A stretch of DNA of 64,000 nt, from positions 53,937 to 117,936 of the forward strand of contig CAMVRM010000003.1 in NCBI GenBank assembly GCA_947169885.1, in the 5' to 3' direction. Within the stretch, counting starts at the first letter, position 1; each line of letters opens with the position of its first letter. Positions 1 through 64,000 of the stretch are shown here, one piece after another. This stretch comes from an uncultured Ruminococcus sp. (GTDB lineage Bacteria; Bacillota; Clostridia; Oscillospirales; Ruminococcaceae). Below the pieces are notes generated by a model. The model was not told the DNA's origin, made no database searches, and saw only the letters and a list, made by a program, of their open reading frames with translations. Both the position numbers and the translations under genes were made by a program.

Positions 1-1092
1 ACGGCTGTCATATCCGGGCATATCCCACGCTTCCGGCGTGACATAAGAATCAACGGGCGAACCTTTCTGTATGCCCTGACAGAACGCCGTTAAACGCTCC
101 TCATTTTCAAGGCAGACAGATGCAATTATATCTGTACGTTTTTCTGTACTTTTTGGGAAAGTTGTGAAACCCAGGCTCTCAAAAAGCGAGCAGGCGAAAA
201 CGCTCGTTTTAAGTGCCGCTTCAACAACAGTCGGCGCAAAGAAAAATCCCATGAACATCTCTCTGCACTGGTTGAGCGTGCAGCCGACTTCTTTTCCGAC
301 ACCGATGCAGGCAAGTCTGTCGGCGCAGAGTTCCACAAGGTCTTTTCTTCCGCAGATGTAACCGCCTGTCGATGCAATGCCGCCTCCGGGGTTCTTGATA
401 AGCGAGCCGACTATCAGATCAGCGCCCACTGCGAGCGGTTCACGCTTTTCCACGAACTCGCCGTAGCAGTTGTCGACTATTATGATAATGTCAGGGTTTG
501 CTTCACGGGCAGCGGCGATGACCTCGCCTATTGTATCAACCGTGAAAGACGGGCGCAGAGAATAGCCCCTCGAACGCTGGATATAACCGACTTTCTTGCC
601 TGCTGCGGCTTTTTTTATGCCGTCAAGATCGGGAGTGCCGTCGGCTTTCAGCTCCACCTGAGAGTACTTCACGCCGAAATCTGTGAGTGAACCTCTCCCC
701 TTTTCGCCACGTATACCTATGACTTCTTCCATTGTATCATAAGGACTGCCGGTCAGTGACAACATCTCATCACCGGGACGCAGAACGCCGAAAAGCGAGG
801 TCGAAAGCGCATGAGTTCCGTTTACGAAAGTGTGGCGCACGATCGCATCTTCACCGCCGAACGCCTGAGCATAGACTGCATCAAGTGTTTCACGTCCGAT
901 GTCTCCGTAGCCGTAACCCGTTGTACCTTTAAGACAGCTCTCACTCACACGGTTGTCGATGAATGCTTTCAGCACCTTTGCACCGTTGTATTCAGCGTTC
1001 TCGGCTATTGCCGCAAAGTTCTCAGCTGCGTTTTTTTCTGCCTGTCTGCCAAGTTCCAGCAGACGTTTATCTATGTTAAAAAGTTCTTCCAT
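1..1092 (-). CDS. Met_gamma_lyase / aluminium-resistance-like PLP-dependent protein (3' end outside window)
   Basis: Reverse-strand reading from ATG at 1092: MEELFNIDKRLLELGRQAEKNAAENFAAIAENAEYNGAKVLKAFIDNRVSESCLKGTTGYGYGDIGRETLD...; PLP-enzyme motifs (IIVDNCYGEF, SLIKNPGGGIA). Not in the ORF track because it runs off the edge. Confidence 0.85.
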   Translation of the reverse strand, partial: MEELFNIDKRLLELGRQAEKNAAENFAAIAENAEYNGAKVLKAFIDNRVSESCLKGTTGYGYGDIGRETLDAVYAQAFGGEDAIVRHTFVNGTHALSTSLFGVLRPGDEMLSLTGSPYDTMEEVIGIRGEKGRGSLTDFGVKYSQVELKADGTPDLDGIKKAAAGKKVGYIQRSRGYSLRPSFTVDTIGEVIAAAREANPDIIIIVDNCYGEFVEKREPLAVGADLIVGSLIKNPGGGIASTGGYICGRKDLVELCADRLACIGVGKEVGCTLNQCREMFMGFFFAPTVVEAALKTSVFACSLFESLGFTTFPKSTEKRTDIIASVCLENEERLTAFCQGIQKGSPVDSYVTPEAWDMPGYDSR

Positions 1093-1111
1093 TATTCTCT
1101 CCGTTAATATA

Positions 1112-2296
1112 TTATTCAGGAATATGTATACCACGCCTTACAGCGTAGGCATATATCACATCGTACACCTCTGTCACACCCATCATGCCTGCACTGTCTG
1201 CCGCTTCAAGAACATCTTCCTTAGAAAACGCTTCCTCAGGCAGAATGGAAAGCAGTTCACGGACTGTATCTGCATCTTCTTTTAAAATAAGTGCCTGAAG
1301 TATATCACGGATATTGCTCTGTACATATGAAGACACTCTCATGTCTCCCTCAACAGCAAGGCGGGCGTACATATAACTGAGCGTATTCAAGTCCAGCGTA
1401 CCTTTCAGCTCAAAGCTGCGCTCACCAAGTACGACTGTTTTCAGCGAATCACATTCCCAGAAGCAAGTGCCGATGCCTACATCATCATCAAATTTTTTGC
1501 GGAATGTAACACCAATGGGCAGACGCAATTTTTCCAGCGCAGTACAGCCCCTGAAAGTGTCAAAAGCATCAATTATCTTCACGCTGTCGGGTAAGTATAT
1601 CTCTTTAAGTGCTGTGCAGTCAGAAAAAGCTCTGTGTTCGATCACCTTCACCGTGTCCGGGATAATGACACTTTTGAGCATAGTGCAGTCTTCAAAGGCA
1701 AATGAACCGATCTTCGTCACGCCCGCGGGTATCTCGAAGCTGGTGAGCAGTTCACAGGATTTCAACACGTTAAAGAACTCACCAGTCAGACGTTTAGGGA
1801 ATCTCACGTCCTCCAGTGCTGTGCAGTTCGAGAACAGTCCGTAGCCTATCTGACTTCCATTAAGGCTGTCGGGAATATAGGCTTTTTCAAGTGCAGAGCA
1901 ATCGCTGAACACCCAATCGCCCAGCTTTGTCACACTTTCAGGGATCATCACTTCCCTGAGAGAAGCACAGCCGCCAAAAGCACTGTTGTCTATCTCTTTA
2001 AGGGAAGATGGAAACTGTATCTTAGTAAGGCATTTGCAGTCTTTAAAAGCATTCTTGCCTATCCTTGTACAGCCCTTGGGTATCTCAAATTCCTCGATGT
2101 CGTTTCTATCCCTGTACTTGCCGTCAGGAATTTCATTTACCTTTTCTTTCTGCTTTGTCGGAGGCGGATAAGGAACGCTCTGCTGAACAGTCGGCGGAGC
2201 GGTTTTCTTCTGGTTCTGCTTTTCAAGGTATTCCCCCGAAGCTCTCTCGGCAGCTTTGATAACAAGCTTGCTTAACAGCATATCAAAAAAGCCCAT
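1112..2296 (-). CDS. BspA-like leucine-rich repeat protein (LRR_5)
   Basis: Repeated units such as IPKGCTRIGKNAFKDCKCLTKIQFPSSLKEIDNSAFGGCASLREVMIPESV; no obvious signal peptide. Confidence 0.85.
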   Translation of the reverse strand: MGFFDMLLSKLVIKAAERASGEYLEKQNQKKTAPPTVQQSVPYPPPTKQKEKVNEIPDGKYRDRNDIEEFEIPKGCTRIGKNAFKDCKCLTKIQFPSSLKEIDNSAFGGCASLREVMIPESVTKLGDWVFSDCSALEKAYIPDSLNGSQIGYGLFSNCTALEDVRFPKRLTGEFFNVLKSCELLTSFEIPAGVTKIGSFAFEDCTMLKSVIIPDTVKVIEHRAFSDCTALKEIYLPDSVKIIDAFDTFRGCTALEKLRLPIGVTFRKKFDDDVGIGTCFWECDSLKTVVLGERSFELKGTLDLNTLSYMYARLAVEGDMRVSSYVQSNIRDILQALILKEDADTVRELLSILPEEAFSKEDVLEAADSAGMMGVTEVYDVIYAYAVRRGIHIPE

Positions 2297-2319
2297 TGTT
2301 AAGTCTCCTTATTTCTTTT

Positions 2320-3117
2320 TTATCTGAATTCCTCTTTAAGTTCAAAAACCCTGTCATGAGCGATAGCCTTAAAGCCTATCTCCTCATAGTAGCTGACACG
2401 GTGAGGGCGTGCAAACAGCCGCACTTCAAAGCCGTCATTCGTCAGGCGTTCGCCTATCCAGTAAAGCAGGCGGCGTGCATAGAACTGCCCTCTGTATTCG
2501 GGGAGAGTTGCAACGTGCCCTATGAGTGCTTTTCTGTCGATTATGTATTGGATAGTCGCAGTCGAGCAGTTTTCCTTTCCCGAATCATCTTTCATGAGAA
2601 ATGACTGCGAAAGACCGTGACGAACTCTGTGCGAAGTGTCGGTTATCCACAGTTCATAGGACTGTGCAAGTGTCGGGAACGACACTCTGAGAATATCGAA
2701 CACCGAATCAAGGCTCGGGCACTCGTCAATGTCCAGCACAGGCAGTGCGCCCTTTGAGCAGAACGCAAATTCCGTGCGGTTGTCGGGAGAATACATATCC
2801 GCAAGCAGAGGTTCTAACTTATCCGAATAAACGGGGTCGATCTCGACCGAATAAGGCTTCATCATGTGGACGAATATCGCAATATCTTCAAGTTCCTTAT
2901 CGGTGAAACGAATATCCTGCATATCGCTTATGACCGCTGACGCATTGAACGCCGAGATTATACCGACTGCCTGCTCCTCACGCTTTATCACAAATATGCG
3001 TGAGAAGTCATACTTTATACCGTATGCCAGAAAATGTGATTTTATTCTCCTGCCGTAGTGTGTTGAACTGAGCCTTTCAAAAAGGCTGCTGTCATTAGTT
3101 TCCAACTGATAGATCAT
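2320..3117 (-). CDS. GNAT family N-acetyltransferase
   Basis: C-terminal IGHVATLPEYRGQFYARRLLYWIGERL acetyl-CoA binding motif; start MIYQLETND overlaps the end of the upstream M42 gene by 4 nt. Confidence 0.75.
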   Translation of the reverse strand: MIYQLETNDSSLFERLSSTHYGRRIKSHFLAYGIKYDFSRIFVIKREEQAVGIISAFNASAVISDMQDIRFTDKELEDIAIFVHMMKPYSVEIDPVYSDKLEPLLADMYSPDNRTEFAFCSKGALPVLDIDECPSLDSVFDILRVSFPTLAQSYELWITDTSHRVRHGLSQSFLMKDDSGKENCSTATIQYIIDRKALIGHVATLPEYRGQFYARRLLYWIGERLTNDGFEVRLFARPHRVSYYEEIGFKAIAHDRVFELKEEFR

Positions 3118-4139
3118 AGCTTTTGTATCCGTTCTGCAAATGCTGTCACCAGCTTGTATGCGTTTGTCATGTCCTCTGCGGCGATAACACTTGCGGGCGA
3201 ATGAAGATACCTGCAAGGCAGAGAAACTGCCGCTGTGCGCACACCCCCACGGGAAACGTGTATCGCACCTGCATCGTTTCCGCCTGCGACAACTGTTTTT
3301 GTCTGACAGGGAATGCCCAGTTCCTCAGCCGTGCTGAATGCGAGATCGTACAGTTCCTTGTCATATATCGTGTGTCTGTCCATGTATGAAACAACAGGAC
3401 CTTTTCCGACTTCGCAGACACGCTTTTCTTCCGTGGAGGACGGAATGTCGGCGGCGGTGGTAGATTCCAGCACTATCGCATAATCGGGGTCAACGGTATA
3501 AGCCGCAGCTGTCGCACCACGAAGTCCGACTTCTTCCTGCACCACAAACGTGAAATATGTATCGTATTCAAGTTCCGAGTTTATCATTTCTATCATCATG
3601 GCACAGCCTGCTCTGTCGTCGATAGCTTTTGACTTTATACGTCCCTCGCCGAACCGCAGGAATTCCGAATCGAACACAACGCTGTCCCCGGGTTTCACAA
3701 GCTTCATAGCTTCCTCACGGGAATCCACGCCGATGTCGATGCACAGATCCGAGTGGTCTGCCGCCTTTTCAAGCTGCTTATCGGTAAGGTTGTGTATCGC
3801 TATTCCTGCGATAACGCCGAGATGCTTATCTTTACCCACATAGACACGCTTTCCGAAAAGCACTCTCGGGTCAATGCCGCCTACTTCCGCAAATTTCAGC
3901 GAACCGTCCGAACAGATGTGAGTAACTATCAGTCCTACCTCGTCCATGTGCGCTGAGAAAAGCAACTTGTGCTTAGGGGTCTGCCTGCCCTTTTTGAATG
4001 CGATAACGCTTCCAAGAGGGTCGATGCTGTATTCGCACTTACCCTCAACAGCCTTTATTATGTAGTCCCTGACTGCGCCCTCATCGCCCGAAATTCCGTC
4101 AAGAACGCACAGTTCTTCCAATCTTTTTATAAGTTCCAT
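3114..4139 (-). CDS. M42 family metallopeptidase (glutamyl aminopeptidase-like)
   Basis: SAHMDEVGLIVTHI, IDDRAGCAMMIE, VVQEEVGLRGA, VAGGNDAGAIH motifs. Confidence 0.9.
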   Translation of the reverse strand: MELIKRLEELCVLDGISGDEGAVRDYIIKAVEGKCEYSIDPLGSVIAFKKGRQTPKHKLLFSAHMDEVGLIVTHICSDGSLKFAEVGGIDPRVLFGKRVYVGKDKHLGVIAGIAIHNLTDKQLEKAADHSDLCIDIGVDSREEAMKLVKPGDSVVFDSEFLRFGEGRIKSKAIDDRAGCAMMIEMINSELEYDTYFTFVVQEEVGLRGATAAAYTVDPDYAIVLESTTAADIPSSTEEKRVCEVGKGPVVSYMDRHTIYDKELYDLAFSTAEELGIPCQTKTVVAGGNDAGAIHVSRGGVRTAAVSLPCRYLHSPASVIAAEDMTNAYKLVTAFAERIQKL

Positions 4140-4141
4140 TT

Positions 4142-5158
4142 TCAGAACAGCCCCCTTTCACAGAATGCCGCAGCAAGCGCCGCCGTTTGTTCAACGTCCG
4201 AGAGCTTGACAGCCTCGACAGGAGTGTGCATATATTTTATCGGTATAGAAACAGTGCAGGCAGGAACGCCGCCCTTTGCAACGGCTATCGCATCTGCATC
4301 AGTGCCTGTTCTGCCGCCCATTACCTCGGGCTGCCACGAAAGCTTTTCCGCTTCGGCAGTCTCGCAAAGGCAGTTGGACAGCCTTCTCGAAAGCACAGGA
4401 GAAATGCCTATCATTGTACCCTTGCCTATCTCGCCGACTTCGCCCTCAGTCTCGCCGTGAACTCTGCCGAAGCTGACATCAAACACAAGTGCAAGGTCTG
4501 CATCAGCCGTGAAAGCGCCTGTCTTTGCGCCCTGACCGCCGACTTCCTCGCAGACGGAGAACAGCACTTTTATATTGTATGCCGACTGTTTTTCGGCTAT
4601 CCTTTCAACTGCCGAGATAACTGCCGCCGCACAAACTCTGTCATCGAGCGCCTTTGAGGTAACAAGTTCGCCCATGTGTGCAGGCTCGTTCTCGATAAGA
4701 ACTCTGTCACCAAGCGAAATGAGTTCCTTTGCCTTTTCGCCCGAAAGACCCGTGTCAACATACAGTTCGTCAATGGGTGCAGTCTTGTCATGCTCTTTCT
4801 GCAAGTGGGGCGGAACGCTGGTCATAACGCCTTTAAGCGTTTCTTTGCCGTAGATAGTCACCTGTGAAGCAGGCAGAACTCTTGCATCTATGCCGCCGCA
4901 CTTTGAGACACGCAGAAAGCCGTCCTCAGTGATATAGTTCACGATCATTCCTATCTCGTCTATGTGTGCGTTCAGCAGGAGAGTTTTTTTGCTGTCATCA
5001 TGCTCACCGACTTCGCAAAGCACATTGCCGAGAGCGTCTCTTTTGACAGTGCCGTAACTACCGAGCAGTTTTTCGCACACACTGCCTATATCGCTTTCGT
5101 TTCCCGAAACGCCCTGCGGAGTGCAGAGCTGTCTGATAAGTTCAAAAATGTCCGTCAT
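4142..5158 (-). CDS. M42 family metallopeptidase (second, tandem copy)
   Basis: NAHIDEIGMIVNYI, LDDRVCAAAVI, CEEVGGQGAKTGA, GGRTGTDADAI motifs. Confidence 0.9.
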   Translation of the reverse strand: MTDIFELIRQLCTPQGVSGNESDIGSVCEKLLGSYGTVKRDALGNVLCEVGEHDDSKKTLLLNAHIDEIGMIVNYITEDGFLRVSKCGGIDARVLPASQVTIYGKETLKGVMTSVPPHLQKEHDKTAPIDELYVDTGLSGEKAKELISLGDRVLIENEPAHMGELVTSKALDDRVCAAAVISAVERIAEKQSAYNIKVLFSVCEEVGGQGAKTGAFTADADLALVFDVSFGRVHGETEGEVGEIGKGTMIGISPVLSRRLSNCLCETAEAEKLSWQPEVMGGRTGTDADAIAVAKGGVPACTVSIPIKYMHTPVEAVKLSDVEQTAALAAAFCERGLF

Positions 5159-5170
5159 ATCGAATGCAGA

Positions 5171-6562
5171 TCAAAGCTCATTTACAAGACGCTTGAAATG
5201 CTTACCTCTTTCCTCAAAATTATTGTAAAGATCAAAGCTTGCGCTTGCAGGAGAAAGCGAAACTATATCCCCTGCCGATGCGTATTTATAAGCCTGATAG
5301 ACCGCTTCTTCAAGGGTCTTGACGTTTATTATTTTAAGACCGCTGTCGGGATAGAGCGCCGAGCCTTTTACTGCCGCCTCTATCTTAGGACCTGTTGCGC
5401 CGAGAAGTATCAGTATCTTGACTTTTTCGTTCACAAGGTCAGCCATGGGTTCATAAGGTATCTTCTTGTCATAGCCGCCTGCGATAATGATTATCTTCTG
5501 GTCGAAAGAATTTAAACCTGCCATAACTCTTGTTGGGCTGGTAGCGATAGAATCATTGAACCACTTAACGCCGTCAAGTTCTCTTATGAACTCGATGCGA
5601 TGCTCAACTCCGCCGAATGAGATAGCAGTGTTGACGATGCTCTCGATCGAAACTTCGCCCCATACTGCCGAGATAGCGGTCAGGTAGTTGTCAACATTGT
5701 GTATTCCGGGGATGCGGATGTCGTCCTTGTGGACTATCTCGGTAACGTTGTCCTTGTCCCTGTAACAAAGCATACCGTCCTCACGCAGGAAAGCTCCACG
5801 CTCGGTATTGCCCGAGAGTGAGAACTTGACAAGCGTTCCTCTTACCAGCGGAGCAAGCTTCATCGTCTCCTCATTGTCAGCGTTGAGGACTGTTCTCGAA
5901 AAAGCGTTCTGGTGGCGGATAAGGTTGCATTTTGAGTCGATGTATTCTTCCATTGTGCCGTGAACATCAAGATGATTTGGCGAGATGTTCGTGATAACTG
6001 CCACGTCAGGCGAACGGCGCATGGAAATAAGCTGAAAGCTGGAAAGCTCGACTACCGCAACGTCAGATTCGCTCATAGTCTCGACAAGCGGCAGAAGCGC
6101 CTTGCCGATGTTGCCGCCCAGATGAACACGTCTGCCCTCGGCTTTCAGAAATTCACTGATAAGCGTTGTGGAAGTGGTCTTTCCGTCAGAACCTGTCACG
6201 CCGTATATCTTGCAGGGGCAGAGGTCAAAGAACACTTCCATTTCGGAAGTGATGACAACTCCTGCTTCCCTTGCCTTTGTAAGCACGGGGTTGTTGAAAT
6301 ACATACCGGGGGTGCGGAACACGATGTCGCAGTTGAACACTTCGTCAAGATAGTTCTCACCCAGCGCAAAATCAACGCCCTTTGCCGAAAACTCATAGTA
6401 CAGATCCTCGGGGAAATGATCCTCGTCCTTTTTATCCATGATAACGACTTTGATGCCCTTTGTCAGGAACACTCTTATGAGCTGTGTGTGTGAAACACCG
6501 GTGCCGATAAAGCCCACACGCTTATCTTTTATCGAATTGAAAAATCTCTGTGCCTTTGTCAT
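5171..6562 (-). CDS. murD: UDP-N-acetylmuramoylalanine--D-glutamate ligase
   Basis: GVTGSDGKTTSTTLI ATP-binding loop, NISPNHLDVHGTMEEYIDSK, AGGYDKKIPYEPM; MTKAQRF start chosen over the longer ORF. Confidence 0.9.
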   Translation of the reverse strand: MTKAQRFFNSIKDKRVGFIGTGVSHTQLIRVFLTKGIKVVIMDKKDEDHFPEDLYYEFSAKGVDFALGENYLDEVFNCDIVFRTPGMYFNNPVLTKAREAGVVITSEMEVFFDLCPCKIYGVTGSDGKTTSTTLISEFLKAEGRRVHLGGNIGKALLPLVETMSESDVAVVELSSFQLISMRRSPDVAVITNISPNHLDVHGTMEEYIDSKCNLIRHQNAFSRTVLNADNEETMKLAPLVRGTLVKFSLSGNTERGAFLREDGMLCYRDKDNVTEIVHKDDIRIPGIHNVDNYLTAISAVWGEVSIESIVNTAISFGGVEHRIEFIRELDGVKWFNDSIATSPTRVMAGLNSFDQKIIIIAGGYDKKIPYEPMADLVNEKVKILILLGATGPKIEAAVKGSALYPDSGLKIINVKTLEEAVYQAYKYASAGDIVSLSPASASFDLYNNFEERGKHFKRLVNEL

Positions 6563-6806
6563 AGTTACTCTCCTTTTCGGAACTTTCCATAACAGTCCCA
6601 TTTTAAAAATACCCTATATATTATATAACATCTCCGCTGAAATTACAAGAGTTATCCATGAAATTTAACATCTTTTATAAGTATTTATTATTTTGACTGT
6701 CAGAATTTGTCTTTTATCATAAACCTACGGCTTATTTTTATTGTGAAAAACACACAAATACAAACGTGATGATATGGTGAAAAGTATCTATAATGAGCTT
6801 TTGCTA

Positions 6807-6835
6807 TTGCAAAAAAATAATCTTTGTGTTATAAT
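6807..6835 (+). promoter_or_regulatory. sigmaA-type promoter for the flavodiiron gene
   Basis: TTGCAA-N17-TATAAT. Confidence 0.6.
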
Positions 6836-6874
6836 AGTGTTACCGAATAAAAGTTAAAACGGAGGAATGTAAAA

Positions 6875-8029
6875 ATGTTTATAAGAGATGATATATTATA
6901 CGTTGGAGTGAACGATCATCAGATCGACCTGTTCGAGGGACTTTACGATGTTCCCAACGGCATGGCTTACAACTCCTATGTCATAAAGGACGAAAAGACC
7001 GCTGTCATGGACTCGGTAGACCAAAACTTCGGCGATGAATGGATAGCTAATATAAAGCAGGCGCTGGGCGGTTCTGCACCCGATTATCTCATCGTTCAGC
7101 ACATGGAGCCGGATCACAGCGCAAACATCGGCAGATTCGCTGCTGAGTTCCCGAACGCAAAAATTGTCGGCAACGCCAAGACATTCGCAATGATAAAGCG
7201 CTTTTTCGGCACAGACTACCCCGACAAGCAGGTAGTTGTCAAGGACGGCGAGACACTTTCTCTCGGTTCGCACGAACTCAAATTCGTGTTCGCTCCCATG
7301 GTCCACTGGCCCGAGGTCATGTTCACTTATGACGCTGCCGCAAAGGTGCTTTTCACGGCAGACGCTTTCGGAAAGTTCGGCGCTCTTGACGTTGAAGAGG
7401 ACTGGGCTTGTGAGGCAAGACGCTACTATTTCGGCATCGTCGGCAAATACGGTATGCAGGTGCAGAACGTCCTGAAAAAGGCGGCGGCACTCGACATTCA
7501 GACTATCTGCCCTCTGCACGGTCCTGTACTGTCCGAAAATTTAGACTACTACCTCGAATTGTACAACACATGGTCAAGCTACGGAGTTGAGAGCGAGGGA
7601 CTTTTCATCGCTTACACTTCCGTTTACGGCAACACGAAAAAAGCTGCCGAACTGCTCAAAGAAAAGCTTGAAGCAAAGGGCTGTCCGAAAGTCGCTGTCG
7701 CCGATCTTGCAAGAGAAGATATGGCAGAATCTGTCGAGGACGCATTCCGCTACGGAAAGCTTGTCCTTGCGACTACCACATACAATGCGGACATCTTCCC
7801 GTTCATGCGTGAGTTCATCAACGACCTCACCGAGAGGGGCTATCAGAACCGCACTATCGGCATAATCGAGAACGGCACATGGGCACCAATGGCTGCAAAG
7901 GTCATCAAGTCGAAGTTCGAGAAGAGCAAGAACATTACTTTCGCCAACACCACCGTAACAGTAAATTCAGCACTCGACAGCACTTCCGAAGCACAGATAG
8001 AAGCACTTGCCGACGAACTCATGGGCTGA
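6875..8029 (+). CDS. FprA-family A-type flavodiiron protein
   Basis: HMEPDHSANIG metal site, metallo-beta-lactamase then flavodoxin domain (IAYTSVYGNTKKAAELL). Confidence 0.9.
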   Translation: MFIRDDILYVGVNDHQIDLFEGLYDVPNGMAYNSYVIKDEKTAVMDSVDQNFGDEWIANIKQALGGSAPDYLIVQHMEPDHSANIGRFAAEFPNAKIVGNAKTFAMIKRFFGTDYPDKQVVVKDGETLSLGSHELKFVFAPMVHWPEVMFTYDAAAKVLFTADAFGKFGALDVEEDWACEARRYYFGIVGKYGMQVQNVLKKAAALDIQTICPLHGPVLSENLDYYLELYNTWSSYGVESEGLFIAYTSVYGNTKKAAELLKEKLEAKGCPKVAVADLAREDMAESVEDAFRYGKLVLATTTYNADIFPFMREFINDLTERGYQNRTIGIIENGTWAPMAAKVIKSKFEKSKNITFANTTVTVNSALDSTSEAQIEALADELMG

Positions 8030-8070
8030 AATAAACAACAATGATCTTATTAGACAAGGAGGGCACACAC

Positions 8071-8682
8071 ATGGCACAATATGACCCCACAGCATTATTC
8101 AAGCTTGGCTACGGACTTTATGTGATAACTTCAAATGACGGCAGCCGTGACAACGGTATGATCTGCAACACCGTTTCACAGGTGGCAGTCTCTCCCGACA
8201 AGCTTGCAGTTGCGATAAACAAGGCGAACTACACTCACGACACGATAAAAGAAACAGGCTTCATGAACGTAAATTGCCTGACGGAAGAAGCACCGTTCGA
8301 GCTGTTCAGACAGTTTGGATTCCAGAGCGGCAGAGATGTGAACAAGTTCGAGGGCGAACAGGTGTTCCGCACCGCAAACGGAGCGGCGATTCTTACAAAG
8401 TTCATCAATGCGTTTATCTCGCTGAAAGTCACCGACTATGTTGATCTGGGCAGTCACGGGCTGTTCATCTGTGAACTGACCGACTCGGCTGTCATGAACA
8501 GCAAGCCCTCCATGACCTACGCATACTACCACGCAAACGTCAAGCCTAAACCGCAGGCTGAAAAGAAAAAGGGTTTTATCTGCAAGATATGCGGATACAT
8601 CTACGAGGGCGACACGCTCCCCGAGGACTTTATCTGTCCGCTCTGCAAGCACCCCGCTTCCGATTTTGAACCAATAGAATAA
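8071..8682 (+). CDS. Flavin reductase domain fused to C-terminal rubredoxin (high-molecular-weight rubredoxin type)
   Basis: MAQYDPTALFKLGYGLYVITSNDGSRDNGMICNTVSQVA...; C-terminal FICKICGYIYEGDTLPEDFICPLCKHPASDFEPIE; start taken at internal MAQYDP of ORF 8041-8682. Confidence 0.9.
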   Translation: MAQYDPTALFKLGYGLYVITSNDGSRDNGMICNTVSQVAVSPDKLAVAINKANYTHDTIKETGFMNVNCLTEEAPFELFRQFGFQSGRDVNKFEGEQVFRTANGAAILTKFINAFISLKVTDYVDLGSHGLFICELTDSAVMNSKPSMTYAYYHANVKPKPQAEKKKGFICKICGYIYEGDTLPEDFICPLCKHPASDFEPIE

Positions 8683-8689
8683 GACTTTT

Positions 8690-8720
8690 GCGCCGTCATT
8701 AGCTTGGCGGCGCTGTTTTT
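8690..8720 (+). terminator. Rho-independent terminator
   Basis: GCGCCG...CGGCGC stem followed by T-run. Confidence 0.6.
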
Positions 8721-8734
8721 GGAGGAATATTTTT

Positions 8735-15189
<6,455 letters not shown>

Positions 15190-15216
15190 ATTCTTCGTGA
15201 TATTTTCCTAAAACAC

Positions 15217-15245
15217 TTGAAAAAGAATAATAAATATGTTATAAT
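15217..15245 (+). promoter_or_regulatory. sigmaA-type promoter
   Basis: TTGAAA-N17-TATAAT upstream of the 15274 ORF. Confidence 0.5.
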
Positions 15246-15273
15246 GTAACAAAAACAAATAGGAGGCGTTCTT

Positions 15274-15702
15274 ATGAAGAAGAAACCTGTAACAGTCGGC
15301 GGACTGGAAATACCGTTCACAGTCGGAGATGAATATTTTACTATATCCGAGCCTGATGCCGATGACAGATACACCGATCACTTCAAGTTCGGAGTGGAAG
15401 GACCCGAAACAGTCGAGGGCATACTTATCGACGCTGACGGCATCTATGTCGGCGACAGCGAGGAACTGTTCTATCCGCTTATCGAGGTTTTCAAGACCCG
15501 TGAAGAAGCGGAGGAACTGATAAAACTGCTGGGTATAGACAAGCTGCCGTTCGCCGAGAACGATGCTGTCAACTCTCCGAAAGGCGATGACACCATTGCC
15601 GCACTTTCGATAGACTATGACAGAAGAAAACTGATAATCCACACTGACAAGGGATATAACTTTACGCTCGAAGAGTGGGGAGAGTCTGTTACACCGAGAT
15701 AA
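15274..15702 (+). CDS. Hypothetical protein
   Basis: 142-aa ORF with RBS (aggagg) and its own promoter; no family recognised. Confidence 0.7.
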   Translation: MKKKPVTVGGLEIPFTVGDEYFTISEPDADDRYTDHFKFGVEGPETVEGILIDADGIYVGDSEELFYPLIEVFKTREEAEELIKLLGIDKLPFAENDAVNSPKGDDTIAALSIDYDRRKLIIHTDKGYNFTLEEWGESVTPR

Positions 15703-15716
15703 AATTTTCTGACAAG

Positions 15717-15756
15717 TTAAAGAACCTGACAGTAAAACCGTTGGGTTCTTTTTTAT
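15717..15756 (+). terminator. Rho-independent terminator
   Basis: AAAGAACC...GGTTCTTTTTT. Confidence 0.6.
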
Positions 15757-15892
15757 TTCTGAGTAAAATTTTGACGAAATGTATTTGAGAATAATGACCT
15801 CAGCGGAGCATATCCCACTCGAAAATCTGTAAAGCAAAACACTGAATATCAAGGCGTTAAATGATAATTTTCCGAAAAAAAGCTGAAAGCTA

Positions 15893-15921
15893 TTGCATTT
15901 TTTAAGCAAGTGTGATATAAT
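15893..15921 (+). promoter_or_regulatory. sigmaA-type promoter
   Basis: TTGCAT-N12-TGTGA-TATAAT upstream of GH95. Confidence 0.55.
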
Positions 15922-15957
15922 TAAGTAGATTAGGCAACACTTGAAAGGACGATCTCT

Positions 15958-18231
15958 ATGTATAAAACGGATTCGGTAATATGGTTCGATTCTCCTGCGG
16001 AGGACTGGAACAGCGCTTTGCCCGTAGGCAACGGACGTATAGGCGGTATGGTGTTCGGACAGCCGCTTTTTGAGAAGATAATGCTCAATGAGGATTCGAT
16101 CTATTCGGGCGGTCCGAGAAAGCGCAACAATCCTTCGGCAAAAAAGAACCTCGAAAAAGTCCGTCAGCTGCTCTTTGACGAGAAGATCGAAGAAGCCGAG
16201 AAAATCATTCTCGATGCGTTCTGCGGAACTCCCGTCAATCAGCGTCACTATATGCCGCTGGGCGAGCTGAATATCATACATGACGAGACTGAGTGCGATT
16301 TCGGAACACGTGCGCTCGACCTTGAAACGGCGCTCTGCACCACCGAATACAGCATCGGCGGCGTTGATTTCTGCCGTGAGGTGTTCTGCACCGAGCCTGA
16401 CAAGGTAATGGCTGTCAGGCTGACTGCTTCCGAAAAAGGAGCTGTCAACGTCCGCATAAAGATGGACGGGCGTGACGATTATTTCGATGACAACTCCCCT
16501 GTTTCCGACGATTCGATACTTTACTACGGCGGAGCAGGCGCTGAGGACGGCATTCAGTTTGCCGCTTATATAAAGGTACTCAACATCGGCGGCACGGTCA
16601 GTCAGTACGGCAGTTTTCTCAAATGTGAGGGCTGTGACGAACTTGTTATCATCATCGCTTCGCACACCAGTTGGCGCTATCAGGACTACAAACAGCAGGC
16701 AAAACTTGACGCAGAAGCGGCGGCACTGCTGGGTTACGAAACGCTCAAAAGCCGTCACCTTGCGGACTACCAAAGACTGTATCGCAGAACTTCCCTTGAC
16801 CTCGGCGGAAACGCTGACAGCCTGCCCACTGACAAGCGCCTGAAAGCGTTTGCGGACGGCGCTGAGGACAACCGTCTTGTGACGCTTTACTGGAATTTTG
16901 CAAAGTATCTGCTTATCGCTGCGAGCCGTGAGGGAACGCTCCCGACAAACTTGCAGGGCATTTGGAATAAAGATCTGTGGCCTGCGTGGGGCTGCCGCTT
17001 CACGATAAATATAAACACCGAGATGAACTACTGGGGCGTTGAGACTGCGAATCTTTCAAAGCTTGCGAACCCGCTGTTCGACCATATCGAACGCATGAGA
17101 CCAAACGGCAGAGTTACCGCCCGTGAGATGTATGGCTGCGGCGGCTTTGTTGCACACCACAACACCGACATATGGGGCGACACCGCTCCGCAGGATTTGT
17201 GGATGCCGGGTACTCAGTGGGTCATGGGTGCGGCGTGGCTGTGTCTGCACATCTGGGAACATTACCTGTTCACGCTGGACAAGGATTTCCTGCGTGAGAA
17301 ATACCCTACGCTCAAAGAGTGTGCGGCGTTCTTCGAGGATTATCTCATTGAAGACAAGCATGGACGGCTGGTCACTTGCCCGTCAGTTTCCCCCGAGAAC
17401 ACCTACATAACCGAGAGCGGTGCAAAGGGTTCTATCTGCATAGGCGCATCAATGGACAGTCAGATCATCTATGAACTGTTCACAGCGGTCATTGAATCGT
17501 CCAAAATTCTGGACTGCGACAAGGAACATTCCGAAAAACTCGCACAAATGCGTGACAGGCTTCCCAAGCCCGAGATCGGCAAATACGGTCAGATCATGGA
17601 ATGGGCAGTCGATTATGACGAAGCTGAACCGGGTCACAGGCACGTTTCACAGCTGTTCGCACTTTATCCCGGCGACATGATAAGCGTGAGAAAGACTCCC
17701 GAACTTGCCAAAGCTGCAAGAGCAACCCTTGAAAGACGTTTATCACACGGCGGTGGTCACACAGGCTGGTCCAGGGCATGGATGATAAACTTCTGGGCAA
17801 GGCTGTTCGACAGCAAGAAAGTCGGCGAAAACATCAGAGCGCTGCTCACGAATTCGACCAGCGTGAATCTCTTTGATATGCACCCTCCGTTCCAAATAGA
17901 CGGCAACTACGGCGGTGCCGCAGGCATTACCGAAGCGCTTGTTCAAAGTGCCAACGGCGAACTTATCCTGCTCCCTGCCTGCCCGAAAGAATGGAAATGC
18001 GGAAGCTTCAAGGGTCTGCGTGCAAGAGGTGCGCTGACAGTCGGCTGCAAGTGGGACGAAAAAACTGTCAAAGCAAAAGTCACTGCTGACAAGGACGTTT
18101 GCTTTACGCTTGTTAATAATTTCAGCGGTATGAAAGCTGTTCTTGACGGCAATGAGCTTTCGTGGGACGGCGATAGCTGCAAAGTTGATATCAGGGCAGG
18201 TCAGGTGCTTGACATCGCTGCTTTTATATAA
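15958..18231 (+). CDS. Glycoside hydrolase family 95 protein (alpha-L-fucosidase-like)
   Basis: WNSALPVGNGRIGGMVFGQPLFEKIMLNEDSIYSGG; NLQGIWNKDLWPAWGCRFTININTEMNYWGVE; HTGWSRAWMINFWARLFDS. Confidence 0.9.
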   Translation: MYKTDSVIWFDSPAEDWNSALPVGNGRIGGMVFGQPLFEKIMLNEDSIYSGGPRKRNNPSAKKNLEKVRQLLFDEKIEEAEKIILDAFCGTPVNQRHYMPLGELNIIHDETECDFGTRALDLETALCTTEYSIGGVDFCREVFCTEPDKVMAVRLTASEKGAVNVRIKMDGRDDYFDDNSPVSDDSILYYGGAGAEDGIQFAAYIKVLNIGGTVSQYGSFLKCEGCDELVIIIASHTSWRYQDYKQQAKLDAEAAALLGYETLKSRHLADYQRLYRRTSLDLGGNADSLPTDKRLKAFADGAEDNRLVTLYWNFAKYLLIAASREGTLPTNLQGIWNKDLWPAWGCRFTININTEMNYWGVETANLSKLANPLFDHIERMRPNGRVTAREMYGCGGFVAHHNTDIWGDTAPQDLWMPGTQWVMGAAWLCLHIWEHYLFTLDKDFLREKYPTLKECAAFFEDYLIEDKHGRLVTCPSVSPENTYITESGAKGSICIGASMDSQIIYELFTAVIESSKILDCDKEHSEKLAQMRDRLPKPEIGKYGQIMEWAVDYDEAEPGHRHVSQLFALYPGDMISVRKTPELAKAARATLERRLSHGGGHTGWSRAWMINFWARLFDSKKVGENIRALLTNSTSVNLFDMHPPFQIDGNYGGAAGITEALVQSANGELILLPACPKEWKCGSFKGLRARGALTVGCKWDEKTVKAKVTADKDVCFTLVNNFSGMKAVLDGNELSWDGDSCKVDIRAGQVLDIAAFI

Positions 18232-18252
18232 AAGGAAAGGATAAGAAAAAGT

Positions 18253-20220
18253 ATGAGATCAAGAAGGATAGCGGCTGCGGCTGCGGCAGCTGTCATGACG
18301 GTGACAGCGCTCGGCTCATGCGGCACATCTATGAACAAAAACAACAGTTCTGCTGACTCAAAGCAGTCGGAAAGCAGTTCTGTGACAGACTCGGCTGAAA
18401 GCACTTCCGACAGCGAGGGCAGCGGCGGCGACACAGCTGTTCCCGTTTACAATGAGACTAATTTTGATGCTGTGACCGTTCCTTACGTGGAATACTCAAA
18501 GACCTATCAGGCAGAATCGGGAACTCTTATCAGTGACACTGCGAGCGTTAAGAAAGAAAGAGCATCTTTCAAGGGCGAGGGCTATGTTTCGGGCGCTAAT
18601 CAGGAAAACTGGTCTATGAGTTTTGACCTGCCCGAATCGCAGTTTTACAACATATCCATTCAGACTGCTGCCGACAGTGCGGTAAACTGCCGCCTTTTCA
18701 TCAACGGCAGAGAGGTATGGATATTCCGCACCGCAGGCGATGGTAATTTCAGCGAAAAATTCCTCGAAAACATATGGCTCGAAAAGGGCATCAATGAGAT
18801 AACCGTTCAGTCGACAAATGACCTTGTTGACATCGACTACATAAAGATCGAGTCTAACGCCGACATAAGCACACTGAATCCCGATCTGTCGACTGCCGTT
18901 CTTTCAAATCCTCATGCGAATTACCGTGCCCAGGCGCTTTATCAGATACTTTGCTCCAACTACGGCAAGCAGGTGCTGACCGCCCAGCATGACACCGCAG
19001 GCGGCAGTTCCGAAACAGCGCTTGTACAGCAGCTCACCAACAAAGCACCTGCGATCAGAGTTTCCGACATGGGTCTTTACACCAAGCAGAACACCAAGGA
19101 CGTTACTCAGGCGATAAATTATTTCGAGGCAGGCGGACTTGTGGCTTATGACTGGTACTGGATAGACCCCTCGGGCGACAAGAACAGCGACAAGTTCGAG
19201 GTCAAGGATATAAGCTTCGACATAAAGAAAGCTATCCCCGAAACTGTCGAGAAACCTGCGCAGTATCCCGATGATGACGGCGACGGACTTCCCGACACAA
19301 ATGCCGAGCCTATCTCCCCTGCCGCTTCCGAGCCGAAATATAATGTTGACGAGATGTCCGAGTGGGACACCGACACTATCGAGTATTATCACAATATGGG
19401 CGAGATAACCGATGAGTGCTACTATATCCTGAATGACATCGACAAAGTTTCGGGCAAGCTGTCAAAGCTGCAAGAGAAAGGCGTACCCGTTCTGTGGAGA
19501 CCGCTGCCTGTTGCGAGCAACGGACTTTACTGGTGGGGAACTGACAAGGAAAGCTACAAATGGCTGTGGCAGCTGATGTACAAGCGCATGACCAACTACC
19601 ACGAACTGAACAACTTAGTCTGGGTGTGGAGCGCTCAGAACGCCGACTGGTATGTTGGCAATGAGTACTGCGATGTGCTGTCGGTGGACGTTTACACAGA
19701 GGGCAACCGCAGCGGTCATATAAACACTCTGCTGTTCCTCAACAACCTCTGCAAGACCAAGCCGCTTGCAATGAGTGAGTGCGGAAATCTGCCTGCGGTC
19801 GAGGCTATCTTGCAGGAGAAAGCATTCTGGGCGTATACGGCGCTGTGGACTGAACCTTATCTGTCCACTGAAATGGGCGTTTACGCTTCTGACGAGGATG
19901 AAAAGGTTAAAATGGCAGGACGCTTCACCGAATATTACAACAACAACTACACACTCACCCGTGAAGAACTCCCCGACCTTGTTGAAGTCGCAAAAAGCAT
20001 AAGAGCCGCTAAGAAGGCTGAAAAGAAAGCTAAGAAAGAAGCCGAAAAGCAAAATGCTGACAGTTCCGAAACTGACGAAAGTTCGGTACTTGACGAGAAC
20101 TACACAGACGGCGGATATTACGAGAAAGGCTACGATCAGGGCTACACTGATGACGGCGGCTACTCGGACGAATACACTGACGGCGGTTACTACGACGACG
20201 GAACAGGTTATAATTACTGA
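18253..20220 (+). CDS. Lipoprotein with CBM35-like domain and GH26 beta-mannanase domain, Tyr/Gly/Asp-rich C-terminal tail
   Basis: Signal peptide/lipobox ALGSCG; YQAESGTLISDTASVKKERASFKGEGYVSG (CBM-like); GKQVLTAQHDTAGG...VLWRPLPVASNGLYWWG...MSECGNLP (GH26-like). Confidence 0.85.
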   Translation: MRSRRIAAAAAAAVMTVTALGSCGTSMNKNNSSADSKQSESSSVTDSAESTSDSEGSGGDTAVPVYNETNFDAVTVPYVEYSKTYQAESGTLISDTASVKKERASFKGEGYVSGANQENWSMSFDLPESQFYNISIQTAADSAVNCRLFINGREVWIFRTAGDGNFSEKFLENIWLEKGINEITVQSTNDLVDIDYIKIESNADISTLNPDLSTAVLSNPHANYRAQALYQILCSNYGKQVLTAQHDTAGGSSETALVQQLTNKAPAIRVSDMGLYTKQNTKDVTQAINYFEAGGLVAYDWYWIDPSGDKNSDKFEVKDISFDIKKAIPETVEKPAQYPDDDGDGLPDTNAEPISPAASEPKYNVDEMSEWDTDTIEYYHNMGEITDECYYILNDIDKVSGKLSKLQEKGVPVLWRPLPVASNGLYWWGTDKESYKWLWQLMYKRMTNYHELNNLVWVWSAQNADWYVGNEYCDVLSVDVYTEGNRSGHINTLLFLNNLCKTKPLAMSECGNLPAVEAILQEKAFWAYTALWTEPYLSTEMGVYASDEDEKVKMAGRFTEYYNNNYTLTREELPDLVEVAKSIRAAKKAEKKAKKEAEKQNADSSETDESSVLDENYTDGGYYEKGYDQGYTDDGGYSDEYTDGGYYDDGTGYNY

Positions 20221-20229
20221 TAAAATGCC

Positions 20230-20272
20230 AAAACGCTGCAAGGAGAAAATGCTCTTTGCAGCGTTTATTTTT
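20230..20272 (+). terminator. Rho-independent terminator
   Basis: AACGCTGCAA...TTGCAGCGTT followed by T-run. Confidence 0.65.
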
Positions 20273-20421
20273 TACGTAAATAGCTAAAAAACTTAATTAT
20301 TTTCGTTGATAAATGATGTTAAATTATTGAATTTTTTGTGTATTATCGTAAACCAAAAAGATATAGATTGGTGAGTTGTTACAATTATTATGTTATAATA
20401 TTTTATATTTAGCACATATTA

Positions 20422-20450
20422 TTGACATAATCAGGAAGATAATGTATAAT
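20422..20450 (+). promoter_or_regulatory. sigmaA-type promoter for the pilin gene
   Basis: TTGACA-N17-TATAAT. Confidence 0.65.
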
Positions 20451-20480
20451 TAAAACAACGAAACAAAAACGAAAAATTTC

Positions 20481-20531
20481 GTGCAAGGGCTGCACGTGCA
20501 AAGGCTGCACCGAAAAGTGACAAGAGGTCAC
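20481..20531 (+). promoter_or_regulatory. Tandem-hairpin 5' leader (three 5-bp stem/5-nt loop hairpins)
   Basis: GTGCA-agggc-TGCAC (20481-20495), GTGCA-aaggc-TGCAC (20496-20510), GTGAC-aagag-GTCAC (20517-20531), between a good promoter and the RBS. Confidence 0.6.
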
Positions 20532-20572
20532 TCGATTTAAGGAAAATAGCAAAATAGAAAGAGGGATCAACC

Positions 20573-21364
20573 ATGAAAAGATATAATGCTTATTTGCGTA
20601 AGCTGCAAAAAGGCTTCACGCTTATAGAAATGGTCGTTGTTATCGCCATAATCGGCGTTCTTGCAGCGATAATCGTTCCGTCAGTTATGAACTACATCCG
20701 CAAATCTCAGCGCAGGGTCGACACGGCTAATGCCAAGCAGATCTGGACAGCTATACAGGGTCTGCTTGCCGATGATTATGTTGCGCACGATTATGCGCTC
20801 AACAAATCAGGCAAGAAAAAGGGCGACTGGACAACTGAAAGTTCGTTCTTTTGCAGTGAGGGTATCAGCGCTCCCTGCCGAATGGTAGATGTTTACTCAA
20901 ACGGCAACAACAAGCCCGAGCATTACAAGCTTTGCGTTGTTGCGATGTGCGTTGCAAAAAAAGGCGGCGGCGGAAAGGATAATTACGGTTTTTGGAACCC
21001 TGCTCAGGACGAGCATACGTATTTCGTTGAAAAACTCAACGGCTGCTCATGGGAAGATGCCCAGAAAAACGGCAAGAAAAACAAAGATCAGGGCTTTGTG
21101 GGAGACTCCACTGAGTTTCTTTGGCCTATGAAATATTTAACTCACAAGGACAACGTAAAGACAGACTGCTGGATAATCGGCTGGAGAGTTGAAGATCAGC
21201 GTGTCGAGATATGGTCAGGTAACACAACAGCAAGCGGCGGCGGCGGAAAGTTCCCTGTTTATAGGGTATGGCCCGATCCCTGCGATGAATATACCAACGA
21301 ATACTATGACAGCCCGTATAACAAGCCAAACGATGCAGACAGAAGCTATTACGGGGTCAAATAA
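20573..21364 (+). CDS. Type IV pilin-like / pseudopilin protein with prepilin N-terminus
   Basis: KGFTLIEMVVVIAIIGVLAAIIVPSVMNYIRKSQ. Confidence 0.9.
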   Translation: MKRYNAYLRKLQKGFTLIEMVVVIAIIGVLAAIIVPSVMNYIRKSQRRVDTANAKQIWTAIQGLLADDYVAHDYALNKSGKKKGDWTTESSFFCSEGISAPCRMVDVYSNGNNKPEHYKLCVVAMCVAKKGGGGKDNYGFWNPAQDEHTYFVEKLNGCSWEDAQKNGKKNKDQGFVGDSTEFLWPMKYLTHKDNVKTDCWIIGWRVEDQRVEIWSGNTTASGGGGKFPVYRVWPDPCDEYTNEYYDSPYNKPNDADRSYYGVK

Positions 21365-21415
21365 CATCAGCCATCTTTCTATATTTTCCTTAAATTAGGT
21401 CGGCAAACCTAAAAA

Positions 21416-21452
21416 AACAAGTCGCTCCTCAAAAGGGAGTGACTTGTTTTTT
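21416..21452. terminator. Bidirectional terminator
   Basis: ACAAGTCGCTCC-tcaaaa-GGGAGTGACTTGT with A-run/T-run on both sides, between convergent genes. Confidence 0.7.
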
Positions 21453-21453
21453 G

Positions 21454-23613
21454 TCATGAATACATTTTTTCGATAAGTTCGGCATACTGAGGGTCGCTCT
21501 CACGGATATGCGAGATAGCCTGTCTGCGGCGTGTCATCAGCGTTTCGTAACGGTCGGGATGCTTTTCTTTCAGCCGCTGTTCAAATCTTCGGTTATGCTC
21601 ACGGATACGATCAAGCGCCTTAGGGTCGCTGCGCCTCAGTTTAAGTGCAAGCCGCATACGCCGCAGTTCGATGACCTCACCAACTTTTTGCTCGTCAACA
21701 CGCAGACGTTCGGAAAGTTCTTTCAGATGTGCTTCAAGGTGGACGAGCAATTCTTCCTGATCCAGTTCGCCCATGCCTTTCCACTCGCCCTCGGGCTTAA
21801 TGACCTCAGCAATATCTTCGCCGCCGTCAAGCCCCGAAAGCAGCCGCTCGGTGTATTTCTCCATTTGCTCGTCCGCATCAGCGCCGAACGCCCACTCAAA
21901 TTCCAGTCTGTCGTTTCTGCCTGCCGACAGCACTTCCGACTTCTGCAAAAGTTCATTTTCTTCCAGTTCGTAAGGTTCGCTAAAACCCGCTTCCGTAAGT
22001 GCCGCAATGATAGTACGGCGACATCTTCCCTGCTCGATCATTCCGCCAAGCCCCAGCTGCCGCAGTCTGTCGTTAAGACTTCCGATATGCGAAGCAAGAT
22101 ACAGTCCGATACCCTTTTCGGCAAGAGAAGCTGAAAGCTGCGAGATACGGTCGGCAGCGGTTATGTCGATATTGCATATCGCTCCCGAATCGACTATGAC
22201 ACATCGGGTCTCGGGCTTTAAGCTGCGTTCAATGTCGTCAACGAACAGCCCGATATTCGCAAAGTACAAGTTTCCCGAAAAGCGGTACAGCACAACGCCT
22301 TTTATTGGTATGGAGTTTGTGTTGCGCTCCAGGCTGTGAAATCCCTCATGCCCCGGGATAACGCCTAAAAACGAGCGCTTCGGGTTCGCCGTGCGGATAA
22401 TTATAGATACGAACGAAAGTATAACGCCGACTGTCACGCCGAATATCGTCCCGAAGATGAGTACTCCGAAAAACGCCGCAAAGAATATCAGAAGTTCTTT
22501 CCGATCCTGATGATAGAGCCTTTCGATAAGGTCGAATTCGACTGCGCCAAGCAGTGCCGAAATGACTATCGCCGTCAGCACTGGAACAGGCAGATACTGA
22601 ATAAAGCCCGTGCAGAAAAGCATTATGACGATCATCGCCGCCGATGCCGTGAGCGACATTACCTGAGACTTTCCGCCGTACTGCTCGCCCATGGAACTGC
22701 GTGAGACTGAGCCGTTCACGGGACAGCAGCCTGTCAGCGCCGCCGCCAAGTTGCCGATAGAATAAACAAGTATCTCACGGTCATTATCCAGCCGATAGCC
22801 GTTTTTGTTGGCAAGACTGTTTGATGCAAGAAGCGTTTCAGCCATTATGACCACTGCAACAGTCAGGCTTACGGGAAGAAGGTCGGTAATGAGTTCGGGA
22901 GAAATGCTCGGAAGCTGCCACGCAGGAAGTCCTCTTTCGATGCGGCTGAGACAAGCAACATCGTAACGCTCTGCGATGCCGAAATATCCAAGCGCCGCTC
23001 CTGCCGCCATAACTGCTACCGACATAGGCAGTTTAGGTGCAAGCTTTTTCGCAGTGAGCAAAAGCGCAAGCGAGACAGCACCCATAAGCAGCGAAATAGC
23101 GTTGAAGCTGTCACGTATCGTTTCGGCGATGTGTACTATCAGTTCGGGCAGTTCGCCTGTTCCCGAACTGCCGCCCAGCAGTTTTGGTATCTGCATAAAG
23201 ATTATGGTCGTGGATATGCCGCTTATAAAACCGCCCATGACAGGTGTCGAGATGTAATTGACCAGCCGTCCTGCCCTGAGAAGTCGGAATATCATAAGCC
23301 ACGCCGCCACAAACAGCGTTATCATCGGGACTGTCTGCACGGCTTCTCTGCTGCCGCTCTCGATGCCAAGCACTGCAAGTTCCGCACCCACAAGTGCGGC
23401 AGGCGCAGCGTCAACGCCGAAAATGAACTGCTTTGAGCCTGACATCAGCCCGAAAATAAGTATCGGGAATATCGAGCCATAAAGCCCGTAAACGGCAGGC
23501 AGTCCTGCTATCTGCGAATAACCCATTGAGATCGGTATCGAAACAAGGGCTATTATCACGCCTGTGAGAATGTCACGGGGCAAAGTTTTAGGGTCGAGCT
23601 GTTTAAGGCTCAT
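21454..23613 (-). CDS. SulP family inorganic anion transporter with STAS domain and charged C-terminal extension
   Basis: LPRDILTGVIIALVSIPISMGYSQIAGLPAVYGLYGSIFPILIFGLMSGSKQ; STAS-like GAICNIDITAADRISQL; start chosen at MSLKQLDP. Confidence 0.88.
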   Translation of the reverse strand: MSLKQLDPKTLPRDILTGVIIALVSIPISMGYSQIAGLPAVYGLYGSIFPILIFGLMSGSKQFIFGVDAAPAALVGAELAVLGIESGSREAVQTVPMITLFVAAWLMIFRLLRAGRLVNYISTPVMGGFISGISTTIIFMQIPKLLGGSSGTGELPELIVHIAETIRDSFNAISLLMGAVSLALLLTAKKLAPKLPMSVAVMAAGAALGYFGIAERYDVACLSRIERGLPAWQLPSISPELITDLLPVSLTVAVVIMAETLLASNSLANKNGYRLDNDREILVYSIGNLAAALTGCCPVNGSVSRSSMGEQYGGKSQVMSLTASAAMIVIMLFCTGFIQYLPVPVLTAIVISALLGAVEFDLIERLYHQDRKELLIFFAAFFGVLIFGTIFGVTVGVILSFVSIIIRTANPKRSFLGVIPGHEGFHSLERNTNSIPIKGVVLYRFSGNLYFANIGLFVDDIERSLKPETRCVIVDSGAICNIDITAADRISQLSASLAEKGIGLYLASHIGSLNDRLRQLGLGGMIEQGRCRRTIIAALTEAGFSEPYELEENELLQKSEVLSAGRNDRLEFEWAFGADADEQMEKYTERLLSGLDGGEDIAEVIKPEGEWKGMGELDQEELLVHLEAHLKELSERLRVDEQKVGEVIELRRMRLALKLRRSDPKALDRIREHNRRFEQRLKEKHPDRYETLMTRRRQAISHIRESDPQYAELIEKMYS

Positions 23614-24253
23614 GCGCATCACCTCTGTTTTTGCGTCGCTCATCAGCTTCACGCTTTGAGAAAACGCAGCCGCAGTAATCCTGACGATAGAGGGAGTACT
23701 CCGCTGAAAGTTCTATCGAACGCTTATAACCGCCACGCTTTTTCAGGTCGAGCGGCAGTGCTTTCACAGGGTATACACCTGACAGTTCTTCGGAGATCTC
23801 GTTGAGTTTCGGGGCATTTTTGTAAGGTGAGATAGAAAGCGTTGTCCCGAAATAGTCAAAGCCCATTGAAGCGGCAAGCTGTGCGGTCTTTTCAAGCCTG
23901 AGCCGATAGCAGACAAAACAGCGTTCTCCGCCCTCGGGGATAGGTTCAAGCCCCTTTACCGCCGTGTAGAACTCATTCGGGTCATATTCGCCCTCGATAA
24001 AGCTGACAGGATTTTTCACGGGCAGTTCGGAGATAAGCCGCTTTTGTTCCTCAACACGGTGACGGAACTCCTCCTCAGGTGAGATATTCGGGTTGAAATA
24101 AAATACCGTGACGGAAAAATGCTGTGTCAGATATTCCAGCGAATAGGACGAACAGGGAGCACAGCAGCTGTGCAGCAAAAGTGTCGGGACTTTTCCCTCG
24201 GGTATAGCTGAGATGAGCTTGTCAAGTTCAAGCTGGTAATTTCGTTTCTGCAT
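23603..24253 (-). CDS. queH: Epoxyqueuosine reductase QueH (DUF208)
   Basis: LLLHSCCAPCSSYSLEYL; CFVCYRLRLEKTA; YCGCVFSK. Confidence 0.9.
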   Translation of the reverse strand: MQKRNYQLELDKLISAIPEGKVPTLLLHSCCAPCSSYSLEYLTQHFSVTVFYFNPNISPEEEFRHRVEEQKRLISELPVKNPVSFIEGEYDPNEFYTAVKGLEPIPEGGERCFVCYRLRLEKTAQLAASMGFDYFGTTLSISPYKNAPKLNEISEELSGVYPVKALPLDLKKRGGYKRSIELSAEYSLYRQDYCGCVFSKREADERRKNRGDAHEP

Positions 24254-24333
24254 ATTGCACCTCTTGAAAAAAATGATATTTCTTTTTTATAACAGTATAT
24301 CACATTTTTTCACGATTGTCTATAATTTTCGGC

Positions 24334-24363
24334 GAATAAAATGTCTCGTTTCGTGACATAATT
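24334..24363 (+). promoter_or_regulatory. Candidate sigmaG-type (forespore) promoter for spoVAD
   Basis: GAATA-N18-CATAATT directly upstream of spoVAD. Confidence 0.5.
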
Positions 24364-24378
24364 ATTACAAAAGGAGCG

Positions 24379-25383
24379 ATGCGCATGAGACAAACTCACA
24401 TATTCGGTCAGCCGCTTTCGGTCATTTCCTATGCGGCGGTGGGCGGCAAAATGGAAAGCGAAGGACCGCTCGGAGACTGCTTTGACAAGATAAACGACGA
24501 CCCTTATCTTTCGACTGACACTTTTGAGAAAGGCGAGAGCAAGCTTCAGAAAGAGGCTATGCTGCACATGATGGATAAAGCCGATCTTTCCCCCTCGGAC
24601 ATAGGAGCGGTGTTCGGCGGCGACCTGCTAAATCAATGCACAGGCACGACTTACGCCGTAAGAGACCTGCGAATGCCGTTTCTCGGTATCTACGGCGCTT
24701 GTTCGACCATGGCGGAGGGACTTATCTTAGCGAGCCTTTTTGTGTCGTCAGGAGCGGCAGAGCGTGCGGCGGCGGTGACTTCTTCGCACTTCTGTTCAGC
24801 AGAAAGGCAGTACCGCTTCCCTCTTAACTACGGCGGACAGCGAACGCCTACCTCACAGTGGACGGCGACTGCCGGGGGAGCGCTTTGTGTGTCCGCCAAA
24901 AAACGTCCGCCCTACGTTCGAGCTTTCACAGTCGGGGTCATAGAGGATCTGGGCGTGACTGACGCTGCGAACATGGGCGCTGCAATGGCACCTGCTGCAT
25001 GGTCGACTGTTTCGGCGTTCTTTCGTGAGACAGGAAAAATGCCGTGGGACTTTGACATGATACTCACAGGAGACCTTGCAAAAGTCGGCAGCAGGCTTTT
25101 CTGTGAGCTTGCGGAGCGTGACGGCATAAACGTCCGTGAGAACCACGCCGACTGCGGAAATATGCTTTACAGCTTTGAAAAGCAGGACGTTCACGCAGGA
25201 GGAAGCGGCTGCGGCTGCTGCGCCTCGGTGCTGTGCGGACACATTCTGCCTAAGATAGCGAGCGGAGAACTGAAAAACGTTCTGTTTGCGGCAACAGGTG
25301 CGCTCATGTCGCCTACCGTAAGTCAGCAGGGCGAGAGCATACCCTCGATCTCACACGCAGTATGGCTGTCATCGGAAGAATAA
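24379..25383 (+). CDS. spoVAD: Stage V sporulation protein AD
   Basis: Thiolase-like fold; ESEGPLGDCFD, TPTSQWTATAGGA, DFDMILTGDLAKVGS, HADCGNMLY. Confidence 0.92.
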   Translation: MRMRQTHIFGQPLSVISYAAVGGKMESEGPLGDCFDKINDDPYLSTDTFEKGESKLQKEAMLHMMDKADLSPSDIGAVFGGDLLNQCTGTTYAVRDLRMPFLGIYGACSTMAEGLILASLFVSSGAAERAAAVTSSHFCSAERQYRFPLNYGGQRTPTSQWTATAGGALCVSAKKRPPYVRAFTVGVIEDLGVTDAANMGAAMAPAAWSTVSAFFRETGKMPWDFDMILTGDLAKVGSRLFCELAERDGINVRENHADCGNMLYSFEKQDVHAGGSGCGCCASVLCGHILPKIASGELKNVLFAATGALMSPTVSQQGESIPSISHAVWLSSEE

Positions 25384-25393
25384 GGAGGAACAC

Positions 25394-25750
25394 ATGGTAT
25401 TTTTATACGCATTTCTCATAGGCGGAGCGTTCTGCGCTGTCGGTCAGCTGCTGCTCGATCTTACAAAACTCACGCCTGCAAGGATACTCACGGGATATGT
25501 GGTAACGGGCGTGATACTGGGCGCACTGGGAATATACCGTCCGCTCATCGACTTTGCAGGTGCAGGTGCATCTGTTCCGCTGACGGGCTTTGGCTGTCTT
25601 ATCGCTGAGGGCGTAAAAAAAGCGGTGGACAGTGACGGTTCTCTCGGGATACTCACAGGCGCTATGACCGCAGGTGCGGCAGGCATAACTGCGGCGCTCA
25701 TCTTCGGACTGTCGGCTTCGCTGTTTGCAAAAAGTTCGGCAAGAGAATGA
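25394..25750 (+). CDS. spoVAE: Stage V sporulation protein AE
   Basis: FLIGGAFCAVGQLLLDLTKLTPARILTGYVVTGVILG. Confidence 0.9.
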   Translation: MVFLYAFLIGGAFCAVGQLLLDLTKLTPARILTGYVVTGVILGALGIYRPLIDFAGAGASVPLTGFGCLIAEGVKKAVDSDGSLGILTGAMTAGAAGITAALIFGLSASLFAKSSARE

Positions 25751-25801
25751 AAGGTCATATTCATGCCGTAAATAACTCTGTCACTGCTTACGGCGTTTGA
25801 G

Positions 25802-25836
25802 AAAAGATGCTCATTTTGGTGGGCATCTTTTTTATT
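25802..25836 (+). terminator. Rho-independent terminator
   Basis: AAGATGC...GCATCTTTTTT. Confidence 0.6.
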
Positions 25837-25917
25837 GATATATGAAACTTTTGCTGCCTGTAAATATGCAGATATAACACAGTTTAAAAAATATTATATA
25901 AAATATTTACGAATCTC

Positions 25918-25970
25918 TTGACATCTTAGTGTTTTTATGTTATTATCATTATAGAACTAACAAACACTGA
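25918..25970 (+). promoter_or_regulatory. Promoter with inverted half-sites (candidate NrtR operator region)
   Basis: TTGACA-N17-TATTAT; TTAGTGTTT (25926-25934) lies in the spacer and inverted AAACACTGA at 25962-25970. Confidence 0.4.
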
Positions 25971-25979
25971 GGTGATAAA

Positions 25980-26801
25980 ATGCAGACCGAAAAAGAATTT
26001 TTATCGGAATACAAACTGAGCGACTATGAACGTCCGTCAGTGACAACAGACATTGCAGCTTTCATGATACGCACAGAAAAAAGCAGCAACTATCGGCACA
26101 TTCCGAAAAAACAGCTGTCATTACTGCTTATAAAACGTGGCGGACACCCATACAAGGGAATGTGGGCACTGCCGGGAGGATTTTTGCAGCCGAATGAAAC
26201 AGTTGAAGAATGTGCGCTCAGAGAAATGGAAGAGGAAACACAGATAAAACCTGTTTCTATAATCCCTGTCGGCGTGTTCAGCAAACCCGGACGTGACCCC
26301 AGGGGCTGGATAATCTCCAACGCTTTTGTTTCGATAATCAGCGAAGAATCCGTCAAACAATCAGGAAGCGACGATGCGGAAGATGCACAGTGGTTCGATA
26401 TAAGCTTTGAACCTGACGAAAATGGACTGTATATCCTGACGCTAAGTTACAAAGATACAGTTCTCAAAGCGGTTCTCAGAGAGGGCAAATCGCACCTCGG
26501 CGTGACTTCATTCGAGATAGTCGACAGTCCGACACTCGCTTTTGACCATGCAGAGATAATAGCTACGGCACTGTCAGCGCTCAGATTTTCCGCAAAAAAC
26601 TATGAAATGATATTTGACTTTCTGCCAGAAGAATTTACGCTGTCGGCACTGCAAAAAGTGCAGGAGGCTATCACGAACGTCGCAGTCATGTCGGGAAATT
26701 TCAGGCGCATCGTAAGCGTCTCTGTTGAAGAAACGGGCGGTTTTGTCCACGGAGAGGGTCACAGACCGGCAAAGCTTTTCCGAAGAAAGAAAAAAGAATA
26801 A
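25980..26801 (+). CDS. Nudix hydrolase-type transcriptional regulator (NrtR-like)
   Basis: GGFLQPNETVEECALREMEEET Nudix-like box plus C-terminal winged-helix-like region; immediately upstream of pncB. Confidence 0.8.
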   Translation: MQTEKEFLSEYKLSDYERPSVTTDIAAFMIRTEKSSNYRHIPKKQLSLLLIKRGGHPYKGMWALPGGFLQPNETVEECALREMEEETQIKPVSIIPVGVFSKPGRDPRGWIISNAFVSIISEESVKQSGSDDAEDAQWFDISFEPDENGLYILTLSYKDTVLKAVLREGKSHLGVTSFEIVDSPTLAFDHAEIIATALSALRFSAKNYEMIFDFLPEEFTLSALQKVQEAITNVAVMSGNFRRIVSVSVEETGGFVHGEGHRPAKLFRRKKKE

Positions 26802-26822
26802 ATTATACGGAGGGATCTTTTC

Positions 26823-28016
26823 ATGAAACTCGAACCTATCATCGTATCGCTGCTTGACACCGATCTTTACAAGTTCAACATGGATCAGGTGATATTCCAC
26901 AAGCACACAGACTTATGCGGTCAGTACTACTTCAAGTGTCGCAACAAGGGCGTTGTCTTTACTCCCGAAATGGCACAGGAGATAAGTGAGCAGGTCGATC
27001 ACCTTTGCACGCTGACATTCAAAAAAGAAGAACTTGACTACCTGCGCTCTATACGCTTCATCAAGCCCGATTTTGTTGAATTCATGAGACTGTGGCATCC
27101 GATAAGGGACTACGTGAACATCTCCCTTGACGAAAACGGCGAACTCTCTATCGTTGTTGACGGACCTCTTTTCTCGGCTATGCAGTTTGAGATATATCTG
27201 TTGGAGATAGTAAACGAAGTCTATTTCCGCATGGCTTACGATTACGAAACGCTCCGCAAGTCCGCTGAGGAAAGACTTGACAAGAAGATAAAGGCACTCA
27301 ATGACGGTACTTACAGCTTCAAATTCGCAGAGTTCGGCTGCCGCAGAAGACTTTCCCGTGAGTGGCAGGACGTTGTTGTAAAGCGCTTTGTTACCGAGAC
27401 TGACAAGTGCGTGGGAACTTCCAACGTTTATCTTGCAATGAAATACAACATCACACCTATCGGAACTTATGCTCATGAGTTTGTGCAGATGTATCAGGGC
27501 ATAGACTCTATCCCGCTTGCTTACACCAACCACTACGCTATGCAAGACTGGTACGATGAGTATGACGGCGACAACGGAACAGCACTGACCGACACCGTTA
27601 CCACCGACTTGTTCCTGCTGGACTTCAACCGCTCCATGGTGAACAACTACACAGGCGTTCGTCACGACAGCGGCGACCCATACGCATGGGGCGAAAAGAT
27701 CATCGCTCATTACAAAAAGTACGGCGTTGACCCGAAAACAAAAATGCTCCTGTTCAGCGACAGCCTTGATTTTGACAGAGCGCAGGCGCTTTTCGACTAC
27801 TTCAAGGACAAGACGAAAGTTTCGTTCGGAATCGGCACTTTCTGCTCCAATGACACAGAGGCTGAGGCGCTCAACATCGTCATCAAGCTCCAGTACGTCA
27901 ACGGCAGACCTGTTGCAAAACTGTCTGACGCTCCCGGCAAGGCTATGTGCCGTGACAGCGAATATCTTGAATACCTCCGCCGCTCGGTAGAGTTCAGGAT
28001 AAACAGAGAATCGTGA
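26823..28016 (+). CDS. pncB: Nicotinate phosphoribosyltransferase
   Basis: LLDTDLYKFNMDQVIFHKH; GTYAHEFVQMYQG; GVRHDSGDPYAWGEKII. Confidence 0.92.
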   Translation: MKLEPIIVSLLDTDLYKFNMDQVIFHKHTDLCGQYYFKCRNKGVVFTPEMAQEISEQVDHLCTLTFKKEELDYLRSIRFIKPDFVEFMRLWHPIRDYVNISLDENGELSIVVDGPLFSAMQFEIYLLEIVNEVYFRMAYDYETLRKSAEERLDKKIKALNDGTYSFKFAEFGCRRRLSREWQDVVVKRFVTETDKCVGTSNVYLAMKYNITPIGTYAHEFVQMYQGIDSIPLAYTNHYAMQDWYDEYDGDNGTALTDTVTTDLFLLDFNRSMVNNYTGVRHDSGDPYAWGEKIIAHYKKYGVDPKTKMLLFSDSLDFDRAQALFDYFKDKTKVSFGIGTFCSNDTEAEALNIVIKLQYVNGRPVAKLSDAPGKAMCRDSEYLEYLRRSVEFRINRES

Positions 28017-28124
28017 TATAGTCACCCTACTTCAAAATTCGATAGCAAATGAAACGTTGAAAATTCTCTTTTCAGGAAGTTCTCTTTAAATTGTATATAC
28101 TTGATTTCAAGTAGGGCGACTATA
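28017..28124. repeat. Imperfect inverted-repeat element (candidate MITE or 3'UTR structure)
   Basis: TATAGTCACCCTACTTCAAAAT (28017-28038) and GATTTCAAGTAGGGCGACTATA (28103-28124), 18/22 complementary. Confidence 0.5.
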
Positions 28125-28146
28125 CATTTGTAAATAAACAAAAAAG

Positions 28147-28188
28147 AACCGCTGTGAGACTTAAAAAAGCACTCACAGCGGTTTTTAT
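28147..28188. terminator. Bidirectional terminator
   Basis: AACCGCTGTGAG...CTCACAGCGGTT between convergent genes. Confidence 0.7.
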
Positions 28189-28201
28189 TTGATACATATC
28201 T

Positions 28202-29245
28202 TCATGCCGCTTCTGATGCGTGAGCCTGCATATAAGCTTCAAGACGTTCCGAAACGTTCGCTTTAAGGTCACGGAAAAAGAACTGACAGTCATAGAGGTG
28301 ATAGCTTCCCTCGGGCAGACCCGGAACTTTTGACGGGTAATCCTCGGGGGTCACGTCTGTAACTTTCAGCACTCCCCTTCCCTCATCTATGTAACAGCCG
28401 CAAAGCCCTGCCGTTTCGCTCTTGATAACGCCGTCATAGCCTGTAAAGCACGCTCCGTGGTTCTCGGACTTGTCGGCTTTTGTGCTGTCGGTCTTCCAGT
28501 TGAGCGGATTTATCGAATAAGTCCACGAACCTGACGGGTTGATGAACGTGTCGGCAACATTCTCCGCTTCGCAGTCAAAGCTTATCACAACGCCTGTGTC
28601 ATTTCTGCCCTTTGCAGGGACTATCTGCGGATATTTCTCGGTCATTTCCTTTGTACAGCGCCACCCTATCGCATAGACTGCGACCAGCTGACTGTAAAGT
28701 TCCTCGTCCCCGAAGTACTCCTCCAACAGACGATAACACATATCAGCGCCCTGCGAAAATCCTGCTAAAATTATCGGTCTGCCGTTGTTTTCGTGTTCGA
28801 GATAATAAGCAAACGCCGCCGAAACATCGCCGTAAGCGGTCATGAGTATCTTTTCACGTTCGGCTTCTTCATAAGAAGTTGTCCTCATCGATGCCTGACG
28901 GTAAAACGGTGCGAACATACGTGTGCTTTCCTCATATATTCCCCGTTCGGTGTTGAGCGCACCCACAAAATGCTTTCGGCTGTCCTCATCGGTCACAGAC
29001 ATCATGTCCTCATCTTTCATGTCGACTGTCGGGCATATCATGAACAGGTCAGCGCTCTTGCTGTCGCCTATCGACCAGTATGCCCAGTTCGTTTCGTCCG
29101 AATAATCGGGAGTACTGCTTTGCTCATGAACAGTCTGAGAGGTACTTTCAGCAGAGCTGACATCAGCCGTTTCCGCCGCCGCACACGCAGTCTGGAAGAT
29201 GCACACTGCCGCAAGTGCGAGTGCGCAGAGTTTTCTTTTAATCAT
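28202..29245 (-). CDS. DUF3089-like lipoprotein (putative alpha/beta hydrolase)
   Basis: Lipoprotein signal CIFQTACAAA; ADLFMICPTVDMKDED; IILAGFSQGADMCYRLL. Confidence 0.75.
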   Translation of the reverse strand: MIKRKLCALALAAVCIFQTACAAAETADVSSAESTSQTVHEQSSTPDYSDETNWAYWSIGDSKSADLFMICPTVDMKDEDMMSVTDEDSRKHFVGALNTERGIYEESTRMFAPFYRQASMRTTSYEEAEREKILMTAYGDVSAAFAYYLEHENNGRPIILAGFSQGADMCYRLLEEYFGDEELYSQLVAVYAIGWRCTKEMTEKYPQIVPAKGRNDTGVVISFDCEAENVADTFINPSGSWTYSINPLNWKTDSTKADKSENHGACFTGYDGVIKSETAGLCGCYIDEGRGVLKVTDVTPEDYPSKVPGLPEGSYHLYDCQFFFRDLKANVSERLEAYMQAHASEAA

Positions 29246-29265
29246 ACTTTCCTGCCTGTCCTTTT

Positions 29266-29832
29266 TTATCCGAAATATGCGGCGATGTCGGCTTTGGCAC
29301 GGCTCATTATCGCTTCGGTGTCAGCACCGTAAATATCCAAGCCCTCCGCTTTGAAGCAGAACGTTTCGGGAATGCCGTAGAAAGTCTCAGCGAGCGCTTT
29401 TACATATCCGAAACCATATTCGTCAGAGAAGATAAAGCCGCCCGCAGTTGTGACATAAAACAGCTTTTTCGCCTTGCAAAGCCCGTAAGGTCTGCCGTCC
29501 TCGCCGTAAGCGAATGTCAGACCGATGACGTTTATCTGCTCGAAAAACTGTTTCAGCGCCGCAGGGAACGAAAGATCATAATAAGGTGCGGCAATAACAA
29601 CAGTGTCCGCAGCCGCAAACTTGTTCGCCATGTCAAACATCTCGTCCGAAAAGTCGGAAGCGGCACACGCTTTGTCACGCTTTTCAAGAAATGCTTCGTC
29701 AAGAACAGGTATCTTCTGCTCGCAAAGTTTCAGTGCTGTCACTTTGCCGTCCAGTTTTTCCATAAGAAAATTCGCAAGCTCAGCTGTTCTCGACTGCTTT
29801 CTCACACTTGCATCAACGTATAAAATATCCAT
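29266..29832 (-). CDS. Flavodoxin-fold NAD(P)H-dependent oxidoreductase (azoreductase-like)
   Basis: MDILYVDASVRKQSRTAELANFLMEKL; VVIAAPYYDLSFPAALKQFFEQI. Confidence 0.85.
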   Translation of the reverse strand: MDILYVDASVRKQSRTAELANFLMEKLDGKVTALKLCEQKIPVLDEAFLEKRDKACAASDFSDEMFDMANKFAAADTVVIAAPYYDLSFPAALKQFFEQINVIGLTFAYGEDGRPYGLCKAKKLFYVTTAGGFIFSDEYGFGYVKALAETFYGIPETFCFKAEGLDIYGADTEAIMSRAKADIAAYFG

Positions 29833-29984
29833 AAATAAAACCTCCTCGGTCATGGCAAGATTATGATTTGCAGGGATCATCTGCAATAAGAGCAAACTTT
29901 ATTTATGCTATTATACAATAAAATCAAAATTATTTCAAGTCAATTATATGAATTTTACAATATAAACAGGTTCTTAACTGACGA

Positions 29985-31202
29985 TCACACAAACCACGCT
30001 TTCATAGTATCAAGTACCTGAACAAGCTCGGGTTCACTTATCACATAAGGCACCATGGCATACATATATTTCAGAAATGTTCTGCTGAATACTCCGTGAT
30101 CGTATGCGAACTTCTTAAATCCTTCAAGCACCTTTCCGTCATATACCTCTATGCAGACACAGCCGCCCATGATTCGTATCTCTTTTATGCGTGGGTCGGC
30201 AAAACCTGCCATTTCACGGCGTGTTATCTCTTCAATGCGCCGTATTTTTGAAATGTAATCTTCACGTTCAAACAGTTCAATAGATTTCAGAGCCGCACAG
30301 CAGGCAAGAGCATTACCCATGAATGTCGGTCCGTGCATGAAAGCGTGTGAAGGATCATCACTCATAAATCCCTCCCATACTCTGCGGTTAGCAACCGTAA
30401 CGGCATGACCTATGTAGCCGCCGGTCAGAGCCTTTCCGAGAACAATTATATCAGGCAGAACAAGATCAGCCACAAAACGATTGCCTGTTCGTCCAAAGCC
30501 TGTTGCGACTTCATCAAAGATCAGCAATACGTCATATTGGTCGCATAACTGCCTTGCTTTTTCAAGAAAGCTGACATCATACATACGCATTCCGCCTGCG
30601 CCCTGAAGCAGCGGCTCAACGATAAAACAAGTCAGGCGTTCGCCGTATTCTTCAAAAGCTTTTTCAAGTGCGGGGATCTCCGTAGGTATATGTACAACAC
30701 CACGTTTTTTCTCACTGTTCACGCCGAACGCAAAATGATAATCTTCATCATCACCAACTTCCATTGCTTTAAAAGTATCTCCGTGATAAGCGTGTTCCAG
30801 TGAAAGTATCATATCACGGTCAGAGCCACGGTTCGTGTTGAATTGCAATGCCATTTTCAGCGCCACTTCCACAGCCACACTTCCCGAGTCAGAGAAAAAG
30901 CAGTAATCAAGATCGCCCGGAAGCCATTGCGCCAGTTTGTCAGAAAGTTTCTGAACAGGTCCATGCGTCATTCCGCCAAGCATAACGTGTGCAAACTTTT
31001 CAAGCTGGGCGCTGATAGCGGCATTGATCTCGGGGTGATCGTAACCATGGATAACGCTCCACCACGAAGACACCGAGTCTATCAGGTCGTGACCGTCCTC
31101 TGTATAGAGATGAACGCCATGCGCACGGGCTATTTTTATTGGTGCATCAAGTGTTTTCATCTGAGCGTATGGATACCAGATCATATTTTTCTCCTCTGTC
31201 AC
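29985..31202 (-). CDS. bioA: Adenosylmethionine-8-amino-7-oxononanoate aminotransferase
   Basis: SSWWSVIHGYDHPEINAAI; LLIFDEVATGFGRTGNRFV; GKALTGGYIGHAVT. Confidence 0.93.
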   Translation of the reverse strand: MTEEKNMIWYPYAQMKTLDAPIKIARAHGVHLYTEDGHDLIDSVSSWWSVIHGYDHPEINAAISAQLEKFAHVMLGGMTHGPVQKLSDKLAQWLPGDLDYCFFSDSGSVAVEVALKMALQFNTNRGSDRDMILSLEHAYHGDTFKAMEVGDDEDYHFAFGVNSEKKRGVVHIPTEIPALEKAFEEYGERLTCFIVEPLLQGAGGMRMYDVSFLEKARQLCDQYDVLLIFDEVATGFGRTGNRFVADLVLPDIIVLGKALTGGYIGHAVTVANRRVWEGFMSDDPSHAFMHGPTFMGNALACCAALKSIELFEREDYISKIRRIEEITRREMAGFADPRIKEIRIMGGCVCIEVYDGKVLEGFKKFAYDHGVFSRTFLKYMYAMVPYVISEPELVQVLDTMKAWFV

Positions 31203-31878
31203 AAATTCTTTTCAGTACATCTTCCGAAATGTCAATATCGGTATCATTCTCACCGACACAGGCGATAACAGGCAGTCCTGTGAGTTTTTCACACATCAGT
31301 TTATTATCTTCCTCCATCACATCACCTTTGTGGAAGTTGTTCAGTATCAGTCCCCGTATGTCCAGACCATGGGCTTTCATGTATTCGCAGGTAAGCACCA
31401 CGCTGTTGATCGTTCCAAGTCCTGCATCTGCAACTATCACCGTTGGAAGTCCGAGCGTTTTGATAATATCCTCAAGCATTATATTTTCATCATCATAGCG
31501 GATCGGACACACGATACCGCCGCTTCCTTCGCATATTACCTGATCGTATTCACCGCAGAGCTTTTCATATTGTGCTTTTACATTGCTGAGAACAACCGGC
31601 TCACCCTCTATCCTTGAAGCAAGGTGAGGTGATACAGCCGTTTCATAAATATAAGGACACATTGTTTCAAGCGGCTGAGATATGCCCGATATTTTCTTTA
31701 CATATGCAGCATCGCCCGATATCAGCTTTCCGTTTTCATCACGTTCGTTTCCGCTGACTGCCGCTTTGAAATAAGCGGTATTGTTGCCGATCTCACGTAA
31801 TTTTTTGACAAGCAGTGCCGTAACAAATGTTTTTCCTATATCCGTGCCTGTTCCTGTGACGAATATCCCGTTATACAT
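31147..31878 (-). CDS. bioD: Dethiobiotin synthetase
   Basis: GIFVTGTGTDIGKTFVTALLVK; VICEGSGGIVCPI. Confidence 0.93.
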   Translation of the reverse strand: MYNGIFVTGTGTDIGKTFVTALLVKKLREIGNNTAYFKAAVSGNERDENGKLISGDAAYVKKISGISQPLETMCPYIYETAVSPHLASRIEGEPVVLSNVKAQYEKLCGEYDQVICEGSGGIVCPIRYDDENIMLEDIIKTLGLPTVIVADAGLGTINSVVLTCEYMKAHGLDIRGLILNNFHKGDVMEEDNKLMCEKLTGLPVIACVGENDTDIDISEDVLKRICDRGEKYDLVSIRSDENT

Positions 31879-32845
31879 TTTTATCCCTCCCTGTGGAATA
31901 GCCGATCTTGTTCAGCATAGCAATATCTTCACGGATACGATTGCCCGATGTTGTCAGCATATCACCCGTTATCGCCGAATTTGCGCCCGAAAGAAAAGCA
32001 CGTTCACCGCAGTTTGTCATAAGGCTGCGTCCTGCGGCAAGGCGTATGTCTGCTTCGGGAACGATAAAGCGGAATATGGCAACAGTCCGCAGAATTTCAG
32101 GCTCGGTTATACGTTCAATATCTCCGAGCGGAGTGCCTTTGATGGGTATCAGTGCATTGATAGGTATGGAACTTACACCCAGTTCGCTGAGTGTAAGTTC
32201 CATGTCGATACGATCCTGCAAACTTTCGCCCATACCTATGATACCGCCCGAACATATTTCAAGTCCTGCCGACTTAGCTCTGCGTATACATTCGAGCTTA
32301 TCCTCAAAAGTATGTGTTGTGCAGATGTTTTTGAAATTTGCTCTCGAAGTTTCGATATTGGCATGGTACCTTGTAACTCCTGCCTGACGCAGCTGTGAAA
32401 ACTGTTCTTCTTCAAGCAGACCGAATGAAGCACATAAGCCTACGCTGTGTTCGGCTGCAAGAGTGCGGTAAGTATCAAGTGCTTTTTCAAACTCATCGCC
32501 GCTAAGCCTGCGTCCTGCGGTAACTATCGCAAAGCGATGAACGCCCTGTTCTTCATTATGCCGACATTCAGCTGTGATCTTCTGCTTATCGAGAAAACCG
32601 TATTCTTCGATACCTGTGCAGTGACGGGCGGACTGGGCGCAGAATTTGCAGTCCTCAGAGCATCGTCCGCTTCTTCCGTTGATGATGCTGCAAAGATCGG
32701 CTCTGCTGCCGCTGAAATGTCTCCGCAGAATATCTGCACATTCTGTAAGATCGTCTAATTCACTGTCAAAAAGAAAACTAAGATCATCATCTTTCGTCAG
32801 CCTTCTGCCATTGATGATCTGTTCGGTCAAGTTCTTAATATCCAT
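31871..32845 (-). CDS. bioB: Biotin synthase
   Basis: SIINGRSGRCSEDCKFCAQSA radical SAM motif; GMGESLQDRIDM. Confidence 0.94.
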   Translation of the reverse strand: MDIKNLTEQIINGRRLTKDDDLSFLFDSELDDLTECADILRRHFSGSRADLCSIINGRSGRCSEDCKFCAQSARHCTGIEEYGFLDKQKITAECRHNEEQGVHRFAIVTAGRRLSGDEFEKALDTYRTLAAEHSVGLCASFGLLEEEQFSQLRQAGVTRYHANIETSRANFKNICTTHTFEDKLECIRRAKSAGLEICSGGIIGMGESLQDRIDMELTLSELGVSSIPINALIPIKGTPLGDIERITEPEILRTVAIFRFIVPEADIRLAAGRSLMTNCGERAFLSGANSAITGDMLTTSGNRIREDIAMLNKIGYSTGRDKNV

Positions 32846-33420
32846 TATGTCATTACCTCCTCACGTATCACAGGCATAAGGTGCTTTACCAATATCGCAG
32901 ATAATAGGCAAAGTGCAATATCTCCCGGAACTGCAAGCACAAAGCAGTAAAGGAATAAAGCACCTATGCCGATAGGATCGTGCAAATACAATGCGCTTAT
33001 CATATAATAATAAAGCATTCCGAATGCGTATACGACCGCAAGTCCTGCAAAACAACCGATAAGAATCCGCTTTGAAGAAGGCTTTTTTCTATGGGCGATC
33101 GCTCCGCTGATATATGAGCCTGCGATAAACCCGATAAGATAGCCGAATGTCGGCTGAAATACATAACCGATACCTCCTCCGCCTGTAAAAACAGGCAGTC
33201 CTGCAAGTCCGAGCATAACATACAGAGCCGTTGCCAGCGCTCCACGTTTTTTGCCCAGCATCAGACCTGCAAGAGTAGTGAACAGGAACTGCAATGTGAA
33301 CGGGCAAACAGGTATAGGGATACGAATATATGCCCCTGCTGTTATCAAAGCAGTAAACATTGCGGTAAGCACCATACTCTTTGTTTTGTTTATATTGTTA
33401 ATGACTATCACTCCTTCCAT
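32845..33420 (-). CDS. bioY: Biotin transporter BioY
   Basis: RIPIPVCPFTLQFLFTTLAGLMLGKKRGALATALYVMLGLAGLPVF. Confidence 0.93.
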   Translation of the reverse strand: MEGVIVINNINKTKSMVLTAMFTALITAGAYIRIPIPVCPFTLQFLFTTLAGLMLGKKRGALATALYVMLGLAGLPVFTGGGGIGYVFQPTFGYLIGFIAGSYISGAIAHRKKPSSKRILIGCFAGLAVVYAFGMLYYYMISALYLHDPIGIGALFLYCFVLAVPGDIALCLLSAILVKHLMPVIREEVMT

Positions 33421-33447
33421 TCAATATTATAGCATGGCGCAGTATGT

Positions 33448-33479
33448 TTGTCAACCTGTTTTCAAAAATAGGTTGACAA
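33448..33479. promoter_or_regulatory. BirA (biotin repressor) operator
   Basis: TTGTCAACC-N14-GGTTGACAA, perfect 9-bp arms, just upstream of bioY. Confidence 0.88.
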
Positions 33480-33548
33480 AATTTAAGTGAAACAAACCGT
33501 CACCTATTCCATAAATTCTTACTTTCTTCCGATCCCGGCAAAATAAAA

Positions 33549-33597
33549 ATACCGAAAACACTCTGTATAAGAGAAATGTTTTCGGTATTTTATATTC
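33549..33597. terminator. Terminator hairpin
   Basis: ATACCGAAAACA...TGTTTTCGGTAT. Confidence 0.65.
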
Positions 33598-33647
33598 CTA
33601 AAGGTGTATGGAGTAACTCACCCCCACAAAAGCGACCTGCTGCACGC

Positions 33648-35645
33648 TCACACAGCGATACCGAACTTACTTCCCTGCTCCCCAAGAAACAGCACTCTGC
33701 CGCCTTTGGGCATGGGGATAATATTTCCTGCGTCCTTAACGTGAGAAGTGTATATCGGCTCATCGAATTTGTTGAACACGATGACCGCACTGTTTTCGGG
33801 TCTTGTCACGGTGACGGGTGTGTTTGCGATGCTGTCGGAAATGCTGTACCACGCCGCACTTCCCGTCAGTTCAACGTTTTTTACCGAAGCATCAAATTCG
33901 GGAATGTCGTCCGCAAAAATATATTCCATGCCGAATGATGTTTTCATCGTCTGTCTGCCGTTTTTATCTGTCTCAAACGTAATGTCGAGAAGATCTCTGC
34001 TCGATGAGGACGGTATATTTTTCGGTGAGACAAGATGCCTGCTGTCTGTTATTTTCAACAGCTTATCCATTTTCTTGCCTGAAAGAAAAGCATAGCCTTT
34101 CAGCTCGTTTATAACAAAGAACTGTCCGATGCTTTTATCCTCATAATTGCCCGATGAATACTTATCCCCCACAAGCAGAAATTTCTTCCCGTCAAGTGCC
34201 TTAAAGCTGTTCAGAACGTCCTCTCCGACATTGTTTTCATCTATCATTTGTCCTGCATAGGTCTTTATGTCAAACGAACCAAGCCCGGGATAAGTCATTC
34301 CGCCCGATACTCTCATAAAAGTTCCGTCTGTGTTCTTTTCAAAGGATAAACGACTGCTTCCCCCTGCCGCAAGGCGCTTGTCAAAACCGCTTTCCTCCAC
34401 CTCGCAGGCAAGCTCCGCAAAATCGCTGTCTGCTGTCAGCACATAGTCTGTGTACTCGGTCTTTCGTGAAGATATTTTTTCTATGTGTAGATACTTATTA
34501 TCGGGGAACGTAACTCTGCAAAGCGTATCGCTCCCACCCATGATATTCATTATATACCAGCCCTCATAGGCTTTGTATTCATCGGGTATCTCGTTAACTA
34601 TCGTGCATTCGGGCAGTTCTGGTTCAGTGACAGTTATGCCCTTTTCCTGCAAAACTGTGTCCATAAGTGCCTGCGCAACAAGCTCATTCTGAGTACTGCC
34701 GCCGCCGTTTGAAAGCACCGCAACGCTGATATTCTCATCGGGCGCAGTCATCAGAAAGGCGTGATCCATTGATGTGTCGCCGCCTTTGCCGACCACTTTC
34801 ACACCGCATTGCTTGTAGCGGAGCATTTCCGCATAGTCCCAGCCAAGACCGTTGTCATCGCTGTATTCGTTATCGTTGTGGCGGGTCGCCATAGTGTTTT
34901 TGGCATTGTCGGAGATAAGCGTTTCATCGCCCGTGAAAAACGCCGCACCGAATCTCGCCGTATCGGAAGCAGTCGCATATATACCGCCGGCACCGATAGT
35001 CATGCAGTAACTTGTATCAAGGGGCAAACCGCTTGCCGAGAATGACGGCACGAGCTTTTCATCACGGTACATATTTAAAGGCGTTCCCGTGTCGGTGACA
35101 CATAACTTATCCGAGATATTCTCCCTTACATAGTCGGTATAGGTCATGTCTGTTACGTTCTCAACGATAAGTTCCAGCAGACCAAAACCGTCATTGCAGT
35201 ACGCCGCATATTTTCCCGGTTCGGCTTTGAGCCGCTGAGAGGCAAGATCTTCAAGCAGATGATCGTGGTTATAGGTATCATTGTCATCATACAGGTTGCT
35301 GTTCACTGTCGTTGAACCCATTAGCCCCGAAGTGTGATCCATGAGCATACGAACGGTTATGTCCTTGTACCGCTCATCTGCCATTTTGAAATTCGGGATA
35401 TATTCGGTTATCGGCGTATCAAGTTCCACCATTCCCTTGTCTGCGAGCTGCATGACTGCGGCGGTGGAATATATCTTGCTGACCGAACCCACGCAGTAGA
35501 TATATTCGCCGTCACCTGTATCATTCTCCGCAGAGACAGACTTTGCCGCTGCGTCCGTATTTTCAGTTTTATCTGTCTTAACACTTCCGCACCCCGTCAG
35601 CATCAGAAGTGCCATGACTGCGGCGATATTCTTTATGTGTTTCAT
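33648..35645 (-). CDS. Beta-lactamase-related serine hydrolase, lipoprotein
   Basis: LMLTGCGS lipobox; GSVSKIYSTAAVMQLADKGMVELDTPITEYIPNF; HTSGLMGSTT. Confidence 0.85.
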   Translation of the reverse strand: MKHIKNIAAVMALLMLTGCGSVKTDKTENTDAAAKSVSAENDTGDGEYIYCVGSVSKIYSTAAVMQLADKGMVELDTPITEYIPNFKMADERYKDITVRMLMDHTSGLMGSTTVNSNLYDDNDTYNHDHLLEDLASQRLKAEPGKYAAYCNDGFGLLELIVENVTDMTYTDYVRENISDKLCVTDTGTPLNMYRDEKLVPSFSASGLPLDTSYCMTIGAGGIYATASDTARFGAAFFTGDETLISDNAKNTMATRHNDNEYSDDNGLGWDYAEMLRYKQCGVKVVGKGGDTSMDHAFLMTAPDENISVAVLSNGGGSTQNELVAQALMDTVLQEKGITVTEPELPECTIVNEIPDEYKAYEGWYIMNIMGGSDTLCRVTFPDNKYLHIEKISSRKTEYTDYVLTADSDFAELACEVEESGFDKRLAAGGSSRLSFEKNTDGTFMRVSGGMTYPGLGSFDIKTYAGQMIDENNVGEDVLNSFKALDGKKFLLVGDKYSSGNYEDKSIGQFFVINELKGYAFLSGKKMDKLLKITDSRHLVSPKNIPSSSSRDLLDITFETDKNGRQTMKTSFGMEYIFADDIPEFDASVKNVELTGSAAWYSISDSIANTPVTVTRPENSAVIVFNKFDEPIYTSHVKDAGNIIPMPKGGRVLFLGEQGSKFGIAV

Positions 35646-35657
35646 ATTATCTCCCTC

Positions 35658-38174
35658 TTATTCGGTCATAAGTTCTGTTACGGATATTGCCTTGATCTTT
35701 CCTGCGCTGATGTAAGTCACAGCATAGCAGAACGCCGCAAGTATCACATCTGCAATTATCGTCAGCGGTATGTTCAGCTCAACGTATGCACCGAACGCCA
35801 TGAGCCAGAATGCGCTGTAAACGTACTTTGCCGCAAATGACGCTATTATCACGGAAACTATGGTCACGGGCATGGTTTTTACAGCTATCTGTTTCATAAG
35901 GTCTTTTGAGGTGTAGCCCATACCCTTCATGATACCAAGTTTCCTGCGCTGACGTTTCACATTCGATGAAGCGATAAGCCCCAGGATAACGGCTACAACT
36001 ACGGAAAGCACGATCATTGCACCGATAGAGCCGTATTCCGACACCGCAGAAACATTAGTCAATTCCTGCTCCGCCAATGTCATGAGCGAGAAAACGTCCT
36101 TTATGATAAAATGCCTGCTGTTTCCCGTGATGAGCTGTCCGTCCACGACTACTGCATAGTCGATATTTGTTACCCCGTACTGCGAGGTCAGCAAAGCAAG
36201 CTTTTCATCTGCCGCCGCACGAATGCGTTCTTCAAGAGTGCCGCTTACATTACCTGCCTCCACGCTGTCCTTTGCAAAAGTGCCGAACTTCTCGTTCAGC
36301 TTTTCCTCAAACTGCTCCTGTGTCACGCCGTCTTTCAGGTATACCGAAATAATGTTCGGACGTGCATCGGGGCAGGCACGGCAGTAGCCCTCAGAGGTCA
36401 TATACAGCATTGTTCCGTTATTCATAATTGAGCTTGTCATACCCGTGACGATGAACTTAGTTTCTGTTCCGCTGCCCTTGATAACTATGCTGTCACCGAT
36501 GTCCGTACCCACAAGCTGTTTTCTCTGAACAGTTATCATAACTTCATTGTCATGTTCGGGAAATCTGCCGTCTATGAGCTTTATGTTCTCCGAATCATTA
36601 TAATCATCGAATATTACCGCAGTACCGCCGTATTCAGTTCCCTTGACGGAAAGATACCCCTCCTTATAGTCCACGAGTGCTTTTCTCACTCCCGAAATTT
36701 CGGCTATCTCGTCCCTTACCGCATAAGCGTCAACGCCGTTTAGCAGTTCCACCTCAGTTACAATGTCATCACCTGTCATTGACATAAGACCGTCAATGCC
36801 GTGTCCGAAAAATTCCATAGCTGTCACGCAGAAAAGTATAGCCGTGCCTGCCGCAATTATGCAGACAGCCGTTCCGACAGCAGACTTCATATCGCCGAGA
36901 AAGCTTTTCATCGCAAGCGTGACATTGATGTTTCCCTTTGACTTTTCCAGCGGAAGTATGTTCCTGTCAAAATGGTGTGTGCGTATGCCTTTTCTGAATG
37001 CCGCAACAGGCGGATATTTCTTGACCTTTGCCGCCTTTATCAGCGCAAAAGCAGTAACAAGCACCACAACGGCTGACCCTGCAAGAAGTATCATTCCGCC
37101 CTCTGTTTTAACTGTCACGGGTCTGCCTATCATGTTTTGTATGCCTTTATTCATAAGCGGACTTACAAGAAATGCTCCGACAGCGCCCAGCACCGCACCG
37201 ATGCCTGCGGTCATCACATATTCGTACACATATGAAAGTGATATTTCACGGGAACGGTAGCCCAGCGCTTCGAGAACACCTATCTGCTGCATCTGGTCTT
37301 GTATGTCATTGGTTATGCGGTGCATTATCATAAGAACCGCCGAAAGCATGGTTATCCCGGAGAAAAACGCCAGAAAATACATGAACATATTGATGAATTG
37401 CAGAGAATTTGCCTTTTCAAACCGTACACCGTCACGATAATAATAGGCGTTGATCCCTTCTCCGCTGATGCTTTCACACTTTTCTATATGTGCTTCATCG
37501 GTATACGCAGTACCTTCGGAGTCAAAGCAAAGCACAGTACACTCCCCGTCATAGCCGCCGCTGAATACCAGCTTGAAAAGCTCATAATCGTTATCGGAAA
37601 TGACCATTTTATAGCCATAGCCCGGATCGTTATACAATCCTGTCTTGTAAAAGCCTGCTATGGTGAACGGATATTCTCTGCCGTTCTTGCAGGCAGTCAG
37701 CGTATCGCCCGGCTTGTAACCCTCGCTGATATGGAAAAACATAGGCAGCCATATAGGATGTTCCAGCTTTTCTATCTCCTCATCAGAGATTTTGTCAGTC
37801 TTGACAAAATCCTCTATCTTCCGTTCTGCCTTTTCGGTAACGAAAAATGATTTATAACTGCGATCCTCGCCATTGTTGTTTACATAATCAAGCAGATCAA
37901 CAAATACGGCTTCTGTCTCGGTTATGTCAGTGATGCCGAAGTCTGTTTCAAGCAATTGCTTGTATTCGTCACGGTATTTGTCTTTGTTTATAAAAACGAT
38001 AGTATCCTTTGCCCCTGCCTGTGCGAAGCTGTCATCATAAGCCTTGTTCGCCTTTGAGATATTTGCCATGAACACCGCCAGCATAAGCGTTGTTATCATC
38101 GTGAGAAAAGCGATAGCCACAGCTTCCTTCTTGTTCTTTTTCAGCTTGAAAAGCGATAAGCGAAGTATCTTCAT
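35658..38174 (-). CDS. ABC transporter permease (FtsX-type)
   Basis: Two FtsX-like blocks (QMQQIGVLEALGYRSREISLSYVYEY; RRKLGIMKGMGYTSKDLMKQI). Confidence 0.88.
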   Translation of the reverse strand: MKILRLSLFKLKKNKKEAVAIAFLTMITTLMLAVFMANISKANKAYDDSFAQAGAKDTIVFINKDKYRDEYKQLLETDFGITDITETEAVFVDLLDYVNNNGEDRSYKSFFVTEKAERKIEDFVKTDKISDEEIEKLEHPIWLPMFFHISEGYKPGDTLTACKNGREYPFTIAGFYKTGLYNDPGYGYKMVISDNDYELFKLVFSGGYDGECTVLCFDSEGTAYTDEAHIEKCESISGEGINAYYYRDGVRFEKANSLQFINMFMYFLAFFSGITMLSAVLMIMHRITNDIQDQMQQIGVLEALGYRSREISLSYVYEYVMTAGIGAVLGAVGAFLVSPLMNKGIQNMIGRPVTVKTEGGMILLAGSAVVVLVTAFALIKAAKVKKYPPVAAFRKGIRTHHFDRNILPLEKSKGNINVTLAMKSFLGDMKSAVGTAVCIIAAGTAILFCVTAMEFFGHGIDGLMSMTGDDIVTEVELLNGVDAYAVRDEIAEISGVRKALVDYKEGYLSVKGTEYGGTAVIFDDYNDSENIKLIDGRFPEHDNEVMITVQRKQLVGTDIGDSIVIKGSGTETKFIVTGMTSSIMNNGTMLYMTSEGYCRACPDARPNIISVYLKDGVTQEQFEEKLNEKFGTFAKDSVEAGNVSGTLEERIRAAADEKLALLTSQYGVTNIDYAVVVDGQLITGNSRHFIIKDVFSLMTLAEQELTNVSAVSEYGSIGAMIVLSVVVAVILGLIASSNVKRQRRKLGIMKGMGYTSKDLMKQIAVKTMPVTIVSVIIASFAAKYVYSAFWLMAFGAYVELNIPLTIIADVILAAFCYAVTYISAGKIKAISVTELMTE

Positions 38175-38185
38175 GTCCTCACTCC

Positions 38186-38947
38186 TTACCAGCCCATTTC
38201 TTCAAGGAAAGCCGTCAGACCTGCACGGCGTTCCTGTTTATCGTCCTCACCGTATGGCTTCATGCGGTAGTCGCCCACAACGCCGCCGTCACGCAGATAC
38301 AGCACTCTTGTGCCTCTAAGAGCCGTTTTCAGGTCATGTGTTACCATGACGATGCTCTGACCGTTTTTGTGTATCTCGGTGAAGATGTCCAGCACATCAC
38401 GGCTCGATGCGGAATTTAGCGCACCTGTCGGCTCGTCTGCAAAGAGTATCTTCGGGTCATTGATTATCGCACGAACGATCCCCACTCTCTGCGCCTCGCC
38501 GCCCGAAAGCTGATTGGGGTATTTCTTACGGTCTTCCTCGTTCAGCCCGACTTTTTTCAGGAGTGTTTTTGCCTTATTCACAAGTTCGGGAGTGTTTTTC
38601 TGCACGATGAGCGCCCCTGTCAGCACATTGTCAAGCACTGTCTGATCGTTAAGCAGATACACGCTCTGAAAGACAAATCCGCAGTTGCCCCGTCTGAACT
38701 GTGCAAGCTGATCGTTGGAGTAGTCCTGTATCTGCGTATCTCCGAAAAAGATCTTACCGAGCGTGGGCTTATCCATACCCGAAAGAGCATAAAGCAAGGT
38801 GGACTTTCCCGAACCCGACGAACCCATGATAACTGTGAAGTCGCCCTCGTTAATGTCAAGGTCAAGATTCTTGATAACGTGCTGTTGAGTGCCGCCGTTT
38901 GAAAATGATTTGCAAAGTTTTTCTGTTCTTAAAATAGAAGAAGCCAT
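38186..38947 (-). CDS. ABC transporter ATP-binding protein
   Basis: GSSGSGKSTLLYAL Walker A; LSGGEAQRVGIVRAII; ILFADEPTGALN. Confidence 0.94.
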   Translation of the reverse strand: MASSILRTEKLCKSFSNGGTQQHVIKNLDLDINEGDFTVIMGSSGSGKSTLLYALSGMDKPTLGKIFFGDTQIQDYSNDQLAQFRRGNCGFVFQSVYLLNDQTVLDNVLTGALIVQKNTPELVNKAKTLLKKVGLNEEDRKKYPNQLSGGEAQRVGIVRAIINDPKILFADEPTGALNSASSRDVLDIFTEIHKNGQSIVMVTHDLKTALRGTRVLYLRDGGVVGDYRMKPYGEDDKQERRAGLTAFLEEMGW

Positions 38948-39060
38948 ATATAAAATCCTTTCCGCAGACTTTTTCTGCTGTTCTAAGGATATTATACATG
39001 ACTTCGGGAAATTCTTCCATAAATCTTTCTTGTAAATTTCTTATATTTTTCTTAAATGAG

Positions 39061-39213
39061 TCCTCGGGGTCCTCGGGCGGACGGCTCATTGCCCTCGCAC
39101 TTTCGTTTTGCTGAAACCGATCGTTTGCGATGCTCGGGGTCCTCGGGCGGACGGCTCGATTCCCTCGCACTATCATTTAGCTTGAACCTTTTTTTGGCAA
39201 TGCTCGGGGCTTT
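39061..39213. repeat. 70-bp-period tandem repeat (two full copies plus partial third)
   Basis: TCCTCGGGGTCCTCGGGCGGACGGCTC... at 39061, TGCTCGGGGTCCTCGGGCGGACGGCTC... at 39131, TGCTCGGGGCT at 39201; exact 70-bp spacing. Confidence 0.75.
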
Positions 39214-39244
39214 CATAAGTTTGAACATGGCTCCGGAATAATAA

Positions 39245-40570
39245 TTAACTTAGTGGGATTATAAGTGTTATTGCAAGACCGCTGTCGCTTTCGGCGGTAA
39301 GGTCGCCGTTCATCTTTTTCATCAGCGTTTTTGCAATATACAGCCCCAGACCGTTGCCGTCTGTACTGCTTTCAGCCCACGCTCTGCCACGATAGAATTT
39401 GTTGGTGATAAGTTCTATCTCGTCTGAGGAAACGCCATGCCCGTGGTCTTGAATACGCATTTCAAGAAAGCCCTCGGACAGCTTAAAATCCACATTTATC
39501 GGAGTATCAGCATACTTGTAGGAATTTGAGATGATATTCCCGATGACCTGCGCCATACGCTTTTTGTCGATACTGATGATAACGGCAGGCGGTTCTTCCA
39601 TGACCGCATAATGCTTATCATCACAGCTTTTCACAATATCGGCAAGCACTCCCGAATTTTCATCACGGCAGTTGACCTTGAACTCGCCGAGATCATCAAG
39701 TGTCGATGTGAACAGGTCGCTCACAAGTGCGTTTATCTGCTCCGATTTTTGCAGGATCCCGTCCACGCCGTCATTCATGCTGTCTATCTCGTCCCTGCCG
39801 AAAGTTATATCGCTGTCGGAGTTCTCAGCCTTGACGGAAAAACGCATCTGCAAAAGTTCTGCTGCAAGCTTTATCCCCGTGACAGGCGTTTTGAGGTCGT
39901 GGCTCAGCGATGCCACAAGTTCACGCTCTTTCTTTTGCAATTCAAGTTCACGCTGTTTCGATGCGGCAAGCTCCTCACGCATTATGTCAAAGCTCTCCGA
40001 GAATGCACCGAAAAGATTGTCCCTGTCCATTTCGAGCGGTTCGTCAAGTCTGCCCTCTGCGACTTTGCCTGCGAAAGACTGCATTTTACGAAACGGTGTG
40101 ATAATGTTACTGTTTAAGTATACTCCGAAGCCTGTCATTCCCAGCAGAATGATAAGACCGCCGACACTCATTCCCATAATAAAACGATACCGAAGCGTTC
40201 TGTATCTGTCAAGCCCGTCATCGAGCATGATAACACAGCCCCATACACCGCTTTCATCTTTCAGATACTGATAGGGATAACGCTTTTGTATCGCCGTTTC
40301 GGCTGTCAGTTCGTCTTTTACATTGATATTGGAATACAGCACATTGTCGGTCATATCCAAAATTACAAAACCGCCGTCATAGCCCGTATCACCGAGTATA
40401 TCAAGTTCCGAACGATGTTTTTCGGCAGTTCTTGCAATATCATTCAGCGCAGTTATCGTCTGCCGTGAGGTGTCCTGTGTGACGTTTTGTGAAGTCAGAA
40501 CAGCGAACAGAATGATACCCGCAAGAAATATCACCGCCGTCAGAATGGTTATCATGATATAGCTTTTCAT
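39245..40570 (-). CDS. Sensor histidine kinase
   Basis: LVASLSHDLKTPVTGIKLAAELL; GNIISNSYKYAD; GNGLGLYIAKTLMKKM. Confidence 0.92.
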   Translation of the reverse strand: MKSYIMITILTAVIFLAGIILFAVLTSQNVTQDTSRQTITALNDIARTAEKHRSELDILGDTGYDGGFVILDMTDNVLYSNINVKDELTAETAIQKRYPYQYLKDESGVWGCVIMLDDGLDRYRTLRYRFIMGMSVGGLIILLGMTGFGVYLNSNIITPFRKMQSFAGKVAEGRLDEPLEMDRDNLFGAFSESFDIMREELAASKQRELELQKKERELVASLSHDLKTPVTGIKLAAELLQMRFSVKAENSDSDITFGRDEIDSMNDGVDGILQKSEQINALVSDLFTSTLDDLGEFKVNCRDENSGVLADIVKSCDDKHYAVMEEPPAVIISIDKKRMAQVIGNIISNSYKYADTPINVDFKLSEGFLEMRIQDHGHGVSSDEIELITNKFYRGRAWAESSTDGNGLGLYIAKTLMKKMNGDLTAESDSGLAITLIIPLS

Positions 40571-41331
40571 GCGCCGTCACCATGAAAAAGAGCATCCTTT
40601 TCCACAACATAGCCCACGCCCCACACAGTCTTTATGACAGCAGGATTTTTGAGGTCAGGCTCTATCTTTTCTCTGATATGACGGATATGCACGGAGATAG
40701 TTCCGTCGCCCGTGTATTCGTCCTCCCATACGTTTTTCAGCAGTTCTTCCTTCGTCACAACTCTGCCTGCGTTTTCAAGCAGATAGGTGAGCAGTTTATA
40801 TTCCATTGCTCTGAATTCTTCCTGCCTGCCGTGGGTCATCAGCTTGTGCATGGAGGTATCAAGATAAACGCCCTCACGGAAATATATCCTGCCCTCATCT
40901 GTCCGGATCGTCTTTTCCTGCGTGCCTGCCGCCGCAAGCTGTGCCGCTTCCCTTGCCTTTTCGTATCTGCCGAGTATCGCCTTGACCTTTGCAAATAAAA
41001 CGCCAAGTGTATAGGGCTTTTTGATGTAATCATCGCCGCCGATGTTCAGCGCTATGATAACATCGTCATCGCTTGTGCGTGCGCTTATGAAAAGTATGGG
41101 CATATCATAGCTCTCCCGAACTTTTTTGCACAGGTCAAAACCCGACTTGCCGCCGAGGTTTATGTCGAGCAGAAGCAAGGATATTTCATGTGTATCAAGA
41201 AACTCCACCGTCGCATCATAGCTTGTGACATATGCTGTTTTTAAACCTAAGATATTGAAATATTCTGCTGTTGAGCGTGCTATCAGTTCATCATCGTCTA
41301 TCATCAAAACTTTGTGATCTGTATCGTTCAT
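40567..41331 (-). CDS. OmpR-family response regulator
   Basis: LMIDDDELIARS, LLLLDINLGGKSGFDL, winged helix C-terminus; overlaps the kinase start by 4 nt. Confidence 0.93.
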   Translation of the reverse strand: MNDTDHKVLMIDDDELIARSTAEYFNILGLKTAYVTSYDATVEFLDTHEISLLLLDINLGGKSGFDLCKKVRESYDMPILFISARTSDDDVIIALNIGGDDYIKKPYTLGVLFAKVKAILGRYEKAREAAQLAAAGTQEKTIRTDEGRIYFREGVYLDTSMHKLMTHGRQEEFRAMEYKLLTYLLENAGRVVTKEELLKNVWEDEYTGDGTISVHIRHIREKIEPDLKNPAVIKTVWGVGYVVEKDALFHGDGA

Positions 41332-41459
41332 ATATGCCTCCCGTCCGAAACATTTGTTTGTATATGTCTCTGTTTCTCATCATGATATATTGAGAATATT
41401 TTTGTTTATTATAACACATTTTCCGAGTTTTTTCAATAGTCAAAAATATCAGTTACTAA

Positions 41460-41620
41460 GAACCTGTCTTCACAAGACTCTGTACGTGTCTTTTCAACGA
41501 TATTCAGTCGCTTTCTGCGTTGAAAAACCTTGCAGTGCGACAGCACAACTGCGGTTTTTCGCCTTGAAATCGACTAAATCTCGCTGAAAATCCACGCACA
41601 TTTCTTGTGAAGACAGGTTC
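41460..41620 (+). mobile_element. 161-bp MITE-like element, copy 1 (TSD TAA at 41457-41459/41621-41623)
   Basis: GAACCTGTCTTCACAAG...CTTGTGAAGACAGGTTC perfect 17-bp TIRs; identical to copies 2 and 3. Confidence 0.9.
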
Positions 41621-41643
41621 TAAGAAATAACCATAAAGAAAAA

Positions 41644-41682
41644 ACTGTGCAGAGTTTTGCTCCGCACAGTCTCTATTTTTAC
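41644..41682. terminator. Terminator hairpin
   Basis: ACTGTGC...GCACAGT, convergent to the minus-strand gene end. Confidence 0.5.
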
Positions 41683-41713
41683 ATAAAACAGCAATTTTGT
41701 TCTACTCAGAACA

Positions 41714-42150
41714 AATTACTTCACAGTGACACTAACAGCGTGTTTGATAGCCTCGGAAACGCCCCATGTGCCGTTTACCTTTGCGGCAACAGCTACTTTG
41801 TAGGTCTTGCCGGGGGTCATGTTTTTGGGAGTGGTGTAGCTTGTTGAAGAAGCGGAAATGTTCTGCGTCTGTATTCTCCACTTGCCTGCAAGATATACTG
41901 CAATGCCGTAGTTTGTTGCTCCGCTAACAGGTTTCCATGAAAATCTTATCTGATGAAACTTATCGCTGTACTCTATATTCGTTATCTCGGGATATGCAGG
42001 AGTTGAATCAACTATCAGATCAAGATATTCGATGTTTTTGATAACTGCATCAGCAGGGTCATATGTAAATTTGACAGACACCTTGTCTCCGACTTCATAG
42101 AATGCAAGATTTTTGCTGTCGCTGTCAAAGTAGCCCTCAGCAGGAAAACG
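41714..42150 (-). repeat. 437-bp perfect direct repeat, copy 1 (C-terminal module of paralog A)
   Basis: Identical to 43244-43680 at constant offset 1530, compared line by line. Confidence 0.9.
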
Positions 42151-43218
42151 ATATGTGCCGTTGTTCCTGAATGTTACGGAAGAATAACCGTTCGTGTTAA
42201 TGTCAATGGCGGTTATCTCATCGGTAAATTCGGCAGTTGAAACAGCAGGCTTTGCATTTTCAAGGTCAAATCTGCCCGACTCGTCCTTGATCTTGCTCCA
42301 TGTGTATCGCATGAACCATCCGTCAAAATCGGTGATGACGCTTGAAGAACCTGCCATCATTATCGAACCGCCGCCGTCAACAGGGAAACCTCCCGGCGGA
42401 AAACCGTCCAACTCCCCTTCACCGCCGTAGAAATCCGTAAAGCCAAATCCATGACCCACTTCATGTATCTGAACGTGCGGAGTGGTCGTTCCGTTTGCAA
42501 GCCCGAGATAGTATGTGTCGCTAAGTCTCTGACCCCAGTCTCCGCCGCAGCCGCCGATGTCGGGGAAACCCTGCGTTGCCCAGATATACATATCAAAACG
42601 TTTGTCAAGTCCGCCGGGATATTCATAGTTCTTATCCGAAAAATGATCGAATCTCGAAAGTTCGGAAGGGGCGCTTGCCATGACTGTCGGAATATTACTG
42701 CTTTCTCCCGGCTGTATCACATACTGCTGAACATCGGTGTATACAACTTCATCGGAATGAAGATCGAGAAGAAGAGAGCTGTCTGCAACAGCCCAGCCGA
42801 CAATACTTACATCAACGTGCTGATAAGGCCAGTTTTCATAACCTACAAGCCAGTCTGTCCATGCGTTGACACATTCCTCCAATGCAGTTTCAAGGTTCTG
42901 ACGCTGTTCGTATGTGATAGTTTTCTCAGAATGCCAGCGAACAACATAGTTCAATGTTCCCTTGCCGTCAATTATCTGGTCGAAAAGCGAATTCCAGCGG
43001 CGGTTCTGCGAACCCAAAGAGTTTTCACGAACAACACGGTTCTGCCATATCCAGTCTGCCGCACTTTGATATTTGCTCGGCATATCATTGATAGAAGCGG
43101 CACAGACACTTATCTGTTCCGTTTTGCTCATCGGCATAAGAGCGTTTCCGCCGATCATCGAGCCGCACATGAGCAGTGCCAATGCCGATGAAGTGATCCG
43201 TTTTATACTATTATTCAT
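41716..43218 (-). CDS. Secreted HExxH putative metallopeptidase with C-terminal FnIII-like module (paralog A)
   Basis: Signal peptide; HEVGHGFGFTDFYGGEGELDGFPPGGFP; C-terminal FnIII-like PEITNIEYSDKFHQIRFSWKPVSGATNYGIAVYLAGKW. Confidence 0.75.
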   Translation of the reverse strand: MNNSIKRITSSALALLMCGSMIGGNALMPMSKTEQISVCAASINDMPSKYQSAADWIWQNRVVRENSLGSQNRRWNSLFDQIIDGKGTLNYVVRWHSEKTITYEQRQNLETALEECVNAWTDWLVGYENWPYQHVDVSIVGWAVADSSLLLDLHSDEVVYTDVQQYVIQPGESSNIPTVMASAPSELSRFDHFSDKNYEYPGGLDKRFDMYIWATQGFPDIGGCGGDWGQRLSDTYYLGLANGTTTPHVQIHEVGHGFGFTDFYGGEGELDGFPPGGFPVDGGGSIMMAGSSSVITDFDGWFMRYTWSKIKDESGRFDLENAKPAVSTAEFTDEITAIDINTNGYSSVTFRNNGTYRFPAEGYFDSDSKNLAFYEVGDKVSVKFTYDPADAVIKNIEYLDLIVDSTPAYPEITNIEYSDKFHQIRFSWKPVSGATNYGIAVYLAGKWRIQTQNISASSTSYTTPKNMTPGKTYKVAVAAKVNGTWGVSEAIKHAVSVTVK

Positions 43219-43243
43219 ATAATATCAGCCTTTCTGTTTTTAC

Positions 43244-43680
43244 AATTACTTCACAGTGACACTAACAGCGTGTTTGATAGCCTCGGAAACGCCCCATGTG
43301 CCGTTTACCTTTGCGGCAACAGCTACTTTGTAGGTCTTGCCGGGGGTCATGTTTTTGGGAGTGGTGTAGCTTGTTGAAGAAGCGGAAATGTTCTGCGTCT
43401 GTATTCTCCACTTGCCTGCAAGATATACTGCAATGCCGTAGTTTGTTGCTCCGCTAACAGGTTTCCATGAAAATCTTATCTGATGAAACTTATCGCTGTA
43501 CTCTATATTCGTTATCTCGGGATATGCAGGAGTTGAATCAACTATCAGATCAAGATATTCGATGTTTTTGATAACTGCATCAGCAGGGTCATATGTAAAT
43601 TTGACAGACACCTTGTCTCCGACTTCATAGAATGCAAGATTTTTGCTGTCGCTGTCAAAGTAGCCCTCAGCAGGAAAACG
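43244..43680 (-). repeat. 437-bp perfect direct repeat, copy 2 (C-terminal module of paralog B)
   Basis: Identical to 41714-42150. Confidence 0.9.
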
Positions 43681-44742
43681 GTATGTGCCGTTGTTCCTGA
43701 ATGTTACAGATGAATATCCGTTAGTGTTAAGGTCAATGGCGGTTATCTCATCGGTAAATTCAGCCGTTGAAGTGGTATCAGCGATCGGCTGAATGCTTTT
43801 CAGGTCAAATCTGCCGGGTTCATCTTTTATCTTGCTCCATGTGTAGCGAGCGAAGTATTTATCGAAGGTGTTTATATAACCGCATGAACCTGCCATCATG
43901 ATCGAACCCTCGCCGCCGGGGAAACCTCCGGGAGGAAAACCGTCCGACTCCCCTTCACCGCCGTAATAATCGGGAAAACCGAATCCGTGTCCCATTTCAT
44001 GCAGAAGTATGTGCTGACTGGTCGTGCCGTCAATAAGTCCAAGCACTGACTTATCGGAAAGTATCTGTCCGTAGTGATAGCCATAGCCTCCCATGTCTAT
44101 CATGCCCGTGATGCCATGCAGATACATATCGTAGCGGTTGTCATAACTGCCCTGATAACTCCAGTTTTTGTCGTTCCAGTGGACATATCGGGAAATATCA
44201 ACAGGCTCGGCAGGTTGGATATTCGGAACGCTTGAATTGCCCATGCCGCTTGAGATCATGTCATCATGCAGCCACGAAGAAGTTGTTTGAGTATACACAA
44301 CTTCGTCAGGCTGACGGTCAAGGATACAGCTCTCGTCAAGCACTGCATATCCGACTACCTTAACATTTACATGATCTATCGGCCAGTCATCGTATCCTAC
44401 AAGGCAGTCATTCCATTTGTTGACAGCTTCTTCAAGCATTTTCGACAGCTTCTGACGCTGTGCAAGTGTGATCTTCTCATATGACTGCCAGATAAGGATA
44501 TATTGCAGTGTGCCGTTTCCTGCAATTATCTGGTCGTAGATCGTTGACCACGCCTCACACGATCTCTCCGTTTCGATACGGTTCTTCCATATCCAGTCAC
44601 AGGCAGTGCGGTAGTCCTGCGGAATGTCAGTGACCGTCTCGGCAGACACAGAGAACGATGCAAACGTCGGGAACTGTGCTGTCATCGAGGACGTACACAT
44701 TGCCGCTGCTAACAGTGCGGCGGCGATCTTTTTACTCAGCAT
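43246..44742 (-). CDS. Secreted HExxH putative metallopeptidase with C-terminal FnIII-like module (paralog B)
   Basis: Signal peptide; HEMGHGFGFPDYYGGEGESDGFPPGGFPGGEGSIMMAGS; same C-terminal module as paralog A. Confidence 0.75.
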   Translation of the reverse strand: MLSKKIAAALLAAAMCTSSMTAQFPTFASFSVSAETVTDIPQDYRTACDWIWKNRIETERSCEAWSTIYDQIIAGNGTLQYILIWQSYEKITLAQRQKLSKMLEEAVNKWNDCLVGYDDWPIDHVNVKVVGYAVLDESCILDRQPDEVVYTQTTSSWLHDDMISSGMGNSSVPNIQPAEPVDISRYVHWNDKNWSYQGSYDNRYDMYLHGITGMIDMGGYGYHYGQILSDKSVLGLIDGTTSQHILLHEMGHGFGFPDYYGGEGESDGFPPGGFPGGEGSIMMAGSCGYINTFDKYFARYTWSKIKDEPGRFDLKSIQPIADTTSTAEFTDEITAIDLNTNGYSSVTFRNNGTYRFPAEGYFDSDSKNLAFYEVGDKVSVKFTYDPADAVIKNIEYLDLIVDSTPAYPEITNIEYSDKFHQIRFSWKPVSGATNYGIAVYLAGKWRIQTQNISASSTSYTTPKNMTPGKTYKVAVAAKVNGTWGVSEAIKHAVSVTVK

Positions 44743-44885
44743 TATTTTTTCCTCCCTTAGCCAAATTTGTGAAAAATTTTAATTTATATTCGAGGTTAGT
44801 TACATTGTACTGCATTTTTCTGCAAATGTCAATAAATAATTATCTAAAATAACTAAGTTTTATTTGCATTAACTGTAATATTGTC

Positions 44886-44914
44886 TTGATTTATTCGGAT
44901 AAGTGTGATATAAT
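44886..44914 (+). promoter_or_regulatory. sigmaA-type promoter
   Basis: TTGATT-N12-TGTGA-TATAAT. Confidence 0.55.
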
Positions 44915-44935
44915 AGTACAATAGAGAGGTGGCTG

Positions 44936-46669
44936 ATGCGTATGGATAAGAAATACCTAATCGGAATTATCGCTCCTGTACTTGCAAGAGTGTTCATGCA
45001 GGATATTTTGCGTGGTGCTATAAGTCAGATCAGGCTCTGCGGCTGTGATGCGGTCATTTTTTCACCGCTTATACAGTTTGAAAGCAATGTTTCCGCTCAT
45101 TCACAGACAGAGCGTGAGATATTCCGACAGATCGGTTTTGAGGATATTGATGCTTTTCTGTATCTTAAAGACGATCCAACTATGGGTGCGCCCGTCATCG
45201 CAGAGATCGAACAGAGACTGCTTGAAACGCAGAAATATGTCATGACGGTCGATGAACGCACTCATCCCGTGTTTGACAGCACACAATATGACGATTATGA
45301 CGAATTCGGCAAGGTGGTAGAGCATCTGATCGAAGTTCATGGATATAAACGCATTTATTGTCTGACAGGACCGAAAGACAGCTTGCAGGCACAAACAAGA
45401 CTGCGTGCATGGAAAGACCGAATGACACAGCACGGTCTGTATTTTGACGATACCTATTTTGAATACGGCACATTCTGGTATGATTCGGTCATGCCGTATG
45501 CCGAAAAGCTTTTCTCGGGAAAACTGCCGATGCCTGAAGCAATTGTCTGCGGAAATGATGTTATGGCTGTTTCGCTTATCAAGACGCTCACATCGGGCGG
45601 CATACGTGTTCCCGAAGACGTAGCAGTGACAGGATATGACGGTTATCCTTTTACCGCAAATCTTGATGTTACGCTTACGACTTATGCACGCAATCATTTT
45701 CAGCTCGGTGCAGATGCCGTCCGCCGTCTTTACCGCAATATGACGGGACTGCTCAGCAGAAAAGTCGAACGTCAGAAAAGCGGATTCCTGATAGGCAGTT
45801 CCTGCGGATGCACCAACATTCCTGCACAGCAGCTGCTGACAGATCAAAACGTTGTTGTTCCCCGAATGTGGTCAGAACTTATGTTCGGCATAAACATTGC
45901 TCCCGATCTTGCTCAGAATAAAACTATCCCCGATCTTTTGAGATGTGCGCTGTATCACAGCCAAAACATTTATCAGATGCAGAAAGTCAGTATCTATCTT
46001 TGTGATAATTCGGGAGAATATCGTTTTGCCGCCTCATGCGAAGCGGATAAAACTCCGCAGATACACGGGCATATCCCCTCCCTGAAAAAAGCATCTGAGT
46101 TTCTTTCAGGCAGTACCGAACCCGAGATAGTGTATGTCTCGCCGCTGCATCTGAACGAACGGAAGTTTGGTCTTATCTCGCTTTCGTTCGGTGAACATGA
46201 CCGTGTTTATGATGTGAGCTGGCTTCACTATGTAACGGTGCTTACGCAGGCATTGGAGATACTGTACACCGCTGTTCCAGATGCAATAGAGCGGAATACA
46301 GCGCCCGAACACATGAACAGCCGCTCAGCGCTGAATGAAAAGCTTGTTCGTCTGCGTGAAAAGCTTAAAGAAAAACCGTCGGAACACTGGACTGTCGAGA
46401 TGCTTTGTGAGGAATGCGGTCTTCCGAAAAGCACTCTGCAAAAGCACTATAAACAGCTGTTCGGAAAAAGTATGTTTGAGGAACTGATAGAATTCCGTGT
46501 GGAAATGGCAAAGCGTCTGCTCGCACAGACCGACCGCTCCATTTCGCAGATCTCTGATCTGTGCGGCTATTCAACAGAAAGCTATTTTATGAAACAGTTC
46601 AAGCGCATCACACAGCAGACACCGACAGAATTCAGACGGAACTTACGTTCTAAAAAACATACGAATTAA
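44936..46669 (+). CDS. Transcriptional regulator: LacI/periplasmic-binding-like sensor fused to C-terminal AraC HTH
   Basis: VPEDVAVTGYDGYPFTANLDVTLTTY (LacI-type sensor) and VEMLCEECGLPKSTLQKHYKQLFGKSMFEELIEFRVEMAKRLLAQTDRSISQISDLCGYSTESYFMKQFKRI (AraC HTH). Confidence 0.85.
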   Translation: MRMDKKYLIGIIAPVLARVFMQDILRGAISQIRLCGCDAVIFSPLIQFESNVSAHSQTEREIFRQIGFEDIDAFLYLKDDPTMGAPVIAEIEQRLLETQKYVMTVDERTHPVFDSTQYDDYDEFGKVVEHLIEVHGYKRIYCLTGPKDSLQAQTRLRAWKDRMTQHGLYFDDTYFEYGTFWYDSVMPYAEKLFSGKLPMPEAIVCGNDVMAVSLIKTLTSGGIRVPEDVAVTGYDGYPFTANLDVTLTTYARNHFQLGADAVRRLYRNMTGLLSRKVERQKSGFLIGSSCGCTNIPAQQLLTDQNVVVPRMWSELMFGINIAPDLAQNKTIPDLLRCALYHSQNIYQMQKVSIYLCDNSGEYRFAASCEADKTPQIHGHIPSLKKASEFLSGSTEPEIVYVSPLHLNERKFGLISLSFGEHDRVYDVSWLHYVTVLTQALEILYTAVPDAIERNTAPEHMNSRSALNEKLVRLREKLKEKPSEHWTVEMLCEECGLPKSTLQKHYKQLFGKSMFEELIEFRVEMAKRLLAQTDRSISQISDLCGYSTESYFMKQFKRITQQTPTEFRRNLRSKKHTN

Positions 46670-46685
46670 GTAGTGAGGGATTAAT

Positions 46686-47048
46686 ATGATTATAGAAAAG
46701 AACAACTATTTTGAAGAAAAAAACATTACGATTGACTTAATTGAAAGTTATTTTAAGAAACACCCTTTGAATGAAGCTAATATTGGAAGAATGTACTGGG
46801 AATTAGTTGAAGGTGCTGAAGATACTGAACTACTAACTATTGCAGAGATCATTTTTCACCATGCGATTTGGAAATTAGCTGGCGGACTAAGGGCAAATGC
46901 CATTGAAAGAATTAAAAGACTTACCAATGAAATCATACGGTCTAACCAAACTTTTACTCATTTAAATGCTGATGAATATAACGATTTTATCAAAATTGTT
47001 AAAGAATTGAATGAGAGTAAGATAGATATATTAGGCGATAACAGTTGA
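46686..47048 (+). CDS. Hypothetical protein, low GC
   Basis: 120-aa ORF with RBS (gtgaggg); no family recognised. Confidence 0.6.
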   Translation: MIIEKNNYFEEKNITIDLIESYFKKHPLNEANIGRMYWELVEGAEDTELLTIAEIIFHHAIWKLAGGLRANAIERIKRLTNEIIRSNQTFTHLNADEYNDFIKIVKELNESKIDILGDNS

Positions 47049-47105
47049 TCTATTTGTTTTCAAAAAGTGATGCAAAAATTGTGATTTAACATTCGGAGGC
47101 GAAGA

Positions 47106-47987
47106 ATGAGTATGATAACTTTTAACGATATAAAAAACAATTCCGGTTTCAGAACCATTAACGGAACACTTGAACATCAATTGGAAAATTGCAAAAAAAG
47201 AATAAGTGATGATTGTCTTACTGTGGGAGAAATGGTAATGGAACTTGTCAAAGAATACGGCAACTTTTATATTGACAGAATCGAACAGAGTTCCGGTGAC
47301 AGATTACGTTTCTATTTTATGCCGTTTTTCAATCCCTGCAAATATTGGTCTGAATTCGATCAGAAAGCTGTTTTTATAGGAACGATCGTAAATTCCGACT
47401 GCCGTGGTTTCCTCGATGGAAATACGATAGAGAGTGCTTATCTGCTTAATGACGGCTGTTATTATAATCAGTCAAAAAAGAAAATCGCAGACAGCATTGA
47501 AGAGCTTTTTGACTATTTTATGAAAGTCGAATACGATTATCATGCTCCTATCTCGCCTAAAACTTACGAACGTCTTAAAAGCGGAGGGTGGTGTGAAGGC
47601 AGGAAAGTTGATATTTCCAGTCTGATTGCCGAGTGTAAAGAAAACGGCATAACCTTGACAGATATACAGAAAGCATTTTTTGAAGAATTTTCAGGAATTG
47701 TATGCGATACAGATTGCGGACAGGAAGTAGAAATCTTTGATAAGTTATCATATGGCATATGTCAAGTCAGTCCGGAAAGCGATGAATATGACGAAAAATG
47801 GATGTATAATAATTATGATAAAAATGCTGTAATGGTCGGAAATTGTTATACTGGCGAAGGAAGAATATGGCTCACAGGTGAAGGACAGTTATTATTAGAC
47901 AACATAAGCGGTATACTCAAGGATGATGATTGGATCAGTCCTATCGGAAGAACCATTATGAATGGATTCAATGTTCTTTTAAGTTAA
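47106..47987 (+). CDS. SUKH-like (SUKH-3-type) immunity protein candidate
   Basis: C-terminal half YERLKSGGWCEGRKVDISSLIAECKENGITLTDIQKAFFEEFSGI resembles SUKH-3 immunity proteins. Confidence 0.6.
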   Translation: MSMITFNDIKNNSGFRTINGTLEHQLENCKKRISDDCLTVGEMVMELVKEYGNFYIDRIEQSSGDRLRFYFMPFFNPCKYWSEFDQKAVFIGTIVNSDCRGFLDGNTIESAYLLNDGCYYNQSKKKIADSIEELFDYFMKVEYDYHAPISPKTYERLKSGGWCEGRKVDISSLIAECKENGITLTDIQKAFFEEFSGIVCDTDCGQEVEIFDKLSYGICQVSPESDEYDEKWMYNNYDKNAVMVGNCYTGEGRIWLTGEGQLLLDNISGILKDDDWISPIGRTIMNGFNVLLS

Positions 47988-48005
47988 GAACCTGTTTACA
48001 GACAC

Positions 48006-48034
48006 TTGCAAAATCAACAAAGCTGTGATATACT
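48006..48034 (+). promoter_or_regulatory. sigmaA-type promoter of the phosphonate operon
   Basis: TTGCAA-N12-TGTGA-TATACT. Confidence 0.55.
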
Positions 48035-48112
48035 ATAACATGAAGAATTGCTTTACAGACAACGAAAAAATCAAATTTTGTCTGATATTTATTAAAGAAC
48101 GGAGCGTTGACC

Positions 48113-50128
48113 ATGCAGGTTATTATCCTAAACTCAGGTCTTGGAACTCGAATGGGTTCCCTCACAAGCGAACACCCTAAATGTATGACAGTGATCTCGG
48201 CAACAGAAACGATCCTCAGCCGCCAGCTCAAAATGATCGCTGATGCAGGCATTTCAGAGGTCATCATGACAACAGGCGCTTTTGACAGCGTACTTGTCAA
48301 TTATTGCAACAGTCTTGATCTGCCGCTCCACGTTACGTTCGTCAAGAATCCTGTCTATGATAAGACTAATTACATCTATTCCATTTACTGCGCAAAAGAA
48401 TATCTGAAAGACGATGATGTTATTCTTATGCACGGCGATCTTGTCTTTGAAAATACAGTATTCGATGATGTATTGGCTTCCGAGACAAGCTGTATGACCG
48501 TAAGTTCTGCGCTTGAACTTCCCGAAAAGGATTTCAAGGCTGTTATCACAGACGGTAAAATACAGAAAGTCGGCATTGAGTTTTTCAATGATGCTATGGC
48601 GGCACAGCCGTTGTACAAACTCCTGAAAGATGATTGGAGAAAGTGGCTTGATGCGATCATTGCCTTTTGCGAAAGCGGTGATGAAAAAAAGCGTAAATGC
48701 TATGCCGAAAACGCTTTGAATGAAATTGAGGATAAGAATATCGTTCCTCTTGATTTTACGGACAGGCTCTGTGCTGAGATTGACAATCCCGAAGATTTAG
48801 CTGTTGTTTCTGCTCGGTTAAAGGAGATAGAGAACCGCAAGGTCTATATGTGTTTCTCAACCGATATGATCCACAGCGGTCATATTGCGCTCATAAAAAA
48901 GGCGGCTCGTCTCGGCAAGCTTATTATCGGTGTGCTTTCCGATGAAGCTGTTGTGAGCTACAAGAGGTTTCCGCTTCTGCCGTTTACAGAGCGTAAGGCA
49001 ATGTTTGAAAATATAGTCGGTGTATACAAGGTAGTCGAGCAGAAAACACTCAGCTACAAGGAAAATCTTGAAACGCTCAAACCTGATATAGTTGTCCACG
49101 GTGATGATTGGGTAAGCGGTTTCCAAAAGCCTATCCGTGATGAAGTCACATCTGTTCTTGCAAGCTACGGCGGACGTTTGGTCGAATATCCCTATTCATA
49201 TGATGAAAAGTATAAGGAGCTTGAAAGCCGTTCACGCTCAGAGCTTTCTACTCCCGATATGCGCCGCAGCAGACTTCGCAAGGCTCTTGCTATGAAGGGT
49301 ACAATTACAGCAATGGAAGCTCACAGCGGTCTGACGGGGCTTATTGTGGAAAATACTGTTGTTTATGAAAACGGCGGTGCAAGACAATTTGATGCTATGT
49401 GGGTAAGCTCTCTCTGTGATTCTACCGCAAAGGGCAAGCCCGATATTGAGCTGGTAGATATGTCAAGCCGTTTCCGCACCATTGACGATATTATGGAAGT
49501 TACTACTAAACCCATAATTTTTGACGGCGATACCGGCGGACTGACAGAACATTTCGTGTATACCGTAAGAACATTGGAGCGTATGGGCGTTTCAATGGTC
49601 ATTATCGAGGACAAAACCGGCTTAAAGAAAAACAGTCTGTTCGGAACGGAAGTAAAACAGACACAGGCGGCTATTCCCGATTTCTGTGAGAAAATACGTG
49701 CAGGCAAAAAGGCTCAGAAAACTCCCGATTTCATGATCTGTGCAAGAATCGAGAGCCTTATCCTGGAGCAGGGCATGGACGATGCACTTGAAAGAGCATT
49801 TGCTTTTGCCGAAGCAGGCGCAGATGCGATAATGATACATAGCCGCAAGAAAGACCCTGCTGAGATATTTGAGTTCGTGGAAAAGTTCCGTGCTAAGGAC
49901 AGCACAACTCCTGTCGTTGTTGTTCCGACCTCGTTTAATACGGTCACTGAGGAAGAATTTAAGGAACGTGGCGTGAATATCGTTATTTACGCAAATCAGC
50001 TAACAAGAACAGGTTTCCCCGCAATGCAGAACGCCGCTAAGATGATACTTGAACATCATCGTGCTAAGGAATGTGATGATATTTGTATGCCGTTCAAGGA
50101 TATTATCCGTCTGATACCGGAGGAATAA
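48113..50128 (+). CDS. Tri-domain phosphonate enzyme: LicC/PntC-like nucleotidyltransferase + cytidylyltransferase-like domain + phosphoenolpyruvate phosphomutase
   Basis: MQVIILNSGLGTRMGSLTSEHPKCM (NTP transferase); KVYMCFSTDMIHSGHIALIKKAARLGKLIIGVLSD (HxGH cytidylyltransferase); FDGDTGGLTEHF and EDKTGLKKNSLFG (PEP mutase). ORF may begin at 48107. Confidence 0.88.
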   Translation: MQVIILNSGLGTRMGSLTSEHPKCMTVISATETILSRQLKMIADAGISEVIMTTGAFDSVLVNYCNSLDLPLHVTFVKNPVYDKTNYIYSIYCAKEYLKDDDVILMHGDLVFENTVFDDVLASETSCMTVSSALELPEKDFKAVITDGKIQKVGIEFFNDAMAAQPLYKLLKDDWRKWLDAIIAFCESGDEKKRKCYAENALNEIEDKNIVPLDFTDRLCAEIDNPEDLAVVSARLKEIENRKVYMCFSTDMIHSGHIALIKKAARLGKLIIGVLSDEAVVSYKRFPLLPFTERKAMFENIVGVYKVVEQKTLSYKENLETLKPDIVVHGDDWVSGFQKPIRDEVTSVLASYGGRLVEYPYSYDEKYKELESRSRSELSTPDMRRSRLRKALAMKGTITAMEAHSGLTGLIVENTVVYENGGARQFDAMWVSSLCDSTAKGKPDIELVDMSSRFRTIDDIMEVTTKPIIFDGDTGGLTEHFVYTVRTLERMGVSMVIIEDKTGLKKNSLFGTEVKQTQAAIPDFCEKIRAGKKAQKTPDFMICARIESLILEQGMDDALERAFAFAEAGADAIMIHSRKKDPAEIFEFVEKFRAKDSTTPVVVVPTSFNTVTEEEFKERGVNIVIYANQLTRTGFPAMQNAAKMILEHHRAKECDDICMPFKDIIRLIPEE

Positions 50129-50131
50129 GCT

Positions 50132-51247
50132 ATGCAGAACATTTTGACCGCAAGCACGGACTATTCCGAACTTGATGAATATTTCAAAAATTCAGGCGCT
50201 GAAAGAATACTTTTTGTGTGTGATAATTCTATCGGGTTCTTAAAGCTGGACGACTATTTCAAAAGCCTTGAAAACAGAGTTGGGATAAAAGTGGTACGTT
50301 TCAGCGATTTCGAGCCTAATCCGAAATATGAAAGCGTAGTAAAGGGCGTGCAAGCCTTTCACGAAAACGGCTGTGACATGATCGCTGTTGTCGGCGGAGG
50401 AAGTGCGATAGATGTTGCGAAGTGTATCAAGCTGTATGCTGATATGGATAGTGAATGCAATTATCTGAAACAAGAGATAGTTCCGAATAATATACCTCTT
50501 TTCGCTGTCCCGACTACCGCAGGAACAGGCAGTGAAGCCACTCGCTATGCGGTAATTTACTACAATGGCGAAAAGCAATCCGTCACACATGAAAGCTGTA
50601 TTCCCGAAACGGTGTTGTTCGATGCAAGCGTACTTAAAACGCTTCCAACCTATCAGAAGAAAGCTACCATGATGGACGCTTTCTGTCATGCGATAGAGAG
50701 TTTCTGGTCGGTCAACAGCACCGATGAAAGCAAGGAGTATTCCAAACAGGCTATCCGTCTTATTATGGAGAACATGGACGGATACCTTGACAATACCGAG
50801 GACGGCAACCAAAATATGCTCAGAGCCGCTAATATTGCAGGCAAAGCGATAAATATTACTCAGACAACCGCAGGTCATGCGATGTGCTACAAGCTGACAA
50901 GTCTGTACGGTATAGCTCACGGTCATGCGGCGGCGTTATGTGTCAAGGCGCTGTTTCCGTATATGATCGACCATGTTGAAGCTTGCATTGACAGCAGAGG
51001 TACGGCATATCTCAAATCTGTCTTTAACGACATTGCAGAAGCTATGGGCTGTAATAATGCTGCTGATGCCGCTGAATTATTCGGGAGTATTGTTGATCGT
51101 CTTGATCTGGGTGTTCCTGATGTGAAGTCAGAACAGGATATTGATATTCTCAAAAATTCGGTCAATCCTGTGAGGCTGAAAAATCACCCGATCTCATTAT
51201 CGGTCAGTACAATAGAGAATTTGTATCGAAACATATTGAATAGATAG
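50132..51247 (+). CDS. Iron-containing alcohol dehydrogenase, probable phosphonoacetaldehyde reductase
   Basis: VGGGSAIDVAKCIKLYA; VPTTAGTGSEATRYAV; DAFCHAIESFWS; TAGHAMCYKLTSLYGIAHGHAAALC; between PEP mutase and phosphonopyruvate decarboxylase. Confidence 0.85.
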   Translation: MQNILTASTDYSELDEYFKNSGAERILFVCDNSIGFLKLDDYFKSLENRVGIKVVRFSDFEPNPKYESVVKGVQAFHENGCDMIAVVGGGSAIDVAKCIKLYADMDSECNYLKQEIVPNNIPLFAVPTTAGTGSEATRYAVIYYNGEKQSVTHESCIPETVLFDASVLKTLPTYQKKATMMDAFCHAIESFWSVNSTDESKEYSKQAIRLIMENMDGYLDNTEDGNQNMLRAANIAGKAINITQTTAGHAMCYKLTSLYGIAHGHAAALCVKALFPYMIDHVEACIDSRGTAYLKSVFNDIAEAMGCNNAADAAELFGSIVDRLDLGVPDVKSEQDIDILKNSVNPVRLKNHPISLSVSTIENLYRNILNR

Positions 51248-51258
51248 GAGCTTCATTC

Positions 51259-52383
51259 ATGAAAGTAGAAAACTTAGTAAAAATTATCGGTGCGGATTTT
51301 TACACAGGTGTCCCCGACAGCCAATTAAAAGCGCTCTGTAATTATTTGATGCACACCTATGGGATAGATCAGGAGCATCATATTATTGCCGCTAATGAGG
51401 GTAATTGCACTGCTCTTGCGGCAGGCTATCATCTTGCGACTGGTAAAGTACCTGTTGTTTATATGCAAAACAGCGGTGAGGGCAATATTATCAACCCCGT
51501 GGCAAGTCTGCTGAACGATAAGGTTTATGCTATCCCGATGATCTTCATTGTCGGCTGGCGTGGTGAACCGGGTGTTCATGATGAACCTCAGCATATTTAT
51601 CAGGGCGAAGTGACCGTAAAACTGCTTGAAGATATGGACATTAAGACTTTTGTCGTAAGCAAGGATACAACAGAAAATGAGCTGACTTCTGTAATGAATG
51701 ATTTTGATGCCGTTCTCAAAAATGGCAAACAAGTAGCCTTCGTTATTCGCAAGGGTGCTATCAGTTACGATACACCTGTTGAATACAAAAATAGTAATAC
51801 AATGATCCGTGAGGAGATCATTCAGCATATTGTTAAAGCAACCGGAGAAGATCCGATCGTATCTACAACAGGCAAGCCGAGCCGTGAACTGTTTGAGACC
51901 CGTGTTGCAAACGGGCAGAGCCACAAGTATGATTTTCTGACAGTAGGTTCAATGGGACATACTTCCTCTATTGCACTCGGAATTGCTATCAATAAGCCCG
52001 ATCAGAGAATTTGGTGCATTGACGGCGATGGCGCTGTGCTTATGCACATGGGAAGTATGGCGGTTCTCGGTGCTAACAAGCCGAAAAATATGGTTCATAT
52101 CGTTATCAATAATGGCGCACACGAAACAGTCGGCGGAATGCCTACGGTAGCTTCTCAAATTGACATCGTGGCTATTGCTAAGGCTTGCGGTTATCCGAAT
52201 GCTGTTTGCGTAGATAACTTTGATGATCTGGATAAGGCTCTTGAAGAAGCTAAATCACGGAATGAGCTGTCATTGATCGAAGTTAAATGCTCTATCGGTG
52301 CAAGAGAAAATTTGGGCAGACCGACAACTACTGCTCTGGAAAACAAGCGGAATTTTATGGACTACTTGCACAGCTTTCACTAA
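51259..52383 (+). CDS. Phosphonopyruvate decarboxylase
   Basis: ThDP enzyme: YTGVPDSQLKALCNYL; AANEGNCTALAAGYHLATGKVPVVYMQNSGEGNIINPVASL; GDGAVLMHMGSMAVLG; VINNGAHETVGGMPT. Confidence 0.9.
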   Translation: MKVENLVKIIGADFYTGVPDSQLKALCNYLMHTYGIDQEHHIIAANEGNCTALAAGYHLATGKVPVVYMQNSGEGNIINPVASLLNDKVYAIPMIFIVGWRGEPGVHDEPQHIYQGEVTVKLLEDMDIKTFVVSKDTTENELTSVMNDFDAVLKNGKQVAFVIRKGAISYDTPVEYKNSNTMIREEIIQHIVKATGEDPIVSTTGKPSRELFETRVANGQSHKYDFLTVGSMGHTSSIALGIAINKPDQRIWCIDGDGAVLMHMGSMAVLGANKPKNMVHIVINNGAHETVGGMPTVASQIDIVAIAKACGYPNAVCVDNFDDLDKALEEAKSRNELSLIEVKCSIGARENLGRPTTTALENKRNFMDYLHSFH

Positions 52384-52544
52384 GAACCTGTCTTCACAAG
52401 ACTCTGTACGTGTCTTTTCAACGATATTCAGTCGCTTTCTGCGTTGAAAAACCTTGCAGTGCGACAGCACAACTGCGGTTTTTCGCCTTGAAATCGACTA
52501 AATCTCGCTGAAAATCCACGCACATTTCTTGTGAAGACAGGTTC
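52384..52544 (+). mobile_element. 161-bp MITE-like element, copy 2 (TSD TAA at 52381-52383/52545-52547)
   Basis: Identical to copy 1; left TSD is the stop codon of the decarboxylase gene. Confidence 0.92.
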
Positions 52545-52622
52545 TAAGCTGCGAAGAAACGCTATTATTTGACAAGGCTTGACTATATACGCAATTGACA
52601 TGAAAAGCTCTTCACAATGACC

Positions 52623-52651
52623 TTGACGTAAACGGCAGTTTGTGATATAAT
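52623..52651 (+). promoter_or_regulatory. sigmaA-type promoter of leuB
   Basis: TTGACG-N12-TGTGA-TATAAT. Confidence 0.6.
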
Positions 52652-52692
52652 ATATAGTATAGTCATTTTAGACATGAAAGGAAATGATACTA

Positions 52693-53775
52693 ATGAACAA
52701 GAAAATTGCAGTTATCAAAGGTGACGGGATAGGTCCCGAAATAGTTACCGAAGCTATGAAAGTGCTTGACAAGGTGGCAGAAAAATTCGGTCACACATTT
52801 GAGTACACTCAGTTGCTTATGGGCGGCGCTTCTATTGATGTGAACGGCGTTCCGCTGACTGACGAAACAGTTGAGATATGCAAGGCATCCGATGCTGTTC
52901 TTATGGGAAGCATCGGCGGCGACACCAATACTTCCCCCTGGTATAAACTGCCTGCAAATCTTCGTCCCGAGGCCGGTCTGCTGGGTATAAGAAAAGCGCT
53001 CGGACTGTTTGCGAACCTCCGTCCCTGCCTGCTCTATCCTCAGCTGTCGGGCGCTTGCCCCCTCAAAGCTGAGATCGCCGCAAAGGGCTTTGATATGCTC
53101 ATCATGCGTGAACTGACAGGCGGTCTTTACTTCGGCGCACGCAAGACGGAAGAAGTTGACGGCGTTATGACAGCTGTCGACACTCTCAGCTACAACGAAA
53201 AGGAGATAAGACGCATTGCTGTCAAGGCTTTCGAGGTGGCTATGAAGCGCCGCAAGAAAGTCACAAGCGTTGACAAGGCTAATGTGCTTGATTCTTCGAG
53301 ACTGTGGAGAAAGATCGTAAACGAAGTCGCTAAGGATTACCCCGAGGTAACTGTTGAACATATGCTGGTGGACAACTCCGCAATGCAGCTGGTAAAAGAC
53401 CCTGCACAGTTTGACGTTATGGTGACGGAGAATATGTTCGGCGACATTCTTTCAGACGAAGCTTCGATGATAACAGGTTCTATCGGTATGCTCCCCTCGG
53501 GCAGTATGAACGATACAAAGTTCGGTCTTTACGAGCCGAGCGGCGGTTCTGCTCCCGACATTGCAGGAAAAGACCTTGCTAACCCTATCGCTACTATCCT
53601 TTCGGCGGCAATGATGCTCCGCTATTCTTTCGACATGACAGAAGAAGCAGACGCAGTTGAAGCCGCAGTTGAAAAGGCTCTCAATGACGGTTTCCGCACA
53701 GGCGACATAATGTCTGACGGCTGCAAGAGAGTCGGCTGCGCTGAAATGGGAACAGTCATCGCAAATAATATATGA
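52693..53775 (+). CDS. leuB: 3-isopropylmalate dehydrogenase
   Basis: [71 protein letters not shown]. Confidence 0.94.
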
Positions 53776-53936
53776 GAACCTGTCTTCACAAGACTCTGTA
53801 CGTGTCTTTTCAACGATATTCAGTCGCTTTCTGCGTTGAAAAACCTTGCAGTGCGACAGCACAACTGCGGTTTTTCGCCTTGAAATCGACTAAATCTCGC
53901 TGAAAATCCACGCACATTTCTTGTGAAGACAGGTTC
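53776..53936 (+). mobile_element. 161-bp MITE-like element, copy 3 (TSD TGA at 53773-53775/53937-53939)
   Basis: Identical to copies 1 and 2; left TSD is the stop codon of leuB. Confidence 0.92.
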
Positions 53937-53973
53937 TGACAAACCGTTTTATGACTGAAAACACGGAGGAATA

Positions 53974-54837
53974 ATGAGCATAAGACCTATCGGCAGCAGA
54001 AAATTCAATGTCACACTTGACGGCAGACAGCACAGTGTTTTTGAATATACGTATGAAATGTTCTCGCCGAAACTGCCTGCGGCGCTTGACGGGCTGAAAG
54101 TTCTGCATCTGTCTGACCTGCATTTTGCTGAGTTCGGAGCTGAGAACACGGAACTTGCAGCACTCTGCAAAGCTGCCCGACCCGACATCATCTGCTTTAC
54201 GGGCGATGCTTTCAGCCGTGAGGACAGCTTTGACGGCGTTATGAGCAAGCTTCCCCTAATGAAAGCACTCAGCCTGACTGCTCCGACTTTTTTCACCAGA
54301 GGCAATCACGAAAATGACAGTCCCCACCTTGCAGAGCCTTTCGAGGAAAAACTGCGCAGTCTCGGGATACACGTTCTTGACAATTCACGGGTGACTTTTT
54401 CGGCAAAGGGCGAAACGCTTTGTATTTCGGGGCTGGTTCTTCCGAGAGAATGCTATCGGCTTCCGAACGGCAGTTACTACGGAGTGAAAAAAGTTACGCC
54501 CGAACTGCTCACAAGTCTTCTCGAACGTCCTGACGGCAGGCATTTTGAACTGCTCATGGCTCACTCTCCCCTGCCCTTTCACGCCTATGCCGCATGGGGC
54601 GCTGACCTGATACTTTCGGGGCATATCCACGGCGGCATAATTCGTGTCGGCGGTGTGGGACTGCTTTCTCCCGAGAGAAAATTCTTCCCGAGATACACAA
54701 AGCACCTCTATCGGATAAAAACGCCGCACGGCATGAGCTGCATGGAAGTGAGCGCAGGGCTTGGGAAATTCAGGATAAACAATCCTCCCTCCTATTCAGT
54801 CTGCATATTAAGGAGTAAAGATAATGACAGAATTTGA
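53974..54837 (+). CDS. Metallophosphoesterase
   Basis: LKVLHLSDLHFAEFG; ICFTGDAF; FFTRGNHEND; LILSGHIHGG. Confidence 0.92.
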   Translation: MSIRPIGSRKFNVTLDGRQHSVFEYTYEMFSPKLPAALDGLKVLHLSDLHFAEFGAENTELAALCKAARPDIICFTGDAFSREDSFDGVMSKLPLMKALSLTAPTFFTRGNHENDSPHLAEPFEEKLRSLGIHVLDNSRVTFSAKGETLCISGLVLPRECYRLPNGSYYGVKKVTPELLTSLLERPDGRHFELLMAHSPLPFHAYAAWGADLILSGHIHGGIIRVGGVGLLSPERKFFPRYTKHLYRIKTPHGMSCMEVSAGLGKFRINNPPSYSVCILRSKDNDRI

Positions 54838-56122
54838 CAAACAGCTTAAAGAAAAGCTGGAAAAATATTTTGACGAACACATGGACGAGATACTCGCCGA
54901 CTTGAACGAGATATGCTCCATTCGTTCTGACCTGAGCGAAGCTGTTGAGGGCAAGCCTTTCGGCGAGGGTTCGGCGGCGGCGCTTGCGTGGGGCGAAGCT
55001 AAGGGCAGGGCGCTCGGGCTGGAAGTCAAGAATTTCAGCAATCACGCCATTTCCATGACATATGGAAGTGACCCCGTTCTCGGAATACTCAGCCACTTAG
55101 ACACCGTTCCTGCGACTGAGGACGGCTGGAGTTTTCCGCCGTTTGCCGCAACGCTCTCTGACGGCATCATCTACGGACGTGGAACGATAGACGACAAAGG
55201 ACCGTCGGTTGCGGTCTTGTGGGCGGTAAAAGCTTTGCAGGAACTGGACGTTCCCATGTCTAAGGGATTCCGCATAATTTTCGGCGGCAACGAGGAAAAC
55301 GGCTGTGAGGACATCGCCTACTATCAGACGCAGGAAACTTTTCCGCCTATGGTGTTCACGCCTGACGGCTCGTTCCCTGTGCTGAACTGCGAAAAGGGCT
55401 TGATACATCTGACTTTCTCGGCTGATTTTTCCGACAGCGAGATAACAGGTATCGTCAGCAACACGACTATCAACGCTATCCCCGACAAATGCGAAGTTGC
55501 TTTCTCGAACAGTAAAAAGCAGTACACAGGCAAGCCTGCGCACGGTTCACGCCCCGAGAACGGCGACAATGCGATCACGAAGTTCCTTGCGGAATACAAC
55601 GGCGAAAATGCACTGCTTAAAGAGCTTGCAAAGCTGTTCCCTCACGGTGAATATGACGGAAAGAGCATCGGGCTTGGTTTTGAGGACAGCGTTTCGGGAA
55701 GAATGACCTGTGCGCTCACCTGTCTGAACACAGAGAACGGCAGGATAAAGGGCGGTATCGACATACGTTTCCCTATCGACAAGACCGTTGCCGAGATAGG
55801 CGGTATCATGAGCAATGCGCTTGAAAATGCAGGCTTTACTATTGATGACCTTTCGGGAATGGAGCCGCACTATGTCCCTGCTGACAGTCCGTTTGTTCGG
55901 ACACTTCTTGAAGTGTATGAAGATGTCAAGGGCGAACACGGCGAGCCTGTTGCGGAGGGCGGCGTTACATACGTCCACAACACTCCGGGCGGTGTTGCTT
56001 TCGGTGCTGAGTTCCCGTGGGAAAACAACAATATGCACGGCATAGACGAACATATAAGCCTTGAAACTTTCAGGTACAACCTTAATATGTACGCCAACGC
56101 TATCGCAAGACTTTGCAGATAA
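54824..56122 (+). CDS. M20 family dipeptidase (PepV-like)
   Basis: LGILSHLDTVPATEDGWSFPPFAATLSDGIIYGRGTIDDKGPSVAVLWAVK; GGNEENGCEDIAYY. Confidence 0.9.
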   Translation: MTEFDKQLKEKLEKYFDEHMDEILADLNEICSIRSDLSEAVEGKPFGEGSAAALAWGEAKGRALGLEVKNFSNHAISMTYGSDPVLGILSHLDTVPATEDGWSFPPFAATLSDGIIYGRGTIDDKGPSVAVLWAVKALQELDVPMSKGFRIIFGGNEENGCEDIAYYQTQETFPPMVFTPDGSFPVLNCEKGLIHLTFSADFSDSEITGIVSNTTINAIPDKCEVAFSNSKKQYTGKPAHGSRPENGDNAITKFLAEYNGENALLKELAKLFPHGEYDGKSIGLGFEDSVSGRMTCALTCLNTENGRIKGGIDIRFPIDKTVAEIGGIMSNALENAGFTIDDLSGMEPHYVPADSPFVRTLLEVYEDVKGEHGEPVAEGGVTYVHNTPGGVAFGAEFPWENNNMHGIDEHISLETFRYNLNMYANAIARLCR

Positions 56123-56131
56123 ATAATAAAA

Positions 56132-56166
56132 GAGCTGTACAGTAATTTGTACAGCCCTTTTTTTAT
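56132..56166. terminator. Terminator hairpin between convergent genes
   Basis: GCTGTACA-gtaatt-TGTACAGC then T-run. Confidence 0.6.
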
Positions 56167-56184
56167 TTGGAGCGTGTATGAAGT

Positions 56185-57117
56185 TTAGTTCTGGAAAAGC
56201 GGTGTGGAGTAATATCTGTCGCCGCTGTCAGGCAGGAGCGCTACGATAGTCTTGCCCTTGTTTTCGGGACGCTTTGCAAGTTCGATAGCTGCGTGAAGTG
56301 CCGCACCCGAAGAAATGCCGACCAGCACGCCCTCTTTCTTGGCGATAAGCTTTGCAGCCTCGAAAGCATCGTCACCCTCAACGGTGATGACCTCATCGTA
56401 AACATCAGTGTTGAGCGTGTCAGGCACAAAACCTGCGCCGATACCCTGTATCTTATGTCCGCCGGCTCTGCCCTCGGTTAGAACGGGAGAATCGGTAGGC
56501 TCGATCGCAACAACTTTGACCTCGGGCTTTTTGGATTTGAGATATTCGCCTGTACCTGTGATAGTTCCGCCGGTGCCGACACCTGCTACGAAAATGTCAA
56601 CTTCGCCGTCAGTATCGTTCCAGATCTCAGGACCTGTTGTCTCACGGTGAGCCTTGGGGTTAGCAGGGTTCTCAAACTGTGCAGGGATAAAGCTGCCCTC
56701 GATCTCACGAGCAAGTTCCTCAGCCTTGGCGATCGCGCCCTTCATGCCCTTTGAGCCTTCTGTCAGAACGATCTCAGCGCCGTAAGCCTTTAAGATATTG
56801 CGGCGCTCAACGCTCATCGTTTCGGGCATGGTCAGGATAACACGATAGCCCTTTGCAGCCGCAAGTGCCGCAAGTCCTATACCTGTGTTGCCCGAAGTCG
56901 GCTCGATGATAACGCTGTTGCTCGTCAGCTTGCCAGATGCCTCAGCGTCCTCGATCATAGACTTTGCGATCCTGTCCTTAACGCTTCCGGCAGGATTGAA
57001 GTATTCCAGCTTCAGAAGTATCCTTGCTTCAAGACCCTCGCTCTTTTCGATATTGACAGCCTCGACCAGCGGTGTATTTCCGATCAGTTCGACTGTTCCC
57101 TGATAAACTTTTGCCAT
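56185..57117 (-). CDS. cysK: Cysteine synthase A
   Basis: LIGNTPLVEAVNIEKSEG; EYFNPAGSVKDRIAKSMI; IEPTSGNTGIGLAALAAAKGY. Confidence 0.93.
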   Translation of the reverse strand: MAKVYQGTVELIGNTPLVEAVNIEKSEGLEARILLKLEYFNPAGSVKDRIAKSMIEDAEASGKLTSNSVIIEPTSGNTGIGLAALAAAKGYRVILTMPETMSVERRNILKAYGAEIVLTEGSKGMKGAIAKAEELAREIEGSFIPAQFENPANPKAHRETTGPEIWNDTDGEVDIFVAGVGTGGTITGTGEYLKSKKPEVKVVAIEPTDSPVLTEGRAGGHKIQGIGAGFVPDTLNTDVYDEVITVEGDDAFEAAKLIAKKEGVLVGISSGAALHAAIELAKRPENKGKTIVALLPDSGDRYYSTPLFQN

Positions 57118-57172
57118 AATATATTCCTCCTTATTTTTCTCGATAAGATTATAATTCCTATCTGTTTACTAT

Positions 57173-57201
57173 ATTATACGCCTGTTTATATGATTTGTCA
57201 A
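57173..57201 (-). promoter_or_regulatory. cysK promoter
   Basis: Reverse strand TTGACA-N17-TATAAT. Confidence 0.6.
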
Positions 57202-57314
57202 TAGGATAAAGCTATTTTTGTAGATTTTCACAAATATTGAGGTATAATTTAGCTATATTATTCCTACTTTACCCATAGGAATTATGAATCTAAGTGGAAT
57301 TTTGCCGAAAAGGG

Positions 57315-57343
57315 TTGCAAATAAGCCGTAAATGTGATAAAAT
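57315..57343 (+). promoter_or_regulatory. sigmaA-type promoter-like sequence without an intact downstream gene
   Basis: TTGCAA-N12-TGTGA-TAAAAT. Confidence 0.4.
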
Positions 57344-57448
57344 TAAGCCTGCATAGAAATACCTCCTTGACTTCATTCTGAAAAAGAAAAACGCTCCTCA
57401 TTGCCACGCAAATCAATTTTCAAAACCTTGACAGATATGGTATAATAG

Positions 57449-57961
57449 AATGATGCCGCACTCGGAATCAGGATTGCCGACACACCCGTAAAAGTCGGCA
57501 GTTTTCAGGGCTTTGACCTGTCTGTTACCGTAAACAGTTCCGCTATGGGCGGCGGCATGACAGCAAAATTGCAGGGTCAGGCTGCTCACAGCACTAAGCT
57601 GATCGAGAATTTTGCACACAACCTGAACCGCCTTGAATCCGCACTCTACAACATCGACGGCAGGATCGAGGGTGCCAAGGAAAATCTTGCAAAACTTCGT
57701 CTTGACCATGCCGAGGCACAGAAGATCGTAGCAGAGCCGTTTCCCCAGCAGGCTTAACTTGATACCAAAGAGGACAGATTGAAAACGCTGACCGATGAGC
57801 TGAACAAAGCGGCAGTCGAAGCGAAAAGAAATGCTCCAAAGCGTGAAAAGACTTGCTACTTCGAGAAGGCAAAGCTGAAACGTGATGCTATGAAAATTGC
57901 TAATAAGCCGAGGAAGAGCAAGAGTACTGATAAGAGTAAAAATAATCAGGGATTAGAGTGA
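57449..57961 (+). pseudogene. Decayed 3' end of a conjugative-element helicase/methylase-type large protein
   Basis: Same frame before and after an in-frame TAA at 57755-57757: ...GSFQGFDLSVTVNSSAMGGGMTAKLQGQAAHSTKLIENFAHNLNRLESALYNIDGRIEGAKENLAKLRLDHAEAQKIVAEPFPQQA*LDTKEDRLKTLTDELNKAAVEAKR... Confidence 0.7.
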
Positions 57962-57964
57962 TTG

Positions 57965-57999
57965 AAAGCACGATTGGATTATCTCAATCGTGCTTTTTG
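57965..57999 (+). terminator. Rho-independent terminator
   Basis: AAAGCACGATTG...CAATCGTGCTTTTTG. Confidence 0.7.
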
Positions 58000-58085
58000 T
58001 TTGTCATTAAAATGGCTCTGTTACATTATAATCCAATATGTATACACAATAATATACGTTAATATAAATAAATATAACATAGTAC

Positions 58086-58114
58086 TTGACAAATCAGTAT
58101 TAATAGTGTATAAT
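58086..58114 (+). promoter_or_regulatory. sigmaA-type promoter upstream of the BREX locus
   Basis: TTGACA-N17-TATAAT. Confidence 0.6.
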
Positions 58115-58238
58115 TTAAACTGTATGAGTATATCAAATAGTTGTGAAACTTACACAAACATCTTTTCACTTATATCTATAAATTTAGGCTTGTTGATTTC
58201 AACTTAAAGGAGTATATTCTTTCTTAGGAGGATTGCGC

Positions 58239-58451
58239 ATGGAAGCAGTAAACAACGAAAACTATGTAGGATTAGAGGAGATTGCAGAATATCTCGGCAT
58301 TAAGCCTGTAACATTAAGAAGTTGGGTTAATGATCCAAAAAATAGTATTCCTGCACATAAAATAGGTCGCTTATGGAAATTTAAGCGTTCGGAAATCGAT
58401 GAATGGGTCAGCAGCGGTGATAGTGCCATAATTAAGAGCGAAAAGAAGTAG
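58239..58451 (+). CDS. Small helix-turn-helix (excisionase/MerR-like, HTH_17) DNA-binding protein
   Basis: YVGLEEIAEYLGIKPVTLRSWVNDPKNSIPAHKIGRLWKFKRSEIDEWV. Confidence 0.85.
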   Translation: MEAVNNENYVGLEEIAEYLGIKPVTLRSWVNDPKNSIPAHKIGRLWKFKRSEIDEWVSSGDSAIIKSEKK

Positions 58452-58572
58452 ATGTAACTGTAATAAATAATCAATCCACAAGTAAAATTGAAATACATTA
58501 GTATCATTTATGATATAACAAACGTATGAGATGTTGGAATGCCATTCAACCATGAAAGGATGTGGTTCAGGC

Positions 58573-59199
58573 ATGGCAGCAGAAAAAAAACAGACTGTAT
58601 CTGTTAATTCTCGATATAACGCATCAATGACCAGAGAGCAGTTTTTATTTCATGAAATGCGAATTACAGCCAAATTATTGAATGATGGACTTACTGATGA
58701 AGATGTAATCAATAAGGTCATTACAGAAAACCTCTTTCAGTACCCTACCGAACGTCAAATTAAAAATATTGCACACGCTTGTATAAAAAGATTAAATTCA
58801 TTAGATGATAGAATACTTGTTTATGCTGTAGCAACACAGTCAAGTGAAGTTGCAAAACAGATTTGTCTATATTCTATGATGAAATATTATAGGCTGGTTT
58901 GGGATTTTATGATTACAGTCATAGGTAATAAATATAAACAACAAGATTTTTCATTTAGTAAGATAGATTTGAATGCTTTTTTTATGCGTCTTCAGGAACA
59001 AGACAACAATGTTGCTACTTGGACTGAAAGCACTGTAAAAAAGTTGAAGCAAGTTATCATGAGGACTTTAGTGGAAAACAGCTATCTTGATAATACAAAA
59101 TCAGACCATCTTAATCCGGTGATGATATACTCTATACTTGAAAACTCAATCAGAAATAGCGGTGACACTGCTGCACTTTCTGCTTTTAATTGTTTGTGA
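58573..59199 (+). CDS. brxA: BREX protein BrxA (DUF1819)
   Basis: MTREQFLFHEMRITAKLLNDGLTDEDVINKVITENLFQYPTERQIKNIAHACIKRLNSLDD; first gene of the brxA-B-C-pglX order. Confidence 0.88.
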   Translation: MAAEKKQTVSVNSRYNASMTREQFLFHEMRITAKLLNDGLTDEDVINKVITENLFQYPTERQIKNIAHACIKRLNSLDDRILVYAVATQSSEVAKQICLYSMMKYYRLVWDFMITVIGNKYKQQDFSFSKIDLNAFFMRLQEQDNNVATWTESTVKKLKQVIMRTLVENSYLDNTKSDHLNPVMIYSILENSIRNSGDTAALSAFNCL

Positions 59200-59211
59200 G
59201 GTAAATGAACT

Positions 59212-59772
59212 ATGAATAATATAAATGAAAGGCTTGATAAGCTCAGAAAACTTGTTCAAGAAGATGATTTCCTCGAAGGAAAAGGGCTCAGCAATGAAGT
59301 AAATATACGCATATTTTGTTATGAGCCTGCTGAAGAAATGAGAATCAAGCACTTTGTAAAGCAGATAACCACTGATCAATCCATTAAAAGCCATATTGTT
59401 GAGTATGATCTTTATAGGATATTTTTGGATATATGTGCTGACCTCGATATTCTTGACGGTATATCTGATATGGAAGAATGTGATGGAAGTGAGTTTACAA
59501 TTGGAGAAATCCAATCGACTGTTGGAGTAAATGATTTTATTAATAAAATAAAAGAATATGGATCACTTAAATTTGGAGATGTTATGTTTATAACAGGTGT
59601 CGGAGATGTCTTCCCATTCATGAGAATACATTTATTACTTGAAGCCTTACAACCTCACTTTTCAACCACGCCGATCCTTGTTATGTATCCGGGCACGTTT
59701 GACGGCAAATACGTCAGATTATTTGACAAACTGACACCAAATCCGTACTACAGAACTTTTAATGTAGTTTAA
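59212..59772 (+). CDS. brxB: BREX protein BrxB (DUF1788)
   Basis: GDVMFITGVGDVFPFMRIHLLLEALQPHFSTTPILVMYPGTFDGKYVRLFDKLTPNPYYRTFNVV. Confidence 0.9.
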   Translation: MNNINERLDKLRKLVQEDDFLEGKGLSNEVNIRIFCYEPAEEMRIKHFVKQITTDQSIKSHIVEYDLYRIFLDICADLDILDGISDMEECDGSEFTIGEIQSTVGVNDFINKIKEYGSLKFGDVMFITGVGDVFPFMRIHLLLEALQPHFSTTPILVMYPGTFDGKYVRLFDKLTPNPYYRTFNVV

Positions 59773-59800
59773 CCACAATAGTAAATAAGGGGATCTTATT

Positions 59801-62800
59801 ATGCTTATTAAAAATATGTTTGATGATGATATCAACCGTAAGGTCAATGGTGTCATAAAAGTAGATCAGGATGAAGATAGCGTTCTTTATCATGAAGTAA
59901 CAGAGTATGTAATTACTAACGAGCTTAAAAAGCATTTTATGTCATTTTTTACTTATTACGGAGAGACATTTTCTAATCCGTCTTCTGACATAGGAGTATG
60001 GATCTCAGGTTTCTTCGGAAGTGGTAAATCTCATTTTTTGAAAATGCTTTCTTACATTCTTGAGAACAAGGTAGTTCAAGGTAAAAAAACAGTTGAGTAC
60101 TTCCGTGATAAATTTGCTGATGATCCGGCAACTTTCATGCTTATAGATAACGCTACTAAGGGAAAGACAGAGACCATACTTTTCAATATTGACATTGAAG
60201 GTTCTATAAACAAGGATAAAACAGCCGTTCTTAAAGTATTTGCAAAGATGTTCTACAATCACCTCGGATTCTACGGCGAGAATCTTAAAGTAGCAATGCT
60301 TGAAAAATATATTGAGCATGAGGGCAAAACAGAAGCGTTTCGTAAAGCTTTTGAAGAAAAAAAAGGTAAGCCGTGGCTTGAACAGCGAAAAGCTTTTGCT
60401 TTTAATGGCAAAGCCATTGTTCCTGCCCTTATGGAAGCTCTTGATCTAAGTGAAGAAGATGCACGGAACTGGTTCAATGACAAGAGTGCTGTTGAATTTA
60501 GTATAGCTCAGCTTGTAGATGATATTAAAGAATATGTAAATAGTAAACCCGATAATTTCAGACTGCTCTTTATGGTCGATGAAGTCGGACAGTACGTTGG
60601 CACTGATACAGATATGCTTCTCAATCTGCAATCTCTGATTGAAAAGATCGGCAGTGAATGTGGAAGTAAAGTTTGGGTAATGTGTACCGGGCAGGAAGCT
60701 ATTGATGAAATTATTAAGGTTCGTGCAGATGAATTTTCACGTATTCAGGCAAGATTTAAGTCAAGACTCTCTCTTACATCTTCTTCCGTTGATGAAGTAA
60801 TTCAGAAGCGTATTCTTCGCAAAAAAGCTCCTGTTGAAAAGGAACTTGAAAATCTTTATGAGGAAAATGACTCGGTACTTGGCAATCTTTTCAGCTTCAA
60901 ACACGGTGATGCCTTACTTGATATAAAAGGATACAGCGGAGCGCATGAATTTGCTGTAAACTATCCGTTTGTGCCTTATCAGTTTATAATCATGCAAAAA
61001 GTTTTCAATGAAATTCGTAAGCATGGTAACGCTGGAAAACACTTTTCAGGCGGTGAGCGTTCCATGCTTTCAGGTTTTCAGGAGGCAGCACAGAAAGTTC
61101 AAAATAGGGATGAATATACACTTGTTCCATTATTTTACTTTTACGATACTGTTCATACTTTTCTTGACGGTTCAATCAGACGTGTTATAGAGCGCTGTCA
61201 GAAGGCTGCTGATTCTGATTCTGGCATTGAACAGTATGACGTAGATGTTTTAAAGCTTTTATACCTCATTCGTTACATTAATAATGACATTAAGGCAACA
61301 ATTGATAATATTATTATTCTTATGGCTGATGACATAAGAGCAGACAAGACAATACTTCGAGAGAAAGTAAGAAAAACTCTTGAAAGACTCTTGGATCAGA
61401 ATTATATCGGTAGAACCGGCGATGTTTATAACTTCCTCACTGATGAAGAACAGGACATTCAAAAAGAAATAAATGCAACGCCTGTTGATACTTCTAACAT
61501 TATAGACCGTATCGGTCAGATTATATATGGCGACATTTATACATCAAAAAAGTTCCGCTATGGTAAATATGACTTTGCTTTTAACCAGATGGTTGATGGT
61601 AAGACAGTTGGTGCGGTAACAGGCGGAATGGTACTAAAATTCCTTACTGTTGCTACTGATACAACCGAAAAGAACGAACTGACACTTATGGCTCAGTCTC
61701 ACAGTGAAGCTATTATTGCACTTGACGAGACACCGTACTTTGACTCGCTGAAAAAGGCAATGCAAATCAGAAAGTACGTTATGCAGCATAACGTTCCTCA
61801 GATGCCTAAATCTACACAGGACATTATTCGTACTCAGCAGGATCAGGCAAATGATTATGAGACATCAGCTATTGATGCGTTACGCAAAGCGATTGAAAAT
61901 GCTCAGTTTTACGTTGATGGTGAACATCTTACACTTAAAAGTGGTGATTTCAAGTCGAAAATCGAGCAGTCACTTGAATACCTTGTTGCCCATGTTTACA
62001 GCGAACTCGACCTTATTACGAAAAATGCAGAAACTGATGATGACATAATAGAGATTCTTTCAAAGAAAACACAGCTTGCGTTCGACGGTCATGTTCCGAA
62101 TCAGAATGCAGCAGCCAAAATAGAAGAATACCTCGAAATGCAGGACACTAAGTCTCTCCCGACTTCAATGGCTGATATTCAGACAAGATACCAGGCTATA
62201 CCATATGGCTGGCGTGAAATAGATATTGCCGCTGTTGTTGCATTACTTATTGTTGATCAGAAGGTTACTGTAAAATATGCGGGTAACACTATTCAGCCTT
62301 CCGATCCAAAGCTTCCTGATATGCTCAGAAAGAAATCTGAGACAGGCAGAACGCTCGTTTCAAAACGTAAGAGCATAAACGCTTCAAACATGAGGGAAGC
62401 AAGAGAATTCCTCCGTGATTTCCTTGATATTATGGACGTTCCGGCTGATGAAGATGGTCTCGTATCGTTTATCATTGATAAATTCACCTCAACGAAAACA
62501 CACTATGAAGAACTCTTAGGACGTTATGACGGAAAGAATTATCCTGATAAGCAGGTCGTAAAACACGCAATTGATCTTTCAAATGAGATACTTTCTCAGA
62601 AAAAAGACAATGTTGCACTTGTTTCTGCGCTCATCAAAAAAGAAGATGACCTGTATGACAGCAAGGATAATATGCACAAGGTCGAGGAATTCTTCAGAAG
62701 TCAGGTTCAGATATTCGATTCAGCTGTAAAAATGCTTGACGACCTTCATAACGAGATTGATTATCTTTCTTATGAAGAAGAAGCAAACAATGCTTTAAAC

Positions 62801-63331
62801 AGAATCCGTCTGCTTGTTGTAGTTAATACAAAGTTTGATTATAAATGTATTCCTGAACTTAATACACTTATGAAACAAGTGAGAGAAGGACATGATCGTC
62901 TGCTTGAAAAGAAAAGGGCTGAGATGCTTGAAAATGTTCGTCAGTGTATGGAAAAGATACACTCTGCCGGAGCAGGTGATCTAAGATGTGAAGCTGTGCT
63001 TGAAAAGGCTGATCGTTTCTACACTCAGCAGAAACAGCGTATAGGCGAACTGGAAAGCCTTGCACTTCTTGACGGTCTTCTTCCTCCTATGATCCAGCAT
63101 AAGGATCAGGCACTCAATAATATAGATATTATGAAAAAGCCGCCTGTGGAGGTCAAACCTAAGACAGAAAAAGAACCCAAACAGAAGAAGATTATTAAGT
63201 CATACAATCGCCAGATAGTATTTCCAACCAAGAGAATAGAAAGCGAAGAAGATCTTGACAAGTACATTGAACAGATCCGTTCTCAGCTCAAAATGTATAT
63301 GCAGGGCTGTGACGGTATCGAGATAAAATAA
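59801..63331 (+). CDS. brxC: BREX P-loop ATPase BrxC
   Basis: MLIKNMFDDDINRKVNGVIKVDQDED; WISGFFGSGKSHFLKMLSYIL; LLFMVDEVGQYVG. Confidence 0.93.
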   Translation: MLIKNMFDDDINRKVNGVIKVDQDEDSVLYHEVTEYVITNELKKHFMSFFTYYGETFSNPSSDIGVWISGFFGSGKSHFLKMLSYILENKVVQGKKTVEYFRDKFADDPATFMLIDNATKGKTETILFNIDIEGSINKDKTAVLKVFAKMFYNHLGFYGENLKVAMLEKYIEHEGKTEAFRKAFEEKKGKPWLEQRKAFAFNGKAIVPALMEALDLSEEDARNWFNDKSAVEFSIAQLVDDIKEYVNSKPDNFRLLFMVDEVGQYVGTDTDMLLNLQSLIEKIGSECGSKVWVMCTGQEAIDEIIKVRADEFSRIQARFKSRLSLTSSSVDEVIQKRILRKKAPVEKELENLYEENDSVLGNLFSFKHGDALLDIKGYSGAHEFAVNYPFVPYQFIIMQKVFNEIRKHGNAGKHFSGGERSMLSGFQEAAQKVQNRDEYTLVPLFYFYDTVHTFLDGSIRRVIERCQKAADSDSGIEQYDVDVLKLLYLIRYINNDIKATIDNIIILMADDIRADKTILREKVRKTLERLLDQNYIGRTGDVYNFLTDEEQDIQKEINATPVDTSNIIDRIGQIIYGDIYTSKKFRYGKYDFAFNQMVDGKTVGAVTGGMVLKFLTVATDTTEKNELTLMAQSHSEAIIALDETPYFDSLKKAMQIRKYVMQHNVPQMPKSTQDIIRTQQDQANDYETSAIDALRKAIENAQFYVDGEHLTLKSGDFKSKIEQSLEYLVAHVYSELDLITKNAETDDDIIEILSKKTQLAFDGHVPNQNAAAKIEEYLEMQDTKSLPTSMADIQTRYQAIPYGWREIDIAAVVALLIVDQKVTVKYAGNTIQPSDPKLPDMLRKKSETGRTLVSKRKSINASNMREAREFLRDFLDIMDVPADEDGLVSFIIDKFTSTKTHYEELLGRYDGKNYPDKQVVKHAIDLSNEILSQKKDNVALVSALIKKEDDLYDSKDNMHKVEEFFRSQVQIFDSAVKMLDDLHNEIDYLSYEEEANNALNRIRLLVVVNTKFDYKCIPELNTLMKQVREGHDRLLEKKRAEMLENVRQCMEKIHSAGAGDLRCEAVLEKADRFYTQQKQRIGELESLALLDGLLPPMIQHKDQALNNIDIMKKPPVEVKPKTEKEPKQKKIIKSYNRQIVFPTKRIESEEDLDKYIEQIRSQLKMYMQGCDGIEIK

Positions 63332-63344
63332 GAGGTATGTCATT

Positions 63345-64000
63345 ATGGACAAAAACGCATTAAAAAAATTCGCAGTGTGGGCAAGGCGTGAGCTTATTTC
63401 CCGTGTTAGCCAGAAAGCGTTGCAGTACGGGATTTCAGAATCAGACTGCGGCGAAGTTAATGTTGACAGCGTAAAGGGCAGATTGCTGACTCCTGATGAG
63501 AAGTCACAGCGTAACTCGCTGATTGAAAAAATCAAAAGCGTAGGCTATCAGGAAGCAATGGAAGAAGCTGCCTATACTTGGTTCAACCGTTTTACTGCTC
63601 TCAGATATATGGAGGTAAACGGCTATCTTCCGAGCCATGTCAGAGTATTTACCGATGAATCAAACAATTTCAAGCCGCAGATAATTGATGAAGCTATCCA
63701 CCTTGATATTAAAGGACTTGACATGGATAAAGTCTATGCTTACAAGGAAGCCAACGATACCGAGGCGCTTTATAAGTATCTGCTTATAACACAGTGCAAT
63801 GCGTTCGGAGAAATACTTCCCGGAATGTTCAGCAGTATCAACGACTTTACTATTCTACTGTTCCCCGATAATATTCTCCGTGAGGGCAGTGTATTAGAAC
63901 AGATGATCTCGGTTATTCCCGAAGAAGACTGGAAAGACCAGGTGCAGATCATCGGCTGGCTGTATCAGTATTACAACAGCGAGAAAAAGGACGCTGTTTT
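63345..64000 (+). CDS. pglX: BREX adenine-specific DNA methyltransferase PglX (BrxX), N-terminal part; continues beyond window
   Basis: MDKNALKKFAVWARRELISRVSQKALQYGISE...AAYTWFNRFTALRYMEVNGYLPSHVRVFTDE. Confidence 0.88.
   Translation, partial: MDKNALKKFAVWARRELISRVSQKALQYGISESDCGEVNVDSVKGRLLTPDEKSQRNSLIEKIKSVGYQEAMEEAAYTWFNRFTALRYMEVNGYLPSHVRVFTDESNNFKPQIIDEAIHLDIKGLDMDKVYAYKEANDTEALYKYLLITQCNAFGEILPGMFSSINDFTILLFPDNILREGSVLEQMISVIPEEDWKDQVQIIGWLYQYYNSEKKDAV

Follow-up and report, generated by a model that had tools for sequence, protein, structure and literature searches.

The predicted leader of a type IV pilin-like gene of an uncultured Ruminococcus sp. contains an array of three small RNA hairpins, and a single hairpin of the same kind recurs in the leaders of related pilin genes, where it probably acts as an RNA control site of a kind not described before. 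Our comparison of the leaders establishes, at the level of sequence, the structure of the hairpin, its position, the covariation of its stem, the constraint on its loop and its near-restriction to one pilin family among the leaders examined. Both the binding of a protein to the loop and the direction of the effect are what we infer from this pattern, and a protein-binding site would be the best single reading of the array. That the pilin leaders of Ruminococcus and of a second genus from its family share a cis-acting RNA hairpin with a loop read by a trans-acting RNA-binding protein is a view that we hold tentatively, as a good possibility that stops short of being probable.

Three hairpins in the leader of a pilin gene

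The array was found in a window of 64,000 nucleotides, the whole stretch of DNA that was analysed. Direct reading of the sequence bore out the preliminary description of three hairpins with 5-bp stems and 5-nt loops, the first two of them contiguous (Table 1). Hairpins 1 and 2 are identical in 14 of 15 nucleotides and are evidently a head-to-tail duplication; because one duplicates the other, the two are not independent. Hairpin 3 lies six nucleotides from hairpin 2, and its core (20517-20531) is extended to 6 bp if the A20516-T20532 pair is included. The three hairpins make up the centroid fold of the leader as well as both the minimum free energy and the centroid fold of positions 20478-20534 (-18.7 kcal/mol), and the overall folding energy of the leader is ordinary (z about -1 to -1.6). 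Exact 5/5/5 hairpins are frequent in the window (77 versus 69 in shuffles), and none of 20,000 shuffles of the leader contained three of them. It might be argued that the hairpins are chance palindromes or the functionless drift of a duplicated sequence, given that the triple is present in one genome only and that the global folding z-score is weak; the single case of three exact hairpins within 60 nt in the window, against a mean of 0.017 expected from dinucleotide shuffles, as well as the covariation and the positional recurrence in two genera make this very unlikely.

Table 1. Features of the pilin locus in the window.
Feature	Position	Strand	Basis and remarks
Terminator-like site past the upstream GH26 gene	20231..20266	+	Terminator scan
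Sigma-70-type promoter TTGACA-17-TATAAT	20422..20450	+	12/12 consensus bases; like layout before related leaders
Predicted 5' leader, about 116 nt	20457..20572	+	Start inferred from the -10 position
Hairpin 1, GTGCA-AGGGC-TGCAC	20481..20495	+	Sequence and folding
Hairpin 2, GTGCA-AAGGC-TGCAC	20496..20510	+	Sequence and folding; near-exact duplicate of hairpin 1, without spacer
Hairpin 3, (A)GTGAC-AAGAG-GTCAC(T)	20516..20532	+	Sequence and folding; other stem, same geometry
Shine-Dalgarno GAGGG	20561..20565	+	7 nt before the start codon; unpaired in centroid folds
Type IV pilin-like protein, 263 aa	20573..21364	+	PF07963, E 2.3e-9; C-terminal VE(V/I)W-G-S...R(L/V)WPxP family

The strong promoter that had been proposed upstream of the hairpins and the pilin-like gene after the leader, which encodes a type IV pilin methylation motif, were both confirmed. 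The leader would be transcribed from this promoter, with a predicted transcription start about 7 nt past the -10 element; hairpin 1 would then begin about 25 nt downstream of this start. The terminator-like site after the GH26 gene suggests that the pilin gene is probably its own transcription unit. Between the promoter and the pilin gene we found no plus-strand terminator, only a weak match on the minus strand, and an intrinsic terminator or attenuator was ruled out since no U-tract follows the leader stems. As the Shine-Dalgarno sequence is unpaired and lies about 29 nt downstream of hairpin 3, the hairpins do not occlude it.

The hairpin recurs as a single unit in related leaders

Of the 12 other genomes of the genus, two have a full-length ortholog of the window pilin, with 46-48% identity, and a contig search of the genomes with this protein matched only the ortholog of G009, an uncultured Ruminococcus. 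The wider family, recognised in the alignment by its kept C-terminus VEVW-GDS...RLWPxP, is represented here by 12 members examined in the genus Ruminococcus, and it has more distant members in other genera. The order GH95, GH26, pilin is common to the window (15958-21364) and to genome G004 (L090, 763-5977), and this kept order links the pilin with polysaccharide degradation genes.

The idea that the array itself recurs before Ruminococcus pilins was not borne out: among the 12 family leaders in the genus it occurs in the window only, and the relatives carry one hairpin. With a strict 5-bp rule, nine of the 12 family members have a 5-bp/5-nt hairpin at the same leader position; eight of them have a single one, located 26-40 nt past the -10 element and with the loops ACGGG, ATGGG, ACAGG, ACTGG and ATGGT, and the location of hairpin 1, 30 nt past the -10 element, matches theirs. 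Two further leaders have 4-bp versions (loop ACGGG in G011, CATC-AGAGT-GATG in G004). The leader of a paralog in the same genome as the window (G000:C5) lacks a strong hairpin, and this counts against the element, as does the stem of no more than 4 bp in G004. In the second genus the leaders of this pilin family retain the promoter layout, and at least three of 11 have a hairpin at about the same place (CAGCATC-GGGGC-GATGCTG, GATGTC-GGGGC-GGCATC and TGCGCC-GAAGT-GGTGCA); the stem in the G424 leader carries a tetraloop instead, and the absence of the hairpin from further leaders of this genus again counts against the element. It was not clearly seen in the leaders of the more distant pilins of the family.

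Hairpins with an A.GG. loop are present in seven of the 12 leaders, compared with 0.10 in shuffles (maximum 2), and among 168 distinct strong-promoter leaders they are confined to those of this pilin family and of one other gene. A test that is less biased than counts of hairpin pairs was a stem-blind scan of 13 genomes for the pattern TTGAC..TATAAT..CAYGGGG: this gave 12 matches, versus none in the reversed control. Six of the matches were family pilins, each of them flanked by complementary sequence, and one was the HPr gene of G009. The leader of this HPr-like gene (L131/L132, G009:C59) has an 8-bp hairpin, ATAACGTC-ATGGG-GACGTTAT. Since the ATGGG hairpin is found in this HPr leader and not in those of other members of the genus, which have different hairpins or none, HPr is not a regular member of the set. 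The 15-nt covariance model R1 (about 13 bits) proved uninformative as a search tool, matching nothing in the window although three of its training hairpins are located there.

Other pilin leaders have hairpins of their own. In another class of pilins (L022, L030, L077, L079, L081, L086) a hairpin that immediately precedes the start codon has the Shine-Dalgarno sequence in its loop. This hairpin, AAATAC-AAGAGGGG-GTATTT or AAATAC-GGAGGGG-GTATTT, is near-identical across paralogs and genomes and is a candidate translational switch, separate from the array. The leaders of pilins beginning with MRKTNKGFTL (L025, L027, L080) contain GGGTGA-ACAAN-TCACCC hairpins at the 5' end, about 13 nt past the -10 element, with pentaloops that start with A.

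Stem covariation and loop constraint

Stem changes that keep pairing had been suggested from the window, where they concern two of the five pairs only, and it is the related leaders that give this suggestion its backing. In 12 hairpins, 98.3% of the cells are paired, compared with 54.5% when the letters of the 3' arm are shuffled, all five pairs have changes on both sides, and the covariation score is 1.215 versus 0.265 in the shuffled and at most 0.230 in slid controls. A set of 16 hairpins, with pairs counted in register by a script because MAFFT misaligned two groups of the bare hairpins, keeps 78 of 80 pairs in 14 distinct stems, and shuffled arms reach at most 66; these pair counts favour structure, since the hairpins were chosen as hairpins. 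Thus, both recurrence and covariation, the test by which the element might have failed in homologous leaders, were found. A DNA-level explanation, with the inverted repeats bound as operators by a dimeric transcription factor, would fit the two near-identical 15-bp dyads just past the promoter and the exact GTGCA-N5-TGCAC dyads that pattern scans of the same genome found at nine further places. However, the arms differ among homologous leaders while their complementarity is kept, and the conserved part is the asymmetric loop. This turnover of the stem with pairing kept is a sign of a genuine element at the RNA level, not of an operator in the DNA; we regard the latter as most improbable.

The kept loop pattern, a motif that was set post hoc after the leaders had been viewed and from few, related sequences of mostly draft genomes, is purine-N-(G)-G-N, mostly upon a C-G closing pair (13 of the 16 hairpins). 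Position 1 is A in 13 and G in three hairpins, position 3 is mostly G, position 4 is G in 15 of 16, and position 5 is G (nine), C (four) or T (three) but never A. The loops had been described as Shine-Dalgarno-like, and this likeness is not the kept feature, as the relatives have ACGGG, ATGGG, ATGGT, GGGGC and GAAGT. The presence of GG or GGG, sometimes GGGG through the closing G, could suggest that the loops pair with a C-rich RNA, either a small RNA or the anti-Shine-Dalgarno of 16S rRNA, to make a first contact or to serve as a ribosome standby site. This is rather improbable, as the second base varies, loops like ATGGT, AGAGT and GAAGT occur, and there is no fixed complementary partner sequence.

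Comparison with known leader elements

The leader has no match in Rfam at the gathering score, nor at E values up to 5, and a known riboswitch or Rfam leader such as c-di-GMP-II was rejected as no covariance model matched. CsrA/RsmE sites consist of an A(N)GGA loop atop a stem, and the pentaloops AGGGA and AAGGA bind RsmE (PMC4005645). The pilin hairpins resemble them in presenting the motif on a short stem-loop with a C-G closing pair and a loop opening A-N-G-G, and in having, like CsrA/RsmE targets, multiple sites per leader. Unlike those sites, their loops never end in A (0 of 16), and they leave the Shine-Dalgarno sequence uncovered. None of 13 genomes, some of them incomplete drafts, encodes a CsrA above the PF02599 cut-off, and a CsrA site was rejected on both grounds, the missing final A and the missing protein. 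The hairpin of the NusG paralog LoaP in the dfn/mln leader has a UNCG tetraloop and is followed by a terminator in the leader (PMC12691694). It is likewise a small protein-read hairpin in a Firmicutes 5' leader, with the reader of the pilin hairpins being our own proposal, but the latter have pentaloops; with UNCG in none of the counted loops and no terminator in the leader, a LoaP antitermination hairpin was rejected as well.

Stem-loops that protect mRNAs are established in cellulolytic clostridia, and the SRPS of these bacteria resemble the pilin hairpins in being stem-loops close to the ends of transcripts from plant-fibre degradation genes (PMC4423207, PMC10311766). The SRPS act on processed polycistrons, whereas the pilin leader is probably monocistronic and its loop is constrained.

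Discussion

The main rival to a loop that is read by a protein is a plain 5' hairpin that would stabilise an abundant pilin mRNA by slowing its decay from the 5' end, without any specific reader. We consider this a serious though less than even possibility, and the two are compatible with each other. A stabilising role would agree with the established protection of clostridial mRNAs (PMC4423207, PMC10311766), with the location of hairpin 1 close to the 5' end and with the varied 5' hairpins in the HPr leaders of the genus. Moreover, the first 60 nt of other pilin leaders of the family are more structured (mean z -1.74, 41 leaders) than those of 117 other strong-promoter leaders (mean z -0.54; p 5e-7), and such general 5'-proximal structure is explicable without a binding protein. 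On the other hand, the hairpin-bearing family itself is only weakly more structured than the background (p 0.07), and stabilisation alone would not retain purine-N-G-G-N loops while nearly all stems changed. The loop constraint thus speaks against pure independence of the loop.

Because the CsrA site and the LoaP hairpin both mismatch, we propose a loop-reading RNA-binding factor. Each unit would present, on a short stem of free sequence, a five-base loop of the type purine-N-(G)-G-N, with C-G as the usual closing pair. A trans-acting RNA-binding protein other than CsrA might read this loop, be the mRNA nascent or mature, and in this way set the stability or the translation of the pilin mRNA. 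In the window, the unit duplicated head to tail and the third one 6 nt away could provide avidity or cooperative binding. It is tempting to go further and to envisage a putative new RNA-binding protein of the CsrA-lacking Ruminococcaceae that reads purine-N-G-G-N pentaloops, with multivalent arrays in some species, and that controls fibre-attachment pili as an equivalent of Csr/Rsm that arose by convergence; this is a speculation that we consider unlikely, though not far-fetched.

We know of no description of post-transcriptional regulation for such Ruminococcus pilins. In Ruminococcus, type IV pilins are associated with adhesion to cellulose, and one pilin of R. flavefaciens is up about 19-fold on Avicel (PMC3672088). 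In a lineage in which CsrA was not found (13 genomes), the leader hairpin may serve as a bait for an RNA-binding regulator, and with its defined loop and freely varying stem it provides a testable cis element.
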